Source: Gemmatimonadota bacterium (GTDB lineage Bacteria; JBHIER01; G020348925). Taken from it: a stretch of 64,000 bases of DNA. The stretch lies in contig CP070758.1 in NCBI GenBank assembly GCA_020348925.1, positions 292,941 through 356,940 on the forward strand, written 5' to 3'. Made by a program: the position numbers and the translations under genes. This document shows positions 1 through 64,000 of this stretch, one piece after another. Within the stretch, counting starts at the first letter, position 1, and every line of letters starts with the position of its first letter. The notes below the pieces were generated by a model. That model made no database searches, was not told where the DNA came from, and saw only the letters and a list, made by a program, of their open reading frames with translations.

Positions 1-931
1 TTAGTGTCAGAATCGCTGCGGCTCCGAATATAAGACTTCTACTCGCTGACTTCCTTCGTTTCTTCCGCAGAGTCGTTGAGGACTTATTTCTCAGCGGTTT
101 TGATAAAGTCTCGGATGAATCCCCCAATGCCATCCGCAAATCGTTGAGCATCTCCTGAATTGATTGATATCTGTCCTCAGCATCTTTCTCCAAGGCTTGA
201 TCGAGGATGTGAATGAGTTCTGGAGGAAGATCAGACCTGTATTCAGAGACCGGATCTGGCTCTTCGTTGATAATCGAGTAAAGCATGGCTGCTTCGTGTT
301 CTCCAGGGAAGGGTATCTTTCCTGTGAGCATTTCATAGAGCACCACACCCAGGGACCAGATGTCAGTGCGGTGATCTACATCCCTCCCCCGTGCCTGCTC
401 CGGTGACATGTAGGCCACGGTTCCAACAGTGGAGCCAGTGCGAGTGATCCTGTCCTGCCCTTTCAGTTTGGCCAGACCAAAGTCAAGGATCTTGGCCACG
501 CCGTCTTCATCAATTATGATATTTGCCGGTTTGATGTCCCGATGGACAATTCCCTGCTCGTGAGCCTTGGCCAGACCCTGGGCGATCTGGGTGGTGATAT
601 CAACAGCTTCCTCCAGTTGCATTGGTCCACTCGCAATTCTTTCCTTCAGCGTCTGACCCTCGTAGCAGTCCATGGATAAAAATGTCTGACCCTCTTCGGT
701 TTCATTAATTTCATGGATGGTGCAGATGTTATAATGCCTGAGTGCCGCCGCGGCCCGTGCTTCGTTGAGGAATCGTTCCTTGGCTACGGAATCCTTGGTT
801 AGTTCTGGCGGGAGGAACTTAATTGCAACAGTTCGTTTGAGGGTAGTATCCTCGGCTTTGTAAACCATCCCCATACCACCTTCGCCGAGTTTTTCCAGGA
901 TTTTATAATGTGAGATTGTTTCGCCGATCAT
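1..931 (-). CDS. Ser/Thr protein kinase (PknB type), N-terminal part
   Basis: The reading frame starts at an ATG at 931 and runs off the left edge of the window, so only about 310 residues are visible. The Hanks-type kinase domain fills residues 1 to about 265. The glycine-rich loop reads GEGGMGMVYKAED, the catalytic loop HRDIKPAN and the metal-binding motif DFGLAKL, followed by an APE-like segment (MSPEQARG) and DIWSLGVVLYEML. All catalytic residues are present. After a basic linker (KKRRK) a hydrophobic stretch starts just as the window ends. This suggests the usual PknB layout of a cytoplasmic kinase, one membrane span and an extracytoplasmic sensor, but the sensor is not visible. Such kinases phosphorylate Ser/Thr on regulatory proteins. 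Substrates cannot be inferred. Confidence 0.93.
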   Translation of the reverse strand, partial: MIGETISHYKILEKLGEGGMGMVYKAEDTTLKRTVAIKFLPPELTKDSVAKERFLNEARAAAALRHYNICTIHEINETEEGQTFLSMDCYEGQTLKERIASGPMQLEEAVDITTQIAQGLAKAHEQGIVHRDIKPANIIIDEDGVAKILDFGLAKLKGQDRITRTGSTVGTVAYMSPEQARGRDVDHRTDIWSLGVVLYEMLTGKIPFPGEHEAAMLYSIINEEPDPVSEYRSDLPPELIHILDQALEKDAEDRYQSIQEMLNDLRMALGDSSETLSKPLRNKSSTTLRKKRRKSASRSLIFGAAAILTL

Positions 932-1264
932 GCAACCCCGTAAGGTATCGATACGTGTTGTGAAACCCAAAGATGAGAGGATTGGTACAATATTATATCA
1001 AGAGACTCTTTAGTTCTACAAAATTAAATATACGAAAGAATTGAAAGAAATCAATATCCTATCTCGATTTGAATGATAAGACTCTGTTACAGATAAACAA
1101 TCATTTTCTTCTCCTATTTGAAAATATCCATACTTTTGTTGCATGTAAGAAAAATGAGATTATCTTTAAGATCAGGCATTCTTCTGAGATGAAAAGGAGG
1201 TATCTCTGGTATAAAAGGTCCTCGGATCGGAAAGATACAGCTCGGCGAAAGGAGGTGATTGCGA
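932..1264. other. Intergenic, AT-rich upstream region
   Basis: Upstream region between the kinase gene (reading left) and a small plus-strand ORF. It is AT-rich near 985-1180 and probably holds divergent promoters. Two purine-rich Shine-Dalgarno-like stretches lie at about 1195-1201 and 1249-1256. The short ORFs here lack plausible starts and are not called. Confidence 0.4.
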
Positions 1265-1396
1265 ATGAGAGGTGAACATCTGTTCGATCTCATCATGTTC
1301 TGGATTACGGCCTGGGCGATTTTTCACTGGGGTGCAGCAATAATAGGCCCGGTTATAGGCCCGGTTATAGGCCCTGTTATAGTAACCGGCCCATAA
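1265..1396 (+). CDS. Small hydrophobic peptide with (IGPV)3 repeat
   Basis: A 43-codon ORF not matched to any family I know. It is called because an almost perfect Shine-Dalgarno (AAAGGAGGTGAT, 1248-1259) sits nine bases before the ATG. The peptide starts MRGEHLFDLIMFWITAWAIF and continues HWGAAIIGPVIGPVIGPVIV before ending TGP. The middle is hydrophobic enough for one membrane span. The three IGPV units come from a 12-base tandem repeat that stays in frame, which fits selection on a peptide. It could be a small membrane protein or a leader peptide. The alternative is a chance ORF over a microsatellite, and codon statistics cannot decide on so few codons. Confidence 0.5.
   Translation: MRGEHLFDLIMFWITAWAIFHWGAAIIGPVIGPVIGPVIVTGP
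1346..1381. repeat. 12-bp tandem repeat, three units
   Basis: Three consecutive units of approximately ATAGGCCCGGTT, the last with one change (CCTGTT). They lie inside the small ORF at 1265-1396 and encode IGPV three times. Confidence 0.8.
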
Positions 1397-1837
1397 CGAT
1401 CTCAGGGGGTTCGGGTTATTATTAAACACTGAGCCCCCTTCTTCATTTTTTCGATTCGTGAAAACCTTGGATGCTTCATGGAAGTTTTTCATAAATCCTA
1501 TCTCCCTTCATTTTTCCTCTCAAACTCTTCAGGTCGAGAAAGCCGTGTCAATGGATTCACAATATCCATTTCCACGAATCCCTGAACAGACGACTGACGA
1601 GTGAGTGAACCGGAAAAGGTAATGTTAAAAGCTCCCAATAATCCTTGACCTCGTAACGTTATTTGAGCAGAATTTCTTGTCCTGCGCATCTTTGCTCATA
1701 ACGAGACGTTGCTTCGGCGTGAGATCATCAATCCTTTTTTGAGGCATTAGGCTGGGATATTTCAAACAAAGAAGGTTACACTCATGTATAAAAAGATGTC
1801 ATCCATTAGGATGCCGTTAAAGTATTGGGGGAGGATA
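1397..1837. other. Intergenic region without a recognised gene
   Basis: No gene can be supported. A 63-codon minus-strand frame ends at 1498 and has neither a good ribosome-binding site nor a recognisable motif. A G-run near 1405 and a C-run near 1434 could pair weakly but do not make a convincing terminator. Confidence 0.35.
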
Positions 1838-2002
1838 ATGAATTCACATATATGTCTGCCATGGGCAAAGACACAGGATGAAAAGACAAAACGCCAGTGC
1901 CGTATTGACATTACTGCCCAAAAAATCGACCACCCCGTTTATGAACTCTACAAAAGAGCAGGCAAGAAAATCGAGATTGTTGAGGGAAAGAAGAATGGCT
2001 AA
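1838..2002 (+). CDS. Hypothetical small basic protein
   Basis: A 54-residue ORF starting MNSHICLPWAKTQDEKTKRQ and ending EGKKNG. I do not recognise it. The start at 1838 is preferred over the upstream ATG at 1784 because a strong GGGGGAGG lies directly before it. The product is hydrophilic and rich in Lys, Asp and Glu, with no signal peptide or membrane segment. It ends just before a perfect hairpin at 2021-2045. A real small protein is plausible but unproven. Confidence 0.4.
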   Translation: MNSHICLPWAKTQDEKTKRQCRIDITAQKIDHPVYELYKRAGKKIEIVEGKKNG

Positions 2003-2020
2003 TACATAATTCATTAACCT

Positions 2021-2172
2021 TGCGGAAATTCTATAAATTTCCGCAAAGGGAGGTCGTTTTTTGCCCGAACGCTTTCGGGGAGATTCGGAGATATTCGACG
2101 GGTGAAGCGAGTGACGCCCGAAAGCTCCACTCAAGACGAAGTGGTCAGCGCTCATGCAGGGAGGCGAACAAA
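2021..2172 (+). promoter_or_regulatory. Structured 5' leader with four successive hairpins
   Basis: Four stems follow one another before the dockerin gene at 2173. The first is a perfect 10-bp stem, TGCGGAAATT (2021-2030) with AATTTCCGCA (2036-2045), trailed by T6 at 2055-2060. The second pairs CCCGAA (2064-2069) with TTCGGG (2074-2079) around a 4-base loop. The third pairs CGGGTG (2099-2104) with CGCCCG (2115-2120). The fourth pairs CCACT (2127-2131) with AGTGG (2140-2144). The first may end the upstream transcript. The rest look like a leader RNA, but I cannot match them to a named riboswitch class. Confidence 0.45.
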
Positions 2173-4023
2173 ATGAAAAGAATAATTCTCGTTCTGACTT
2201 TTTTCGCGTGCGTTTCACAGTTTTCACATGCTCAAACCTTCACTGAAGTAACAGAAGGAGGATGGGGACAGGGAATAAATGACAGTAAGCCCTTCTTCAC
2301 CGACCTGGATAATGACGGGTTGCTTGATCTGATTATCGGAGAATATGATGGATCGCTCCATCATTACGAGCAGGATGCGGGACAATCGATATCCTTCACC
2401 CTCATTTCTCGTTTTTTCAACTCTATCGATGTGGGAATTTTTGCTGCTCCTACTATTACGGACCTTGAAAGCGATGGCTTGGTGGATCTTCTGATAGGCG
2501 AACAGGACGGTAATCTGAACCACTACGAACAGGTCGCGGCGAATTCGGACAGCTTTGCCCTGGTCACGGACACATTTAATGACATAGATGTCGGTGATAA
2601 ATCTGTACCCTTCTGCGTCGATGTGGACCGAGACGGCATGCTGGATCTCATAATTTCATCCCAGAATGGTACGCTTTTCCGTTATGAGCAGGACGCGTTC
2701 GGATCGACGGCCTTCACATTGGTATCTGACAACTTCAGTGACATCAGTGCAGGTTTCTTCGGCACCGTCTGCTTCACGGATCTGGACCATGACGGTCTGT
2801 TCGATATGTTCACGGGGAGAAATCCCGGTTATCTGAATCATTATGAGCAGGATTCATCAGGATCTTCCGGTTTTTCCCTTGTATCGAGTCACTTTAATGA
2901 TATCGATAATGGTGGTAACTCAACGCCTACCTTCACCGATCTGGACGGCGACGGTTTTCTCGATTTGATCGTAGGCGGCATGCATGGGAATCTCTATCAC
3001 TACGGGCAGGATGAGATTGAACCTGCAACATTTTCACTGTTATCAGAGAATTTACTCGGAATATTCGATGTGGAGTACGATGCCGCTCCCTGCTTTATTG
3101 ACCTGGATGAGGATGGCTTGATGAATATGATCATTGGAACTTACTGGGGTACGCTCCATCATTACGAACAGGATGGTGTAAATTCAGAGACGTTTCTTCT
3201 GGTTACCGAGAGCTTTTGTGACATTGATGTGGGCAGAAGTCCGACCCCTGCTTTCACCGATCTGGATAATGACGGTTTACTGGATCTTATTATCGGTGAA
3301 AGAGACGGCGACCTCCATTATTACGAACAGGAGACCGAAGGTTCGATAAATTTTACCCTGATATCTGATAGTCTGAGTGGGATCGATGTGGGTAGTAATG
3401 CTGCACCGGCCTTCGCCGATCTGGATCAGGATGGATTCTTGGACATGCTTGTGGGTGAAAACGATGGGAATGTGAATCATTACGAGCAGGATGCTGTCGG
3501 ATCGACAACCTTCAACCTGATTTCAGAGCATTTTAACGAAATAAGTGTGACAAGCTATGCAGCACCCCATTTTACAGATTTTGATGACGACGGTCTGTTT
3601 GATTTGATTGTGGGTCAAAATAGTCATTCCCTCCATCATTACGAACAGGAGACAGCGGGCTCGGCTCTTTTCACACTCATATCGGATCGTTTTGTTGACA
3701 TTATGAGGGGAGTAGAACTGAAACCTGCATGTATTGATATAGACGGAGACGGCGATCAGGATCTTTTTGTCGGTGACGGCAAGGGCGGCCTGCACTTCTG
3801 GCGGAATATGGAACCAGGTGGAGCGGTGAGAGGTGACTGCAACGGTGACGGATCAATCAATCTTCTGGATATCTTAAGGGCGGTCCAACACATTTTAGGA
3901 ACCTCGGAGCTTCAAGGTGATGACCTGTGGGCGGCCGACTGCAACGGCGACGGTGACATCGACCTTCTTGATCTGCTCGGAATCGTTAATGTAATCCTGG
4001 GTCTTGGCGAGTGCGCGCCGTGA
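2173..4023 (+). CDS. Secreted FG-GAP/VCBS ten-repeat protein with C-terminal dockerin
   Basis: 616 residues. The start is the ATG at 2173, which has an AGGGAGG site and opens a clear signal peptide (MKRIILVLTFFACVSQFSHA); the frame is open further upstream but has no such signals. The body is ten repeats of about 53 residues with the core FTDLDNDGLLDLIIGE followed by DGxLHHYEQ. These are FG-GAP/VCBS-like, calcium-loop bearing repeats that probably form beta-propeller blades. Residues from about 553 form a two-repeat type I dockerin (GDCNGDGSINLLDILRAV, then DCNGDGDIDLLDLLGIVNVI). The protein is presumably exported and held at the surface or in an extracellular complex. The family mediates adhesion or ligand binding; the ligand here is unknown. 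A structured leader precedes it. Confidence 0.85.
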   Translation: MKRIILVLTFFACVSQFSHAQTFTEVTEGGWGQGINDSKPFFTDLDNDGLLDLIIGEYDGSLHHYEQDAGQSISFTLISRFFNSIDVGIFAAPTITDLESDGLVDLLIGEQDGNLNHYEQVAANSDSFALVTDTFNDIDVGDKSVPFCVDVDRDGMLDLIISSQNGTLFRYEQDAFGSTAFTLVSDNFSDISAGFFGTVCFTDLDHDGLFDMFTGRNPGYLNHYEQDSSGSSGFSLVSSHFNDIDNGGNSTPTFTDLDGDGFLDLIVGGMHGNLYHYGQDEIEPATFSLLSENLLGIFDVEYDAAPCFIDLDEDGLMNMIIGTYWGTLHHYEQDGVNSETFLLVTESFCDIDVGRSPTPAFTDLDNDGLLDLIIGERDGDLHYYEQETEGSINFTLISDSLSGIDVGSNAAPAFADLDQDGFLDMLVGENDGNVNHYEQDAVGSTTFNLISEHFNEISVTSYAAPHFTDFDDDGLFDLIVGQNSHSLHHYEQETAGSALFTLISDRFVDIMRGVELKPACIDIDGDGDQDLFVGDGKGGLHFWRNMEPGGAVRGDCNGDGSINLLDILRAVQHILGTSELQGDDLWAADCNGDGDIDLLDLLGIVNVILGLGECAP

Positions 4024-4192
4024 TGGAATAATCTGTTTAATAGTTCTATCTGCATGATGATAAAAACATGTTTGCCTCATGCTGAACGTGACAATCAACT
4101 GTACTTTCAACGAACTTCTGTTTTCATATCTGAGAGCACAACGTTTCACTGCACATCCCCCTGCCTTGGGGTAAACGAAAGGAGGAAGACTG

Positions 4193-6163
4193 ATGTTCAA
4201 ACATGTCCTGATCGTTAGTACCCTCATCTTTTTATGTGTGGCGATGGCAAGTCCTGCCCTCCCTGATATACCGCAACTCATCAGCTTCCAGGGAAAATTG
4301 TACGATGATGCAGGAAATCCGTTGACCGGCGAATATGCCCTCACATTTCGAATCTACGATGTCGAGACAGGAGGAACGCATATATGGTCTGAAGTTTTAA
4401 CTGTGGAATGCAACAACGGCTTGTACAATGCGATATTGGGGCAAACAGAGCCATTGAACCTCGCCTTTGAAGGTCAGTACTGGCTGGGCGTTCGGGTTAC
4501 CGGGGACAATGAGCTGTCGCCCAGGTACCGGCTTGTAAGTGTTCCCACTGCCTTTCGTGCGGCGGTAGCCGAATCGGCAGTGAATGCAAACGCACTTGAC
4601 GGAAAAAATGCGAATGATTTCGCCGATATCGAACATCAGCATGACGACCGGTACTATACCGAGACCGAGCTGAGCACGAATGACGGTGCGGTGAATGAAT
4701 CGGGTGACCCGGTGAGCTGGTACAGGATCAAGGATATGCCCGCCGGATTCGCCGACGGGGATGACAATGCGGAAGCCGGTGGGGCCGGCGGAGGGTGGGT
4801 GGACGAGGGGCTGGAGGTGCATCTTGACAGCAGTGCGGACAGAGTTGGCATGGGGACAGCGGCACCTGGGGCGAAACTGGATATCCTGACCTTCGAGGAT
4901 GATCCTCTGTATGTCCGTAGAATGCTCATTGGAATGGACACTCGGCTTTTGACGGTAAAAAACGACGGCAAGGTCGGTATCGGAACTGACAGCCCTGAGG
5001 CAAAGCTCGACATAGAAAATACGAACGCAGCCTACCACGGAGGCTATTTTCATATTGAAAATTCCAACAGCACTTTTAGCGGAGTGTATGGCGAAACGAA
5101 TGGCACCGGCAGTGGCGTCACCGGCCACACTAGCGGCAGCGGTGTCGGTGTTCGCGGTTTGGCCAACGGGACTGGCCATGCCGGATACTTCGAGGTTGAT
5201 AACGGTGCCAGTTATGGGGATGCCGTCAAGGCGAGGACGAATGGTTTGAACTATGCGGGACATTTCGAAATATTAAACGCCAGCAACAGCGCCCCCTCAG
5301 TTTACGCCACAACGAACGGAACCGGAGATGCCATCCAGGCGAAGACAAACGGCTGGGACAATGCAGGACATTTCGAAATTACCAACGCCAGCAACAGTGC
5401 CCCTGCAGTCTATGCGACGACGAATGGAATCGGAGAGGCTCTGCATGCCTCCTCTTCCAGCGATCAGACCATACTGGGGGAGAATAATGGTAATGGCGAG
5501 GCCATAACAGGCTCTACCACAGGGCAGGGTCATGCAATCCAGGGATTGACCAGCGGTTCGGGTTATGCGGTTCATGGATTGACCACCGGCTCAACGCACG
5601 CGGGTTTCTTCGAGATCGACAACTCCGGGAGTGGTTCTTCCGCCCTCATCGCCAAGACGAACGGTACTGGACCTGCGGCATATTTTGAAGGTGTTGGGGG
5701 TGGAGACCCTCCTGCAAAACAATGGGTTCTTATAGTCAATGCCACAGGTGGGTTAAATTATTATGCGGCAAAATTTACAGGGCAGGTTTCTGTTGACGGA
5801 AATATTGAGGCGTATACAAAATCATTCAGGATCGATCATCCCTCCGAGCCTGATCTCGATTTGGTTCATGGCTGCCTGGAAGGGCCGGAGAGCGGCGTTT
5901 ACTACCGGGGAAAGGCGCAGCTCATCGACGGAGAGTCGGTGGTGATGTTGCCAGATTATTTTGAGGCCCTGACAAGGGAGGAGGACCGTACTGTTCTCCT
6001 CACACCGATAGGTAAGGAACCCTTTACGATGAGTTGTTCGGAGGTTGCGGATGGACAATTCACGGTCTACGGGACAAAGCCGGACGGAAAATTTTTCTGG
6101 GAGGTGAAGGCCGTCAGGGCCGATGTGGACCGTCTGGAGGTTGAAGTGGCGAAACGGCCGTAA
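4193..6163 (+). CDS. Secreted fibre-like repeat protein
   Basis: 656 residues. The ATG at 4193 follows AAAGGAGGAAGACTG and begins a signal peptide (MFKHVLIVSTLIFLCVAMAS). Residues about 25-125 form a beta-rich domain that starts ISFQGKLYDDAGNPLTGEY, often seen at the head of tail-fibre-like bacterial surface proteins. A Gly-rich linker and two segments of the form VGIGTDSPEAKLDIEN follow; this motif is typical of phage tail-fibre and trimeric surface proteins. Residues about 295-500 are Gly/Asn/Thr-rich repeats (GHFEITNASNSAPAVYATTN). The C-terminal 110 residues (LVHGCLEGPESGVYYRGKAQ) resemble the cap domain that ends such fibres. A trimeric extracellular fibre or adhesin is the likely role. 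No dockerin is present. Confidence 0.7.
   Translation: MFKHVLIVSTLIFLCVAMASPALPDIPQLISFQGKLYDDAGNPLTGEYALTFRIYDVETGGTHIWSEVLTVECNNGLYNAILGQTEPLNLAFEGQYWLGVRVTGDNELSPRYRLVSVPTAFRAAVAESAVNANALDGKNANDFADIEHQHDDRYYTETELSTNDGAVNESGDPVSWYRIKDMPAGFADGDDNAEAGGAGGGWVDEGLEVHLDSSADRVGMGTAAPGAKLDILTFEDDPLYVRRMLIGMDTRLLTVKNDGKVGIGTDSPEAKLDIENTNAAYHGGYFHIENSNSTFSGVYGETNGTGSGVTGHTSGSGVGVRGLANGTGHAGYFEVDNGASYGDAVKARTNGLNYAGHFEILNASNSAPSVYATTNGTGDAIQAKTNGWDNAGHFEITNASNSAPAVYATTNGIGEALHASSSSDQTILGENNGNGEAITGSTTGQGHAIQGLTSGSGYAVHGLTTGSTHAGFFEIDNSGSGSSALIAKTNGTGPAAYFEGVGGGDPPAKQWVLIVNATGGLNYYAAKFTGQVSVDGNIEAYTKSFRIDHPSEPDLDLVHGCLEGPESGVYYRGKAQLIDGESVVMLPDYFEALTREEDRTVLLTPIGKEPFTMSCSEVADGQFTVYGTKPDGKFFWEVKAVRADVDRLEVEVAKRP
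5231..5446 (+). repeat. Two in-frame direct repeats of 108 bp
   Basis: Copies at about 5231-5338 and 5339-5446 are largely identical at the DNA level, in register at 108 bases (36 codons). They encode the NYAGHFEILNASNSAPSVYA and NAGHFEITNASNSAPAVYAT segments of the fibre protein, so the duplication looks recent. Confidence 0.7.
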
Positions 6164-6324
6164 CAGCTGATGTATGAGCCCAGTTATGAACAGAGGTTTT
6201 TCGCTGTCTCGAAAAAGATGGTTCACTTGAATTGGCTACAAATAAGGTGTCAATAGTATCCGGTTACCGATTTTGATCTGCCCTTCAAGTGGTCCTGTTT
6301 GGGGAGGGAGATAATGCACTGGGT

Positions 6325-7245
6325 ATGATCGATCTGTTTCAGGAGTTCCTCACGCTTTTCAGAGGCGAATGTGCCGCTCTCGCTGCTGCGCTGTTCTGGG
6401 CGCTGGCAACCGTCATTTACGGTCGCTTCGGACGACATGTACCTTCCGGCGAACTGAACTTACTCAAAAATGTACTGGCCTCGGTCATGGTGCTCCTGAC
6501 CCTTGCATCTCAAGGCACCTCGTGGCTTCGTATCGATCCCTTTGCGCTCGGAGCGCTGTTACTGAGTGGTGCTCTGGGACTTGGCATGGGAGATACGGCG
6601 TACTTTGAATCATTGAAATGTATTGGCCCCAGACGGGCACTGCTTCTAGGTATTTTAGCCCCGCCGCTGGCCGGACTCATCGCATTGATCTTTTTGGGGG
6701 AGAGGTTACGTGTCCCTGCCTGGGCAGGCATTGGCGTGACGGTTCTGGGTGTGGCCTGGGTGGTGAGTGAGCGAACGGCAAACGGAAGAGGCACATCGGA
6801 GCGTCTTTTGCGCGGCATTCTGTTCGGGCTGATGGCAGCAGGAGCCCAAGCCACAGGTGTGGTTCTCTCCCGGGCAGCCTTGACACAGACAGCTATCAGT
6901 CCCTTGACCAGTGCCCTCCTGCGGCTGGTGGGTGGTCTCCTCTTTCTCCTCCTGTGGATCCTGCTGAAGCGTCGGCCCTTGGGGCAGTGGCGAGCCCTTG
7001 AGGAATCAAAAAGAATATGGGCCGCCGTTCTCCTTGCCACTTTTATTGGTACCTATCTCAGCATATGGTTCCAACAGACGGCCCTCAAACATACAAGCTC
7101 GGGCATTGCCCAGACGCTTTTTTCCACAAGCCCTCTCTTCGTGCTGCCCATCGTATTCTTAATGGGAGAAAAGATCAGCCCCAGGGCGATTTTTGGAGCG
7201 TGTGTCGCTTTGGCCGGCGTCGGATTGCTGCTCGGTTTTGCGTAA
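6325..7245 (+). CDS. EamA/DMT-family transporter
   Basis: 306 residues and almost wholly hydrophobic, with about ten membrane spans in two homologous halves, as usual for the drug/metabolite transporter superfamily. The first EamA half starts at CAALAAALFWALATVIYGRF. The second starts near residue 155 (LLRGILFGLMAAGAQATGVV) and includes FIGTYLSIWFQQTALKHTSS, a typical TM motif of this group. I chose the ATG at 6325, with GGGGAGGGAG about 15 bases upstream, because the GTG at 6289 lacks a site. It probably exports a small metabolite or amino acid across the inner membrane; the substrate cannot be told from sequence. Confidence 0.85.
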   Translation: MIDLFQEFLTLFRGECAALAAALFWALATVIYGRFGRHVPSGELNLLKNVLASVMVLLTLASQGTSWLRIDPFALGALLLSGALGLGMGDTAYFESLKCIGPRRALLLGILAPPLAGLIALIFLGERLRVPAWAGIGVTVLGVAWVVSERTANGRGTSERLLRGILFGLMAAGAQATGVVLSRAALTQTAISPLTSALLRLVGGLLFLLLWILLKRRPLGQWRALEESKRIWAAVLLATFIGTYLSIWFQQTALKHTSSGIAQTLFSTSPLFVLPIVFLMGEKISPRAIFGACVALAGVGLLLGFA

Positions 7246-7503
7246 AGTCGAGACTCGATTATTATACTGAGACGTACATTTCAGAGAAGCGTCCGTCTAT
7301 TGCTCCGCATCCAAGTATTTCATGAATGAATCAGATTAAGAATCCCTTGACTTTTTTGGCGGAGATATCCATATTGTTGAAGAGACAGGCTTCTTCAGTG
7401 TCGGTTTGACAATCTACGGCTGAGACTCTTCGATACGCTCCGCGGTTTTAGAGGTCGACAGCGGCCAGAATGTGTATGTCACGAGTCATTTGAAAGGAGT
7501 GTT

Positions 7504-9234
7504 ATGGGACGCAAATCCAAGATTGTGTGCACCATTGGTAACATCGAAAAGAAATTCGAGCAGGAGGTCAGAACAGACCTGAGCGGATCGATTCCCGACG
7601 CAGTGGAACTTGAAGAACGGATCCGGGATGAGGTGAAGAAGAACCTCTGCGAAAGGCTGAGGTCGATCATATCCGGTTTCATTGAAAATGGGATGAATGT
7701 TGCTCGACTGAATATGGCCCACTTTGATGTTGACGATGAGGATGATGATCGCTATCTCAGTACGTTGATCGAAACGATCAGAGAGCTCTCACCGGACATC
7801 GCGATCCTCGGAGATATCCAGGGTCCGAAGGTTCGAATCCACAATTTTCTCGGAGAATACGAAGACAAGAAGGAGGTTGAACTGGAGGCAAAGGAGTCCT
7901 TTGTCATAACAACTCGGGAAAGTCTTTCGACCGGCAAAGGCGCATCCATCCAGAAACCGGACTTTTTGGATTTCGTAGGAGATATGAGGCGTCATATCAA
8001 AGATAAGGGTCGACCCGTTGAATTTTGGCTGGCCGACGGAGAAGTCATCTTGACCGCTGAAGCCGAGGATATAAAGGAGAATGATGGTGACATTCATTGT
8101 ACGGTGAAAGTACCGGGCAGAATAAAGATCCGCAAAGGAATTGCTGTCAAAAACAGTGCCATACAACCCGGAAGATATGAGTTGAGGAAATATCCGAAGG
8201 ACCAAAAAGATGTGGAGTACCTTTTGCGACAGAGGGTCGATGCGATTGCCTTATCAATGGTGAATTCAAAAAACGATGTCGAAGGGCTGCACGGGTTCAT
8301 CAAGAACACCATTGGTGGTAAAGGGGGAGGGAAGGGGATCGAGGAACGATACTATGCCGGGACAACGGATTTCCCGATCATTGCGAAAATAGAGACTGAG
8401 GATGGATTTCGCAATATCGACGAGATCATCGAAACATGTTACGGAGTCATGGTGGCAAGAGGGGACTTGGCCCTTCAAACGAGGATTCAAGAAATTCCTA
8501 TTCTTCAGAAGAGAATTATCGAAAAATGTGTTTTAAGGGGAAAGCCCGTTATCACTGCAACGCAGATGCTCTCATGGATGATGTATTTCGTCGAGCCGAA
8601 GAGAGCGGAGGCTACCGATGTGGCCAACGCGATATTTGATGGGACGGATGCGTTGATGTTGTCCGAGGAGACGGCCGATCCCAAGAGTAAATATCCGGCG
8701 GAATCGATCAGGATGATGGCTGACATTGCCACGGCCACAGAACGTGAAGCGAAAGAGCGGAACAGGGTCGAGTATAAATACAAGGTGGACCAGTTGCACG
8801 AGAAAATCATGAGCAGATTGCAGGAGGGCGAAGAATCAAAATTCAGTGAGAACGAATGTGGTGATATTATTTCCCACACCGTATCCTACAATGCCTGTAA
8901 AAAAGCCTTTGAATTGGGATGTAAATCAATTATTGTTCTTACTGATACGGGAAGCACCGCACGGATCATTTCAAGATTTAAACCTGATGCAAGCATTTTG
9001 GCCGGTGTATACAGCCAACACGTAGCACGCCTCCTCCAGTTCAGTTTCGGCGTCCAGGCAGTAAAGATTGTACGGGACGATGCTGGATATCCTTTCGAGG
9101 AGTTCCGCCAAGTCATAGATCGAGCCAAGGAGCAGGGTCTTGTTCGGACAGGTGATCGTGTGGTAACCGTCGGAAGATATCCGCGAAGGATACCCGGAAC
9201 AGTAACATTATTGAATGTATTGACGGTCGAATAG
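7504..9234 (+). CDS. pyk: Pyruvate kinase
   Basis: 576 residues, longer than the usual 470-480. It catalyses phosphoenolpyruvate plus ADP to pyruvate plus ATP. The catalytic lysine segment is FPIIAKIETEDGF, followed by MVARGDLALQ, PVITATQMLSWMM and RAEATDVANAIFDGTDALML. The C-terminal alpha/beta domain (IIVLTDTGSTARIISRFKPD) is complete. Two oddities stand out. About 30 extra residues lie between KIVCTIG and GMNVARLN near the N-terminus, and further Gly/Lys-rich insertions occur (GGKGGGKG). The usual NFSHG appears as NMAHFD. The start is the ATG after GAAAGGAGTGTT. It heads the central-metabolism run that continues with ferredoxin, AOR and phosphofructokinase. Confidence 0.95.
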   Translation: MGRKSKIVCTIGNIEKKFEQEVRTDLSGSIPDAVELEERIRDEVKKNLCERLRSIISGFIENGMNVARLNMAHFDVDDEDDDRYLSTLIETIRELSPDIAILGDIQGPKVRIHNFLGEYEDKKEVELEAKESFVITTRESLSTGKGASIQKPDFLDFVGDMRRHIKDKGRPVEFWLADGEVILTAEAEDIKENDGDIHCTVKVPGRIKIRKGIAVKNSAIQPGRYELRKYPKDQKDVEYLLRQRVDAIALSMVNSKNDVEGLHGFIKNTIGGKGGGKGIEERYYAGTTDFPIIAKIETEDGFRNIDEIIETCYGVMVARGDLALQTRIQEIPILQKRIIEKCVLRGKPVITATQMLSWMMYFVEPKRAEATDVANAIFDGTDALMLSEETADPKSKYPAESIRMMADIATATEREAKERNRVEYKYKVDQLHEKIMSRLQEGEESKFSENECGDIISHTVSYNACKKAFELGCKSIIVLTDTGSTARIISRFKPDASILAGVYSQHVARLLQFSFGVQAVKIVRDDAGYPFEEFRQVIDRAKEQGLVRTGDRVVTVGRYPRRIPGTVTLLNVLTVE

Positions 9235-9298
9235 GTGTTGAGAGATATATGACTCCTACTGACGTTCAAGTTCGCTTAGCGATGAAGGAGAACGTATC

Positions 9299-9715
9299 AT
9301 GCGATTGGCAGTAGTCGATACGGAGCGGTGCGTCGGCTGCCAGCAGTCTATGTTTGCCTGTGTGAGGCGGCAGGGCGAGGCGGGATTGGCCAAAACATGC
9401 ATAGCGGTGAGATCCGTGGGAGGGACTGAGAGGGGCTTCGTCGTCATCGTCTGCAGGGCCTGCGACGACCCACCCTGCGCCAAGGTGTGCCCTACCGAGG
9501 CGCTCGTTTCTAGAAAGGGCGGTGGTGTACGACTCGATTCCGAGAAATGCATCGGGTGTGGCCACTGTCAGGGGGCCTGTCCCATTGGCGCCATCTTCTG
9601 GGATGAGGAGACGAACAAACCGATGATTTGCGTCCATTGCGGTTATTGTGCTAAGTACTGTCCGCACACCGTTTTGGAATTGGAGAGAGAGGAGGCCGAA
9701 CATGTTGAACGATGA
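9299..9715 (+). CDS. Four-cluster ferredoxin, AOR partner
   Basis: 138 residues with sixteen or more cysteines arranged as in electron-transfer subunits of the DmsB/HycB type: CVGCQQSMFAC, CRACDDPPCAKVCP, CIGCGHCQGACP and CVHCGYCAKYCP. It should bind four [4Fe-4S] clusters and carry electrons in the cytoplasm. Its last codons overlap the start of the AOR gene by 14 bases, which indicates translational coupling and makes it the probable electron acceptor of that enzyme. The ATG follows GATGAAGGAGAACGTATC. Confidence 0.92.
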   Translation: MRLAVVDTERCVGCQQSMFACVRRQGEAGLAKTCIAVRSVGGTERGFVVIVCRACDDPPCAKVCPTEALVSRKGGGVRLDSEKCIGCGHCQGACPIGAIFWDEETNKPMICVHCGYCAKYCPHTVLELEREEAEHVER

Positions 9716-11468
9716 TCCTCTGGCGAATGTTCTCTACATCGATCTCTCCAAAAGAAGTTACAGGGTTGCGCAGCGACAGGATCTTTTTGAGAAATACGTG
9801 GGCGGAGCCGGTGTGGCCGTCCAACTCCTTGAGGAGGAATGTCCTCAAGGGTGCGATCCCTATGGGCCCCACAATCCGATTATTTTCGCAGTGGGACCTT
9901 TGACCGGTCTCTTCCCCCTTGCCTCAAAAACGGTGGCCATGTTCAAATCGCCCCATACCGGCAATTTGGGCGAGAGTCATTGCGGCGGAAGGAGCGCCGT
10001 CGCCCTGCGTATGGCTGGTTATGGCGCCATCGTGATTAATGGCACCAGTGACATCCCTGTTTATGTGGCAATCCACGACGGGCGGGTCCATTTCAGAGAT
10101 GCATCCGTCCTGTGGGGCATGGGCAGCAGATTTACAGTCGGCCGGATCATCAGGGAGAACGAGCCGGGGTCCGGATTGCGGACCATCATGCGCATAGGCA
10201 GAGCGGGCGAGCAGCTCGTCTCGTATGCCAGTGTCACCACAGAGACGTATCGCCACTTCGGCAGGTTGGGTTTGGGTGCTGTTTTTGGGTGCAAGAAGCT
10301 CAAGGCGGTTCAAATTTCAGGGAAGCGTTCTCTTCCCGTAGCGGATCAAAAACAGTATCGAACCACATATGATGAGATTTACAAGACAGCGGTATCTTCC
10401 TCTGCCATGAAGAAATATCATGACCTTGGAACCCCCCAGAATGTCCTCCCCTTGAACGATCTCGGTGCCCTTCCCACTCGGAATCTCAAGGAGGTGAGGT
10501 TCGAGGGTGTCTCGAACGTCTCTGGTGAAACGCTGGCCGAACAGTTTTTGGGCCGGCGCCTGGCGTGTTCCCATTGTCCTGTGGCTTGTATTCATGTGGC
10601 GGCCTTGCGGGAGCCCTACGAGGACGAACCGTATTTTTACAAGACCTCGATGATCAGTTATGACTACGAACCCATCTATGCCTTAGCGACTATGCTGGGT
10701 GTTTCGGACAACCGAGGTTTTTTGGAGCTGATGGATGAGGTGGAGACGGTGGGTGTGGATGCCATGAGCACCGGCGTGATTCTGGCCTGGGCCACGGAGG
10801 CCATGGAGAGGGGGCTCATCTCCGAAAAGGAGACACTGGACCTTGAGCTGAGCTGGGGAAATCACAGGGCGTATGTGGAGGCGGTGCGACGGATCGTGTC
10901 GCAGCCGAACGACTTTTACAGGGCCTTGGCCCGTGGTGTCAAACATGCTGCGGATCAATACGGCGGAGCCGACTTCGCCCTGAGCTTCGGAGGCAATGAG
11001 ATGCCGGGCTATCATACAGGTCCCGGAGCCCATGTGGGAGCCCTCATCGGGGCGCGGCACGGCCATCTGGATAATGCGGGTTACAGTCTCGACCAGAAAG
11101 CTGCCGCTACCGAACTCCCCACTCCTGAAAAACTTGTGGCTGCCCTGATGGCCGAAGAGGAGTGGCGTCAAGTTCTCTCGAGTCTCGTTGTCTGCTTCTT
11201 TGCCAGGGGCATCTATACGCAGGAGATTGTATCGGAAACACTCCGGTCGGCCGGTTTTGAATTGTCGAAGGAGGATATGGAAAAGATCGGCATGATGATT
11301 CACAGGAATAAGTATCGGTTCAAAATCCGGGAGGGTTTTTCCCTGGATGACGTTCGGTTGCCGAAACGAATTTTTGAAACGGAGTCACCGATCGGGATGT
11401 TGGACAAAGCATACTTTCAAGATGCCCTAAGCCACTTTAAGAATATGCTTCTTGCAAGTGAGTCTTGA
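9702..11468 (+). CDS. aor: Aldehyde:ferredoxin oxidoreductase, tungsten pterin enzyme
   Basis: 588 residues, close to the family norm of about 600. It oxidises aldehydes to carboxylic acids with ferredoxin as acceptor, using a tungsto- or molybdo-bispterin and one [4Fe-4S] cluster. The N-terminal AOR domain contains YVGGAGVAVQLL and SPHTGNLGESHCGGRSAVAL. The cluster ligands are the CSHCPVAC group near residue 287 and a distal cysteine in VVCFFARGIY. The ATG at 9702 is chosen because it opens the family-typical NVLYIDLSKRSY; frames upstream overlap the ferredoxin. The exact aldehyde (glyceraldehyde-3-phosphate, acetaldehyde or other) cannot be inferred, but its place among glycolytic genes suggests sugar or amino-acid fermentation. 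Confidence 0.93.
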   Translation: MLNDDPLANVLYIDLSKRSYRVAQRQDLFEKYVGGAGVAVQLLEEECPQGCDPYGPHNPIIFAVGPLTGLFPLASKTVAMFKSPHTGNLGESHCGGRSAVALRMAGYGAIVINGTSDIPVYVAIHDGRVHFRDASVLWGMGSRFTVGRIIRENEPGSGLRTIMRIGRAGEQLVSYASVTTETYRHFGRLGLGAVFGCKKLKAVQISGKRSLPVADQKQYRTTYDEIYKTAVSSSAMKKYHDLGTPQNVLPLNDLGALPTRNLKEVRFEGVSNVSGETLAEQFLGRRLACSHCPVACIHVAALREPYEDEPYFYKTSMISYDYEPIYALATMLGVSDNRGFLELMDEVETVGVDAMSTGVILAWATEAMERGLISEKETLDLELSWGNHRAYVEAVRRIVSQPNDFYRALARGVKHAADQYGGADFALSFGGNEMPGYHTGPGAHVGALIGARHGHLDNAGYSLDQKAAATELPTPEKLVAALMAEEEWRQVLSSLVVCFFARGIYTQEIVSETLRSAGFELSKEDMEKIGMMIHRNKYRFKIREGFSLDDVRLPKRIFETESPIGMLDKAYFQDALSHFKNMLLASES

Positions 11469-11583
11469 CATGAATTTCGGAACAGTATTGTGCTTGAGGT
11501 CCAAGAAATATCTTTAAGAAACGGAATAACAAATTCAAGCTCGAAGGAGCCTGTATACGATTCAGAACGGAAGCGAAAGAGAT

Positions 11584-12675
11584 ATGGGTAAAAATTTAAA
11601 ACGCGTAGGTATTCTGACCGGTGGCGGTGATTGCCCGGGCCTGAACGCCGTCATTCGGGCGGTGACCAAAGCCGCCATGGGAGGCGGAATTGAGGTTGTG
11701 GGTATCGAGGATGGGTATTTGGGCCTCATTCAAAACCGAATGCGGGTTTTGAACAACGAGGACGTCAGTAACATTTTGACCACCGGTGGAACGATCCTGG
11801 GGGCGTGCAATAAATCCAATCCGGCCGCCTATAGCGTGCCGGAGGGGGAGGGGTGGGTGGTCCGCGACGTCCGTGACAAGGTTGTGGAGCATTACGAGTC
11901 CGCAGGGTTGGATGCCTTCGTCGTCATCGGGGGAGACGGCACCATGAGCAGTGCCGTGAAGCTCATCGAGCGCGGGCTGAACATCGTAGGTGTGCCAAAG
12001 ACCATCGATAACGACTTGTGGGGGACGGACATCACCTTCGGGCACGATACGGCCGTTCAAACCGCTGCCGAGGCTTTGGACAAGGTCCATACCACAGCCT
12101 CCAGCCATCATCGGGTTATGGTTGTGGAGCTTATGGGACGCTATGCAGGGTGGCTGGCCTTGAACGCCGGCCTCGCATCAGGAGCCGATGTCATCCTTAT
12201 TCCCGAAATAGCCTTCGATATTGAAAGGATCTGCTCAAAGTGCGTTGAGCGAAGTAAGCACGGGAAACGCTTCACCATTATTGTCGCCGGCGAAGGCGCC
12301 AAGCCGGCGGGAGGGGAGTTGTTCGTCGAGCGTGTGGATGACACATCTCCGGATCCGATCCGCCTGGGAGGCATTGCCCATTATGTCGCCAGGGAGGTTG
12401 AGACGCGCACAGGACTTGAGAGCAGATCGATAGTTCTGGGCCACATCCAGCGCGGAGGGATACCTACGCCGAGAGATCGCCTTTTGGCCACCCAATTTGG
12501 CTTTCACGCTTTCGAACTCCTGCAGCAGCGTCGATTCGGAAGAGTCGTTGTGGAGAGAGAGGGCAAGATCGGCTCGACACCGATCGCCGATGTCGCCGAC
12601 AAGATCCGGACCGTCCCCCTTGACCACGTTCTGATACGGTCAGCCCGAGCGGTGGGAACGTACTTCGGGGATTAG
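11584..12675 (+). CDS. pfkA: 6-phosphofructokinase
   Basis: 363 residues. It phosphorylates fructose 6-phosphate to fructose 1,6-bisphosphate. The N-terminal phosphate loop reads LTGGGDCPGLNAVIRA. The catalytic PKTIDNDL lies near residue 138, and the substrate segments VVELMGRYAGWLALNAGLAS and LGHIQRGGIPTPRDR follow. In this family a Gly in GGDG(T) usually goes with ATP use, whereas Lys in PKTIDND is shared with PPi-dependent and group III enzymes. The combination here (Gly plus Lys) resembles the ATP-using group III enzymes of actinobacteria, so ATP is the better guess. The gene follows AOR after 115 bases on the same strand. Confidence 0.94.
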   Translation: MGKNLKRVGILTGGGDCPGLNAVIRAVTKAAMGGGIEVVGIEDGYLGLIQNRMRVLNNEDVSNILTTGGTILGACNKSNPAAYSVPEGEGWVVRDVRDKVVEHYESAGLDAFVVIGGDGTMSSAVKLIERGLNIVGVPKTIDNDLWGTDITFGHDTAVQTAAEALDKVHTTASSHHRVMVVELMGRYAGWLALNAGLASGADVILIPEIAFDIERICSKCVERSKHGKRFTIIVAGEGAKPAGGELFVERVDDTSPDPIRLGGIAHYVAREVETRTGLESRSIVLGHIQRGGIPTPRDRLLATQFGFHAFELLQQRRFGRVVVEREGKIGSTPIADVADKIRTVPLDHVLIRSARAVGTYFGD

Positions 12676-12725
12676 GATCTGGAATTAGGATCGAAGATTA
12701 GGATCGAAGATTGCGATCGGGTATT
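12676..12725 (+). repeat. Short tandem repeat after pfkA
   Basis: Imperfect repeats of ATTAGGATCGAAG lie just downstream of the pfkA stop codon (about 12681-12713). They carry no evident coding or terminator function. Confidence 0.55.
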
Positions 12726-12784
12726 GGCTTTCGACCTGAAAAGAGTCTGAAATCTTTCAAGCACAATAGGGAACAGGAGGAGAA

Positions 12785-14191
12785 ATGGAGATCAAGTTGA
12801 GTTTCCTGGGCGCTGCCCGGAACGTCACTGGATCGAGATATCTGATTGAGGCCAACGGCTCAAGAATATTGGTGGACTGCGGGCTCTATCAGGAACGAGA
12901 TCTTAGAGAACGAAACTGGGATCCGTTTCGTATTCCACCCAGTACAATCGATGCTGTTCTTCTCACCCATGCCCACCTCGACCATTGCGGTTTGTTGCCG
13001 AAGCTGGTCCGGGAAGGCTTCCAAGGAAAGATATACTGTACGGCCGCCACATCTGAGATTGCTCAGATCGTGCTTCTTGACTCCGCACATTTGCAGGAAG
13101 AGGATGCGGAGTTCAAGCGAAAGAGACACGAGAGGGAGGGAAGGACAGGACCGTATCCTGTGGTTCCACTTTACACTACGGAGCAGGCCGAGGCCTCCTT
13201 TCCTCTGTTCAAAACTGTGCGATACGAGGAGCCTGTAAAAGTGGGAGACGGCATCGAAGCCAGCTTTCACGATGCCGGCCACATTCTCGGCTCATCAATG
13301 ATACGAGTAAGTGTCAACAGCAATGGCCAGGAGCGGACGATCGTTTTCTCCGGAGACGTGGGTCGCTGGGATAGACCCATACTCCGCGATCCAACGATCT
13401 TCGATCAGGCCGATTACCTGCTCGTGGAGTCCACCTATGGAGACAGGGTGCACGATGACGAAGAGGATATAAACAAGCAACTTTCGGACGTTATAAGGGC
13501 TACCCGAAAGGCCGGGGGGAACATTGCCATTCCAAGCTTTGCTGTCGAACGATCTCAGGAGATTCTGTATCATTTGAACGAGCTCTTGATGAAAGATCTT
13601 ATTCCGCATCTCATGGTTTTTGTCGACAGTCCCATGGCCATCAGTGTAACGGAAGTGTTCGAACACCATCCGGAATTGTTTGACGAGGACATGATGGAAT
13701 TGATCCGCCGACGGGAATCCCCCTTCGACTTTGCGGGCTTAAAGATGACGAGAACCGTGAAGGAGTCTAAAGCCATAAATCATATTAAGGGAACCGTCAT
13801 AGTCATAGCAGGGGCGGGAATGTGCACAGGGGGGAGGATTAAGCATCATTTGGTCAATAATATCTCACGACCGGAAAGTACCATACTCTTTGTCGGCTAT
13901 CAAGCGGTTGGAACCCTTGGAAGGCACATAGTCAATGGGGCCAAGGAGGTCAGAATATTGGGCGAAACGTACCGCGTGAACGCCAACATCATACAGATAC
14001 ATGGGTTCTCCGCTCATGCGGATCGGGACGATCTTTTCAAATGGGTATCGGGTTTGCGGACTCCCCCCAGACACGTATTCGTTACTCATGGGGAACCCGA
14101 GGCGGCTGATGCCTTCGCCGATCTCATTCAGAAGAAAACGGGCTGGGACACCTCGGTGCCGACCTATCAAAGCGAGGTTGTTCTGAAGTAG
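12785..14191 (+). CDS. Beta-CASP metallo-beta-lactamase RNase
   Basis: 468 residues. The zinc site motif THAHLDHCG is near residue 62, with later ligands in DAGHILGSS and SGDVGRWDRP. The beta-CASP part includes IAGAGMCTGGRIKHHL, and the C-terminal HGFSAHADRDDL is typical of the CPSF/RNase group. Members of this family are RNA endo- or exonucleases of the Ysh1/TTHA0252 type and act in cytoplasmic RNA processing. The start at 12785 follows AACAGGAGGAGAA. It sits between pfkA and glgP on the same strand, but I see no functional link to carbohydrate metabolism. Confidence 0.93.
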   Translation: MEIKLSFLGAARNVTGSRYLIEANGSRILVDCGLYQERDLRERNWDPFRIPPSTIDAVLLTHAHLDHCGLLPKLVREGFQGKIYCTAATSEIAQIVLLDSAHLQEEDAEFKRKRHEREGRTGPYPVVPLYTTEQAEASFPLFKTVRYEEPVKVGDGIEASFHDAGHILGSSMIRVSVNSNGQERTIVFSGDVGRWDRPILRDPTIFDQADYLLVESTYGDRVHDDEEDINKQLSDVIRATRKAGGNIAIPSFAVERSQEILYHLNELLMKDLIPHLMVFVDSPMAISVTEVFEHHPELFDEDMMELIRRRESPFDFAGLKMTRTVKESKAINHIKGTVIVIAGAGMCTGGRIKHHLVNNISRPESTILFVGYQAVGTLGRHIVNGAKEVRILGETYRVNANIIQIHGFSAHADRDDLFKWVSGLRTPPRHVFVTHGEPEAADAFADLIQKKTGWDTSVPTYQSEVVLK

Positions 14192-14358
14192 TAATGAATG
14201 GTACGGAATGGCTGGAGCGAAGCATTGAAAAAGCGGATGACGCGTATTTTATTTTGAAACTCGCTTTCTCTATTGAGGTGACGGAGTTTTGAAACCATGT
14301 ATTCAAAGTATTCACTCTGAGTAATAATGCACCGGAGAATTCGGGAGGAGACTGAATA

Positions 14359-16911
14359 ATGAAGCATGCGATTCATACATTTACCGTGACACCCAAACTG
14401 CCGCAAAGATTGAGCTGTTTGAGGGATATCGCGTATAACCTCTACTGGAGCTGGAACAACGATATCGTTGAGCTCTTTCGCCGCTTGGATGCCGATCTTT
14501 GGGATGAGACTGGGCACAATCCCGCATTAATGCTGGGTCTTATTGGGCAGGAACGACTTGAGGAAGTGGCCAGGCACGATGCTTTCCTGGCCCATATGGA
14601 TCGCGTCAGGGAGAGCCTGGAAAGCTACATGAAGGCAGCCTCATGGTACGACAAACAGAGCCGGCAGAACAATTTATGTATAGCCTACTTCTCCGCGGAA
14701 TACGGCATTACTGAATGTCTGCCGTTTTACTCTGGCGGCCTTGGGGTTCTTGCAGGGGATCATCTCAAGTCCGCGAGTGATCTGGGATTGCCTCTGGTCG
14801 GCGTAGGACTCCTCTACCAGGAGGGATACTTCAATCAGTACCTCGACTCTGACGGCTGGCAACAGGAATCGTACCCTGAGAACGACTTCTATAATATGCC
14901 GATTCAGCCTGAGCGGGATAACGCGGGCAATCCGTTGAAGATAGAGGTCGAATACCCCGAGGGACCGGTTTTTTCGCAGATCTGGCGGGCACAGATGGGC
15001 AGGGTTCCCCTGTACCTCTTGGATACGAATATACCGGACAATAAAAATCCGGAGGATCGGGATATTACCGACCGATTGTACGGTGGGGATCAGGAGTATC
15101 GTATCCGTCAAGAGATTATGTTGGGCATTGGCGGATTGCGTGCTTTGGATGTCCTGGGGATCCAGCCCACCGTGTACCATATGAACGAAGGGCACTCGGC
15201 CTTTCTTATCTTCGAGCGTATCCGCCGACTCATGCTGGAACGTAATCTTAACTTCGAGGATGCATTTGAGATGACATTGGCCTCAAACGTATTCACAACG
15301 CATACGTCCGTACCTGCGGGTATTGATATTTTCGCTGACAAAATGTTGGATAAGTATTTTTCCAATTATTGTACGGAGTTGGGGATTTCAAAAGACGTCC
15401 TCCTCTCTCTCGGGAAGCGATCGCCTGAGAGTCATGACTTCTGTATGGCCTCCCTTGCTCTCCGATCCTCGGAATTCTCAAATGGCGTCAGTACGATACA
15501 CGGTGAAATTTCAAGAAATCTGTGGAAGGCTATGTGGCCGGAGGTCCCCCAACACGAAATTCCGATTGCCTCAAATACGAATGGAGTCCACATCAGTTCT
15601 TGGATTTCGAAAGATATGGGACCGCTGTTCAACAGATATCTGGGTCCCAAGTGGGCTGAAGATCCTCTGGATAAAGAGGTATGGGACAGGATCGATGAAA
15701 TTCCCGACGTCGAACTCTGGCGCAATCATCAGCGTCGCCGGGAGCGTTTGGTCGCTTATGCGAGACAGAGTTTACGGACACGACTCGAACGGAGGGGCGC
15801 GTCTCGCTCTGAAATCGAGGGATCGAAAGAGGTGCTCAATCCCTCGGCGCTCACTATCGGATTTGCACGACGGTTTGCCGCCTATAAGAGAGCCGATCTG
15901 ATTTTGAAGAACTCAGATCGATTGGCTCGAATCTTATCGAACACGGAGCGACCGGTACAGATTATTTTTGCGGGGAAAGCACACCCACAGGATGAAGAAG
16001 CCAAAGATATTCTGCGAAAGCTCATTCATCTGTTGCGTCAGGAGCCCTTTCGAAGCAGAATTGTTTTTATCGAAAATTATTCGATGTCTGTGGCGAGATA
16101 TATTGTTCAGGGCTCTGATTTATGGCTGAATACGCCGCGTCGTCTCAACGAGGCCTGCGGTACGAGCGGAATGAAAGCGGCAGCCAACGGTGTTATCAAT
16201 ATGAGTATTTTGGACGGTTGGTGGGACGAAGCGCATGGGACTGACATCGGCTGGGCCATCGGGCACCGAGAGATGTATGAAGACTTTGATTATCAGGATA
16301 AAGTGGAAAGCAACATGATCTACGAGATGCTGGAGAAGGAGATCGTTCCGACGTTTTACGAACGGGGATCTGATAATCTTCCGCGTCGATGGATTGCATT
16401 GATGAAGGCGAGTATGCGTTCCATCTGCCCCGTTTTTTACGCGAACAGAATGGTCTGTGAATATTACCAGAGATTCTATCAGCCGTGCGCTCAGCTGGCG
16501 AACAATCTATCTGCCGGTAATTTCGCTCGGGCCAAGCGTCTGGCCCTCTGGAAATCACACATGCGCGAGAAGTGGCAACAGGTTATAATAAACACCGTGG
16601 AGTCGGATTCTGATCCTGTGGAAGTCGGCTCAAAGCTCCGTGTCCGGGCTGAAGTTTATCTCGGATCCTTTGAACCGAAGGATGTGTCGGTTCAGATCTA
16701 TTCGGGTCGAGTCGATTCAAAGGGAGAAATTGTGTCCGGCCAGGGTATCGAAATGGAAAACGTCGAACCCAAAGGCGGTGGTGCCTATCTCTTTCAGGGG
16801 GCAGTTCCTTGCCGAAGCAGCGGTCAACACGGATATTCGGTCCGGGTTTTGCCCAAACACGAAGATCTCAATAATCCCTTCATCATGAATTTGATCACCT
16901 GGGTGTTCTGA
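14359..16911 (+). CDS. glgP: Alpha-glucan (glycogen) phosphorylase
   Basis: 850 residues, of the shorter bacterial/archaeal GT35 type. It releases glucose 1-phosphate from glycogen or maltodextrins. The N-terminus (LRDIAYNLYWSWNNDIVELF) and CIAYFSAEYGI with GGLGVLAGDHLKSASDLGLP are diagnostic of this subfamily. The pyridoxal-phosphate lysine lies in EACGTSGMKAAANG, followed by SILDGWWDEA. A C-terminal extension of about 110 residues (from VGSKLRVRAEVYLGSF) is a beta-sandwich also found in relatives. With pfkA and pyk close by, it supplies hexose phosphate to glycolysis. The ATG follows CGGGAGGAGACTGAATA. Confidence 0.95.
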   Translation: MKHAIHTFTVTPKLPQRLSCLRDIAYNLYWSWNNDIVELFRRLDADLWDETGHNPALMLGLIGQERLEEVARHDAFLAHMDRVRESLESYMKAASWYDKQSRQNNLCIAYFSAEYGITECLPFYSGGLGVLAGDHLKSASDLGLPLVGVGLLYQEGYFNQYLDSDGWQQESYPENDFYNMPIQPERDNAGNPLKIEVEYPEGPVFSQIWRAQMGRVPLYLLDTNIPDNKNPEDRDITDRLYGGDQEYRIRQEIMLGIGGLRALDVLGIQPTVYHMNEGHSAFLIFERIRRLMLERNLNFEDAFEMTLASNVFTTHTSVPAGIDIFADKMLDKYFSNYCTELGISKDVLLSLGKRSPESHDFCMASLALRSSEFSNGVSTIHGEISRNLWKAMWPEVPQHEIPIASNTNGVHISSWISKDMGPLFNRYLGPKWAEDPLDKEVWDRIDEIPDVELWRNHQRRRERLVAYARQSLRTRLERRGASRSEIEGSKEVLNPSALTIGFARRFAAYKRADLILKNSDRLARILSNTERPVQIIFAGKAHPQDEEAKDILRKLIHLLRQEPFRSRIVFIENYSMSVARYIVQGSDLWLNTPRRLNEACGTSGMKAAANGVINMSILDGWWDEAHGTDIGWAIGHREMYEDFDYQDKVESNMIYEMLEKEIVPTFYERGSDNLPRRWIALMKASMRSICPVFYANRMVCEYYQRFYQPCAQLANNLSAGNFARAKRLALWKSHMREKWQQVIINTVESDSDPVEVGSKLRVRAEVYLGSFEPKDVSVQIYSGRVDSKGEIVSGQGIEMENVEPKGGGAYLFQGAVPCRSSGQHGYSVRVLPKHEDLNNPFIMNLITWVF

Positions 16912-16998
16912 GCAATGTGGCTGATCTCCGAAAATCATGACCTGCGTGATGATCCACTCTGATCTTCCGCCTCCTCTGAATCATCAGTAATTTTTCTC

Positions 16999-17026
16999 TT
17001 GACAACACATATCAGGAATATATATT
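16999..17026 (+). promoter_or_regulatory. Sigma-70-like promoter
   Basis: TTGACA (16999-17004), a 16-base spacer, then TATATT (17021-17026), in an AT-rich stretch. It would start a transcript with a leader of about 650 bases before the lamin-tail gene at 17692, or a shorter RNA. Confidence 0.6.
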
Positions 17027-17691
17027 GAATATACTTTGAGAGGAATCCGTAGGTTTTTTTCTATGTGTTAATTTTTGAAGAGTGAAGTATAGTTATCGTC
17101 ACTTTCGGCTTTTAACCCGATCAAGGAGGTAAAGTAAATGGTACCGCTCCATAAAAGGAATTTTTTCTACCGTTAATGTCCATGTCGGCAGTACAGAGGT
17201 TTCTCCCCTGTGTGCACATATCGTATAAGCGATTTTCCCCGGGCCATAGGTTTCCTGATCAAAGTATCTCCATGCCCTGAAAAGGGGCAATGGACGCTTT
17301 GTGGTGTTGCCGACCGGGAGGACTCGCGATTTTAGAGCTTGCTGGGATGGTCTGTACGCTCGAAATTGAATGAAAGGAGGTGAATTGTACTCGTAATTTC
17401 ATTTGGGGAGGAGAACACCCCTCGAGTACGTCGATTGACCGGCGGAACGAAATCATCGACGGTAGAAGAAACCAAGACCTTTGTGATTGAAACTCAGGCG
17501 CTCTTGATCCTGGGCTCACATACTGCGAATCGACCACTGCTTTCAAAAAAAGAATCATGTTGTGAACAGAAGAAGGATTGAGGGATCTCTCCTTGTGCAA
17601 GCGTTGATCAGCGCCTAAGGTACCTTACTCTCCTCACATTTTCGTTGTCTGTTGTCCATTGACGTTTTGTCTTTGAAGGAGGAGGTATGCC
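17027..17691 (+). other. Long leader or intergenic region before the lamin-tail gene
   Basis: 665 bases with no convincing gene. It holds a 12-codon ORF with a strong ribosome-binding site (17138-17176), a second free-standing AAAGGAGGTGA near 17374 that leads only to a very short frame, and a possible hairpin GGCAA/TTGCC around 17285-17311. I compared the stretch 17280-17325 with cyclic-di-GMP aptamers and found no match. Confidence 0.4.
17138..17176 (+). CDS. Possible leader peptide, 12 residues
   Basis: The ORF reads MVPLHKRNFFYR and stops. Its only support is a near-perfect AAGGAGGT seven bases before the ATG. It lies about 100 bases downstream of a good promoter and could be a regulatory leader peptide or a spurious start. 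Confidence 0.25.
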   Translation: MVPLHKRNFFYR

Positions 17692-18732
17692 ATGAAAAAG
17701 CAGTTCACAGTAGTCCTCGTATTCGCCCTCCTGCTGGGCCAGAGACTCTGCCTCTCGGCGGAGCTGCAGAATACGATGAACAGGACTGTCGTCATCAATG
17801 AGATTATGCAGAATCCGGCTGCTGTCTCCGATGCGAAAGGGGAGTGGTTCGAATTGTACAATATGGGAGATGAGGATGTGGACATCAATGGTTGGAGGAT
17901 CGCGGATAACGGAAGTGACGAGCATGTCATAGATGGCGGCGGTCCGCTCCTCGTCCCAGCCAAAGGGTACCTTGTTTTGGGGAAAAATGCCAATCAGGAG
18001 GATAACGGCGGTGTTTCGATTGACTACCAATATGGAGATTTTACCCTGGGCAATAGTGATGATGAGGTCATAGTACTTGATGCGGACAGCCTTGAAGTGG
18101 ACCGTGTCGAATTCGACGGGGGCCCCGCATTTCCCGATCCCGCCGGTGCCTCCATGGAATTGAACAGTCCGGAGTTGGACAACAACGTCGGAGAGAACTG
18201 GCACACCGCTTTTACCCCTTATGGAGATGGGGACTTCGGCACCCCTGGGAACCCCAACAGTATTGGATTAACGATCAGGACGTCACAGCTTCCCGATGGG
18301 GCGGTGGGGATCGAATATAGCCGGATGATCGAAGCAGAAGGCGGTATTCAACCTTACACGTGGCAACTTGTCGCCGGAGCGTTGCCGGAGAGTCTCTCCC
18401 TCGACAGCACCGGTGTCATCTCCGGAGTCCCCGCGGTTCCCGATACTCAGGTCTTTACTGTTGAGGTGAGGGATGCTGTTGACAATGTGGCTACAAGGGA
18501 GCTGTCGTTGATCATTGTGGCCTTTCAGATCAATAGAGGCGATGTGGACAGTAATGGCGAGATCGATGTGCTGGATGTACTGGCTGTGGTCAACAGCATT
18601 CTCGGGCTTGTGGAGCTGGGATCCTTGGAACTCCAATGCGCGGACTGCAATGCTGACGGTGGGGTCGATATTCTCGACGCCCTGGGTATCGTGAACGTGA
18701 TTCTGGGTCTCGGCGAATGCGAGCCGGTCTGA
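17692..18732 (+). CDS. Secreted lamin-tail domain protein with dockerin
   Basis: 346 residues. A signal peptide (MKKQFTVVLVFALLLGQRLC) leads into a lamin-tail domain (VVINEIMQNP, WFELYNMGDEDVDINGWRIA, about residues 32-175). A putative Ig-like domain follows at about 190-280 (GGIQPYTWQLVAGALPESLS, TGVISGVP). A two-repeat type I dockerin closes the protein (GDVDSNGEIDVLDVLAVVNS, DCNADGGVDILDALGIVNVI). Lamin-tail domains are non-enzymatic beta folds on bacterial secreted proteins, often anchoring or scaffolding. The start at 17692 follows GAAGGAGGAGGTATGCC. The dockerin is of the same kind as in four other secreted proteins of this window. Confidence 0.85.
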   Translation: MKKQFTVVLVFALLLGQRLCLSAELQNTMNRTVVINEIMQNPAAVSDAKGEWFELYNMGDEDVDINGWRIADNGSDEHVIDGGGPLLVPAKGYLVLGKNANQEDNGGVSIDYQYGDFTLGNSDDEVIVLDADSLEVDRVEFDGGPAFPDPAGASMELNSPELDNNVGENWHTAFTPYGDGDFGTPGNPNSIGLTIRTSQLPDGAVGIEYSRMIEAEGGIQPYTWQLVAGALPESLSLDSTGVISGVPAVPDTQVFTVEVRDAVDNVATRELSLIIVAFQINRGDVDSNGEIDVLDVLAVVNSILGLVELGSLELQCADCNADGGVDILDALGIVNVILGLGECEPV

Positions 18733-18905
18733 AATCATCGTAAAGTTGTAGTTTTTTATTTTCGAGAGGAGGAATGAAACGGATCCTTATTGAGTAGCCA
18801 CTCTTTTTTCGGAATGTGAGATGATTCCGGATCATGGCATGTGACGTCACTGCTTTCACATATACGATCGTCATAAATTGAGCGGAGCGGAGATCAGCAT
18901 GCCAG

Positions 18906-18941
18906 GCCGCCCCAGTTGAAATAATTGGGGCGGCTTTTTTT
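18906..18941 (+). terminator. Intrinsic terminator
   Basis: GCCGCCCCA (18906-18914) pairs perfectly with TGGGGCGGC (18926-18934) around an 11-base loop, followed by T7. It lies 173 bases downstream of the lamin-tail gene. Confidence 0.92.
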
Positions 18942-19452
18942 AAGCCCCGTATGAACTTTCACCAGAAGTTCTCATTAAGCTCATGCTAAGACGGTGGATT
19001 ATGTATGGCATGATGGGTCTCCACGTGAAATAATACCTTCATGATGCCAATCGAAATTCAACACATGCAACATCCTCAACGTCACCTAACATTAACAATA
19101 TAATAGCGAAGGACGAGGCTAACGAATACATAATGTCAATTCGATAATAACGCGAAACCATTTTTTTATTATTGACAATAGAGCGAAAATGGCTTTCGAT
19201 AACTAATTTATTGATAACGACATCCGTTTGATCATACCATTATTCTCAAATAATAAATATTTTTGAAAAAAGACTTGACAATTAATTAGCAAACACTATA
19301 TTGAAAGTGCAGTACTGTTTTTGGTAGGATTTACTCTTGGTCCTCGTCAGAGACTTCCACCAGACAATTCACGATTGAATACGGGTGTCCTCCGGGCAGG
19401 TATCAGACTGACCAGGATAATGGTTAGAGGAATAATTATCAAGGAGGGAAAA
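18942..19452. other. AT-rich upstream region of the extracellular nuclease gene
   Basis: No gene. It is strongly AT-rich from about 19070 to 19310, with the promoter at 19275-19302. A second TTGACA-like box near 19173 has no good partner. The open frame that extends upstream of the nuclease start (to 19321) has no start signal or signal peptide and is taken as leader. Confidence 0.5.
19275..19302 (+). promoter_or_regulatory. Sigma-70-like promoter
   Basis: TTGACA (19275-19280), a 16-base spacer and TATATT (19297-19302). It would give a leader of about 145 bases for the nuclease gene at 19453. Confidence 0.7.
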
Positions 19453-22400
19453 ATGATGAAAACAATCATTATGCTCAGTAAAGTGCAGACAATCGTGGCC
19501 TTGATGTGCCTGCCGGCGGTTCTCTCACCCACCTCTGCACCGTCGGTCAGGGCAGAATCCTCTACGCTCGTCATCAGCGAGGTGTACTATTATGCCCGGA
19601 CTGAGCCGGAGGAGGAGTGGGTTGAAGTCTACAACCTGGGAGAGACGGCCATTGACCTGACAAACTACAAGGTCGGCGACGAGGAGACCAGGGGGCGAGG
19701 GGAAGGAATGGTGCAGTTCCCCAGCGGTGCGACCATTGAATCCGGTCAGGTGATTGTGATTGCCAACAAAGCCACCGCTTTTTTCGATCTCTACGGGTTC
19801 AATCCCGATTATGAGATGAGCGACAGCGACCCCGCTGTGCCGAATATGACGCATTACGGAGCATGGGCTGATGGCTCTTTCGGTTTAAATAATTCTGGGG
19901 ATGAGGTCTTAATCCTCGACGGGAGCGATACGGTTGTGGATGCAATGTCCTATGGAACATCGTCTGTCTTTACTCCGGGTGTGCCTGCCGTACTGCGGCG
20001 CCACTCGCTGGAGCGATACCCGGCCGATAAGGACACCGATACCAGCGCCGACTGGATTGACCAGGACACGCCTGATCCTGGCAAGGTGAAAAACCTAATC
20101 ATTTCCATTTATGACATCCAGGCCACCACCGACCCTTCAGGCGACTCACCCTTGAAAGATTCGACCGACGTCACCACCGAGGGCGTCGTCACGGCTCTCT
20201 TCGACAACGGTTACTTTATCGAGGAGCCGGCTGGCGGAGCCTGGAGCGGCCTGTGGGTGTCCGATCCGTCGAACACCCCGGCTCGGGGTGACCGAATGCG
20301 GCTGACTGGCACGGTCATAGAAGACTCCAACTTGACCGAACTGAGCAGCCTGACAGGCTACGAGGTCCTGTCCGGCGGCAACGCCGTGCCCGAGACTATT
20401 CTGGCCACCGGCAACGTGTCGCAGGAGCAATGGGAGAGCGTCCTGGCTGGAGTGAAAAACGTCACCGTCATCAACGAGAACCTGGGCAACGGCGAGTGGT
20501 CGGTCAGCGACAGGACAGGGGAGGTCGTCGTTGGCAACAAGGGCAGGTATACTTATGACCCGGTCAACGGTGACTCCCTGGTCGCTGTCATCGGCCCGCT
20601 GGATTACGCGGAGGGTAGTTTTAAGATTCAGCCGCGCGACGATGGCGACATTGTCCTGCCGCCGCCTCCGTTCGTGATCAACGAGATTCACGCCGATCCA
20701 GGCGGGGGCATAATAGGCGATGCCAATGGTGATGGGACGAGCCACGCCAGCCAGGATGAGTTCGTAGAGATCGTGAACCGCTCGGGCAGCGACGTGGACA
20801 TCTCGGGCTGGACCCTGGCGGATAACTTCAAGGTGCGCCACATATTCCCTGAAAGCACGGTTGTCCCTGCCAATTGTGCCGTGGTCGTCTTCGGTGGTGG
20901 GAATCCCACCGGCACATTCGGCGGTGCAGTCGTGCAGACGGCCAGCAGCGGCGTGCTTTTCCTAAATAACGGTGGTGATACCCTCACCCTCAACGACGGT
21001 TCGACCGATCAGGCGACAGCCATCTACGGTTCCGAAGGCGGAGACAACCAGTCACTTACCCGTGATCCCGATATCACCGGTATCGGATTTGTGAAACACA
21101 CCACCGCCACCGGCTCAGACGGAGCGCTCTTTTCGCCGGGCACGATGGTGGACGGCTCGTCGTTTGAGGGTTGTCGAGACGAATTTGTATGCGGCGGTCC
21201 GGCCACACCCATCCACGTCATCCAGGGGAGTGGCTCAAGCAGCTCTGAAGTGGGCAACACCCATGAGATCGAAGGTGTGGTCGTGGGCGACTTTCAGGAC
21301 AAGGTCACCCAACTCGGCGGTTTCTTCCTTCAGGAGGAGGACACCGACATTGACTCTGACTCCGCGACTTCCGAAGGCATCTTCATCTACGACAACGGTT
21401 TTGGCGTTGACGTGAATGTCGGTGACATTGTGCGCGTGCGAGGTACCGTGGCCGAGTTCCACGGCCTCACGGAACTGCTCGGCATCAGCGATAAGGTCGT
21501 TTGCTCCTCCGGGGGCAGCGTTTCGGTTGCAACGGTCACCCTGCCTGTGTGCAGCCTGGATGTCTGGGAACAGTATGAGGGGATGCTGGTCAACATCCAG
21601 CAGGATCTGACTGTCACTGATCATTACGACCTGGGGCGCTACGGACAGGTCGATCTGTCCCTGAGCCGTCTGTACAACCCGACTCATTCAAAGACACCGG
21701 GACCAGAGGCTAATGCCTTGGATACCCTCAACGACCGAAACTGCATCATCCTCGACGATGCCAACACCGATGTGAACAGGGATCCCATAGTCTATCCTGT
21801 GCCCGGACTGAGTGCGAACAACACACTGCGAACAGGCTATACGGTCTCCGACTTAACGGGCGTGTTGGACCATCGCTTTGGTACATACCGGATCCAGCCG
21901 GTAGGCCCGGTGGATTTTGCACCAGACAATCCACGCCCAGCCATGCCCGATCCCGTTTATGGCACACTCAAAGTAGCCAGCTTCAATGTTTTGAACTACT
22001 TCAACGGTGACGGGTTGGGCAGCGGCTTCCCTGGCCCGCGCGGGGCAAGTTCGGCTGAGGAGTTCACCCGTCAGCGCGACAAAATCGTACGTGCTATTAC
22101 CGCATTGGATGCCGATGTGATCGGATTGATAGAAATTGAGAACGACGGCTACGGAGTGAACAGCGCTATTCAGGATTTGGTGAGCGGCTTGAATGCGTTT
22201 GCCCCCGCTGGCATAACGTACTCCTTCGTTAATCCCGGATTCGCACTTGGCACGGATGATATCAAGGTTGCGTTCGTCTATCGGGTTGAGACGGTCAGAC
22301 CATCTGGCGCGGCAGCGACAACGACCGACGAGCCTTTTGATACACGGCCTCCGTTGGCCCAGACATTTGAGGAAATTGCGACAGGTGAGCGTTTCACAGC

Positions 22401-23124
22401 GGTTGTCAACCATTTCAAGTCGAAGCGTGAGTGTCCTGATGACGGGAGTTTGAATGAGGACCAGAATGACGGTCAAGGTTGCTGGAATCTTCGACGTACT
22501 CAGGCCTCGGCAACTCTGACCGATTGGCTGGCGACAGACCCCACAGGTAGCGGCGATCCCGACTTCCTCATCATCGGCGACCTGAACGCCTGCGCTCAGG
22601 AAGATCCCATCTCTGTCATCAAAGATGCAGGTTACAGTGATTTGGTCGATGAATTCATTGGGAGTAATGCGTATACGTATGTCTATGGAGGGGAATCCAG
22701 CTATCTCGATCATGCGTTGGCAAATGATAGCCTGAGGGCACAGGTAACGAGCGTAACTGTATGGCATATCAATGCAGACGAACCTCGTTCCCTGGACTAT
22801 AATGTTGAGTATAAGTCGCCTGGTCAAATTATCAGCCTGTACGGTAATGATCCCTATCGCTCCTCCGACCACGATCCCGTGGTGATCGGCCTGTGCCTCA
22901 CCTCTGGCGAGAGGGGTGATGTCAATGGAGACGGGACTACTGACATACTGGATGTGCTGGAGGTGGTCAACCATATAATCGGCAGCGGAGGACCCTTCAC
23001 GAATCCTGCTTTCCTGTGCTTGGCTGACTGCATTAGTGATGGAGAAATCGACGTCCTGGATGTCTTGGCCATTGTAAATGTGATCCTGGGTATTTTCCCA
23101 GAGTGTCCAGGTGGGACTTTATAA
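19453..23124 (+). CDS. Secreted ExeM/NucH-type extracellular nuclease with lamin-tail domains and dockerin
   Basis: 1223 residues. The ATG at 19453 follows AAGGAGGGAAAA and opens a signal peptide (MMKTIIMLSKVQTIVALMCL, cleavage after about residue 35). Domains in order: lamin-tail domain 1 (LVISEVYYYARTEPEEEWVE); an OB-fold segment of the YhcR type (GVVTALFDNGYFIEEP); lamin-tail domain 2 (FVINEIHADPGGG); a second OB segment (EGVVVGDFQDKVTQLGGFFL); an endonuclease/exonuclease/phosphatase domain from about residue 837 (TLKVASFNVLNYFNGDG, GLIEIENDGYG, LIIGDLNAC, SSDHDPVVIGL); and a type I dockerin from about 1154. It should cleave extracellular DNA or RNA for nutrient scavenging or biofilm turnover. 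All hallmark catalytic residues (Asn, Glu, Asp-x-Asn, Asp-His) are present. Confidence 0.88.
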   Translation: MMKTIIMLSKVQTIVALMCLPAVLSPTSAPSVRAESSTLVISEVYYYARTEPEEEWVEVYNLGETAIDLTNYKVGDEETRGRGEGMVQFPSGATIESGQVIVIANKATAFFDLYGFNPDYEMSDSDPAVPNMTHYGAWADGSFGLNNSGDEVLILDGSDTVVDAMSYGTSSVFTPGVPAVLRRHSLERYPADKDTDTSADWIDQDTPDPGKVKNLIISIYDIQATTDPSGDSPLKDSTDVTTEGVVTALFDNGYFIEEPAGGAWSGLWVSDPSNTPARGDRMRLTGTVIEDSNLTELSSLTGYEVLSGGNAVPETILATGNVSQEQWESVLAGVKNVTVINENLGNGEWSVSDRTGEVVVGNKGRYTYDPVNGDSLVAVIGPLDYAEGSFKIQPRDDGDIVLPPPPFVINEIHADPGGGIIGDANGDGTSHASQDEFVEIVNRSGSDVDISGWTLADNFKVRHIFPESTVVPANCAVVVFGGGNPTGTFGGAVVQTASSGVLFLNNGGDTLTLNDGSTDQATAIYGSEGGDNQSLTRDPDITGIGFVKHTTATGSDGALFSPGTMVDGSSFEGCRDEFVCGGPATPIHVIQGSGSSSSEVGNTHEIEGVVVGDFQDKVTQLGGFFLQEEDTDIDSDSATSEGIFIYDNGFGVDVNVGDIVRVRGTVAEFHGLTELLGISDKVVCSSGGSVSVATVTLPVCSLDVWEQYEGMLVNIQQDLTVTDHYDLGRYGQVDLSLSRLYNPTHSKTPGPEANALDTLNDRNCIILDDANTDVNRDPIVYPVPGLSANNTLRTGYTVSDLTGVLDHRFGTYRIQPVGPVDFAPDNPRPAMPDPVYGTLKVASFNVLNYFNGDGLGSGFPGPRGASSAEEFTRQRDKIVRAITALDADVIGLIEIENDGYGVNSAIQDLVSGLNAFAPAGITYSFVNPGFALGTDDIKVAFVYRVETVRPSGAAATTTDEPFDTRPPLAQTFEEIATGERFTAVVNHFKSKRECPDDGSLNEDQNDGQGCWNLRRTQASATLTDWLATDPTGSGDPDFLIIGDLNACAQEDPISVIKDAGYSDLVDEFIGSNAYTYVYGGESSYLDHALANDSLRAQVTSVTVWHINADEPRSLDYNVEYKSPGQIISLYGNDPYRSSDHDPVVIGLCLTSGERGDVNGDGTTDILDVLEVVNHIIGSGGPFTNPAFLCLADCISDGEIDVLDVLAIVNVILGIFPECPGGTL

Positions 23125-23649
23125 TCTCAAACGACAGATTTCAGATAACAGATACAAGAATTTGTCCAACCCTCTCTTAGGATGTATAATTTTCACTGAC
23201 AAGAGGTGAGGGCGTTGGGAAATGAAAGGAGGGAGCAGGGATACCACATGACATCGTGGGTTTGGAACGAACGAGAAAGGAGATAAAGACTCCAACTGGA
23301 CCTATTTCTGGAACTGGTTGTAGTCAGTGGCCTGGAGTCAGGGACAAAGCCCATGGTTCTGATGAAGTGAGCGTAGTATTCATCGGGCTCAAGAGCCGCC
23401 TCAGTTGCCATAGCTGGAGCGGCTTTTTTTGGGTGTCCCAAAGGGAGAGTGCATTGCAGTATGGTTTTTCTCAAGACAATGTGAGATTTTTACCCGGAGC
23501 CCCATGAAGTGAAACAAAAATCCACGAATATATGTCTTACTGTTGCTTTTTGAGAGAAAGTCAGTCTTATTTCAAGGTGCGAGAAACGTCCGTGGATTAA
23601 TATTTCCACAGGAACGTATCCTTAAATCTTATACGACAGGAGGACACAA
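23125..23649. other. Intergenic region before the S46 peptidase
   Basis: Holds the terminator at 23394-23430 and a 12-codon ORF at 23248 (MTSWVWNERERR) about 15 bases after AAAGGAGGGAG. A longer plus frame here (23256-23507) overlaps the terminator hairpin and is rejected. No other feature is visible. Confidence 0.4.
23394..23430 (+). terminator. Intrinsic terminator
   Basis: AGCCGC (23394-23399) pairs with GCGGCT (23419-23424). The stem continues inward through TCAG/CTGG with one mismatch and is followed by T7. The arms resemble those of the terminators at 18906 and 25911. Confidence 0.8.
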
Positions 23650-25809
23650 ATGTGTACCAGATTCTTGTGTTGTCTGTTGGCGGTCGTTCTCACCATCATG
23701 ACAGTCGCTTTCGTGAGTGGTGAGGAGGGGATGTGGATGCTGGACGAGTTGAGATATCTTCCCCTGGACAAAATGAAGGCCAGGGGTTTGGAATTAACTG
23801 CGCAGGAGATTTATGAGTTAAAGGAAGCAATCGTCCTCATCGGTGGTGGCAGCGGGGCCTTTGTCTCCCCCGAGGGTCTGATTCTGACCAACCATCACGT
23901 GGCCTTCGGAGCCATTCAACACGAGAGCACCCTTGAGGAGAATTTTATCCAAAACGGATTCCTGGCCCGGACGATGGAGGAAGAGCTGCACGCTCCCGAA
24001 TACGATGTCTACGTCACCTTGGATTTTGAGGAGGTGACCGATGATATTCTGGAAGCGGTCAACGATGATATGTCCTATTTCGAACGGTACCAAGCCATCG
24101 AGGAGGCGAGTAAGGAGCTGGTCGCCGAGTGTGAAAAGGACGGAAAGGTTCGGTGCGAGGTGGTCAACGTGCTCAGCGGCACAAAGTACTATCTGTACAC
24201 GTACGAGAGGATCAAGGATGTACGGCTCGTCTATGCCCCACCGAACTCGATCGGTGGATTCGGAGGTGACATCGACAACTGGATGTGGCCCCGACACACC
24301 GGCGATTTTTCCTTTATGAGGGCCTACGTTGCTCCGGACGGGAGCTTCGCCGAATATTCTAAGGAGAATGTACCGTATAAACCGAGGGTTTACTTGCCTA
24401 TATCCACCAGGGGATATGACGAGGGCTCCTACGCCATGATATTGGGTTATCCCGGCTATTCCTATCGCTACAGAAGCTCCTACTCCATCGATCTGAGACA
24501 GAATGTGAACTATCCATCCTATATCGAGATGTCTTTGGCCCAGCTCGATGTGCTGAGAACGGCGAGTCAGAATGATCCGGAGCTAGCCATCAAGTTTGCC
24601 GATAGAATAAACAGCAGTGAGAATTTTCTGAAGAACAGCGAGGGGATGCTCGAAGGATTGAAGAAAACTAAGCTCCTCCAGAGGAAGCTGGACCAGGAGG
24701 CTGCGTTTACTCAATTTCTCTCCGAGCATCCTGATATGGAGGAGAAGTTCGGCGATGTTCTGCCGGGCATAGAGAAGGTCTACGACGAATTGTATACGTA
24801 CAACAAGAAACAGGACATGCTCCAAAACTTCTTCTATTACAGCGACCTTGTTGGATTGACATACACTATAGTGAAGTGGGGTATTGAAAAGACAAAAGAT
24901 GATATGGATCGTGAACGACAATACCAAGAGAGAAACATTCCCTCCTTACGCGAAAATATGGAAACGGCTCAACGCGATCTCCACGTTCCCACCGACCAGC
25001 TCATGCTGGAGATGCTGATCAACAAGGCCACGGAATTACCCGCGGAACAGAAAATTGAGGCCGTGGAGAGAATCGTTCATGGGAGAACAGGTGACGAGAA
25101 AGAGAGGGCGATCAAAAGCTTCGTTGCACAACTCTTCGGGAACACCAGTGTCCACGTCATGAATGAGCGGTTGAAGATGTTCGACATGACGATAGACGAG
25201 CTGAAAGAGAGAAACGATTCACTGATCGATTTTGTGGCCGACCTGGAGGAGGAGAACAAAGTCCTCGACGACAAATTCAAAGCCTTTGTCGGCGCGGTCT
25301 ACGAGCTTCGCCCGCGGCTCATTCGCGGCATGTACGAGTGGAAGAAGTCTGGACTTTACGCCGATGCCAATCGTACCCTGCGTTTTACTTACGGCACGAT
25401 CAAAGGGTACTCACCCCGGGATGCCGTCCGATACAATTATGTGACGACTCTGAACGGCGTCATTGAGAAAGATACTGGCGAGGAGCCGTTCGACGTGCCG
25501 GAGCGGCTGAAGCAGCTGGTTGCAGATCAGGATTTCGGACGGTACGCCGACCCGAAGCTGAAGGATATTCCCGTCGATTTTCTGACGACCCACGACTCGA
25601 CCGGGGGAAGTTCAGGCAGTCCGGTTATCAACGGCAGGGGCGAGATCATCGGGGTGGCCTTTGACGGCAACTACGAGTCCATGACGAGCGATTACCAGTA
25701 CGATTACGAACTGACCCGGGCTATCAATGTGGATGCACGCTATGTCCTTTTCGTGACGGACAAATTCGGCGGTGCACAGAATGTACTGGAAGAGCTGGAT
25801 ATTCAGTAG
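23650..25809 (+). CDS. S46-family dipeptidyl peptidase (DPP7/DPP11 type)
   Basis: 719 residues, the usual length. A signal peptide (MCTRFLCCLLAVVLTIMTVA) is followed by the chymotrypsin-like N-terminal part with LTNHHV (catalytic His, residues 82-83). The GGFGGDIDNWMWPRHTGDFS block carries the Asp, and STGGSSGSPVING carries the catalytic Ser at residue 657. The helical middle (about 280-560) caps the active site in known members. These enzymes release N-terminal dipeptides from oligopeptides in the periplasm or outside the cell and are typical of asaccharolytic FCB bacteria. The start at 23650 follows GACAGGAGGACACAA. The DPP7 versus DPP11 preference cannot be fixed here. Confidence 0.94.
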   Translation: MCTRFLCCLLAVVLTIMTVAFVSGEEGMWMLDELRYLPLDKMKARGLELTAQEIYELKEAIVLIGGGSGAFVSPEGLILTNHHVAFGAIQHESTLEENFIQNGFLARTMEEELHAPEYDVYVTLDFEEVTDDILEAVNDDMSYFERYQAIEEASKELVAECEKDGKVRCEVVNVLSGTKYYLYTYERIKDVRLVYAPPNSIGGFGGDIDNWMWPRHTGDFSFMRAYVAPDGSFAEYSKENVPYKPRVYLPISTRGYDEGSYAMILGYPGYSYRYRSSYSIDLRQNVNYPSYIEMSLAQLDVLRTASQNDPELAIKFADRINSSENFLKNSEGMLEGLKKTKLLQRKLDQEAAFTQFLSEHPDMEEKFGDVLPGIEKVYDELYTYNKKQDMLQNFFYYSDLVGLTYTIVKWGIEKTKDDMDRERQYQERNIPSLRENMETAQRDLHVPTDQLMLEMLINKATELPAEQKIEAVERIVHGRTGDEKERAIKSFVAQLFGNTSVHVMNERLKMFDMTIDELKERNDSLIDFVADLEEENKVLDDKFKAFVGAVYELRPRLIRGMYEWKKSGLYADANRTLRFTYGTIKGYSPRDAVRYNYVTTLNGVIEKDTGEEPFDVPERLKQLVADQDFGRYADPKLKDIPVDFLTTHDSTGGSSGSPVINGRGEIIGVAFDGNYESMTSDYQYDYELTRAINVDARYVLFVTDKFGGAQNVLEELDIQ

Positions 25810-25910
25810 AGGATCTGGGCGGGAGAGTTATAAATTTTATACATTCAGATATAGGAAAGTGATATATGGTATAAACCTGCGATACAAATCTCATTGGGGG
25901 AAGGGACAGA

Positions 25911-25948
25911 AAAGCCGCCTCAGATGGAGAGATGGGGCGGCTTTTTTT
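25911..25948 (+). terminator. Intrinsic terminator
   Basis: AAAGCCGCC (25911-25919) pairs with GGCGGCTTT (25936-25944) and continues into a T-run. The arms are nearly the same as those of the terminators at 18906 and 23394. Confidence 0.9.
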
Positions 25949-25980
25949 ACCGAAAATATTAGCCTGGTTTACTTCATGAG

Positions 25981-26069
25981 CTGTCATTCCGGCTGGAATG
26001 CCGGAATCTCCTCGATTGATGCAACGGATTCTCTATTCAGGGGATTCCGGGATAAACCCGGAATGACAG
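25981..26069. repeat. Imperfect palindromic repeat, copy 1
   Basis: CTGTCATTCCGG at 25981-25992 is the exact inverse of CCGGAATGACAG at 26058-26069. The interior also folds (GGAATGCCGGAATCTCC against GGGGATTCCGGG). It is the best-preserved member of a family seen again near 27543, 32064, 33154 and 60341. Confidence 0.75.
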
Positions 26070-26322
26070 AGTATACAATCGTGGGAGATACTATGGAACA
26101 AAGTTCAAAACCAGTGGTCATTATAATTCCATAAATATATTCATGTTACGTCGAGTTTACAGTGGTTTTATGAATTATCCAGGTTAGTAAGATCTCAATT
26201 TGACATATCCCGGGAAAATTATGAGTACCAATACAAAAAAGTATGTCTTGACAAAATTCTCAATAATTATAATTTTGGGGCATGGTATGTAAGGGAAAAA
26301 ATGAAAATTTAGGAGACCCTTT

Positions 26323-27126
26323 ATGAGAAAGCTGAACGGAAAGTCCATCCTGCTGTGGGCCATAGCCCTTGTCATAACCATGACAGCGGCAGTCTATCAG
26401 CGCAAAACCGGACCCACTTATCCCATTGGCGAGAAAATCAATCTGGCAGGGAAAAGTATCACTGTCACTTTGGATCGATCACATGCGGGCCCAGGGGATC
26501 AGGAGGTTATTGTTGCTATTGAAGACAGGAGTGTCACGGGTGAGCTTCATTGGCGGCGCTATCCCACTCGGGATGAATTTACTGCAATACCCATGAAACG
26601 GAAAGAGGAGCGACTGGTTGCATACTTACCTCACCAGCCCCCTGCTGGGAAACTGGAATATCAAATTCACCTCCGAAGCGGAGACGAAACTGTGATCGTT
26701 CCTGCCGAAGGAACGGTTGTAACGCGGTTCCGAGGAGATGTGCCGGCCTTTGTCATCATTCCGCACATTTTGTTCATGTTTCTGGCTATGGCGTATTCCA
26801 ACCGAGCGGGCATTGAAGCCTTATCCGGACGGAGCAGGCTTCGATACTACACTTTCGTTACGGTGCTTCTCCTTTTTGTCGGAGGCATGATTCTCGGGCC
26901 GATTGTTCAAAAATATGCCTTTGGAGCGTTCTGGACAGGTTTCCCATTCGGTCACGATTTGACTGATAACAAAACGCTTGTTGCCTTTCTTGGCTGGGTC
27001 ATTGCTCTGCTGAAGGTGCGCAGGAATCCAAACGCTCGAGTCTGGATCGTCGGAGCCGCACTCTTGACTCTCATCGTCTACCTCATTCCCCATAGCCTCC
27101 TCGGTTCGGAGTTGAAGTACGAATAG
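26323..27126 (+). CDS. Conserved membrane protein of unknown function
   Basis: 267 residues. One N-terminal span (residues about 8-24) is followed by an extracytoplasmic beta-rich domain of about 110 residues (SHAGPGDQEVIVAIEDRSVT, LHWRRYPTRDEF). Three to four spans follow (FVIIPHILFMFLAMAY, FVTVLLLFVGGMILGPIV and the last ending YLIPHSLLGS). The segment FGAFWTGFPFGHDLTDNKT between spans is distinctive, and I believe it is conserved in related hypothetical proteins, but I cannot name the family. The start follows TTAGGAGACCCTTT. The function is unknown. Confidence 0.75.
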   Translation: MRKLNGKSILLWAIALVITMTAAVYQRKTGPTYPIGEKINLAGKSITVTLDRSHAGPGDQEVIVAIEDRSVTGELHWRRYPTRDEFTAIPMKRKEERLVAYLPHQPPAGKLEYQIHLRSGDETVIVPAEGTVVTRFRGDVPAFVIIPHILFMFLAMAYSNRAGIEALSGRSRLRYYTFVTVLLLFVGGMILGPIVQKYAFGAFWTGFPFGHDLTDNKTLVAFLGWVIALLKVRRNPNARVWIVGAALLTLIVYLIPHSLLGSELKYE

Positions 27127-27178
27127 CATGTGATTGACAGAAACCGAAGGGGGGTTCTGCGTTCACTCTGAATTTGAT

Positions 27179-27409
27179 ATGCTGACGATAAAGTGCTCGA
27201 AATGCGGCGAGAAAATCTTCAAATACGAAAAGATCGGCAAAGGCCGGGTACTGCATTGCTGGAGAGATCGAATAAAAAAGGACTACAGCCTTCGAAACGG
27301 TGATGAAGTGAGGTGTCCGTGTGGCAATGTCATCGGTGTTCATGAGAGAAGATGGGTCAAGATGAGACAGCAGGCTTTTACCTATTCGGGGACGAAAGTG
27401 AGGAAGTAA
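27179..27409 (+). CDS. Small zinc-ribbon protein
   Basis: 76 residues starting MLTIKCSKCGEKIFKYEKIG. CSKC near the N-terminus and CPCG near residue 47 give a four-cysteine zinc-ribbon arrangement, with an extra Cys in HCWRDRI. The charged remainder has no membrane segment. I chose the ATG at 27179; an in-frame TTG at 27134 is possible. The gene follows the membrane protein by about 50 bases and is probably co-transcribed with it. The role is unknown. Confidence 0.65.
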   Translation: MLTIKCSKCGEKIFKYEKIGKGRVLHCWRDRIKKDYSLRNGDEVRCPCGNVIGVHERRWVKMRQQAFTYSGTKVRK

Positions 27410-27430
27410 AACATCTTCTCCGTAAAATAC

Positions 27431-27459
27431 TTGACAAGATCTTATTAATATTGTACATT
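27431..27459 (+). promoter_or_regulatory. Sigma-70-like promoter
   Basis: TTGACA (27431-27436), a 17-base spacer and TACATT (27454-27459). The next gene on this strand starts 600 bases downstream. Confidence 0.6.
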
Positions 27460-27542
27460 AGAATTTAAGACAGCTTGCTTGTTAGAAATATCTTTTAAAT
27501 ATAACCTAAATTGAGGGATTCTTGGCGAACGATATGTCTCAC

Positions 27543-27648
27543 CTGTCATTCAGACTCCGATGTATCGGGCAAAGAAGCTCTTAGCTGCCCTGCGTGGTCC
27601 GTCTTCACTCACTCTTCGCTTCGTCGAAGTGATCCGTTCAGAATGACA
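27543..27648. repeat. Imperfect palindromic repeat, copy 2
   Basis: Outer arms CTGTCATTC (27543-27551) and GAATGACA (27641-27648). The interior has a CTTCGCTTCGTCGAAG segment like those of related genomic palindromes. It is more diverged than copy 1. Confidence 0.6.
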
Positions 27649-27917
27649 ATTCCGGCAATCGGTCTGAAAAATCTCTCAGCTTGGGAATCATATACAATGA
27701 CAGTATGAATTCGATATAACAGTGTGTCCGTGTAACACGAACGTGGCCATGACTGCTGCCTTCGTGTCCGGGGTTGCACGATCTTGCCCCCTTATTCTCA
27801 CTCTCTTGAAGAAAGGAGGCCATTTTCTCAGTACAATTGAATAGGCTTGGGATTTAGGATTTTTATTTTTGTGGTGATGTTCATCCAAGCCAAAAGCGTG
27901 TTGTAGAGTTGGTCACG

Positions 27918-27968
27918 ACGCCTTCTTTATACTCGTAAAAAAATGAGTGAGGGGGCGTTTTCTGTTTT
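27918..27968 (+). terminator. Probable intrinsic terminator
   Basis: ACGCCTTCTT (27918-27927) pairs, with G-T wobbles, with GAGGGGGCGT (27948-27957). Inside this, ACTC pairs with GAGT. TTTTCTGTTTTT follows. It lies 90 bases before the FecR gene, so it may end the RNA started at 27466 or act as an attenuator. Confidence 0.5.
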
Positions 27969-28058
27969 TAAGAGGGAAATGGATTTCGTTGCGAGCATAA
28001 AAGTCTCTCCAAGTGAACTGTGGAATGCGGGGATAGAATATCCTGGAAGGAGGTCGCA

Positions 28059-29084
28059 ATGACAGTGAGAGTGATTCTGATGATCTGTCTCTGTCTGCCC
28101 GTTCTTGTTTCTCTCACCCAGGCAGACTTTCAAGAAAATAAGGAGAAGGTGGCTGAGGTGGTCAAGGGGATGGGCTGGGTTCAACAAGAAGGAAGAAAGC
28201 AGGAGTTACATGAGGGGGACGTTGTTTATGAAGGTGACATAATATTAACCCAAAAGAAGCGTATGAAGATACGGTTGTGGCAGAGGTTAACCACGCTTGA
28301 GATCAAAAAAAATTCTGAATTGGAAATAGTATCCAGGTCAATATTTAAGGTGCTCAAGGGGGATGTCAAATCCAAAATATATGCAGCGGAGCCTGTGGTC
28401 TTCGAAACCCCTATCGTCCGTTTTGGTGCTTACGGCACTGAGTTTTTGGTTCGTGTGAAACCCGATACGACCTACGTGGGTGTATCAGAGGGTGAGATTA
28501 AGGTGAGACATCTCGAGTCCGAATCCGAGCAGATGACAACGCTCTCTCCAAATCTTATGCTCAGGGCCACTTCCGATGACCCTTTGAAGATAGCCCCGTT
28601 ACCTAAGAAATCCTCTACCCCGAAATGGATTACAATAGGAGCGTGCGCCGCCGCAGGCATTGGTGGGTATCTTCTTATCGATCATTATGCCGGTGGCAGC
28701 CCTTCCGCAACAAAAGAAATAAAGAGCCTTCAAGATGCTATTAATGCAGCAGATTATGTCATTGGTCATTTAGAAACCGCGGATAGCTTTTTGGTAAATT
28801 TAAGTACTGCTAACGTTGACTCGGCTCAAGACCATATTGATTTCGGGAATATTAAAGTGAAAGACATCCGTGATGGTGGAAAGGAAATAAGAAAGTCTAT
28901 GCAAAAAGTTAAATATGGAATCGCAGCGCTTGCAGCAGTCGTCAGTGTATATTCCACCGTCCGTTTGTTCCAGGATCGGGATGTCTACCGAGGGATTGAA
29001 GATCGAAAATGGTGGGTCTCCTTTAAACCAGACCTTTTAGGTGAGGATCCTTCGATGAAGCTGGCTTTGAATGTCAAGTTCTAA
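28059..29084 (+). CDS. FecR-domain protein, secreted or membrane-anchored
   Basis: 341 residues. The ATG at 28059 follows GGAAGGAGGTCGCA and opens a signal sequence (MTVRVILMICLCLPVLVSLT). Residues about 30-175 form a FecR domain (VVKGMGWVQQEG, HEGDVVYEGDIILTQ, FETPIVRFGAYGTEF, GVSEGEIKV). A hydrophobic span follows (WITIGACAAAGIGGYLLIDH), then a helical region and a second span. The gene is followed after 77 bases by a CHASE2 protein. FecR-CHASE2 gene pairs are common in environmental bacteria, where FecR is thought to sense or gate an extracytoplasmic signal. There is no sigma factor nearby, so classical iron-dicitrate regulation is unlikely. Confidence 0.85.
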   Translation: MTVRVILMICLCLPVLVSLTQADFQENKEKVAEVVKGMGWVQQEGRKQELHEGDVVYEGDIILTQKKRMKIRLWQRLTTLEIKKNSELEIVSRSIFKVLKGDVKSKIYAAEPVVFETPIVRFGAYGTEFLVRVKPDTTYVGVSEGEIKVRHLESESEQMTTLSPNLMLRATSDDPLKIAPLPKKSSTPKWITIGACAAAGIGGYLLIDHYAGGSPSATKEIKSLQDAINAADYVIGHLETADSFLVNLSTANVDSAQDHIDFGNIKVKDIRDGGKEIRKSMQKVKYGIAALAAVVSVYSTVRLFQDRDVYRGIEDRKWWVSFKPDLLGEDPSMKLALNVKF

Positions 29085-29161
29085 ATAAAGGAATGATTGA
29101 AGTAAAAAAGAACGCAGTCTTCAAAGCACATTCTCTTTGAATGTTCGAGGGGGAAATATCC

Positions 29162-30688
29162 ATGTTAAAGAGATTTCGCTCCTTTCGTATAGTTTTCGGA
29201 CTCAGTATAGCTGCAGGATTTCTGTCTATTCTGCTTTCTGAAAAACGATCTCTCGAAGAGCTTGAATTGAAGTCTCGCGATTTTCGTCTGAAGTGGTTCC
29301 AGAAAAGTGGTGAGTGTGATACATCGATAGTCGTTGTTCTCATTGACGATGAAGACCTCCGGCGATACGGAGTTGGAGCAGCGGATTCAAGCTTGTGGCC
29401 GTTACCACGTAATGTGTATGCGCGGCTTATTGACACATTGTATGCTATGGGCGCTGAGGTCATCGGCATAGATCTTGTCTTTTTGGGAGGTGATAGACAC
29501 GGGGCTGGTAACGATACCTCTTTTGCGCGGGCAATACAGAGGGGAGGGAATGTCATTTTGCCTTTTACTTTTGCTTGCAACTCAAGCAGTGGAGACGTTC
29601 GGGATATTTTGAGGTTTGAACTGCGATCGAACATTGTACCCGCTGGTTACACAGGAGAGAAAAGTATAACGAGGGTTTGTGTACCACCCTCAATGTTTTG
29701 CGATGCAGTGCCTGGTATGGGATTTGTGGGATCCATTCCTGATAAGGACGGTGTCCACAGAAAAATTCCACTCCTCATCCCTTACAATGAATGGCTTTTT
29801 CTCCACTTTGATGTTTGGGTTGCTTTGCAGTATCTTGGTCTCTCTTATGATAGTGCTGCTGTTCATTCCGGGGACATTCGATTCGCCAGTGGAGATATGC
29901 AGAATTTACTCTCGATTTCTATCAATGAAAAGGCACACATGCTCATCTCATTTCGCCAAGCCAACACATTGAAACAGATCAAGCTGAGAGAAATTTTGGA
30001 TCATTGTTCGACCAACATGCAAGACAAAATTGTATTGATTGGAGTATCAGCTCCCGATTTAAACGTACCCGAATGTTACCCAACACCGTTTGACCACGCA
30101 ATGCCAGGCGTTGTTTACCACGCATGTGTTATAAATGATATTCTGAGCCGGAACATATTGATTGAGACCGGGATGAAGACAAATTTAGGGCTCATTCTCA
30201 TCGTATGCTTGTTGTTGGGCTTTATCTTGTCTTTCTTATTCCAGATCCCTCAAAGAGATCAAAGCGCTCTCACAATGCGAGAGCGCTCTCAATTCGGTGC
30301 GAAAAGCCTTTTAATCTTCCTGATCCTTGCGCTGACGTACAGTGGCATTGTAATATGCGCCTTCGCTTTCTGGGGTATATTTCTCCATTGGACGTCGTTA
30401 ATTTTAACAATTGTACTGGCATACATGTTTACTTTTTCAGGCTTGTTTGTTCCCCAGGGATTGTCGTTAGTAAGTCAGAAAGTAGCCGAATCCTTCAAGA
30501 AGCCTGATCTTTCGAAGTTCCTTTACTTCGTTATAAAGGGGATCATCATAACGGGATTTTTTCTCCTTGGACATTGGATCTGCAATCCTCCAGAGGAATA
30601 CGGGCTGTACGAGCTTTTACTCTATCTCACGGCTATTGGCGTTTTAAATTCAGGAGATCTCAAGGAATTTATCAAAAAGATAAAATGA
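29162..30688 (+). CDS. CHASE2-domain membrane sensor without output domain
   Basis: 508 residues. I use the ATG at 29162, eight bases after GAGGGGG; the upstream ATG at 29141 has no site. A first membrane span (residues about 9-26) leads into a periplasmic CHASE2 domain of about 300 residues (LELKSRDFRLKWFQ, VVVLIDDEDLRRYG, WPLPRNVYARLID, GAEVIGIDLVFL, MQDKIVLIGVSAPDLN, PGVVYHACVINDIL). Several spans follow (LGLILIVCLLLGFILSFLFQ and three more), and the protein ends in a short basic tail (GDLKEFIKKIK). CHASE2 normally precedes a cyclase, kinase or GGDEF domain; none is present and no frameshift is visible. It may act with the upstream FecR protein. Confidence 0.85.
   Translation: MLKRFRSFRIVFGLSIAAGFLSILLSEKRSLEELELKSRDFRLKWFQKSGECDTSIVVVLIDDEDLRRYGVGAADSSLWPLPRNVYARLIDTLYAMGAEVIGIDLVFLGGDRHGAGNDTSFARAIQRGGNVILPFTFACNSSSGDVRDILRFELRSNIVPAGYTGEKSITRVCVPPSMFCDAVPGMGFVGSIPDKDGVHRKIPLLIPYNEWLFLHFDVWVALQYLGLSYDSAAVHSGDIRFASGDMQNLLSISINEKAHMLISFRQANTLKQIKLREILDHCSTNMQDKIVLIGVSAPDLNVPECYPTPFDHAMPGVVYHACVINDILSRNILIETGMKTNLGLILIVCLLLGFILSFLFQIPQRDQSALTMRERSQFGAKSLLIFLILALTYSGIVICAFAFWGIFLHWTSLILTIVLAYMFTFSGLFVPQGLSLVSQKVAESFKKPDLSKFLYFVIKGIIITGFFLLGHWICNPPEEYGLYELLLYLTAIGVLNSGDLKEFIKKIK
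30263..30287. repeat. Perfect inverted repeat inside the CHASE2 gene
   Basis: AGCGCTCTC (30263-30271) and GAGAGCGCT (30279-30287) flank a 7-base loop. It lies in the linker between two membrane spans, so it may be chance or an mRNA hairpin. Confidence 0.6.
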
Positions 30689-31122
30689 GAGCACCCACAG
30701 GAAACAGTTGCCTCGGCTCTTGAATCAAGAGTGCAGTGTGATCGAAAATACAAAATTGTTGGACCATTTTCAATTCAACGGACGAATTCAATACTACATG
30801 TACTGACGACCCGTTCGCTCCGAAATGGTCAAAGGATCGGTTAGGGTGACGAAACCTGTCCTGAACCAAAACCCGTACAGGGTCCATTTCGTCGTCCCAA
30901 TCTTTCGGCATCAGCCACTCTTTATCTTCAAGATATTCATGATGTTTCAGCAATGACCTTCAACCAGATTGGAGAAGAATTAAATTTATTAATTATAAAG
31001 AGGTAAAGAGTAGAATTGTTTTAGCGGTATGAGAGGGATAGTTTTTTCTTGCCTCCTTTACATAGAAGTTTTATAATTAGACAGAATATATCATAGAACA
31101 TGAGATATTATGGTACAAACCA
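30689..31122. other. Intergenic region, possible gene remnant
   Basis: No gene is supported. A minus-strand frame (about 30700-30953) reads LEDKEWLMPKDWDDEMDPVR and could be a remnant, but has only a TTG start and no recognisable domain. The last 150 bases are AT-rich and probably contain the promoter of the lipoprotein gene. Confidence 0.35.
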
Positions 31123-32022
31123 ATGAAGTTTCGAAATCGAATTATACTATTTCTATGTGGAGCGGTCTCCGTATTAGCTTCAGCATGCGGAAGAGAGAGG
31201 ACGATGAGCATGAGTGAACTTATACCCCATGAGATACGGGGCTGGAAAATCCAAGAAGAAGCAAAAAAGTACAACCGCGAGACCATTTTCGAGTACATCG
31301 ATGGGGCGGGTGAGGTGTATCGCATGTATGCGTTCCGGGAGTTGGAGGTGTTCCGATTTACCAAGCCCGATGAACCGGATATTGTCCTCGAGATGTTCGA
31401 TATGACTGCTTCTGTGGATGCCTTCGGTGTTTTCACGCACGGTCGCGAGGGTGAAGAAGTATGTATCGGTCAAGGATCGGATTACAGGGGAGGATTGTTG
31501 TGCTTTTGGAAGGACAAGTACTTCGTATGCATCTATGCCGAAGGAACATCGGAGAAGGCTCTCAATACAGTCCTGGATCTTGGCAAAACAATTGATGGCG
31601 CCATTATAGTTATCGGTCCCAAACCTGAAGTACTTAAATACTTGCCACAGGGTGGATTGATTGAGAATTCCCTTCGCTTCTTTCACACACATGTTTCTCT
31701 CAACTATCATTACTTCCTGGCCGATTCGAATATCCTCAATCTTGATGACAAGACGGATGCTGTGCTCGCCAGATATGATAAATCCGAAGGGAAATCACTA
31801 TTACTTTTAATAAGCTATCCGAATGAGGATCTGGCGCATCTTGCTTTTAACGGCTTTATGATTGCATATATGCCAGAGGCTCAAGAGACTCATGTACTTC
31901 AAACCGAAGATAGTACGTGGGTGGCTGCGAAGACGGAACATAATGTTGTGGCAATTGTTTTTGAAGCAGTAGAAAAAGAGGCAGCTGAGAGATTACTCCG
32001 AGAAGTAGTTGTTATAAAATGA
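31123..32022 (+). CDS. Putative lipoprotein, DUF6599-like
   Basis: 299 residues. The N-terminus (ILFLCGAVSVLASACGRE) is a lipoprotein signal with the modified Cys at about residue 22. The rest contains IRGWKIQEEAKKYNRETIFE, FEYIDGAGEVYRMYAFRELE and VDAFGVFTHGREGE. This pattern matches the DUF6599 proteins of anaerobic bacteria, in my recollection; the biochemical function is unknown. The protein should be anchored in the outer or inner membrane, facing the periplasm. No clear ribosome-binding site is seen before the ATG. The neighbour downstream is a Tat-exported DUF362 protein. Confidence 0.7.
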   Translation: MKFRNRIILFLCGAVSVLASACGRERTMSMSELIPHEIRGWKIQEEAKKYNRETIFEYIDGAGEVYRMYAFRELEVFRFTKPDEPDIVLEMFDMTASVDAFGVFTHGREGEEVCIGQGSDYRGGLLCFWKDKYFVCIYAEGTSEKALNTVLDLGKTIDGAIIVIGPKPEVLKYLPQGGLIENSLRFFHTHVSLNYHYFLADSNILNLDDKTDAVLARYDKSEGKSLLLLISYPNEDLAHLAFNGFMIAYMPEAQETHVLQTEDSTWVAAKTEHNVVAIVFEAVEKEAAERLLREVVVIK

Positions 32023-32063
32023 GCTGTTCCAATAAAGAGACAGTAAAGCAATGACAATTTCAA

Positions 32064-32204
32064 CTGTCATTTCGATCGCACCCCAAATCAATTTTCGGGG
32101 TGCGTGGAGAAATCTGGTTATTCCCAATTACAGATTTTTCGTTTCGGCTCCGCCTCACTCGGATGACAAGCTGGTGAGTTGAATGGGCTCTATTCGGAAT
32201 GACA
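32064..32204. repeat. Imperfect palindromic repeat, copy 3
   Basis: It begins CTGTCATTTCG (32064-32074) and ends CGGAATGACA (32195-32204). An internal perfect hairpin joins CGCACCCC (32077-32084) to GGGGTGCG (32097-32104). A second inner end, CGGATGACA, lies near 32159-32167, so two copies may overlap. It extends almost to the start of the DUF362 gene. Confidence 0.6.
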
Positions 32205-32229
32205 ATAATCATGGCAGGAGGTGGATATT

Positions 32230-33129
32230 ATGGCAGAGACTGAGAATCGGATAACCCGCAGAGATTTTATTCGAGGGACAACCTGCGCCACCCTGGCACT
32301 GGCCATGGGGATAGGCCTGGAGGCACAGGAGAAGGAAAAACCTTTGAAATTGACGAAAGTGATGCTCGTGAGGGATGAAAAGGTTTTTGACAAGGAAGGG
32401 CGCATCGATCCAATGGTGATCCAGAAGATGATGGATGATGCTGTTACTGTACTGTTTGACAAAAAGAAGCCCGTCGAAGCGTGGAAAACAATCATCAAAC
32501 CCAAGGATATTGTCGGTATCAAGAGCAATGCGTGGGGCTCGCTTCCAACCCCTGATGCGTTGGAACAGACTCTCAAGCGCGGAATATTGGATGCAGGTGT
32601 CGACGAGAAAAACATCTCCATTGACGATCGGGGCGTGTTAGGAAACAAGGTTTTTCAGAAAGCAACCGCTCTTATCAATGCTCGTCCCCTGCGAACGCAC
32701 GCCTGGTCAGGTGTCGGAAGTCTCCTCAAGAACTACATCATGTTTGTACCGAGTCCGTCAGATTATCATGGCAACACATGTGCTGATCTGGCTGCGATAT
32801 GGAAACTTCCGATTGTCAAGGACAAAACGAGATTAAATGTGCTTGTCATGTTGGAGCCACTCTTTCACGGAGTTGGGCGCCACCATTTCGATAAAAAATA
32901 TACCTGGAAATACCACGGTCTCTTAGTGGGCACGGATCCGGTGGCTGTTGATGCCGTCGGATTGCACATCTTCAAGGCAAAGCGCCTCGAATACTTCGGT
33001 GAAGACCGACCCATGACCCCCCCGCCCCATCATATCGCTTTTGCCGACACGAAACACCATTTAGGCACGAGCGATTTAGAAAAGATTGAGTTGGTGAAGC
33101 TGGGCTGGAAGGAGGGGATATTGATCTGA
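32230..33129 (+). CDS. Tat-exported DUF362-domain protein
   Basis: 299 residues. The start at 32230 follows GGCAGGAGG. The twin-arginine signal RRDFIRGTTCATLALAMGIG predicts export in folded form with a cofactor. The DUF362 body includes VGIKSNAWGSLPTPDALEQT, LINARPLRTHAWSGVGSLLK and DPVAVDAVGLHIF. DUF362 proteins often carry an Fe-S cluster, but here I see no CxxCxxC ferredoxin motif, so a cluster is doubtful. The physiological role is unknown; relatives occur next to redox or lipoprotein genes in anaerobes. Confidence 0.85.
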   Translation: MAETENRITRRDFIRGTTCATLALAMGIGLEAQEKEKPLKLTKVMLVRDEKVFDKEGRIDPMVIQKMMDDAVTVLFDKKKPVEAWKTIIKPKDIVGIKSNAWGSLPTPDALEQTLKRGILDAGVDEKNISIDDRGVLGNKVFQKATALINARPLRTHAWSGVGSLLKNYIMFVPSPSDYHGNTCADLAAIWKLPIVKDKTRLNVLVMLEPLFHGVGRHHFDKKYTWKYHGLLVGTDPVAVDAVGLHIFKAKRLEYFGEDRPMTPPPHHIAFADTKHHLGTSDLEKIELVKLGWKEGILI

Positions 33130-33153
33130 GCAGGGCCGTGTTACAATCGGCAG

Positions 33154-33206
33154 AACGAAACAATTTCTTGTTCGACAGAGATTGCTTCGCTTCGCTCCCA
33201 ATGACG
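33154..33206. repeat. Partial palindromic repeat, copy 4
   Basis: A degenerate half-copy of the same family, with a GATTGCTTCGCTTCGCTCCC segment and an AATGACGGG end. It lies in the leader of the sppA fusion gene. Confidence 0.45.
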
Positions 33207-33320
33207 GGTAGAAAGGTTGAGATTGCTGTGCGGAGTCTGTCCCGGGCTCAGCTCGGGAGTTGGCAACGATGTCCCTATTCTCATACCCTGCAGGTAATAT
33301 TTCTATTAAAGGAAAAGCTG

Positions 33321-35780
33321 ATGAAACGTGATGTTGGTCTGACAATTCTTTTTCTATTTCTTACTGTTTTTTTAACGTCTCACTCTAGGGCCCAGGATAC
33401 ATCACGCATACCCTCCTACTATTCGAACGTGGACTTTCTCCTCTCAACACCCGGAGCTGCAGGATCGGCCATCGGGGGGTACGTCAATCCAGCGGTGTAC
33501 GGTGTAGTTCCTGGGCCGGAACTGCAACTCTACTGGTCCGACGAGCGGGCCAAATTGAATTCCTGGAAAAACTGGGGTCTATTCACTGGCCTTCCTCATT
33601 TAGGATTTGGGCTTGTTCACCGTGAATTACATGAACCCGGAACGGGGGAGAAGCCCAAGGATTTCGGAGTGACAGATTATCGAATTGCTCTGGCCCACGG
33701 TGATAGATCGATGAGTTTCGGCTTCGGATACGGATGGTCCAAAGGATATCCTGAAAATCATCCGAGGGATGACATCCTTCAAGTCGGAACGATTCAACGG
33801 CCGAGTCGATACGCTTCAATCGGAATTGCCGGGGCTTTTGCCATGGGCAGCTCCGATCGCAAAGGTTTTCTGGATGTGGCTCTTCGTCCCTTTGGCGATC
33901 CTGCGGTAACCCTATTCGGTGATGCGGAGTGGGGGAAAAAGGATCGGGTAAAAGATGTCCGCTGGGGAACAGGCGCGGCTGTCGAATTGTTCCCCGGAGT
34001 GCGATTGGCCGGGAAATATTTCGATACAGAGGAATTCACCCTGGGATTGAGCTTCGATTTCGGAAAGTTACAACTTTCGTCCGCTCCACATTACGATAAG
34101 AAGCAAGAGCTTGGATACACCGCATACGGAGTCCGGCTGGGTTACCCAAGGGAAAACATCTTTGATCGATACTTCAAAAAAGACAAACGATACCTATCAG
34201 TAGGACTGAAAGGCAAAATCGCCTATCGAAAATATCGTTATTTTGATAATGAAACCAGTACATTGAGCGACATTCTCTTTGCTCTGGAGCAAACGATTGA
34301 AGATTCTCGAATGGCCGGTGTCGCTTTGAATCTTTCCGGTATGAACATCTCACGCGTCATGGCCTGGGAGATTCGGGAGAAACTGAAAAAAGTTCGAGAG
34401 GCTGGCAAGGGCGTGGTGGTTTACATCGATCAGGGAGAAATGGCCGAGTACCATCTGGCCAGTGTGGCTGACAGGATCGTCATGGATCCCCAGGGTATGC
34501 TCTTTCTGCCCGGATACGTAGCCGGACGCACGTATCTTCGAGGTACCCTGGATAAGCTCGGTCTGGGGGTCGACGAATGGCGGTTATTCAAATACAAGTC
34601 CGCTTTTGAAGGTTTGTCCAGAGAGGGGATGTCCGATGCAGACCGGGAGCAGCGACAGGCATTGATCGATGATTTCTATGCAACGGTCAGAAATGATGTC
34701 TGTGCCTCACGCCAGGTCTCACCCGACCAATTTGACTCGTGGATCAATGAGAAGACAATAATCCCGGCTGACAGCGCCCTGGTTCATGGGTTGGTTGATA
34801 CGCTGGGACGGTGGGAAGATGTGCGAAGTGTCATCACATCCTTCGAGGGTGCAGCCAAGGCATTGGTTGGTCGCAAACAGATAGCTGCCCGGGAGTTTCC
34901 CTCCCAGATGTGGGGAGAGAGATCAAAAATTGCCATCGTCTACGGGCTGGGTACCTGTGCCATGGACGAGGGGATCAAAGCCCGTCGACTGGAAAAAATC
35001 TTTCAGCGATTGAGCAGGGAAGATGGGATAAAAGCGATTGTCTTTCGGGTGGATTCACCCGGGGGGGATGCGTTGGCCTCGGATGTGGTGGCCGAGGCCC
35101 TGCGAAAGTGTGCGGAGGAGAAACCTGTGATCGTGAGCCAGGGGAACGTGGCCGGCTCGGGCGGGTATTATATCTCCATGTACGGCGATACCATAGTGGC
35201 TGCACCGGGGACGGTGACAGGCTCCATCGGAGTCATGGGAGGGTGGATCTGGAACAAAGGGCTCGGATCGAAATTGGGATTGAGCTCCGATCATGCACAA
35301 GTCGGCGATCACGCCGATCTTTTTTTTGGGATTCGATTGCCCTTTCTCGGAATACAGGTGCCGGATCGTAATCTGACCGATGAGGAACGCGGGAGAGTGG
35401 AGGAGGCGATGCGGGCCCACTATCATCAGTTTGTGGACAAGGTGGCCTGGAGTCGGGAACTGACCGAGGCCCAGGTCGATTCAATCGGGCAGGGCCGTGT
35501 CTGGAGCGGTATCGACGGAAAAGAGAACGGCCTGGTGGACGTCATCGGCGGGCTCGATACCGCCATCGCCCTGGCCAGACAAGCTGCGGGAATTGGACCG
35601 GAAGCAGAAGTTGATATTGTCGAAATGCCTGAGAAGGGATTGTTCAAATTGGATTTCCTGAAGCTGGAAATGCCGGCCTTCAATATGGGGGAAGAACGGG
35701 AATGGCTCTACCTGAAGCTTCTTTCCGAGCACCTGGGCGAACCTCTACCCATGATACCACCCGACATGTATCCGGAATAG
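33321..35780 (+). CDS. sppA: SppA signal-peptide peptidase fused to an N-terminal barrel-like domain
   Basis: 819 residues. The ATG at 33321 follows TTAAAGGAAAAGCTG and opens a signal peptide (MKRDVGLTILFLFLTVFLTS). The frame upstream carries repeat DNA and is not coding. Residues about 30-300 look like an outer-membrane-barrel fragment (NPAVYGVVPGPELQLYWSDE, alternating YASIGIAGAFAMGS). The remainder is the long SppA form with two S49 halves. The first carries the general-base lysine region (WRLFKYKSAFEGLSREGMSD), the second the nucleophile motif GNVAGSGGYYISM. It should degrade cleaved signal peptides at the membrane. The unusual N-terminus may anchor it elsewhere in the envelope. Confidence 0.88.
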   Translation: MKRDVGLTILFLFLTVFLTSHSRAQDTSRIPSYYSNVDFLLSTPGAAGSAIGGYVNPAVYGVVPGPELQLYWSDERAKLNSWKNWGLFTGLPHLGFGLVHRELHEPGTGEKPKDFGVTDYRIALAHGDRSMSFGFGYGWSKGYPENHPRDDILQVGTIQRPSRYASIGIAGAFAMGSSDRKGFLDVALRPFGDPAVTLFGDAEWGKKDRVKDVRWGTGAAVELFPGVRLAGKYFDTEEFTLGLSFDFGKLQLSSAPHYDKKQELGYTAYGVRLGYPRENIFDRYFKKDKRYLSVGLKGKIAYRKYRYFDNETSTLSDILFALEQTIEDSRMAGVALNLSGMNISRVMAWEIREKLKKVREAGKGVVVYIDQGEMAEYHLASVADRIVMDPQGMLFLPGYVAGRTYLRGTLDKLGLGVDEWRLFKYKSAFEGLSREGMSDADREQRQALIDDFYATVRNDVCASRQVSPDQFDSWINEKTIIPADSALVHGLVDTLGRWEDVRSVITSFEGAAKALVGRKQIAAREFPSQMWGERSKIAIVYGLGTCAMDEGIKARRLEKIFQRLSREDGIKAIVFRVDSPGGDALASDVVAEALRKCAEEKPVIVSQGNVAGSGGYYISMYGDTIVAAPGTVTGSIGVMGGWIWNKGLGSKLGLSSDHAQVGDHADLFFGIRLPFLGIQVPDRNLTDEERGRVEEAMRAHYHQFVDKVAWSRELTEAQVDSIGQGRVWSGIDGKENGLVDVIGGLDTAIALARQAAGIGPEAEVDIVEMPEKGLFKLDFLKLEMPAFNMGEEREWLYLKLLSEHLGEPLPMIPPDMYPE

Positions 35781-36156
35781 GGAGCTGGGACGGCCCAGAG
35801 GCGAAGGCGCACTTCAAAAGCCTCCATATCATATTGCTTTTTGCATAAGTTAAGGAAAGACTTATTCTCGACAAACCAGATCGACGATAGATCGAAAAGC
35901 TGTTCGGAATCCATCCATTATGCAGGGAGCAATAATAATCGAACTCATCCAAAAATTCCCGCCTGTGGGGAAATCACAGCACTGTTATTCATAGAGTACT
36001 GTAACGTTTTTTCGAGATATCGACCGAAAAAAATGCTCACGAGCGGCATAAGATCAAGAATCGGCTTGACTTTTCCTTCAGGTTTTGTAACTTAGTGATC
36101 TGTTTTTGTCCTGACACGAGCAGTTCGCACAATGATTGAGAGGATGCAGGAAAGAA
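35781..36156. other. Intergenic region upstream of pheS
   Basis: No gene, hairpin terminator or clear promoter is recognised. AT-rich patches near 35830 and 36000 may hold the pheST promoter. No T-box-like leader could be identified. Confidence 0.4.
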
Positions 36157-37692
36157 ATGGAGAAAAAATTTTCAGAGCTTGATTTTTCTATATTAACAAC
36201 CCTTTCAAAAATCAAAGAGGAGCTGTCCATCAATGATGTGGCCGATCGGATAGGGATGGATCAGGCCAAGGTGTCCGCTGCCTGCCTGTGGTTCGCCGAC
36301 GAAGGCTTGATAGATCTGACCGAGGAGCAGACGACCGTCGTCCGCATCGGAGATGAAGGGAAGCGGCTCCATTCGGAGGGATTCCCGGAGCGACGGGCCC
36401 TCGAAATTATCGAGAAAAAGGGTGGCCAGATACCCTTCAGTGCCGTCGCCTCGTCCTTATCCCTGGACAAAGCCGGTAGCGGAGAAGTCATCAAGTGGGT
36501 CCTGGCGAAGAAATGGTGTGAAAAGAAAAACGGGAATCTGGCCATTACGGATGAAGGGCGGCGTTCCCTTGAGAATGAAGGCGAAGATGAAAAACTGGTA
36601 CATTCTTTGGCCGCGAAAGAGCAGGCCGATCTGGAGACATTAAAGGGCGAAGGCATTGCTGTTGAGGAAGCGCTGAGGCTTTTAAAGAGCAGGCCCAGGT
36701 CGGTAAAAATGAAAGAGAAAGTGATCCGAAAGGTGCGTCTGACCGAGCGTGGGATGGCTCTGGTAGCGCGTGGACTCGAAAAGGAAAAACCCGAGGTTAC
36801 GGAGCTCTCCCAGACGATGCTGACAACGGGAAAATGGCGGGATGTCAGGTTCAAAACATACGATATCACTCTGCCCAGTGCTCCTCTCTACCCAGGAAAG
36901 GTCCACCCGCTCCAGCGAATCGTTGATGAGACGCGGCGATGCTTTTTTGAGATGGGCTTCACCGAGATCGTTTCACCCCACGTGGAAAGTTCCTTCTGGG
37001 ATTTCGATGCGCTCTTCCAGCCTCAGGATCATCCGGCCCGGGAAATGCAGGACACGTTTTATGTGAAATGCCCCAGAGAATCCGATCTCCCGGATGCATC
37101 GATGGTCGATGCTGTCAAAGCGACTCATGAAAACGGTGGTGATACCGGATCTCTTGGATGGAGGTATTCCTGGGATGAGGCCAAGGCGCGGCGCAATGTT
37201 TTGAGAACCCATCTCACAGCTGCCACGATTCGGCATGTAGCCCGTGACCCTCAACCGCCGCAGAAGGTCTTCCATATTGGTCGGGTATTCCGCCGGGAAA
37301 AAATCACCTTCAAGCACGGGGCCGAATTCATCCAGGTCGATGGAATCATAATCGATAACGATGCAACATTCGCGACCCTCCTCGGCACATTGGCGGAATT
37401 TTATCACAAGATGGGCTTTGATGAAGTGAAGTTCAGACCGGCGTTCTTTCCATACACGGAGCCAAGTGTGGAAGCTTTCGTCCGCATGGAGGAGCGAGGC
37501 GATTGGATTGAACTCGGTGGTGCGGGAGTGTTCAGGCCTGAAGTGACCGTACCCTTCGGGTGTCCCTGCCCGGTTCTTGCCTGGGGGCTGGGACTGGAAC
37601 GCTTGACTATGATGCGGATAGGAATAAATGATATTCGCGAACTGTACCTTTCAAACCTCGAATGGCTCAAGGGGGTGCAGCTGTGCCGGTAA
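36157..37692 (+). CDS. pheS: Phenylalanyl-tRNA synthetase alpha subunit, archaeal/eukaryotic type
   Basis: 511 residues, much longer than the 330-350 of ordinary bacterial PheS. The first 200 residues are winged-helix repeats (ELSINDVADRIGMDQAKVSA), as in archaeal and cytosolic eukaryotic enzymes. The class II motifs are complete: motif 1 (HPLQRIVDETRRCFFEMGFT), motif 2 (FHIGRVFRREKITFKHGAEF) and motif 3 (LAWGLGLERLTMMRIGINDI). The block FDALFQPQDHPAREMQDTFY is diagnostic of the archaeal/spirochaetal form. With PheT it charges tRNA-Phe. The start at 36157 is taken because it opens MEKKFSELDFSILTTL. The gene overlaps pheT by 10 bases. Confidence 0.95.
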   Translation: MEKKFSELDFSILTTLSKIKEELSINDVADRIGMDQAKVSAACLWFADEGLIDLTEEQTTVVRIGDEGKRLHSEGFPERRALEIIEKKGGQIPFSAVASSLSLDKAGSGEVIKWVLAKKWCEKKNGNLAITDEGRRSLENEGEDEKLVHSLAAKEQADLETLKGEGIAVEEALRLLKSRPRSVKMKEKVIRKVRLTERGMALVARGLEKEKPEVTELSQTMLTTGKWRDVRFKTYDITLPSAPLYPGKVHPLQRIVDETRRCFFEMGFTEIVSPHVESSFWDFDALFQPQDHPAREMQDTFYVKCPRESDLPDASMVDAVKATHENGGDTGSLGWRYSWDEAKARRNVLRTHLTAATIRHVARDPQPPQKVFHIGRVFRREKITFKHGAEFIQVDGIIIDNDATFATLLGTLAEFYHKMGFDEVKFRPAFFPYTEPSVEAFVRMEERGDWIELGGAGVFRPEVTVPFGCPCPVLAWGLGLERLTMMRIGINDIRELYLSNLEWLKGVQLCR

Positions 37693-39521
37693 TTGGCGTT
37701 CCAGTTGACCGTTTAAATACCATGCTGAGAGAACCTGTGGAGCGGGAGACTCTGCTGGGGTATCTTGAGCAATTGGGCTGCGATGTTGAGGGATTTGCAA
37801 CCGTCAACCGGTTCCGGTGTCAGCGCTGCGGTGGCGTTACTGAGATTACCGAACAGGAGGGATTCCCCACCGCCTGCGACGGGTGTGGAGCCGACTTCAC
37901 CAAAGGGGACGGAACGGCGGAGAACGTCGGCCAGACTGAGGTGATCCGCATGGAGCTGCTTCCGGTTCGACCGGACATGTTCGATGTCGGCGGCCTGGCC
38001 AGAACCCTGCGGGGCTATTTAGGCACGGAAGTCGGAAGCCCCTCATACAACGTCTCTTCATCAGGATACTCTGTGAGCGTCGATGAGGGACTCTGCAGGC
38101 AGACGTCGTATCGACCGAACATCGTGTGCGCCGTTGTCCGCGGTTTGCTTTTGGATGAAGAGCTTCTAAAAATTATTATGAAGATGCAGGAGAACCTCCA
38201 TTGGGCTCTGGGCCGAGATCGAAAGAAGGCGTCCATCGGAGTTTATGATCTCGACACAGTGGTGCCCGATTTCCATTACAAAGCCTTAGCCAATGATGAG
38301 ATTCGATTTGTCCCTTTGGGTGGTATGCCTGACGATGCACAATCCCGGGAGGCATCGCCTCTTGAAATTTTGGGAGGGCATCCCAAAGGGACGGCATATC
38401 GCCATCTGCTTGCCGATTTTGACAGATATCCCATTCTTATGGATTCGAAGGGGACGGTCCTCTCAATGCCCCCCATTATCAACAGTGAGGATACGCGGGT
38501 TTCCGACAAAACAAAAAATCTTTTCATCGATGTGACCGGACCGGAAGCCAAGGATGTCCACAGGGTCCTCAGCGTCCTTGTCACGTCGCTCACAGAGTTC
38601 GGCGGGACAATCGAAAGCGTGACGGTCATGAGCCCGAAGGGCGAAATCGTTGCCCCCGATTTGAGTACGCAGACAATGGATCTTGATCCGAAGGAGTGTC
38701 AGAGAATCACAGGTATCGACATGACGGCTCATGAAACCGCTGACCTCCTCCGAAAAATGCGGCACAACGTACTGCAGGACGGAAATCGTTTGAGGGTCGA
38801 GATTGCGGCGTACAGAACTGATATTATGCACCCTGTCGATCTTTATGAGGATGTGGCCATCGCCTACGGATATCACAATATACCGAAGCTGCTTGTGCCG
38901 ACGTTGACCGTCGGCCATGGGAGGTCCATCGAGTTCGTATCTTCACTCGCCCGGCAGAACATGATTGGCTTGGGATTTCTCGAAGTGATTACGTTCATGC
39001 TGACCAATCCTGAGAACCACTATGCGAAACTGCGCATGGGTGAACCGCCGGATTATGTCACGATAGAAAATCCGTCCTCGATTGAGCAGACAATGGTCAG
39101 AACACATCTCATTTCAGGGATATTGGAGACTTTCAAGCTGAACCGTTCACAACCGACACCGCAGCGAATATTCGAACTGGGAGATGTCTGCACCCTCGAT
39201 CAAAAGACAGAAACCGGTGCCCGGGATGTGAGAAAGATAGCGGCGGCCACTATGGATCCTAAAACGGGGTTTGCTGAGGTCAAATCCGTCCTGGAAAGTA
39301 TCGCGAGAGAGATTGGACTGAAGCCGGTTTTGACATCCAAGGATGTGCCTCTCTTTATACAGGGCAGGAGTGCCGTCTTGATGGTTGGTGATCAGGAAGT
39401 CGGCCAGCTCGGTGAAGTGCATCCCGAGGTTTTGGAAAATTTTGATCTTGTTCAGCCGGTATCTCTCTTCGAACTGATACTTCCCGAGGGGACGAACCGG
39501 TCGCATTTGGCGAGTTTGTGA
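37683..39521 (+). CDS. pheT: Phenylalanyl-tRNA synthetase beta subunit, archaeal type with zinc-ribbon insertion
   Basis: 612 residues with a GTG start at 37683 after AAGGGGGTG, overlapping pheS. It is the archaeal type, without the N-terminal OB (EMAP) domain of bacterial PheT. It opens MPVIGVPVDRLNTMLREPVE. Near residues 42-75 a four-cysteine zinc ribbon (RCQRCGG, then CDGCGADF) is inserted ahead of ELLPVRPDMFDVGGLARTL; I do not know this insertion as a standard part of the family. The B3/B4 editing region and the catalytic-like core (ENPSSIEQTMVRTHLISGIL, RIFELGDVC) are complete. It forms the heterotetramer with PheS. Confidence 0.94.
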   Translation: MPVIGVPVDRLNTMLREPVERETLLGYLEQLGCDVEGFATVNRFRCQRCGGVTEITEQEGFPTACDGCGADFTKGDGTAENVGQTEVIRMELLPVRPDMFDVGGLARTLRGYLGTEVGSPSYNVSSSGYSVSVDEGLCRQTSYRPNIVCAVVRGLLLDEELLKIIMKMQENLHWALGRDRKKASIGVYDLDTVVPDFHYKALANDEIRFVPLGGMPDDAQSREASPLEILGGHPKGTAYRHLLADFDRYPILMDSKGTVLSMPPIINSEDTRVSDKTKNLFIDVTGPEAKDVHRVLSVLVTSLTEFGGTIESVTVMSPKGEIVAPDLSTQTMDLDPKECQRITGIDMTAHETADLLRKMRHNVLQDGNRLRVEIAAYRTDIMHPVDLYEDVAIAYGYHNIPKLLVPTLTVGHGRSIEFVSSLARQNMIGLGFLEVITFMLTNPENHYAKLRMGEPPDYVTIENPSSIEQTMVRTHLISGILETFKLNRSQPTPQRIFELGDVCTLDQKTETGARDVRKIAAATMDPKTGFAEVKSVLESIAREIGLKPVLTSKDVPLFIQGRSAVLMVGDQEVGQLGEVHPEVLENFDLVQPVSLFELILPEGTNRSHLASL

Positions 39522-39528
39522 GATCCGT

Positions 39529-40059
39529 ATGGAGAATATTTACCTGATACCGATCGGTCATATTGACGAAAAATTGTTGAGGCAATTAGCGAATGATCTT
39601 GAAGAGGAGTTTTCATACACGTGCGTCGTTGGTTCCAGATTGGACATCCCTCCGGTGGCGTACAATGTTGAGCGGAGTCAATTTTTAGCATCGGTCATTC
39701 TTGAAGAGATGAAATCGCATCTGCCCCAGAATGCCGAGAGGGTTTTGGGGGTGACGGATGTCGATCTCTATGTTCCTGACCTCAATTTTGTCTTTGGAAT
39801 GGCCGATGTGCCCGGACCTGCGGCTCTCATCTCCGTGTGTCGGCTCTGGCAGGAATTTTATGGACTGGAGCGGGACGAAGGACTCTTTCGGAGACGAATG
39901 ATGAAAGAGGCAATTCATGAGCTCGGTCACTCATTCGGTCTGGCTCACTGCCAGAATCCCCAATGTGTCATGTCCTTCTCAAACAGCCTCATTGATACCG
40001 ATAGAAAAGGTGAGGCTTTCTGCGCCGACTGCCGGAAACACATTAAGATTCCTGGGTAA
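39529..40059 (+). CDS. amzA: Archaemetzincin-type zinc metalloprotease
   Basis: 176 residues, the normal length. The zinc site HELGHSFGLAHC has the long HExxHxxGxxH signature, followed by the archaemetzincin-specific CxxxxCVMSFSNS and FCADCRKH cysteine set, which binds a second zinc. The body includes VLGVTDVDLYVPDLNFVFGM. Archaemetzincins are soluble cytoplasmic proteases of unknown physiological substrate, common in archaea and scattered in bacteria. The gene lies seven bases after pheT and is probably in the same operon. Confidence 0.95.
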   Translation: MENIYLIPIGHIDEKLLRQLANDLEEEFSYTCVVGSRLDIPPVAYNVERSQFLASVILEEMKSHLPQNAERVLGVTDVDLYVPDLNFVFGMADVPGPAALISVCRLWQEFYGLERDEGLFRRRMMKEAIHELGHSFGLAHCQNPQCVMSFSNSLIDTDRKGEAFCADCRKHIKIPG

Positions 40060-40095
40060 TACATACGAGTGTCTCGGTTCTGTATGGAGCCATAT

Positions 40096-41079
40096 ATGCC
40101 TTCCAATGGAGTGGATCGAGTGACGTCGAAGGGTGAAGAGTGTGGTTCAATAGGTCCGCTGGAGCGCCGCGTGGCCATAATAGGCACCGGAGTCGTCGGG
40201 ACGGCCATCGGGATAGCGCTGTCCCGTCGTGGTTATGCTGTTTCCGGTGTGGCGGATCGCACCATTGATGTTGCCAGGAGGACGGCTCGCCGTCTTGGCC
40301 AGATTCATTATGGTACCGATGTTATCGAAGTCGCGAAGAAGGCCGACTTCATTTTTATCACGACCGCTGATGATGCCATTGTCCCGACCTGCGAGACCAT
40401 TGCTGCGGGGGGAGGAGTTATGCGGGGCGATATTTTTATCCACTGCAGTGGGGCTCTGAGTTCTGACGCCCTGGGATCGGCCAGGGATTGTGGCGCTTTC
40501 GTGGCGTCGATGCACCCTGTGGGCGTCTTCGCTGACGTTGAGACTGCCGTGGATCAACTCCCTACCCTTTCATACAGTTTGGAAGGAGACGATGAAGCCG
40601 TCACTGAAGCAGAAATTATCGTCAAGAAACTGGGTGGCACCCCTCTTCGTGTGTCGAAGGAGGAGAAGGTTTACTTACACATCGCTGCTTGCCTGACGGC
40701 CAACTACACGGTCACCCTGTTTGATGTCGCCCTCCAGGTGGTACGTCGTCTTCGGTTCTCCAAAGATGAGGCCGTTTCCGTTCTGCTGCCTCTGTTGAAG
40801 GGTGCGGTCGAAGCCTTAGAAAAAAATGGGATGCCGGGAGCTTTAACCGGACCCCTTGCCCGGGGCGATATCCATACGATTCGGCGACACATTGAAGCCA
40901 TTCATTCCGTTGAAGAGCTCGTTCGCTTGTATTCTCTTCTCGGCATACGCACTTTATCCATCGCTCGAGAGGGAGGGAAAATTGATGAGAAGACGGCATC
41001 GAGACTGAAGGATATTTTGAACGAATCTCTGATGAAAAGCAACCGTAATCCGCTCAACGGGGGAGGTGACAAACCATGA
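40096..41079 (+). CDS. Rossmann-like/DUF2520 domain protein
   Basis: 327 residues from the ATG at 40096, six bases after GGAG. The GTG at 40120 is an alternative. The N-terminal NAD(P)-binding fold starts VAIIGTGVVGTAIGIALSRR. It continues with ADFIFITTADDAIVPTCETI and HCSGALSSDALGSARDCGAF, typical of the F420/ketopantoate reductase-like superfamily. The C-terminal DUF2520 domain is helical (HIAACLTANYTVTLFDVALQ, GALTGPLARGDIHTIRRH). The substrate is unknown. The stop overlaps the next gene (mscS-like) by four bases. Confidence 0.9.
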   Translation: MPSNGVDRVTSKGEECGSIGPLERRVAIIGTGVVGTAIGIALSRRGYAVSGVADRTIDVARRTARRLGQIHYGTDVIEVAKKADFIFITTADDAIVPTCETIAAGGGVMRGDIFIHCSGALSSDALGSARDCGAFVASMHPVGVFADVETAVDQLPTLSYSLEGDDEAVTEAEIIVKKLGGTPLRVSKEEKVYLHIAACLTANYTVTLFDVALQVVRRLRFSKDEAVSVLLPLLKGAVEALEKNGMPGALTGPLARGDIHTIRRHIEAIHSVEELVRLYSLLGIRTLSIAREGGKIDEKTASRLKDILNESLMKSNRNPLNGGGDKP

Positions 41080-42134
41080 TGGAACAGCTGGGATTGACCG
41101 GAGTGACGAAGGAGATCGTGCTCTCTGTCTTAATTGTCGCTGTATCATTTATAGCCGCGAAACTTTTGGATTTTCTGATCCGATGGATTGGGAGGCATGT
41201 GACCAGCCGTACCCGTACCGAGCTGGATGATGCTCTCATTAAGGCCATTGAAAAACCTGTTATTTATGCGGTCATTTTGGTTGGTTTTTACATCGCCGCT
41301 CACAGGTTGGCTCTCGCACCAGATGTCAAAGGGACCACGCTCAAGATTATTGACAGTATACTCTTCACGCTTGCCATCCTCGTTGGAGCATCGATTCTTT
41401 GGCGAGTCTCTGACACCTTCATACACTGGTACACCCATACGGTAGCCGTTCGGACTTCGACGCGATTCGATGATGAGTTCGCCCCCCTCATTGGCCGAGT
41501 GGTGAAAGCACTCGTCTTTTTTATCGCAGCCATTGTCATCCTCGATTACTTCGGAATTAACGTCAACTCATTGGTGGTCTCCCTTGGCGTTGGATCCCTG
41601 GCTGTGGCACTGGCAGCAAAAGACACCCTGGCCAACATAATTGCGGGTATCGTCATCATGGTCGACCGTCCTTTTCGCATTGGAGATCGCATTCTCATCT
41701 CCTCAGGGGAGAAGGGGGATGTCTACGATATCGGACTCAGAAGCACGAAGATCCTCACCTTCGATAATACTCTTATCATTGTCCCAAATGCTCAGATCAT
41801 TAACGAGAAACTCATTAATCTCACCTACCCAGATCCGAAAATTCGCGTAAGAATTGATGTCGGGGTAGCATACGGAACGGACTTGGAGAAGGTAAAAAAG
41901 ATCATGGTTGATGTGTGCAAAGAACACCCGGATGTGATGGGTGAACCGGAGCCCCAATGCTGGTTTATCGGTTTCGGAGACTCATCGCTCAATCTTTCCG
42001 TGCGTTGCAGGGTACCGAATTTCGGACAGCAGTGGAGGGTTGAGGAAGAGATTCGGATGAAGATCAATAAGCGGTTTGAGGAAGAAGGAATCGAGATCCC
42101 TTTTCCACAGCGTGTCGTTCATGTGAAAAAATGA
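41076..42134 (+). CDS. MscS-family mechanosensitive channel
   Basis: 352 residues. About four membrane spans fill the first 170 residues. The pore-lining helix with the Gly/Ala pattern reads VNSLVVSLGVGSLAVALAAK, followed by the conserved DTLANIIAGIVIMVDRPFRI and GDVYDIGLRSTKI. The C-terminal cytoplasmic cage domain (YPDPKIRVRIDVGVAYGTDL) is complete. It should release solutes on hypo-osmotic shock. The start at 41076 shares ATGA with the preceding stop, so the two genes are translationally coupled. Confidence 0.94.
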   Translation: MMEQLGLTGVTKEIVLSVLIVAVSFIAAKLLDFLIRWIGRHVTSRTRTELDDALIKAIEKPVIYAVILVGFYIAAHRLALAPDVKGTTLKIIDSILFTLAILVGASILWRVSDTFIHWYTHTVAVRTSTRFDDEFAPLIGRVVKALVFFIAAIVILDYFGINVNSLVVSLGVGSLAVALAAKDTLANIIAGIVIMVDRPFRIGDRILISSGEKGDVYDIGLRSTKILTFDNTLIIVPNAQIINEKLINLTYPDPKIRVRIDVGVAYGTDLEKVKKIMVDVCKEHPDVMGEPEPQCWFIGFGDSSLNLSVRCRVPNFGQQWRVEEEIRMKINKRFEEEGIEIPFPQRVVHVKK

Positions 42135-42205
42135 GTGCCTGTAAACGGTGGGGAGAACAACTTTCACGCATGAGGTGAAAACTATACATTCAACGGAAAG
42201 AGGTT

Positions 42206-43150
42206 ATGGAACGGAAGACTGCTCTTGTTTACGATGACGACTATTTGCGTCATGACACGGGTTCACATCCAGAAAACGCGGAACGGCTTCGATGCGTCAT
42301 GGAGAGACTGTCCGAAGATCCCATTTTCAATGAGTTGATACTGGTCAAACCGAGAAAAGCGCCCATCGAATGCGTCGAGTACGTTCATCCGATTGAATAT
42401 ATTCGGACTATTGACCAGACCTGCCGAAAGGGGGCGAGATATCTCGATATGGACACTGTTATTTCTCCCCATTCCTATTGGGTCGCTCTCTTAGCAGCCG
42501 GAGGTGTGATCACTGCGGTCGATGCCATTATGAACGGCAGGGCCGATAACGCCATGGCTCTGGTGAGACCACCCGGTCACCACGCGGAGCCTGAGCGAGC
42601 CATGGGATTTTGTCTGTTTAATAATGTGGCCATCGGGGCCCGATACGCTCAGAAGCGATACGATTTAGACAGGGTCGCCATCATCGATTGGGACGTGCAC
42701 CACGGGAACGGCACACAGCGCATTTTTTACAGCGACCCTTCTGTTCTGTACATCTCGCTCCATCAGTATCCTCATTATCCTGGCACGGGTTCGCGGGGAG
42801 AGGAAGGGGTAGGCGAGGGCTGCGGTTTTACCCTCAATTTCCCCCTCTCGGCCGGAAGTGGTGATAACGAGTACATGGCCATCTTTCAAGAGCATATCCT
42901 TCCAAAGCTTGAGACCTTCCGACCCAATATACTCTTTATATCTGCTGGCTTTGACGGCCACAAAGATGATCCCCTGGCAGGAATGAATCTGACGAATGAG
43001 GGCTACGCAATTATGACGGACACCCTTGTCCGCTTCTCGGAAAACCATTGTGAGAAAAGAATCGTCTCTGTCTTAGAAGGGGGGTATAACCTTGGAACAT
43101 TGCCGGGAACGGTCTTGTTTCACATCCGAAAACTATCAGGTTTTCAATAA
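42206..43150 (+). CDS. Histone-deacetylase-family (AcuC/APAH) zinc amidohydrolase
   Basis: 314 residues. The family landmarks are all present: HPENAERLRCV, VRPPGHHAEPERAMGFCLFN (active-site His pair), IIDWDVHHGNGTQ (zinc-binding Asp and His) and FISAGFDGHKDDPLAGMNLT (second zinc Asp). EGGYNLGTLP is near the end. These bacterial enzymes deacetylate proteins, polyamines or other acetyl-amides in the cytoplasm. The start follows AAAGAGGTT. The substrate cannot be stated. Confidence 0.93.
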   Translation: MERKTALVYDDDYLRHDTGSHPENAERLRCVMERLSEDPIFNELILVKPRKAPIECVEYVHPIEYIRTIDQTCRKGARYLDMDTVISPHSYWVALLAAGGVITAVDAIMNGRADNAMALVRPPGHHAEPERAMGFCLFNNVAIGARYAQKRYDLDRVAIIDWDVHHGNGTQRIFYSDPSVLYISLHQYPHYPGTGSRGEEGVGEGCGFTLNFPLSAGSGDNEYMAIFQEHILPKLETFRPNILFISAGFDGHKDDPLAGMNLTNEGYAIMTDTLVRFSENHCEKRIVSVLEGGYNLGTLPGTVLFHIRKLSGFQ

Positions 43151-43288
43151 GTTGGCAATATTCTACCGTGAATAGGGCTTGATTTTTCAAGTGGAAGTTC
43201 ATATATTTAATTTTTTCTGAGGGACAGGGACAGCAAAACGTAATATTCTCCGTATAACCTATGACACCTTAATGAGAAAGGAGAGAAG

Positions 43289-44527
43289 ATGGATACATCT
43301 CTGTTTCAGAAAATAGGAGATCGTATAGAGGGCTATAAAGATGAAATGATCCATATGGAAACGGAACTGACAGCCATTCCTGCCTTGAGCCCGGAGAACG
43401 AAGGCGAGGGGGAATTGGAAAAGTCGAAATACATAAAGAAGGTTCTTGACGAGTTACAGGTCGACGAGCTTCTCGAGATGAATGCCCCGGACGACCGTGT
43501 ATCCTGCGGGTACCGGCCGAATCTCGGGGTACGCTTTAAGGGCAAAAGCAGCGAGAGGACTGTCTGGGTTATGTCCCATATGGACATTGTCCCCCCGGGT
43601 GAGTTATCGTTGTGGGAGAGTGATCCCTACAAGGTGAAAGTTGAGGGGAATAAAATATACGGCCGCGGAGTGGAGGATAATCAGCAGGGCCTTGTTGCCT
43701 CAATTTTTGCTGTGAAAGCGTTGCAGGATGAAGGGATTCAGCCCGAGCACGATGTCGGACTGGTTATTGTGGCCGACGAGGAGACCGGGAGCAAGTTCGG
43801 CATTCAGTATGTTCTTCAAAACCACAAGGACATTTTTAAAACTCAGGATCTCATCGTCGTACCTGATGCGGGGAATCCTGAAGGGACCATGATCGAGGTC
43901 GCTGAAAAGAGCATTCTCTGGCTCAGGTTTGAGACCAAGGGGAAGCAGTGCCACGGATCGACTCCGGAAAAGGGCATCAATGCCTTCAAGGCGGCGAGCC
44001 ATTTGGTCGTCAAGCTCAACGAACTCTATAAAATTTTCGATGCCAGTGACCCTCTCTTCGATCCGCCGATCAGTACCTTCGAGCCGACGAAGAAGGAAGC
44101 GAACGTGCCGAATGTGAATACCATCCCAGGCGACGATGTCTTCTTCTTCGACTCCCGAATTTTACCCAAGTACAATGTCGATGAGATTGAAGCGAAGGTG
44201 CAGGAGATGGTCCAGGAGGTCCAGAAAGAGTTCGGGGTAGCCATTACTATAAGCTCGCCGCAGCGGGAGTCGGCGGCACCGCCCACACCGGCCGATGCCC
44301 CGGTGGTTGCTTCGCTGAAGGCGGCCATCAAAGATGTCTATGGTCGTGAGGCAAAAGCGATGGGGATCGGCGGCGGCACGGTGGCGGCCTATTTCCGGCA
44401 CGCCGGCTTCAACGCCGCCGTGTGGTCCACCTTGGACGAGCTGGCCCACCAGCCCAATGAGTATTGTGTCATCGACAACCTTATTGGCGACACAAAAGTC
44501 TTCGCCCATATGATGCTGCAGACGTAA
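43289..44527 (+). CDS. M20-family metallopeptidase/deacylase
   Basis: 412 residues. The dinuclear zinc ligands are recognisable: VMSHMDIVPPG (His and Asp), GRGVEDNQQGLV (bridging Asp), VIVADEETGSKFG (catalytic Glu and ligand Glu), VVPDAGNPEG and, at the end, LDELAHQPNEYCV (last His). The lid domain lies between about 195 and 310 (KQCHGSTPEKGINAFKAASH). Relatives act as dipeptidases, succinyl-diaminopimelate deacylases or aminoacylases; the exact reaction is open. The start follows AGAAAGGAGAGAAG. A strong terminator follows the stop. Confidence 0.92.
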   Translation: MDTSLFQKIGDRIEGYKDEMIHMETELTAIPALSPENEGEGELEKSKYIKKVLDELQVDELLEMNAPDDRVSCGYRPNLGVRFKGKSSERTVWVMSHMDIVPPGELSLWESDPYKVKVEGNKIYGRGVEDNQQGLVASIFAVKALQDEGIQPEHDVGLVIVADEETGSKFGIQYVLQNHKDIFKTQDLIVVPDAGNPEGTMIEVAEKSILWLRFETKGKQCHGSTPEKGINAFKAASHLVVKLNELYKIFDASDPLFDPPISTFEPTKKEANVPNVNTIPGDDVFFFDSRILPKYNVDEIEAKVQEMVQEVQKEFGVAITISSPQRESAAPPTPADAPVVASLKAAIKDVYGREAKAMGIGGGTVAAYFRHAGFNAAVWSTLDELAHQPNEYCVIDNLIGDTKVFAHMMLQT

Positions 44528-44550
44528 GCCATCCTATCGATAAACAACAG

Positions 44551-44588
44551 AAAGCTGTCGGAACACATATGTCCCGGCAGCTTTTTTG
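44551..44588 (+). terminator. Intrinsic terminator
   Basis: AAAGCTGTCGG (44551-44561) pairs with CCGGCAGCTTT (44574-44584) with one wobble, then the T-run continues. It ends the M20 gene and also separates it from the opposing decayed FHA gene. Confidence 0.9.
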
Positions 44589-44730
44589 GGACCTGGGACG
44601 TTGTCCGTATTGAAGGAATACACTGATCAAGAGCTTCCGATATGTATTTCCGATGATATGATCTGATTTCGCCAATGGATCATATAGAATTTCAAAGATA
44701 GACTGTCGTGTTGAAAATCGAACATGGTTA

Positions 44731-45097
44731 TTAGATATCCCCAAAAATCGCAGAAGTTAAATAACCGTCTTTCATTATCGTCTTTTCGGAAATCTTTTCC
44801 CATCACTGATGTACCGTAGTACTCCCCAAGTCCTCAATTTAAAATCGCACCACATCATCCAATATTTTGGTGTGCTAACCGGAAACGAGAGATTCAACAA
44901 ATACGATGTCGTTGGAACTGCTGTGGCCGACAAATGTCACCGCTTCCAGGAGTTGAAAAGTTGCCCCTCTTCTGAGGCTTTCGAACCACGACCTGTTTAG
45001 CCCATGAATCCTTACTTTCTGCGAGCTGGGACTGGCATTGTGTGCAATATATACGTTGAAATCAATTTGGGTGGCCGCAATTGAGACAGAGAATCAT
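44731..45097 (-). pseudogene. Decayed zinc-ribbon/FHA domain gene
   Basis: Read on the minus strand from the ATG at 45097, it starts MILCLNCGHPN, then an in-frame TGA, then YCTQCQSQLAES, which together form a zinc ribbon. After a shift of frame an FHA domain appears: LLEAVTFVGHSSSNDIVFVE, then SG, a stop, HTKILDD, another stop and IEDLGSTT, and EKISEKTIMKDG in a further frame. The usual functional gene would bind phosphothreonine peptides. At least three stops and two frameshifts make it a pseudogene. Its first codon touches the stop of the HD-GYP remnant upstream, so the pair once formed an operon with the GGDEF gene. Confidence 0.75.
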
Positions 45098-45836
45098 CTA
45101 TTCATACGCAATGTCTTCTTAAATTTTTCCGCCTCTTCTCGACGACTCAAAGGAAGGCTCCGCCGACTGTCGGGTCAAATTGTATCCCGGCTTTTCCCTT
45201 GAATTCCTCGATGGCTGCAGAAGGAGTATGTTTTGCGATAGGGGCGATCGCATGTCATGGCATCGAAAGCATCCTCGACAGTGATGATCCGGGCTCCGTT
45301 TGGTATCTCCAATCCTTCCAATTCTTTTGAATATCCCTCCCCGTCAAAAGCCTCGTGATGGTGCACAGCAAAGGGAAGAATCTCCGAGACCAGCTCAATG
45401 GGCTCTATGATATTGGCTCCCATGAGCGGATGATCTCCGACAGTTCCCCGTTCGACTTTATTGAGCTTTCCAAGTCTGCGCAGTATTTTTTCGTCAATCC
45501 CTATCTGCCCAACATCAGGCAGGAGGGCTGTCTAACGAAGGAATTCGAACTGCTTGTCGGATAGCTTCAGCTCAATACCTATGGCTTTCGCACATCCATT
45601 CACTCTGGCCGAATGACCACAGGTCTATGGATCTTTGGCCACGATGGCGGCAAGTATCTTCAGAATATCAAGAAAAAGCTATTGATATTTCAGTATTCTC
45701 TCACGCAGTTCTGCATAGATGATATCGCGTTCCGTCTCGCAACTCGGAACGGTCGTCTGCAATTGCCCGTATGTTTCTCCAATTTCTCCAGGAGCCGCTC
45801 GTTTTCATTCTTAAGCTTTTGAAGTTCATGCATCAT
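45098..45836 (-). pseudogene. Decayed HD-GYP phosphodiesterase gene
   Basis: Read on the minus strand from about 45836, it begins MHELQKLKNENERLLEKLEK (coiled coil). A frame change leads to LLDILKILAAIVAKDP, an in-frame stop, and TCGHSARVNGCAKAIGIELK. After a further stop come the degenerate HD region (DVGQIGIDEKIL) and NIIEPIELVSEILPFAVHHH with EAFDGEGYSKE and ARIITVEDAFDAMTCDRPYR, then the C-terminal end in yet another frame (AGIQFDPTV). GYP has become GYS and the HD pair is damaged. Intact homologues hydrolyse c-di-GMP. It directly follows the GGDEF gene, so a synthesis/degradation pair seems to have lost its degrading half. Confidence 0.85.
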
Positions 45837-45844
45837 TGGAGACC

Positions 45845-47596
45845 TTATGCCTGAATGATTTCGGTCCTCTCTAAATTATGGTTGTATCGAATAACGCAAT
45901 TCCCTCCCGTTTTTTTTGCCACGTACAATGCCTTATCGGCATGTTCCACTAACTTTACCTTCGACTGAGCATCTTCAGGATAAATAGCGACACCAACGCT
46001 CACTGTCAGTCTCCCTCCTGAGATCCCACCCTGCCCCTCAAAAGGGTATTTGTGTACAAGTTTCCGAATTCGTTCAGCCTGATGCTCCGCATCGTCGGCA
46101 TCGGTTTCAGGCAGAAGGATGCAAAATTCATCCCCCCCATATCTGGCGACGAAATCAATCTCTCTGACGTTCGTTTCAAGCAATTGAGCCAGCACTTTCA
46201 GGATGTTGTCACCGGGAATATGTCCGAAGGTATCGTTGTATTCCTTGAAATGGTCAATGTCCATCATGATGAAGGCCAGGGGTCGTTTAAACCTGTTGGA
46301 GCGCTTCATCTCTTCACTCAATTTCCGGTTCAAATGCCTTCGATTGGACAATTTTGTCAGATCATCTAACGTTGACAGTTCCTCAAGTTTCTTGTTTGAT
46401 ACCTTCAGTTCGGCTTCGGTGCGCCTCACTTTGTCGATCAGCTTTCCCAACCCCACATTCTCTTTTTGAACCGCGCCCAAAAGGCGCAGTGTCTTCAGGT
46501 GTTGTCTTCCGGCAATTTTGAGCTCATGCCGCAATGAGTCGCTTGTTTTTCTCAACTCGCCACCTAAGCTCTCACGACACGATACGTCTCTGTCTATTAT
46601 GGTCAGGCCGGTCACATAGCCCTCGGCGTCAGTCAAAGGAAAGCATGTTGTCAGAACCAGGTGTCTCCTGCCATCTTTCCCGATGCGAGATGATTTCGTT
46701 TCTATCGAACCTCCTTCCTCAGCAAGCCTCTTTGAGAGACCTTTTGATCTGCCCCGGTGCTCAGGCGGATCTAAGAGATCATCCATATTGTTGCCTATAA
46801 CCTCTTCTTTTCGATAACCATAGAGACTTTCGGCACCAGCGTTCCAGCTCTTGATCGTACCATCCATATTTACGGTAAAGATAGCGTCTTTCGTATATTC
46901 AGTCAAATTCGCCAAAAAGTTTCGTGTTATTCTGGTCTCCCTCTCTATACTCATTCGTTGCAGGGCTAATCCCACAATACTCGCAAAGACTTCCAACGTC
47001 TCGATGTTTCTGAGAGTCGGTTCATTCTTGTCCGGAGGATAGCTTACGGCGAACACACCGATCATAGTATCTCGGTCATCCTGAAAGGGAACAATGACAC
47101 TACCGTGAAAGGCACGACAGTTTTCAACATCTTTACCAGAGACCTCCTCCGGTGCATTTTCTTCAACTCCACTCCTTCCTGTAGGAGATTGAATATAATA
47201 CGATCTGCTGATCTTTTTACCGCTGCGCATGACGCTCTTCACGGCGCTCAATGAAAACGTTTTTTTCTCCAATTTCCCGAATTTCTGAATCTCGCCTCTG
47301 GATACTCTGCACTCCAGTCTCATTTCTGAGCCATGGACGAGACAGACCATAACGCTTTCATAACCGAAGCCGTCCTTCATGGCTCTTGCCATTTCTTTCA
47401 AAAGATCTTCTCTCTTCCGAAATGTCATAAATTCTGAGATTAGTCGGTGAAGAATAGACAACAGCTCCGCTTCTTGCGACGATGACGTCGTCCCAGACGT
47501 GGGATTCGGCGAGAGATCATGTCCAATCGAGGGCATCTTGAGGCTATCTTCCTCGACCTTTCTCTTGCGGTCTATAGAGGGGTATCGGTTATGCAT
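45845..47596 (-). CDS. GAF-PAS-GGDEF diguanylate cyclase
   Basis: 583 residues, soluble. A GAF domain lies at about 45-215 (LLSILHRLISEFMTFRKRED), and a PAS domain with its C-terminal motif at about 225-350 (YTKDAIFTVNMDGTIKSWNA). A coiled coil with SNKKLEELSTLDDLTKLSNR leads into the GGDEF domain (410-575). The active site is intact (ARYGGDEFCILLPET), and the inhibitory site RxxD (REID) lies five residues upstream, so product feedback is expected. It makes c-di-GMP from two GTP. The first ATG at 47596 lacks a clear ribosome-binding site; MPSIGHD at 47536 after GAGGAAG is an alternative. The gene belongs to the co-directional c-di-GMP block. Confidence 0.93.
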   Translation of the reverse strand: MHNRYPSIDRKRKVEEDSLKMPSIGHDLSPNPTSGTTSSSQEAELLSILHRLISEFMTFRKREDLLKEMARAMKDGFGYESVMVCLVHGSEMRLECRVSRGEIQKFGKLEKKTFSLSAVKSVMRSGKKISRSYYIQSPTGRSGVEENAPEEVSGKDVENCRAFHGSVIVPFQDDRDTMIGVFAVSYPPDKNEPTLRNIETLEVFASIVGLALQRMSIERETRITRNFLANLTEYTKDAIFTVNMDGTIKSWNAGAESLYGYRKEEVIGNNMDDLLDPPEHRGRSKGLSKRLAEEGGSIETKSSRIGKDGRRHLVLTTCFPLTDAEGYVTGLTIIDRDVSCRESLGGELRKTSDSLRHELKIAGRQHLKTLRLLGAVQKENVGLGKLIDKVRRTEAELKVSNKKLEELSTLDDLTKLSNRRHLNRKLSEEMKRSNRFKRPLAFIMMDIDHFKEYNDTFGHIPGDNILKVLAQLLETNVREIDFVARYGGDEFCILLPETDADDAEHQAERIRKLVHKYPFEGQGGISGGRLTVSVGVAIYPEDAQSKVKLVEHADKALYVAKKTGGNCVIRYNHNLERTEIIQA

Positions 47597-47930
47597 GCTT
47601 TGAGAATAATTTAGCTCAGAATCAATTGTGCATTCATCTCTTTTTCACCTGAGTCTAATCCCTTTCCAGTTGGGTAATCCTTTGACGAATCTCTTTGGCA
47701 TCCTCCCTTGCACACAGGCTACGGAACGGATGTTCGGCCTGCAGCCTGATGTTTGATCCGGAGGTTGTTTCAGTTATTCGATTCATAATATGTTGTTTTC
47801 CTGCTTGTGTGTGTCCTTGCACCTCTGTAACAAGCAATCCAGGCTATACGTGCAATAAGCCCTTTTCGATATAAAAAGGCCTTTTGCACTACATCCATTA
47901 TCATTCTTGAAATATTTTAGAATCGTATCC
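47597..47930. other. Intergenic region between TPR and GGDEF genes
   Basis: A minus-strand frame ending at 47655 encodes NIRLQAEHPFRSLCAREDAK, starting from an ATG near 47786 with only a distant AGCAGGA. It could be a small protein or a remnant. An AT-rich patch near 47880 may contain a promoter. Confidence 0.35.
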
Positions 47931-49211
47931 TCATGATTGTTTTTGCTCTAAGATAGTGAGTTCTTTTTGAACTTTGGCCAGATCTTCCTTCGCTTCCAAA
48001 GCGCTGAATCCTTCAAAGGCAGATTGAAACATGTTCACAGCCTCTTCGGTATCGCCCTTTCTCTTGTACATGAGCCCCATTTTGTAGCGGGTTTCCGCCA
48101 GACTGAGGGGGCTTTCGTATTTTTCGTTCAGCTTGAGACTTTCTTTAAAAAATTTCTCGGCTGCAGACCACTCCTCTTTCTGTGTGAAAATAATGCCGAG
48201 TATTTTCGTCACTTCGCCCAGACCCAAAAAGTCATCAAGACTGCAACAGAGTCTGTATGCTCGAGCGCAGTAGTTTGCAGCCATGGTATAATCTGACAGC
48301 TCCAGATAGAGCTCCGCTCGGTTCAGATAGATGATGGCCATCAAGGCGAAATCGCCGATTTTTCTTGAAATCTTGAGACTTTCCTCGTAGCACTCGGAAG
48401 CTCTTGTCAAATCCTTTTTATCGCCATACACCATTCCCAGGTTGTTGTATGTCTGGGCAAGGCCGCGCATATCTCCCAAACTCTGATACCCCAAAATACA
48501 CTCATGATACTGTTTAATGGCTTTGTCGAACTCCCCTTGGATGGTATAGATGATTCCCAGGTTGTTGTGAATATGAGTTACCATATGTGTGTAGTCCAAC
48601 GATTTGGCTATATTCAGGGCCTGTGAATAGTAATTTGTAGCCTGCTGGAAATTTCCTCTTTCGTAAGAGACGATACCCATACCGGACAGCACATCGGACA
48701 GGCCCTTTTGATCTCCGATCTTCTCAAGAATTGTGCGCCCCCGCTTATAGAATTCGAGAGAGGCGTCCCATTTGTTCAACCGGCAATGAATTTCACCCAT
48801 CTCCTTGAGCGTCTGCGCCTGAATTTTCACCTCCACCAATTTTTCACTGAGATCGAGAGCGACCTCATAATCCTCCAGCGCCCGCTCGTAATGGCCGTGC
48901 TTTTGGTAAATTTTCCCGATGTTGTATGTGAGATAGAGCTGTTCCCTTTCACCCAGGAGGGGTCCCGTTCCGCTTTTCACAGCTTTCAATGCTAAGTCGA
49001 TGAACTTGACGGCCTGCTCCATCGACTCCTCATCCATGGCAAATCGATCGAGCGCGTTTTCCACCCTCACAGCTGACGATAAAACTCCGGCCAGGGACAA
49101 AGCCTCCCTGATACTTTCCGAGTTCTCGCTCCCGGGATTCCTGTCGTATTCGTCCAAGAGTTCTTCCAGCTTATCGATCAGAGGCTCTGTTTTGTTACTG
49201 TCAGCAATCAT
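47931..49211 (-). CDS. Tetratricopeptide repeat protein 1
   Basis: 426 residues with no signal peptide or membrane span. At least eight TPR units fill residues about 90-420 (NIGKIYQKHGHYERALEDYE, NNLGIIYTIQGEFDKAIKQY, NNLGMVYGDKKDLTRASECY, YKMGLMYKRKGDTEEAVNMF). The pattern is that of the TPR_12/Rapsyn-like repeats used for protein-protein contact. It is a clear paralogue of the gene at 49649-50953, sharing the N-terminal KTEPLIDKLEELLDEYDR and many repeats, so a tandem duplication occurred. Position between the riboswitch and the diguanylate cyclase suggests a signalling or scaffold role. Confidence 0.9.
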   Translation of the reverse strand: MIADSNKTEPLIDKLEELLDEYDRNPGSENSESIREALSLAGVLSSAVRVENALDRFAMDEESMEQAVKFIDLALKAVKSGTGPLLGEREQLYLTYNIGKIYQKHGHYERALEDYEVALDLSEKLVEVKIQAQTLKEMGEIHCRLNKWDASLEFYKRGRTILEKIGDQKGLSDVLSGMGIVSYERGNFQQATNYYSQALNIAKSLDYTHMVTHIHNNLGIIYTIQGEFDKAIKQYHECILGYQSLGDMRGLAQTYNNLGMVYGDKKDLTRASECYEESLKISRKIGDFALMAIIYLNRAELYLELSDYTMAANYCARAYRLCCSLDDFLGLGEVTKILGIIFTQKEEWSAAEKFFKESLKLNEKYESPLSLAETRYKMGLMYKRKGDTEEAVNMFQSAFEGFSALEAKEDLAKVQKELTILEQKQS

Positions 49212-49648
49212 CTCGGTTTATTGTCACGGACACAATTTACCCGCCAAACATGATGGCGCATCGCATTTCAATTCACGACTTATAGCTATGGCGCACCGGC
49301 AGAAATGGTTTGTGAATAGGCGAGCGTAAATACTCCATTTCCCAGGTCTCCTCGTATCTCCGCATCGAGACGGCCCCACAGTCCGGCATCCTCATGGTAA
49401 TATTAAACGCCGTCGCTCCCCGTATCGTCAATATCCGATAATTCACCAATGAAGAGGGACCGGTTTGAAAATATGAGGGATCCCCATTGGTCTTGGCTGT
49501 ACCCGAAAGAGCAACTGCGTCTTTTGAATTCTCAGGCCGCACAGGCAGTTCATTGGGCTAAAATCCACATGGCAATCTTAACAATACTGTTACTCATTAT
49601 TTTCTTCTCTTTCCCTTTTGTTCCTCGTGCTTTTCCTTGTTTCTCTAT
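49212..49648. other. Intergenic region between the two TPR genes
   Basis: No supportable gene. A plus-strand frame beginning MKRDRFENMRDPHWSWLYPK runs into antisense of the TPR gene and lacks a start signal. A minus-strand frame (MRRYEETWEMEYLRSPIHK) is short and unsupported. No terminator or promoter was identified. Confidence 0.35.
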
Positions 49649-50953
49649 CTACGATGTTATTGACTCAATCTCTTTCCGAGCCCTGGCCACGTCCTCCTTT
49701 GCCCCCAAATTGCCGAAGCCCTCTATGGCATTCCTCAAGCTTTTCAAGGCTTCGTTCGTCTCTCCCTTTTTGGTGTACATCAATCCGAGTTCGAAATGGG
49801 TTTCAGCCACATTCAAGGGATTCTCATACTTCGTACTTAACTTCAAACTCTCCTCAAAGAATCCCTGGGCAATGGCCCATTCCCTTTTGTGAGTGAAGAT
49901 GACGCCCAAGATTTTGGTTGCTTCCGCCAGGCCCAGGTTGTCATCCAAGCGGCTGCAGAGTTTATAAGCCCGTCTGCAGTAGTTGGTCGCCATACTGAAA
50001 TCTGAGAAGTCCAAGTACAGTTCGGCTCTGTTCAAAAAGGTGATCGCCATAAGTGTGAAGTCGCCGCTCTCTCTGGCAATTTTGATGCTGTTCTCATAGC
50101 ACGCTGACGCATTGACCAGATCCTTTTTGTCTCCGTATACCATCCCCAGGTTGTTGTACGTCTGGGCCAATCCTCGTTGATCTCCGGCAGTCTGATAGCC
50201 GGCAACGCACTCCTGATAGTGGGTGATGGCCTTGTCGAAATCCCCCTGAACACAGCACAGAATACCCAGGTTGTTCTGTGCATCAGCAATAATCTGGGCA
50301 AGGTTTCCACCCTGAGCCGTCTCCAGCGACTGCATGAATTGTTCGCTGGCTTTTTCGAACTCTCCTCGTTCCAAAAAGACGGCGCCCATATCGGAGAGGA
50401 CTTCCGAGATACCCTTCTTATCTTTAACTTCCTCAAAAAGCTTAAGACTTTCATCATACTTCTGGAGGGCCTGTTCCCACTTGTTTCTCCTGAAGTGTAT
50501 TTGGCCTATTCCCTTCAAAGCCAGGGCCCTGACTTTTAATGCCTGAACCAACGTACCATCACCATCGTTCAACAGCTCGCTCAGTTTCAAAGCACTTTCA
50601 TAATGCTCCAAAGCCCGTGTGAAATCCCCGTGAGTTTGATAGGCTCTCCCGATATTGTAAATATCCTGGGCGAAAATAAGTCGCTCCCGCTGACCTATTC
50701 GCTGATCCCCCTGAACCTTTATAACCTGAAGAGCGAGATCGACGTACTTGATAGCCTGTTCTATCGACTCCTCCCACATGGCCGACTGGTTGGGGGCATT
50801 CTCGACCCGCACTGCAGACGATACTTCTCCGATCAGCGCCAGAGCCTCCTCAACCCATTCCGGATATTCCCTCTTCTTTTTCCTTTCGTAATCGCCCACT
50901 ATCTCCCGCAGTCTGTCTATCAGAGGCTCAATTTTCCCGGTGTCAGCTCGCAT
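49649..50953 (-). CDS. Tetratricopeptide repeat protein 2
   Basis: 434 residues. It is a paralogue of the TPR protein downstream, with the same N-terminal segment (MRADTGKIEPLIDRLREIVG) and the same order of repeats (YNIGRAYQTHGDFTRALEHY, NNLGILCCVQGDFDKAITHY, NNLGMVYGDKKDLVNASACY). It is soluble and non-enzymatic. The ATG follows TTTTAGGAGATTGAATCA. It is the first intact gene after the riboswitch-controlled ORF with in-frame TGA codons, so it may be part of the same transcript. It serves as a probable adaptor. Confidence 0.9.
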   Translation of the reverse strand: MRADTGKIEPLIDRLREIVGDYERKKKREYPEWVEEALALIGEVSSAVRVENAPNQSAMWEESIEQAIKYVDLALQVIKVQGDQRIGQRERLIFAQDIYNIGRAYQTHGDFTRALEHYESALKLSELLNDGDGTLVQALKVRALALKGIGQIHFRRNKWEQALQKYDESLKLFEEVKDKKGISEVLSDMGAVFLERGEFEKASEQFMQSLETAQGGNLAQIIADAQNNLGILCCVQGDFDKAITHYQECVAGYQTAGDQRGLAQTYNNLGMVYGDKKDLVNASACYENSIKIARESGDFTLMAITFLNRAELYLDFSDFSMATNYCRRAYKLCSRLDDNLGLAEATKILGVIFTHKREWAIAQGFFEESLKLSTKYENPLNVAETHFELGLMYTKKGETNEALKSLRNAIEGFGNLGAKEDVARARKEIESITS

Positions 50954-50990
50954 TGATTCAATCTCCTAAAATTTATTACCTGCTGATAGC

Positions 50991-51728
50991 CTATGTATTG
51001 CAGGCAAAATTAGGGAAGCTCCTTGTTGAGTACCAGGAGAAGTGATCCGAATCTGCCTCAACCTTGATGGGTTCACCACAATCATCCGCACCAATCTGGG
51101 CACCGATCCATTCCCAAAGACCGATTTCTTCATTGAAACAGTAGCAACCAAGATCCCCTTGCCCCTCCGCATTCGATATATCGAGATCCGTTACTTTATG
51201 AGTAAGTGCCAGGCTTTTTTCGAACACATTTCCATGGGATCCAAAAGCGAGATCCCCATCCGACATCATACTGTCACAGCCGAGATTCATGCCCTTCAGA
51301 ACGTCTGTTGAAACAGCGTCCGGAGGACTCCTTGGTCTCGATTTGATGCAAACTTCATTGTCGTTAGCTGAAGGTTGATAACGGTCTTTGAGTTTGAGCT
51401 CTCCGCCAGCCTCTCGACCGATGAACACCTCAACGCGTGTTTCGTCTGCTGCAATGACTGGAGTTCCTTTTCATTCACTCTGCAGCTCAATAAATTTGAG
51501 GGCTGTGGCCGGTACACCGCGGCTCCCCTCCGGTTCAACCATTATCGAATTGAGAGAGGGAGGCGAACCGTTTTCAGAGGCCTCTCCAAAACTTGCGGAT
51601 AAATCGCCTATAAAAGCCTCAAACTCTAACATCGCAACGAATTTCTTTGAAGAGGGGAAATTACTTTTCTTCGTTCAACCATGCTCCTTTTCCCTCCGAA
51701 AATTGTCTGCAACGGTTTTGGGGTTCAT
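50991..51728 (-). pseudogene. Riboswitch-controlled ORF with two in-frame TGA codons
   Basis: A single minus-strand frame of 246 codons begins at an ATG (51728) with GGAGAGAGA just upstream, about 30 bases after the riboswitch terminator. It is interrupted only by two TGA codons: after REKEHG (codon 18) and after FIELQSE (codon 92). No frameshift was found between start and the final TAG. The product includes GREAGGELKLKDRYQPSAND and ends IGLWEWIGAQIGADDCGEP with DHFSWYS, which resembles the ZU5-like end of secreted bacterial proteins. There is no signal peptide now. I rate nonsense decay as most likely; recoding (for example selenocysteine) is possible but unsupported by any SECIS I can see. 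Confidence 0.55.
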
Positions 51729-51757
51729 TCTCTCTCCGCCAACCCAGGGGTTGCAAG

Positions 51758-51798
51758 AAAAAACCGGACCACCGAAGAAGTGCGCGCTTCGGCAGCCC
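51758..51798 (-). terminator. Riboswitch expression platform: overlapping terminator
   Basis: On the minus strand, GGGCTGCCGAAG (51798-51787), which is part of the aptamer 3' side, can form a 12-bp stem with CTTCGGTGGTCC (51777-51766), including some G-T pairs. GG and six T follow. Pairing would destroy the aptamer, so ligand binding should prevent termination. Confidence 0.7.
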
Positions 51799-51886
51799 GG
51801 CTATCATAATCGGTTGGTACTCGAACCGATTTTAGACCCGTAGCTTTGTGTCTCCCGGTTTCCCGGGGTTTACCCTTTTCGAACGC
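51784..51886 (-). ncRNA. Cyclic-di-GMP-I (GEMM-I) riboswitch aptamer
   Basis: Read on the minus strand, all consensus elements occur in order. AAAAGGGTAAACC is followed by a stem CCCGG-GAAA-CCGGG with the GNRA tetraloop, then AGACACAAAGCTACGGGTCT, a 7-bp stem ATCGGTT/AACCGAT, TATGATAGCCGGGC and TGCCGA. GCTA pairs with TAGC, and the outer P1 joins GCG/CGC and TTCG/CGAA with one bulge. The guanine expected at the position that separates c-di-GMP from cGAMP aptamers appears to be G, favouring c-di-GMP. The 3' side overlaps a terminator. The downstream genes are the TGA-interrupted ORF and the two TPR genes; a diguanylate cyclase lies further along. Confidence 0.9.
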
Positions 51887-52175
51887 TCTTCCCGAAGAAC
51901 TGCCCCAGGAAGTATTTCTCAAGTATGCGAAAACCATGCCGAATCGGTGAAAAGGAATCAAAGTTTTCACCTCAAAACGGTTAGAGAGAGAACCTTCGAT
52001 CCTGTCGAGCGAGGGGCGAACAATGGTAACAAATTATTTTGGAACGAATTTCCAAGAATAAGTGACGGAACTTGTGAGGCCGGAGGATACATGCATCCCC
52101 CAAAAAAATAGGAAGGAGTGCCGTGTTAAAATGCGGTTGTTTGAATAGAGACGAAAGAGCTTTTGGGGAATATTC
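51887..52175. other. Upstream region of the riboswitch, downstream of the activator gene
   Basis: Contains the candidate sigma-54 promoter at 51926-51941. On the plus strand AGGAAGGAG precedes an 18-codon GTG-started frame at 52123 that overlaps the activator gene end; it is not called. Confidence 0.4.
51926..51941 (-). promoter_or_regulatory. Candidate sigma-54 promoter of the riboswitch transcript
   Basis: On the minus strand CGGCATGGTTTTCGCA fits the -24/-12 pattern TGGCAC-N5-TTGCA with the invariant GG and GC ten bases apart and three mismatches elsewhere. The predicted start would lie about 28 bases before the aptamer. A sigma-54 activator gene ends 235 bases upstream. Inferred from pattern only. 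Confidence 0.5.
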
Positions 52176-53219
52176 CTAATACTGGGGAGTATTACTCAGT
52201 TCTTCGACGGGTTCTGTGCTGTTTGATGTGGTTTTATCGAGTCCGTAGCGCTTCATACGGTAGCGGAGTCGATCGCGAGTGATTCGAAGGAATCGCGCGG
52301 CTTCACTCACATTCCAGTGACACATGTTCAATGTCTCTTCGATCAATTTTCGCTCCACATCGGCCAAGGGTAGTCCCCAGGGCGGAATATTGAAAGTAAC
52401 ATCGCCCCACGGACTGATCTCCATTGGGGGTCGTGGCACTTGCGAGCGTCGATCTTTGATCCGGCGGTCGATGTCGAAATTTTGTGGCTTCAGCAACTTT
52501 TCGCCGGCCAAAAAGACACCTTTTTCAATCGCGTTTTTCAGTTCTCTCACATTCCCCGGCCACGAATAGCTCCTCAGGAGGCCTTTCGCCCCTTTTGAGA
52601 AACCTTCTATATCCCTTTCATACTCTGAATTAAACTGATCCAGAAAATGGTCCGCGAGGAGGAGTACGTCCTCTCCTCGTTCTCTCAGAGGGGGAAGATG
52701 CAAGCTGATAACATTTAAACGATAATACAAATCCTCCCGAAACGTGCCCTCGTTGACCGCTTTCTCCAAATCGATATTGGTTGCAGCCAGGATCCTCACT
52801 GTGACTCGTATCTCCTCGGAGCCGCCTATCCGCATGAATCTCTTTTCCTCTATGGCCCTCAATATTTTTGATTGAAGCTTGAGACTCATCGTGCCAATTT
52901 CATCCATGAAAAGAATACCGCCATGCGCCAACTCAAAGAGCCCGTTCTTTTGAATCTTGGCGTCCGTAAAAGCTCCCCGTTCGTAGCCGAAGAGTTCTGC
53001 TTCCAGTAAATTCTCGGGAATTGTCGAGCAGTTGACGTCGACAAAAGGCTGCTCAGGACGGCCGTACTTGTGAATCAGTCTGGCTATCAGTTCTTTACCA
53101 GTACCGCTTTCTCCCCGGATCAGGACCGTCATTTTTGAATTCCGGGCGGCCTTTTTGGCCGTCTCAATGATTTCCAGGAGCCTTTTGTCTTCTCCGACGA
53201 TATTTATCTCGTGATCCAT
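52176..53219 (-). CDS. Sigma-54-dependent transcriptional activator (AAA+ and Fis domains, no receiver)
   Basis: 347 residues. It lacks a receiver or other sensory domain and begins directly with the AAA+ module. Walker A is GESGTGKELIARLI, the loop motif GAFTDAK is a frequent variant of GAFTGA, and Walker B is GGILFMDEIGTM. The arginine-finger region is FREDLYYRLNVISLHLPPLR, and SWPGNVRELKNAIEKGVFL follows. The C-terminal Fis-type helix-turn-helix is LNMCHWNVSEAARFLRITRD. It should hydrolyse ATP to remodel sigma-54 RNA polymerase at a -24/-12 promoter. The gene reads toward the c-di-GMP riboswitch, which has such a promoter candidate. How it is controlled is unknown. Confidence 0.93.
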   Translation of the reverse strand: MDHEINIVGEDKRLLEIIETAKKAARNSKMTVLIRGESGTGKELIARLIHKYGRPEQPFVDVNCSTIPENLLEAELFGYERGAFTDAKIQKNGLFELAHGGILFMDEIGTMSLKLQSKILRAIEEKRFMRIGGSEEIRVTVRILAATNIDLEKAVNEGTFREDLYYRLNVISLHLPPLRERGEDVLLLADHFLDQFNSEYERDIEGFSKGAKGLLRSYSWPGNVRELKNAIEKGVFLAGEKLLKPQNFDIDRRIKDRRSQVPRPPMEISPWGDVTFNIPPWGLPLADVERKLIEETLNMCHWNVSEAARFLRITRDRLRYRMKRYGLDKTTSNSTEPVEELSNTPQY

Positions 53220-53785
53220 TACTTATCCAGTTCCATACATTCTTCTGATCCTCGGGAATCCGAATCCTTACTATGTGCAGCATGTGAAAAGTTGACACCC
53301 GTTCGGACGTTTCTAGAGTTTTCGAAATGGTATTTCAAAGCAATGTCAAAGTCAATCCACAGTTTCACCAGAAACGAGAGACAGAGATGTTGAGTCACTC
53401 AACTTGTCCGCACGCTTCCCCGTTCAAGTTAGAGCATTGCGAGTATCAATATTCTTGAGTGACATTGAACGTCAATGTCTAAAATACGACAGTCTAAGAA
53501 GCGAAATCCGTACCATCACAAAACAGACCCCTCTCACATTATATAATTCATTAAAATACAATAAATAATTCGTACAGAGAGATACCTCGGAATCGAGGTA
53601 TACAAAATGTCGAATAGCCAAAGGCGGGTTATTCAGCCCATTTCTTCGAAGGCTTCCTGTTGAACAGGTAGAAAGGTCGTTGCAAAACGAAAAGAATGGT
53701 TACCCTGTAAAAGACTTACTGGTTCAAGGAATTGATCGGACTCTGATTTGAACTCTCGATTCCATAATTGAAAGACCAAGAAATT
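53220..53785. other. Intergenic region between activator and Kazal genes
   Basis: AT-rich, no gene. It contains a perfect 8-bp hairpin, ATACCTCG (53582-53589) and CGAGGTAT (53594-53601), without a T-run. The activator promoter should lie in the right part of 53220-53560. Confidence 0.45.
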
Positions 53786-55378
53786 TTAAGGTTCACAGCT
53801 ATCTGTCCCCAGAATAACGTTCACGATGTTGATGAGGTCAAAGAGGTCGATTACGGCATCGGCGTTGCAATCGGCAGCCCAGAGAGAATCACCCGTCAGG
53901 ATCTCTGTTCCCAAAATATGATTGACAATTTCCAACAGATCAAAAAGATCGATACTGTCATCACCGTTGACATCGCCCCTGGCTTGCTGAGACTGGCATT
54001 CGCCCTCGTAATCTACATTGACTCCGACGGCAGCAGCTTCGCAGGCGTTGGAGTATGTTCTCCCGTTGCAGCCGCACACAGGATCCCAGACATTCGGGCA
54101 CCCCTGGGGTCTTGGCTCACAGACTCCCTGACCGGAGCAGTCGCCCGTTTCTTTTTCGCAATAGTTCCCTGATGGGCAGTCGCCAATCGTTGAGCAGGCA
54201 ATGGCGCATTCACCGATGTAGTCTATATTCACACCGGAGAGGGCCGCCTCACACTCGTTTGAGTAGGTCCTGCCGTCACAGCCGCAGACAGGATCCCATA
54301 GCGGAGGGCACAGGGTTGGTTTCGGTTGGCACCTTCCGTTGCCAGTGCAATTCCCCGTCACCTTTTCGCAGTATTCCTCAGGTGAACAATCATTATTTTT
54401 AGAACACGAAACTGAGCACTCACCCTCATAGGCTATGTTCATTCCCAACATTGCCGCGATACAAGCGTTGATGTAAGTTCTTCCGTCGCAGCCGCAGACA
54501 GGATCATGTAGTATCGGGCAGACGGTCGGCTTCAGATTGCACGTTCCCTGACCGTTACAATCGCCCACTGCCTTTGAGCAGTATTCTCCCAAGTCACACT
54601 CTCGGTTGCCTCTGCAGTAAAAGAGCCCGCATTCACCCTCAAATTCAACGTTCACTCCAGCCATGGCGGCGAGACACTCGTTCGAGTACGTGATGCCATC
54701 GCAGCCGCAGACGGGATCCACGATGTCAGGACATACTCCCGGCATGGGTTGACACGATCCCTGACCCTCGCAATCTCCTGTCGCCTTGGCACAATATTCA
54801 TCTTGGCCGCAGTCGACGTTGAGCGAACAAGATGCCGCAGCGCATTCACCGTCATAGTCCACATTCTCCCCGGCGAGGGCGGCATAGCAGGCATTGCTGT
54901 ATGTTACTCCATCACAGCCGCAGACAGGATCCCAAACAGGTAAACATGACGCCGGTATGTCGGCGCACGCGCCTGTCTCATCGCAGTTGCCTGTTGTCTT
55001 TGTGCAATACTCCCCTCCTTGACAGTCATTGTTGTCGATGCAGCCCTCGGAGCACTCTCCTTCGTAGTCGACACTCATTCCGGCCTGGGCGGCAAAGCAG
55101 TAATTTGTATAGGTCTCGCCGTCACATCCGCATACAGGGTCCCAGATATCCTGACATGTGTTCGGTTTCGTTGCACAAGTTCCCAAATCATCACAGCCTC
55201 CGGTCTCCTTCATGCAGTATTCTGCAGGGCCGCAGTCGGTATTTTTCGAACAATCGGTGGCATTTCCGGTGTTCTCACCGGCGTTTCCGGTGCCCAGGGT
55301 GCTCACTCTTGGAACCGTGATACTGAAACCCACGATACACAGCACGATCAGAACTGAAGGTAACATATAGCGCACCAT
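53786..55378 (-). CDS. Secreted six-Kazal-domain inhibitor with dockerin
   Basis: 530 residues. A signal peptide (MLPSVLIVLCIVGFSITVPR) is followed by six tandem modules of about 70-75 residues. Each has a cysteine-rich lead (CSKNNDCSPEEYCEKVTGNC and variants) and a Kazal core (WDPVCGCDGRTYSNECEAAL, ending YEGEC). Kazal domains are tight-binding inhibitors of serine proteases and keep the six-cysteine, follistatin-like fold. A two-repeat type I dockerin ends the protein (GDVNGDDSIDLFDLLEIVNH, DCNADAVIDLFDLINIVNVI). The gene follows the M6 protease after 61 bases, so they form an operon. Kazal domains would not inhibit a metalloprotease; the target may be foreign or the organism's own serine proteases. 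Confidence 0.93.
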   Translation of the reverse strand: MVRYMLPSVLIVLCIVGFSITVPRVSTLGTGNAGENTGNATDCSKNTDCGPAEYCMKETGGCDDLGTCATKPNTCQDIWDPVCGCDGETYTNYCFAAQAGMSVDYEGECSEGCIDNNDCQGGEYCTKTTGNCDETGACADIPASCLPVWDPVCGCDGVTYSNACYAALAGENVDYDGECAAASCSLNVDCGQDEYCAKATGDCEGQGSCQPMPGVCPDIVDPVCGCDGITYSNECLAAMAGVNVEFEGECGLFYCRGNRECDLGEYCSKAVGDCNGQGTCNLKPTVCPILHDPVCGCDGRTYINACIAAMLGMNIAYEGECSVSCSKNNDCSPEEYCEKVTGNCTGNGRCQPKPTLCPPLWDPVCGCDGRTYSNECEAALSGVNIDYIGECAIACSTIGDCPSGNYCEKETGDCSGQGVCEPRPQGCPNVWDPVCGCNGRTYSNACEAAAVGVNVDYEGECQSQQARGDVNGDDSIDLFDLLEIVNHILGTEILTGDSLWAADCNADAVIDLFDLINIVNVILGTDSCEP

Positions 55379-55439
55379 CGTCTTTTCCCCTTGTTTCTCA
55401 GAACATCACAAAAAGATCAACTCGAACCGGACTTGAAAT

Positions 55440-58418
55440 CTACTTGAGGAACATCATCTTTTTCTTCGCGGTGAATTCTCCGGCCTGCAAGCGATAAAAG
55501 TAGACTCCGCTGGAGACGTCGTCTCCTTCCTCGTCCATTCCGTCCCAGGTTACAGTATGGTAGCCGGGCTCTTTGACACCGTCCACCAATGTCCTCACCC
55601 TCTGCCCGAGAAGGTTGTAAACATTCAGGGTGACGTGGGAGGGGGATTGATCACTGACCACTGAATACTCGATAGTGGTTGTCGGATTGAAGGGATTGGG
55701 ATAATTCTGAGCGAGACCGAACGCAACCGGAGCCGTTGAATCCTCCTTGAGCAGAGCCATAAACTTGGCGAAGTGTTCATCTGAGAAGTGAGGTTTCAGC
55801 GACTCGAGGTATTCCAGCACTTCGGGAGTAAGGGCTGCCCTTTGCGCACCGGGTTGGCACACCCCCATCCCCAAAACGACGTTCACAATACCGATGCCAT
55901 CCACGATATCAATGCTCCCATTTCCAGTGCAATCGGCCCCCCAAATGTGAGAGGGGACGGGTTCGACAAGACCCAGGATGATATTGACAACTCGTATGAC
56001 ATCCAAAATATCCACACTCCCATCCTCCGTCGCATCTCCTCGAACCGGCACGATTCGAAGCCAATCGATAATGTTCTCCATGATATGTGCCCGTGTCTCC
56101 TCGGAGTCATGTACGGGATCGATGATAGATTCGAAACCAAAAGGTAAAAAGACCAGACGGTGCTCACCACTGTACTTAATTCCTGCCGCTCTCCCGGAAG
56201 GCTCGTACGTAAAGAGAGCGCTGGCTTCAGGCATGGGAGCGATAGCGTCCGGGGAGAGTTGAATATCAGCACATTCATCCCCGGCAATGGTCACAAAATT
56301 GATATTACCGCTGATGGGATCACCTCCAATGCCGTAGATGATACCCTCATCGCTGTTATCGGCCATCCATTCAGCGTGCAGATACTCATTTAAAAATGAG
56401 GAGGATTGGATTTCAGTGGCAACATTCTGGCCGGAGATAAAAAGCTTTCCACCGCCATCCAAAAATGCGGCCAAATGTGTCTGGTCCTCCATTGAGAGGG
56501 TCTGTTGTGTGAAGCCGGTGGACCAGATGACGATCTCATACGTCTCGAGCCAGTCTGAATCGCATGGACCGGCGCTCTCGTAATCCCAATGGTCAAAGAT
56601 CTGTTCAAGGCTGTCTAAGGCTGCCCGATAGTATCCTTCAACTTCATGTTTCGACTCATTCGCGGTGGTATCGTAATCGTCATCAACCAAAAGAATATCA
56701 GGCTGCCCGATAGTCACTCTCAAGGATAGCTGCGTTATTTCTCCTCCAACATCTGACCAAATATCCAGGGTAAAGTAGGCGTAATGGACATCGGCCGCCT
56801 CATCCACAGAAAAAGAGAAAGGTGCGGCACTGTTGTCGCCTGACGAATCGAAAGGAATATTACTGAAGGAGGTTTCGTCAACGAGAAAATGTATGCTCTG
56901 ATCCAGCGTGGAGAGTTTTCCCGAAACGCTCGTTGCATCTGCCCCGTAGTTTAACACACTTATTACCACATCCACTGTTTCTCCCGGATCGGGTTTCCCG
57001 TTGTCGTTCCCATCCGCGTCAACAACCTGGGTATCGTCATAGATGAAGAGGGGGTTTTTGGTAAAGACCTCCAAGTCCGCTATCATAATCGACTGCGAAT
57101 CGCTGATATTCATCACCGCCACTTGAGAGAGATCGCCACTGTTGATCCGCGAGTTCGGATTTGTGAAGAGGCTGAACATTCGATTCCCCGATGAACCGGG
57201 ATACGAATCGCCGTCATCACCGCGGCCATTTCCCCTGTCCATATCGTTGCAGCCATCGGCCGACTCCAGATCCACCAGTTTGTGGTCCTCGTCATCGTTC
57301 TGCGTCGTGACGGTGTTATCGACGTGCCAGATGAGCAAACCTGTATTATAGAGATTGACATCAAACCCGACATTCTGGCGGTTTTCCACCAGAAAATATT
57401 CATCCCCAGGGGCACCTTCGGTCCACAATTTGTAGACTTCGGGAAACTCCTCGACCTGAGCTATCGGCTGCGCGGGAAGGTTATCCGTCACCACGATAGG
57501 AGTCACCCAGCCTAACCGCTCTTTTGACCAAGCGCAGAAATGGACAGGCAGCTCAGGCGATTGGCCGTCGCCGCCCCAGCTCCCAGAGCCCATCATGGCC
57601 CAGTTGCCGACGCCTTCTGAGCTGTCGTCCCGGTCGTAGAGATCCGGCAGGCCGAGCACATGACCGTACTCATGGCAGAAGACTCCGATAGTAATAAGAC
57701 TCCCCTCCTCATCCTCCTCCGGCTCCATGGCGTATGAATATGCGCGCACTCCATCGTCGGTCACATAGCCATCGCCTGTTCCGTCTTCATTCTCCGGTAT
57801 TCTCCATTTGTGCGACCAGATATCGAGGGAATCGCCTGTCTCCTCTCCGCCGGGTCCCGCGTGGACGATAAAGAGGGCGTCGACGAACCCATCGCCGTCC
57901 TCGTCGAACTGGGAAAAATCGACGAAGGGGTCGGCCGCCACGACCGCATCGTAGGCCAGCCTTCGCCGGTTCTGCGGCCACTCCCCACGGCCAAACCCAT
58001 CACCGGCATAGTATTCATTGGTCTGGGGCAGTAAAATCCAATTCGTGACCACACCGCTGATGAAGAACTGCCCGTAGGAGACCTCCTGATAATAGTCGTA
58101 CATACTGCCCGTGGGGACAGCTCCTGTTGAATCGAATAACAGTGTCTCATACGCTGAGGGAGGATGCTGCCCCCTGTTCGCTCTGTTGTCTGTAAATTCA
58201 ACCAGCAGGACGATGGCCTTCCTGCTGCCTGTCACCGGGGCCCTGAGAGGCTCGGGCTCATCCACGCCGGCCTGCGAATGCCGCAGAAAAGCCCCTATCT
58301 TTCTGCTGGACTCATTCTTGCTGAGGAGTCCCGGTTTGGCCGAGACAGCCAAAAGCGAGTTGGTCGAAACAAAGACCAGAAAGAGTAAACACCAAACGAT
58401 CCCTTTTGCCCTTCTCAT
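55440..58418 (-). CDS. Secreted M6-family metalloprotease (immune inhibitor A type) with dockerin and FlgD-like sorting tail
   Basis: 992 residues. Signal peptide MRRAKGIVWCLLFLVFVSTN. The M6 catalytic domain spans about 60-430; the zinc site is HEYGHVLGLPDLYD at residues 249-262. Glycan- or protein-binding-like modules follow, and near residue 590-770 a domain with ILLVDDDYDTTANESKHEVE. A type I dockerin (GDATEDGSVDILDVIRVVNI, DCTGNGSIDIVDGIGIVNVV) precedes a FlgD-like C-terminal segment (ILDNPFNP-type YPNPFNPTTTIEYSV, VYNLLGQRVRTLVDG, FYRLQAGEFTAKKKMMFLK), similar to Por-secretion sorting domains. The ATG follows GGGAGGAGTAAC. It is the first gene of an operon with the Kazal inhibitor and has a promoter at 58520-58548. 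Confidence 0.92.
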   Translation of the reverse strand: MRRAKGIVWCLLFLVFVSTNSLLAVSAKPGLLSKNESSRKIGAFLRHSQAGVDEPEPLRAPVTGSRKAIVLLVEFTDNRANRGQHPPSAYETLLFDSTGAVPTGSMYDYYQEVSYGQFFISGVVTNWILLPQTNEYYAGDGFGRGEWPQNRRRLAYDAVVAADPFVDFSQFDEDGDGFVDALFIVHAGPGGEETGDSLDIWSHKWRIPENEDGTGDGYVTDDGVRAYSYAMEPEEDEEGSLITIGVFCHEYGHVLGLPDLYDRDDSSEGVGNWAMMGSGSWGGDGQSPELPVHFCAWSKERLGWVTPIVVTDNLPAQPIAQVEEFPEVYKLWTEGAPGDEYFLVENRQNVGFDVNLYNTGLLIWHVDNTVTTQNDDEDHKLVDLESADGCNDMDRGNGRGDDGDSYPGSSGNRMFSLFTNPNSRINSGDLSQVAVMNISDSQSIMIADLEVFTKNPLFIYDDTQVVDADGNDNGKPDPGETVDVVISVLNYGADATSVSGKLSTLDQSIHFLVDETSFSNIPFDSSGDNSAAPFSFSVDEAADVHYAYFTLDIWSDVGGEITQLSLRVTIGQPDILLVDDDYDTTANESKHEVEGYYRAALDSLEQIFDHWDYESAGPCDSDWLETYEIVIWSTGFTQQTLSMEDQTHLAAFLDGGGKLFISGQNVATEIQSSSFLNEYLHAEWMADNSDEGIIYGIGGDPISGNINFVTIAGDECADIQLSPDAIAPMPEASALFTYEPSGRAAGIKYSGEHRLVFLPFGFESIIDPVHDSEETRAHIMENIIDWLRIVPVRGDATEDGSVDILDVIRVVNIILGLVEPVPSHIWGADCTGNGSIDIVDGIGIVNVVLGMGVCQPGAQRAALTPEVLEYLESLKPHFSDEHFAKFMALLKEDSTAPVAFGLAQNYPNPFNPTTTIEYSVVSDQSPSHVTLNVYNLLGQRVRTLVDGVKEPGYHTVTWDGMDEEGDDVSSGVYFYRLQAGEFTAKKKMMFLK

Positions 58419-58440
58419 GTTACTCCTCCCATTGTTGAAA

Positions 58441-58490
58441 GGTGGTAGCTTCCTTACGGAAGCCTTCGGGTCTCAAAGCAAAAAAGCTGC
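58441..58490 (-). promoter_or_regulatory. Hairpin with GNRA loop in the M6 leader
   Basis: On the minus strand GCTTCC-GTAA-GGAAGC (58463-58448) is a perfect stem with a GNRA tetraloop, framed by GACCCGAAG and TACCACC. It lies about 30 bases before the start codon. I cannot assign it to a known class. Confidence 0.4.
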
Positions 58491-58519
58491 AGAGAAGATG
58501 TACTCTCATACTGCCGTGT

Positions 58520-58548
58520 AATATCAGTTGTTATTTTTCCGGTGTCAA
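58520..58548 (-). promoter_or_regulatory. Sigma-70-like promoter of the M6-Kazal operon
   Basis: Minus strand: TTGACA (58548-58543), a 17-base spacer and GATATT (58525-58520). The start point would lie about 95 bases before the M6 start codon. Confidence 0.6.
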
Positions 58549-58634
58549 GGTTTAAATGAGTATACTGGCGTATAATATAATAAAAAGGTTGGGTTCTCAA
58601 AAGCATATTGTTTGGAGCGTTAAGCTGTTCACTG

Positions 58635-59393
58635 TCATGTGAACTGAAATTGTTTCTGTGTGAATAAGGTGATGCAGGTGTCCACGACTTCAGGATCGTA
58701 CAGAGCACCCTTTTTTTGGAAAATTTCCTCCAAAGCTTTGTCTAAACCGTGGGCGGGTCGATAGGGGCGATGGGAGGACATGGCCTCAACAACATCGGCT
58801 ACGGCCAGGATTCTCGCTTCCGCGAGAATGTCATCGCCTTTCAGTCCCTCGGGATAGCCGGAGCCGTCAATTCTTTCATGATGCTGTAATACAATTTGCG
58901 CGACCGGCCATGGGAAATTAATCTCCTTCAATATGTCGTAACCGGCCTGGGGGTGTCCCTTGATGAACCCCATTAAGATGTCATGGCCGGCTTGTGGATG
59001 CGTCCTCACGTGAATGACTTCGGTATCATTGAGGAGACCTGGCTTGTTCAGGATTTCGGCGGGTACCAAGATCTTGCCCAGATCATGGAGCGAACCGGCC
59101 ACGTGGAGCCCCTCGATCTGGTCATCTGAGAGGTTCATCTCTACCGCAATGGCGCAGGCCAGTTGAGCCACACGCTCTTGATGGCCGGCCGTATAGGGAT
59201 CCCTCATCTCAACCGTGATGGCCAGGGCGCTGACTGTCCCGTTTAACGTCCGTCGCACTTTTTGCAAGCTTTGCCTGAGTTCCTCTTCCGTCTGTCTGCG
59301 CCCGGATTCGGCCTTTTCGAAATCGGAGATTCTCTGGCGCATTACGGCCAGTTCGTTTAAAAGTTGTTCTTTCGTCTTATACCTGTTTTTCAT
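58635..59393 (-). CDS. HD-GYP domain c-di-GMP phosphodiesterase with duplicated motif
   Basis: 252 residues. I use the ATG at 59393, seven bases after GGAGG; an upstream ATG at 59411 is possible. A coiled coil (residues 5-50) precedes the HD-GYP domain: GHQERV, HDLGK (103-107), HHERIDGSGYPEGLKG with the GYP triad at 179-181, and ILAVADVVEAMSSHRPYRPA. It should hydrolyse c-di-GMP to GMP. HPQAGHDIL (132-140) is repeated 15 residues later as HPQAGYDIL (147-155), an extra copy of the segment that carries a metal-ligand histidine. The nucleotide copies have diverged, so the duplication is old. It has no receiver domain. Confidence 0.9.
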   Translation of the reverse strand: MKNRYKTKEQLLNELAVMRQRISDFEKAESGRRQTEEELRQSLQKVRRTLNGTVSALAITVEMRDPYTAGHQERVAQLACAIAVEMNLSDDQIEGLHVAGSLHDLGKILVPAEILNKPGLLNDTEVIHVRTHPQAGHDILMGFIKGHPQAGYDILKEINFPWPVAQIVLQHHERIDGSGYPEGLKGDDILAEARILAVADVVEAMSSHRPYRPAHGLDKALEEIFQKKGALYDPEVVDTCITLFTQKQFQFT

Positions 59394-59449
59394 ATCACGT
59401 CCTCCGGACATGTTGTGACAACCTTGAGTATTCGTTCATTGTTCCATCG

Positions 59450-60232
59450 TCATGAGAGGTTGAATTCAGCCACCAAGAAGGTGTGATCCGAAGGTTTTTC
59501 GGCCCTGCGCGCACCGATGTCGATCCAGGCACCGGTAGACTTCCTGGCCAGGGGTTCCGTCGCCCAGATGTGATCGACGCGCCAACCCAATCTTCGTTCG
59601 AGAGCACCACGGACCCGATAATCCCAGAACGTGTACTGGCCAGGCTCATTGGGATGATGCTTTCGAAAGATATCGACAAATCCCCATGCCCGAACCTGCT
59701 CCAGGGCCGTTCGCGCCTTCGGATGAAAGTCCACGTGATCTTTCAATCGTTTCGGATCGTGAACGTCGATGGGCTCAGGGGCAACATTGAAATCACCCAT
59801 CCATAAGAGCGGTTTGCGGGGGGAGTAATGATTCTCAAAGAGCGCACGAAGGCGGGCCAGCCATTCTAATTTATACTGAAAGTGAGGTGAGTCCGGAGAC
59901 CGTCCTTGCGGTGTGTAGGTGTTCACCACAGGGACACCTGCGACGACGGCCCGAATGAGGCGCGCCTCGTCCGGCTCAACCTTGTCCTCGAAGCCGCAGA
60001 CGACGTGTCGAGGTTCCTCGCTGCTGATTAGAGCAACGCCGGCATGAGATTTCTGACCTTTGAATACGACATGGTAGCCTGCATCCGTAAGCGATGCCAC
60101 TGGGAAATCCGCGTCCTGAACCTTCGTCTCTTGGAGGCAGAGGATGTCGGGTTTCTCCCTGAGAAGCCAGTCGAGCAACAATCCCAGGCGACTTCTGATA
60201 GAGTTTGTATTGTATGTTGCTACTTTCAGCAT
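59450..60232 (-). CDS. xth: Exodeoxyribonuclease III
   Basis: 260 residues. The start at 60232 opens the family N-terminus MLKVATYNTNSIRSRL; a GTG 15 bases upstream is possible. Motifs: LCLQETKVQD (catalytic Glu), YTPQGRSPDSPHFQYKLEWL, LLWMGDFNVAPEPIDVHDP (Asp-Asn) and KPSDHTFLVAEF (Asp-His). It removes abasic sites and 3'-blocked ends in base-excision repair. It has the E. coli XthA length and layout. It precedes the HD-GYP gene on the same strand by 56 bases. Confidence 0.95.
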   Translation of the reverse strand: MLKVATYNTNSIRSRLGLLLDWLLREKPDILCLQETKVQDADFPVASLTDAGYHVVFKGQKSHAGVALISSEEPRHVVCGFEDKVEPDEARLIRAVVAGVPVVNTYTPQGRSPDSPHFQYKLEWLARLRALFENHYSPRKPLLWMGDFNVAPEPIDVHDPKRLKDHVDFHPKARTALEQVRAWGFVDIFRKHHPNEPGQYTFWDYRVRGALERRLGWRVDHIWATEPLARKSTGAWIDIGARRAEKPSDHTFLVAEFNLS

Positions 60233-60340
60233 GTTGTCCGTTATCACTCTTCTTTTTTAACCTGATGCTCAGGACTGCAATTTAGTAACTTGGATTGCCA
60301 AATCCAACACATAAACTTGTTATCATTGATGGATACAGTT

Positions 60341-60443
60341 TCTGCGATTGATCCAGGACAGGTCCCACAACTCCGCTGCGCTCCGAATGATAGATTCTGT
60401 CAGTTCAGCCGGAGTGGAGGAATCTGTTTGCGGCACCGGCCCT
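60341..60443. repeat. Degenerate palindromic repeat, copy 5
   Basis: Retains the CTCCGCTGCGCTCCGAATGA and GATTCTGTCAGTTCAGCCGG segments of the family in a scrambled, decayed arrangement. Confidence 0.4.
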
Positions 60444-60663
60444 GTAACATCATGGCTTCAGTTGGAATAGCATTTTGAGATCGCCCTGGGATTCCCATCC
60501 CATGGCGCAATTCAATGGGGCCTCTGCCACACATGAATTATGGATCATGAAGCTCACGGATTACGCTCCTCGGGTAAGATACCCGAGGTGATCAGAAACA
60601 TTTCACCACATCTCCTGTCTTATTGAACTGAACACGGTGGTCGAAGGCTTTGAAACTTGCACC

Positions 60664-60692
60664 TTGACAATTCTATTGAAAAAAAGTAATAT
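60664..60692 (+). promoter_or_regulatory. Sigma-70-like promoter
   Basis: TTGACA (60664-60669), a 17-base spacer and TAATAT (60687-60692), which is 21 bases before the start codon of the metal transporter gene. The leader is therefore very short. Confidence 0.75.
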
Positions 60693-60713
60693 ATAGGGTC
60701 CAGGGGTGACACT

Positions 60714-61424
60714 ATGAATGAAACGACACTATTGATTTTAATTGGATCGGCAGTTTCCATCGGGTTCGTGCACACCATCATCGGCCCCGACCATTATCTT
60801 CCCTTCATACTACTGGCGAAGGCGCGCTCGTGGCGATTGGGCAGGATCCTGTGGATCACCTTCGGTTGCGGCGTGGGTCACGTCTTGAGCTCAGTGGTCA
60901 TCGGTGCCGCTGGCATTGCAGTGGGTGTTGCTGTGGGGCGACTTGAAATTATCGAGGGGGTGAGAGGCAGCCTGGCCTCCTGGCTTCTCATTGGCTTCGG
61001 ATTGGTCTACGGCGTGTGGGGACTTCGCCGTGGGCTCAAGGGGCGAAAACACGCCCATCCCCATGTTCATACGGACGGATCGATGCACAGTCACTCCCAT
61101 TCGCATCTGGGCGACCACAGTCATGTTCACGAGGAAAAGGGAACGGTGACGCCCTGGGTTCTGTTCATCATCTTTGTCCTGGGACCCTGCGAGCCACTGA
61201 TCCCGCTTCTCATGTATCCGGCCGCCCAGGGGAGCTGGTTGAGTGTGGGCTTGGTGACGCTCACTTTTGGACTGGTCACCGTTGGTACGATGATGACGGT
61301 TGTCGGGCTCAGTACCTATGGTCTCCTGCACCTGCGTCTGGGATATATGGAGCAATACGTTCATGCCATTGCCGGCGGTATTATTGTCCTGTCCGGATTG
61401 TCGATCAAGTTTTTAGGACTTTGA
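60714..61424 (+). CDS. NicO/UreH-like nickel-cobalt transporter with His-rich loop
   Basis: 236 residues with six or so membrane spans. It begins with GFVHTIIGPDHYLPFILLAK, in which a His-x5-Asp-His pair is typical of the metal-binding span of the nickel/cobalt transporter superfamily. Between spans three and four lies a cytoplasmic or periplasmic loop rich in histidine (HAHPHVHTDGSMHSHSHSH). GPCEPLIPLLMYPAAQGSW follows. It probably moves Ni2+ or Co2+ or another divalent metal across the inner membrane; uptake or export cannot be decided. Its own promoter lies just upstream, and it forms an operon with the next gene. Confidence 0.85.
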   Translation: MNETTLLILIGSAVSIGFVHTIIGPDHYLPFILLAKARSWRLGRILWITFGCGVGHVLSSVVIGAAGIAVGVAVGRLEIIEGVRGSLASWLLIGFGLVYGVWGLRRGLKGRKHAHPHVHTDGSMHSHSHSHLGDHSHVHEEKGTVTPWVLFIIFVLGPCEPLIPLLMYPAAQGSWLSVGLVTLTFGLVTVGTMMTVVGLSTYGLLHLRLGYMEQYVHAIAGGIIVLSGLSIKFLGL

Positions 61425-61464
61425 GGCAAGAAAAAACGCCTCTCGCTTCAAAGAGGCAGATCCC

Positions 61465-62106
61465 ATGAGACCGAAAGAAATCGGCAAAGAGTTCAGCCAT
61501 CATTTTCCCTTTACGGTTTTCAGTACGGCCTTGGGATTGGTTGTCGTCGTCTTCCTGACCGTGTTACTGAAAGCACGAGACGCCCAGGGTTCTCCCGTAT
61601 ACTTCCGACAGCTCTTTCACCTCTTTCATCCGCTGCACATTCTCATGAGCGCGATCGCTACAACGGCCATGATGTGGCGGTTCGACCGGAAGGTAGTCAA
61701 AGCAGTCCTCGTCGGCCTCGTCGGATCCTTGGGCATCTGCGGCCTCAGTGATATTTTTCTTCCCTGGCTGGGAGGATTGCTTATTGGCAGTCACATGCAT
61801 CTGCATGTGTGTATTATCGAACACCCGCACGTTGTCGTTCCTTTTGCCCTCCTGGGTATTGTAACCGGGTTTCTTGTTGCAGACAGGTTCCCCGATCGAA
61901 CCTCGACCATCTTCTCCCATTCCAGCCACGTCCTCACCAGTACGATGGCCTCTCTCTTCTATTTTGTCTCCTTCGGCTTTCTCTTGAGTGCGGAGAACGC
62001 TTTCGTGCTTTTCATCCTCGTGCTCTTGGCCGTCATCATCCCCTGCTGCACGAGCGATATTTTCTTCCCGCTCTTAACCGTGCGGGCGAAAGATCATCAC
62101 CACTGA
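61465..62106 (+). CDS. Membrane protein of unknown function, partner of the metal transporter
   Basis: 213 residues with about five membrane spans. The start is the ATG after GAGGCAGATCCC. It is rich in histidine at the membrane surfaces (FRQLFHLFHPLHILMSAI, GSHMHLHVCIIEHPHVV, FSHSSHVLTSTM). It has CCTSD near the end and finishes with RAKDHHH. I do not recognise a family. The many His and Cys residues and the 40-base spacing to the transporter suggest a role in metal binding or delivery. A hairpin GCCTCT/AGAGGC lies between the two genes and overlaps the ribosome-binding region. Confidence 0.7.
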   Translation: MRPKEIGKEFSHHFPFTVFSTALGLVVVVFLTVLLKARDAQGSPVYFRQLFHLFHPLHILMSAIATTAMMWRFDRKVVKAVLVGLVGSLGICGLSDIFLPWLGGLLIGSHMHLHVCIIEHPHVVVPFALLGIVTGFLVADRFPDRTSTIFSHSSHVLTSTMASLFYFVSFGFLLSAENAFVLFILVLLAVIIPCCTSDIFFPLLTVRAKDHHH

Positions 62107-62254
62107 GGGACGATACCCCTACTTCACCGTAAAAACAACTTTCCCAGCGCCAAATTTCCGACATCATCAATAGCCCTGATACAACAGGTATAACATGGGT
62201 CATCCCGTGACATTGGACATTTTCAATGGAAATCCATAAATTGTCGAAGGATAG

Positions 62255-62905
62255 ATGATGGCCAGACCATTGCGACTCGACTATGAAGGAGCTTTTTACC
62301 ATGTAACCTCTCGTGGTACTGAACACAAACGGATTTTTTACGCCCGATCCGACTACGGGAAATTCAAAGATTACTTACGATGTGCGCAGGAGCAATCAGG
62401 AGCAATTTAGATACATACTTCATTGCCATATATTCATGACCGATCATTACAACTGCGTATTGAAATGCCAAGATCCAATTTACGTCGTGTTACGCACCGT
62501 ATCAACGGATCTCATAAGAACTATTTGAAAAAAACGTGGGAAGGTCGGGCATTTTTACAGCAGGATAAAAAGGAGCATTTCAAAAAGAGGATGTCTCTGG
62601 CCGGAGAAAGTCGCAGACAGCTCTTGGATTTGATGATGTGATTACTGCTCTTTGTATCGATTTCAATATGACCCGTGGGGCGTTGTTTTCCCCCAAGAGG
62701 GGTCAGAGGAGCATAGCCATTTATTTATTGAAAATGTATTCTGGGTTGACCAACAGGCAATGAGGACAGTTATTTGGTAGTGTTACCTGTTCTGCTGTAG
62801 CCAAGATTTTCCAGAAATTTTTCGATAGATTGGACAAGGACAAACGCTTGAAGAGACAGGTTCAACGGATCACGAAAAAATGTCACATGTTAAGGGCTGA
62901 CCCCT
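62255..62905 (+). pseudogene. Decayed REP-associated tyrosine transposase (RAYT, IS200-like Y1)
   Basis: The frame starts MMARPLRLDYEGAFYHVTSR, the signature N-terminus of RAYT proteins (HVTSRG), and continues to CAQEQSGAI, then a stop. The catalytic HxH region appears in another frame as CHIFMTDHYNCVLKC, and the following PRSNLRRVTHRINGSHKNYL in a third. Further decayed pieces resemble the C-terminal helix-turn-helix (VTCSAVAKIFQKFFDRLDKD, QRITKKC). At least three frameshifts and several stops are present, so it is dead. Living RAYTs mobilise short palindromes, and dispersed palindromes occur in this window. Confidence 0.8.
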
Positions 62906-63024
62906 TTGCCGTTCCTGCGATTGTGTCTCCAAAAGTGTTGTTTACCGTTTGAAAACATCTCTTTCAGGGCCCATATCCTATGAGTATCAGTAAGTTTGCT
63001 TGGTCCGACTTCAACCCAATGAAA

Positions 63025-63789
63025 TCAATACAGACCCTGACCGCCGTTGACGTGTATCGTCTCGCCGGTGATGAAGGACGCTTTTGGTGAGACCAGAAAC
63101 AGTGTCGCGTGAGCGATGTCCTCGGGTTGACCGATGCGTCCCACAGGTATGGGTGCAACTCGCCTTTTTCGATCCTCCTCAGTCTTTATGTCCAGCATAT
63201 CCGTCTCAACAGATCCCGGAGATATGGCATTCACCGTGATACCGAAGGAGGCCACCTCGAGGGCCACGGCCTTGGTGAAGCCGATAAGGCCCGCTTTCGT
63301 CGCTGCGTAGTGACATTCGACCTTTGTGCCGGCGAAACCGCTGAGGGACGACATGTTCACTATCCTGCCCCAACCCCTTTTCTTCATATATGGCAGGACC
63401 CCTTTGGTCAACAGGAAAGCGCTGTCGAGATCGACATTGACCACCCTGTCCCAATCCTCAAAGGTCAACTTGTCGATCGTCAAGTGCTGATGGATACCGG
63501 CATTGTTGATTAAAATATCGACACCGCCGTAGTGTGACGCAACAAAACTCAAGATCGATTCCACCTGTTCACCCTCGGAGACATCGGCACCGAAGGAAAC
63601 CGCTTCACCGCCACTTTCAGTGATCTGTCGCACTACCTGCTCGGCCTGCTCCTTGTGCTCGAAGTAATTGACAATCACCTTCGCCCCGGCCCCACCCAGG
63701 GCCAGGGCAATTCCTGCCCCAATTCCTCTCGATCCTCCCGTTACCAGAGCAACTTTGCCTGAAAGCTCTTTCTCATTCTCCTTTCGCAT
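63025..63789 (-). CDS. Short-chain dehydrogenase/reductase (3-oxoacyl-ACP reductase-like)
   Basis: 254 residues. Classical SDR features: the cofactor motif VTGGSRGIGAGIALAL (TGxxxGxG, NADP-type), NNAGIHQH, the catalytic Ser in NMSSLSGF and YxxxK (YAATKAG), and the substrate-loop PGSVETDMLD. The closing GGQGLY is typical of FabG-like enzymes. It could reduce 3-oxoacyl-ACP in fatty-acid synthesis or oxidise an alcohol; the absence of other fatty-acid genes leaves this open. It is downstream of the CCA-adding enzyme gene on the same strand. Confidence 0.93.
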   Translation of the reverse strand: MRKENEKELSGKVALVTGGSRGIGAGIALALGGAGAKVIVNYFEHKEQAEQVVRQITESGGEAVSFGADVSEGEQVESILSFVASHYGGVDILINNAGIHQHLTIDKLTFEDWDRVVNVDLDSAFLLTKGVLPYMKKRGWGRIVNMSSLSGFAGTKVECHYAATKAGLIGFTKAVALEVASFGITVNAISPGSVETDMLDIKTEEDRKRRVAPIPVGRIGQPEDIAHATLFLVSPKASFITGETIHVNGGQGLY

Positions 63790-63819
63790 AGTTCATCCCT
63801 TTAGAAAATACCGACTCCG

Positions 63820-64000
63820 TCAGGCTACATTCCCTTTCATATCAGACCTGCTGGTACACGATCCTGCCCTACGGAGCGTACCTTTTAAAAAATCCAGTGC
63901 CTCCTGTCTGCTCTCTATTCGTCCGGCCAATTGCTCTTCCCTCAACACATCCAAGAGCTCACCAATACGCGGTCCTGGCTTGAGATGAAACGCCTCCATA
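63820..64000 (-). CDS. cca: tRNA nucleotidyltransferase (CCA-adding) C-terminus, partial
   Basis: The last 60 codons of a minus-strand gene that enters from the right edge. The visible end reads FHLKPGPRIGELLDVLREEQ and continues LAGRIESRQEALDFLKG, which matches the C-terminal RNA-binding tail of bacterial CCA-adding enzymes and poly(A) polymerases (PGP-x-IGELL, GRI-x-SREEAL). The catalytic head is outside the window, so the exact member is unproven. The stop is at 63820. Confidence 0.75.
   Translation of the reverse strand, partial: MEAFHLKPGPRIGELLDVLREEQLAGRIESRQEALDFLKGTLRRAGSCTSRSDMKGNVA

Follow-up and report, generated by a model that had tools for sequence, protein, structure and literature searches.

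The minus-strand leader described here very probably contains a c-di-GMP-I (GEMM-I) riboswitch that works at the level of transcription and in the ON sense, as judged from a covariance-model search and from RNA folding: within the 64-kb window (the whole stretch of DNA that was analyzed), the 3' strand of the aptamer also serves as the 5' arm of a terminator (Table 1). This type of switch is already known and the window element adds one more case to it; the parts worth following are the pairing of GEMM-I aptamers with sigma-54-type promoters and the opposite signs predicted for the leaders of two pilin operons.

Table 1 Features of the window riboswitch, its upstream region and the genes behind it
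Feature	Position	Strand	Basis or remark
Sigma-54 activator, AAA+ with Fis-type HTH, without N-terminal sensor domain	52176..53219	(-)	immediately upstream
Sigma-54-type candidate promoter TTCGGCATGGTTTTCGC (GG-N10-GC)	51927..51943	(-)	score 0.84 of maximum
P1 5' strand GCGUUCG	51880..51886	(-)	paired to 51791-51784 when the transcript ends near 51784-51776
c-di-GMP-I (GEMM-I) aptamer, RF01051	51788..51884	(-)	covariance-model search
Terminator 5' arm AGCCGGGCUGCCGAAG	51787..51802	(-)	in common with the aptamer P3/P1 3' strands
P1 3' strand CGAAGCGC	51784..51791	(-)	growing-transcript folds; first bases common to terminator 5' arm
Terminator 3' arm CUUCGGUGGUCCGGUU	51762..51777	(-)	folding
T6 tract of terminator	51758..51763	(-)	sequence; first two T shared with the stem, which they close
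Interrupted reading frame	50991..51728	(-)	two TGAs (51677-51675, 51473-51471); coding bias along the whole frame
TPR protein, 434 aa	49649..50953	(-)	
Second TPR protein, 426 aa	47931..49211	(-)	related to the first
PAS-GGDEF protein	45845..47596	(-)	canonical GHxxGD and I-site RxxD
HD-GYP gene fragment	45678-45223	(-)	carries an in-frame stop; follows the intact GGDEF gene

The aptamer

The search with the Rfam model RF01051 that the original prediction had named gave a match well over the gathering threshold (78.4 bits, with the gathering score at 35; E=1e-13; model covered in full, 1-87), a rerun on a short stretch agreed with it, and RF01051 at 51884-51788 (-) was the sole Rfam family above threshold across the whole window. 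The GEMM-I riboswitch proposed for the minus strand is thus borne out with fitting coordinates, and the conserved segments listed for it are all present in order, namely the GNRA-capped P2, ACACAAAGC, CGGGTCT, TAGCCGGGC and TGCCGA. The P2 tetraloop is GAAA and aligns to the RF01051 model, with a predicted receptor contact, and in the folds of the growing transcript GCGUUCG and CGAAGCGC form the P1 closing helix beside the three-way junction (7 bp, one bulge). The element is, like the c-di-GMP-I RNAs Vc2 and Cd1 (RF01051), a full-length match with every conserved segment. The model RF03167 (c-di-GMP-I-GGC), of the same clan, best describes six sibling aptamers of the genome, whereas the window's own element is best fitted by RF01051.

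The overlapping terminator and the sign of the switch

Folding and a shuffle test agree with the claim that the terminator overlaps the aptamer, its 5' arm being the aptamer's own 3' strand. The terminator and its T6 tract had been correctly recognized but the length of the stem had not, as it comprises 16 bp instead of the 12 bp proposed (hairpin 51802-51762, -25.6 kcal/mol, z=-3.5 versus dinucleotide shuffles). None of 500 shuffles attained the pairing seen between the aptamer 3' strand and the sequence downstream, so that this pairing is not due to chance. A generic terminator scan did not call this hairpin, probably because its 9-nt loop exceeds the limit of 8 set in the scan. In the aligned terminator stems of the GEMM-I elements 89% were paired, compared with 28-57% when the arms were slid by 1-3 columns, a count for which the shuffle control gives no significance, as there is hardly any variation in the 5' arm. 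Compensatory changes were considered as proof of the helix and discarded for being too few, the 5' arm being fixed by the aptamer.

Since the terminator uses the 3' strand of the aptamer, both structures are mutually exclusive and an ON switch is predicted. In minimum-energy folds of the growing transcript, ends at 51784-51776 give P1 and an aptamer-like fold, and from 51768 on the terminator is obtained. A point against this reading is that, without ligand, the terminator is by far the more stable of the two folds (about -61 versus -46 kcal/mol for the aptamer); with a gap of some 15 kcal/mol, switching must be kinetic, within a transcriptional interval of roughly 20 nt. The ON logic originally proposed is supported by these folds, by six siblings with the same arrangement and by the layout of the pilM riboswitch of Geobacter metallireducens, a GEMM-Ib element that senses cGAMP and acts as an ON switch through mutually exclusive folds (PMC9262584). 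Both have a GEMM-I aptamer, a terminator made from the aptamer's own 3' strand, exclusive folds and the ON layout (PMC9262584), and pilus genes are also among the targets of the GEMM-I family in this genome. As the same logic has been described for pilM (PMC9262584), the expression platform in the window is of a known type. They differ in ligand, which is cGAMP for pilM and, as judged from the G20-type pocket and the canonical cyclases, probably c-di-GMP for the window element, whose targets, unlike those of pilM, would be TPR proteins and possibly a cyclase.

The genes behind the switch

The first frame opens with an ATG at 51728, after the terminator, and neither a Pfam match nor a paralogue in the genome was found for it. 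Since TGA is an ordinary stop in this genome, the frame is most likely a pseudogene of recent origin, which may have encoded a surface-type protein. Recoding of TGA was considered and ruled out, as it is the commonest stop of long ORFs in the sampled loci (28/63). The genome encodes a tRNA-Sec; no homologue supporting selenocysteine at the two TGAs was found, and selenocysteine is unlikely there given the second broken gene (HD-GYP) nearby.

The proposed read-through into downstream genes must hence be divided: the first frame is broken, whereas the two TPR genes and the GGDEF gene are intact. These intact genes begin 0.8 to 4 kb from the riboswitch, and the 0.8 kb that separate it from the first of them count against this part of the proposal. 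The PAS-GGDEF protein is expected to be a c-di-GMP synthase. A scan between the downstream genes, with intergenic gaps of 335-440 bp, returned no convincing terminator, and the cyclase possibly lies on the same transcript as the riboswitch. When a TPR gene with a riboswitch was sought in the contigs of other genomes, only distant TPR matches were obtained. Elsewhere in the window, the product of 53786-55378 (-) combines six Kazal-type protease-inhibitor domains with a dockerin domain, and an M6-type peptidase with dockerin (55440-58418) is encoded next to it.

Alternative readings

Three other readings of the element have to be weighed, the first of which concerns the ligand. We consider c-di-GMP, not cGAMP, its likely ligand, because the readable GGDEF domains have the canonical Asp and the aptamer has a G at the Vc2 G20 position. 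The alignment column concerned is the one that we take to be that of G20 in the Vc2 numbering; cGAMP-type GEMM-I RNAs carry an A there, and this GEMM-Ib hallmark is absent from the window aptamer (AAGGGU), which has a G, as do all nine aptamers of the genome. Ten GGDEF matches were found in the genome, and the eight that are readable (all except L058 and L063) have the Asp of GHxxGD, with no Hypr Ser among them; Hypr enzymes have a Ser signature in place of that Asp (PMC6456294). It is thus very unlikely that the aptamer senses 3',3'-cGAMP as a GEMM-Ib RNA, even though the pilM cGAMP riboswitch, with its identical ON layout, is likewise a regulator of pili and the G20 position is described as contributing to selectivity without being a strict filter (PMC9262584); in PMC7288161, a G20A mutant is cited as binding cGAMP.

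The second reading, an OFF switch in which the ligand-bound aptamer permits termination, finds a precedent in the sibling L001 of the same genome, with a three-strand layout that predicts OFF. It is extremely improbable for the window element, where no third strand is present and aptamer and terminator compete directly for the same bases; in the OFF switch Cd1 the terminator can coexist with the aptamer (PMC9262584), whereas that of the window excludes it. Finally, the leader might be a constitutive attenuator or a relic that, with the operon behind it decaying, regulates nothing useful any more. The two in-frame TGAs of the first frame and the HD-GYP fragment with its in-frame stop at the far end of the cluster would fit this reading, but aptamer and terminator are both intact, the aptamer score ranks second of the nine in the genome, and the TPR and GGDEF genes are intact, so that we regard it as unlikely. 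A c-di-GMP-responsive ON switch is the reading that we retain.

Nine GEMM-I elements in one genome

The 5.04-Mb single-contig genome contains nine GEMM-I aptamers, all above threshold, and in seven (the window element, L003-L007 and L009) the terminator overlaps its own aptamer, the 3' strand pairing just upstream of the T run; none of 500 dinucleotide shuffles of the downstream sequence matched this (1/500 for L009). L008 deviates by having a separate terminator further down. In L001, an additional strand similar to the 3' end of the aptamer pairs very strongly with that end (-39 kcal/mol, z=-4.8) and is at the same time the 5' arm of a terminator further downstream, and by layout it would act as an antiterminator strand; this is the predicted classical three-strand layout of an OFF switch. 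L001:1501-1687 (G000:C1:4463382 onward) and L003 (G000:C1:4456513 onward) precede two paralogous minor-pilin operons located 7 kb apart, which were called by an N-methylation motif found in one operon's first gene and otherwise by eye, and opposite signs are predicted for them, ON for L003 and OFF for L001. The other GEMM-I neighbours encode PKD, FG-GAP/dockerin, beta-helix and LamG-type proteins, and such pilin, secreted or surface neighbours are as expected for the c-di-GMP-I riboswitch class. Beyond the pilin operons, at a distance of 14 kb, there is a paralogous cluster (activator, TPR, GGDEF and receiver/HD-GYP), a module in which no GEMM-I was found. A search for relatives among 97 other genomes gave none closer than the same domain.

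Sigma-54-type promoters upstream of GEMM-I aptamers

A sigma-54-type site lies 43 nt upstream of the window aptamer: in CGGCATGGTTTTCGCA, the GG and GC elements are 10 bp apart, near -24/-12, making it a candidate promoter, against which counts that its -12 element is TCGC and not the usual TTGC. Near-identical sites are found upstream of four of the nine GEMM-I elements (P about 3e-6), using a general score with our own weighting; 1.2% of 130-nt stretches drawn at random from the genome reach the same level. The motif GGYAYNNTTTTCGC has eight occurrences in the genome, four of them at GEMM-I riboswitches, a count that speaks for specificity and is not an independent discovery, since the motif was derived from these very sites. 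The genome has one RpoN gene and about two dozen sigma-54 activators. The nearest relative of the window activator (59% identical) sits in the paralogous cluster near other sigma-54/GEMM-I leaders, which suggests, without proving it, that the window activator serves these leaders. A weaker GG-N10-GC site, GATGGTACGGATTTCGC, is present at 53517-53501 (-), about 280 bp upstream of the activator gene, where autoregulation is possible, and an inverted repeat (GGTGAAAA / TTTTCACC, 51970-51940 (-)) just upstream of the sigma-54-type promoter may be a regulator site.

The same pairing was observed beyond this genome, in unrelated bacteria. Among the 46 GEMM-I aptamers of other genomes (loci L019-L098), 15, from eight genomes, have a sigma-54-type site (score >=0.85, within 130 nt upstream), compared with a background of about 1% per equal stretch of flanking DNA; this is an excess of about thirty times, which the binomial value overstates because sites of the same genome are not independent and the flanking DNA is mostly coding. 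A simple rule detected the overlapping terminator in 8/46 of them, and this layout is therefore widespread. No paper stating an association between GEMM-I and sigma-54 was found in the literature searched, which omits most subscription journals. We tentatively propose, as a view about as open to doubt as to support, that GEMM-I aptamers may lie systematically behind sigma-54 promoters across several lineages, so that cell-surface genes would need both an activator and c-di-GMP, with paralogous pilin leaders of opposite predicted sign (L003 ON, L001 OFF) in this genome.

Proposed mechanism and meaning

In the model that we favor, an activator, perhaps the product of the neighbouring gene, would drive RNA polymerase with sigma-54 to start near 51915 and transcribe the aptamer. 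When c-di-GMP is bound, the strand 51802-51784 would be held in P1 and P3 and the polymerase would pass; without c-di-GMP, this strand would pair with 51777-51762 into the 16-bp stem followed by U6, and transcription would stop about 155 nt into the RNA. Read-through would reach the broken surface-type frame, both TPR genes and, should the operon be long enough, the diguanylate cyclase, which inside the operon would make a positive loop. Two signals would then be combined, the activator opening the promoter and c-di-GMP letting the polymerase pass the terminator.

Altogether, a clear c-di-GMP ON switch, as predicted from its layout, is added to a lineage without a near relative among the genomes searched. 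Its wider value lies in the regulon, that is, nine switches in one genome, most of them with a self-overlapping terminator, which lie at genes for pilins and secreted proteins and at a cluster for c-di-GMP synthesis. If the association with sigma-54 is true, two regulators of the bacterial exterior would be joined in one leader, a simple rule that could be tested in cultured bacteria.
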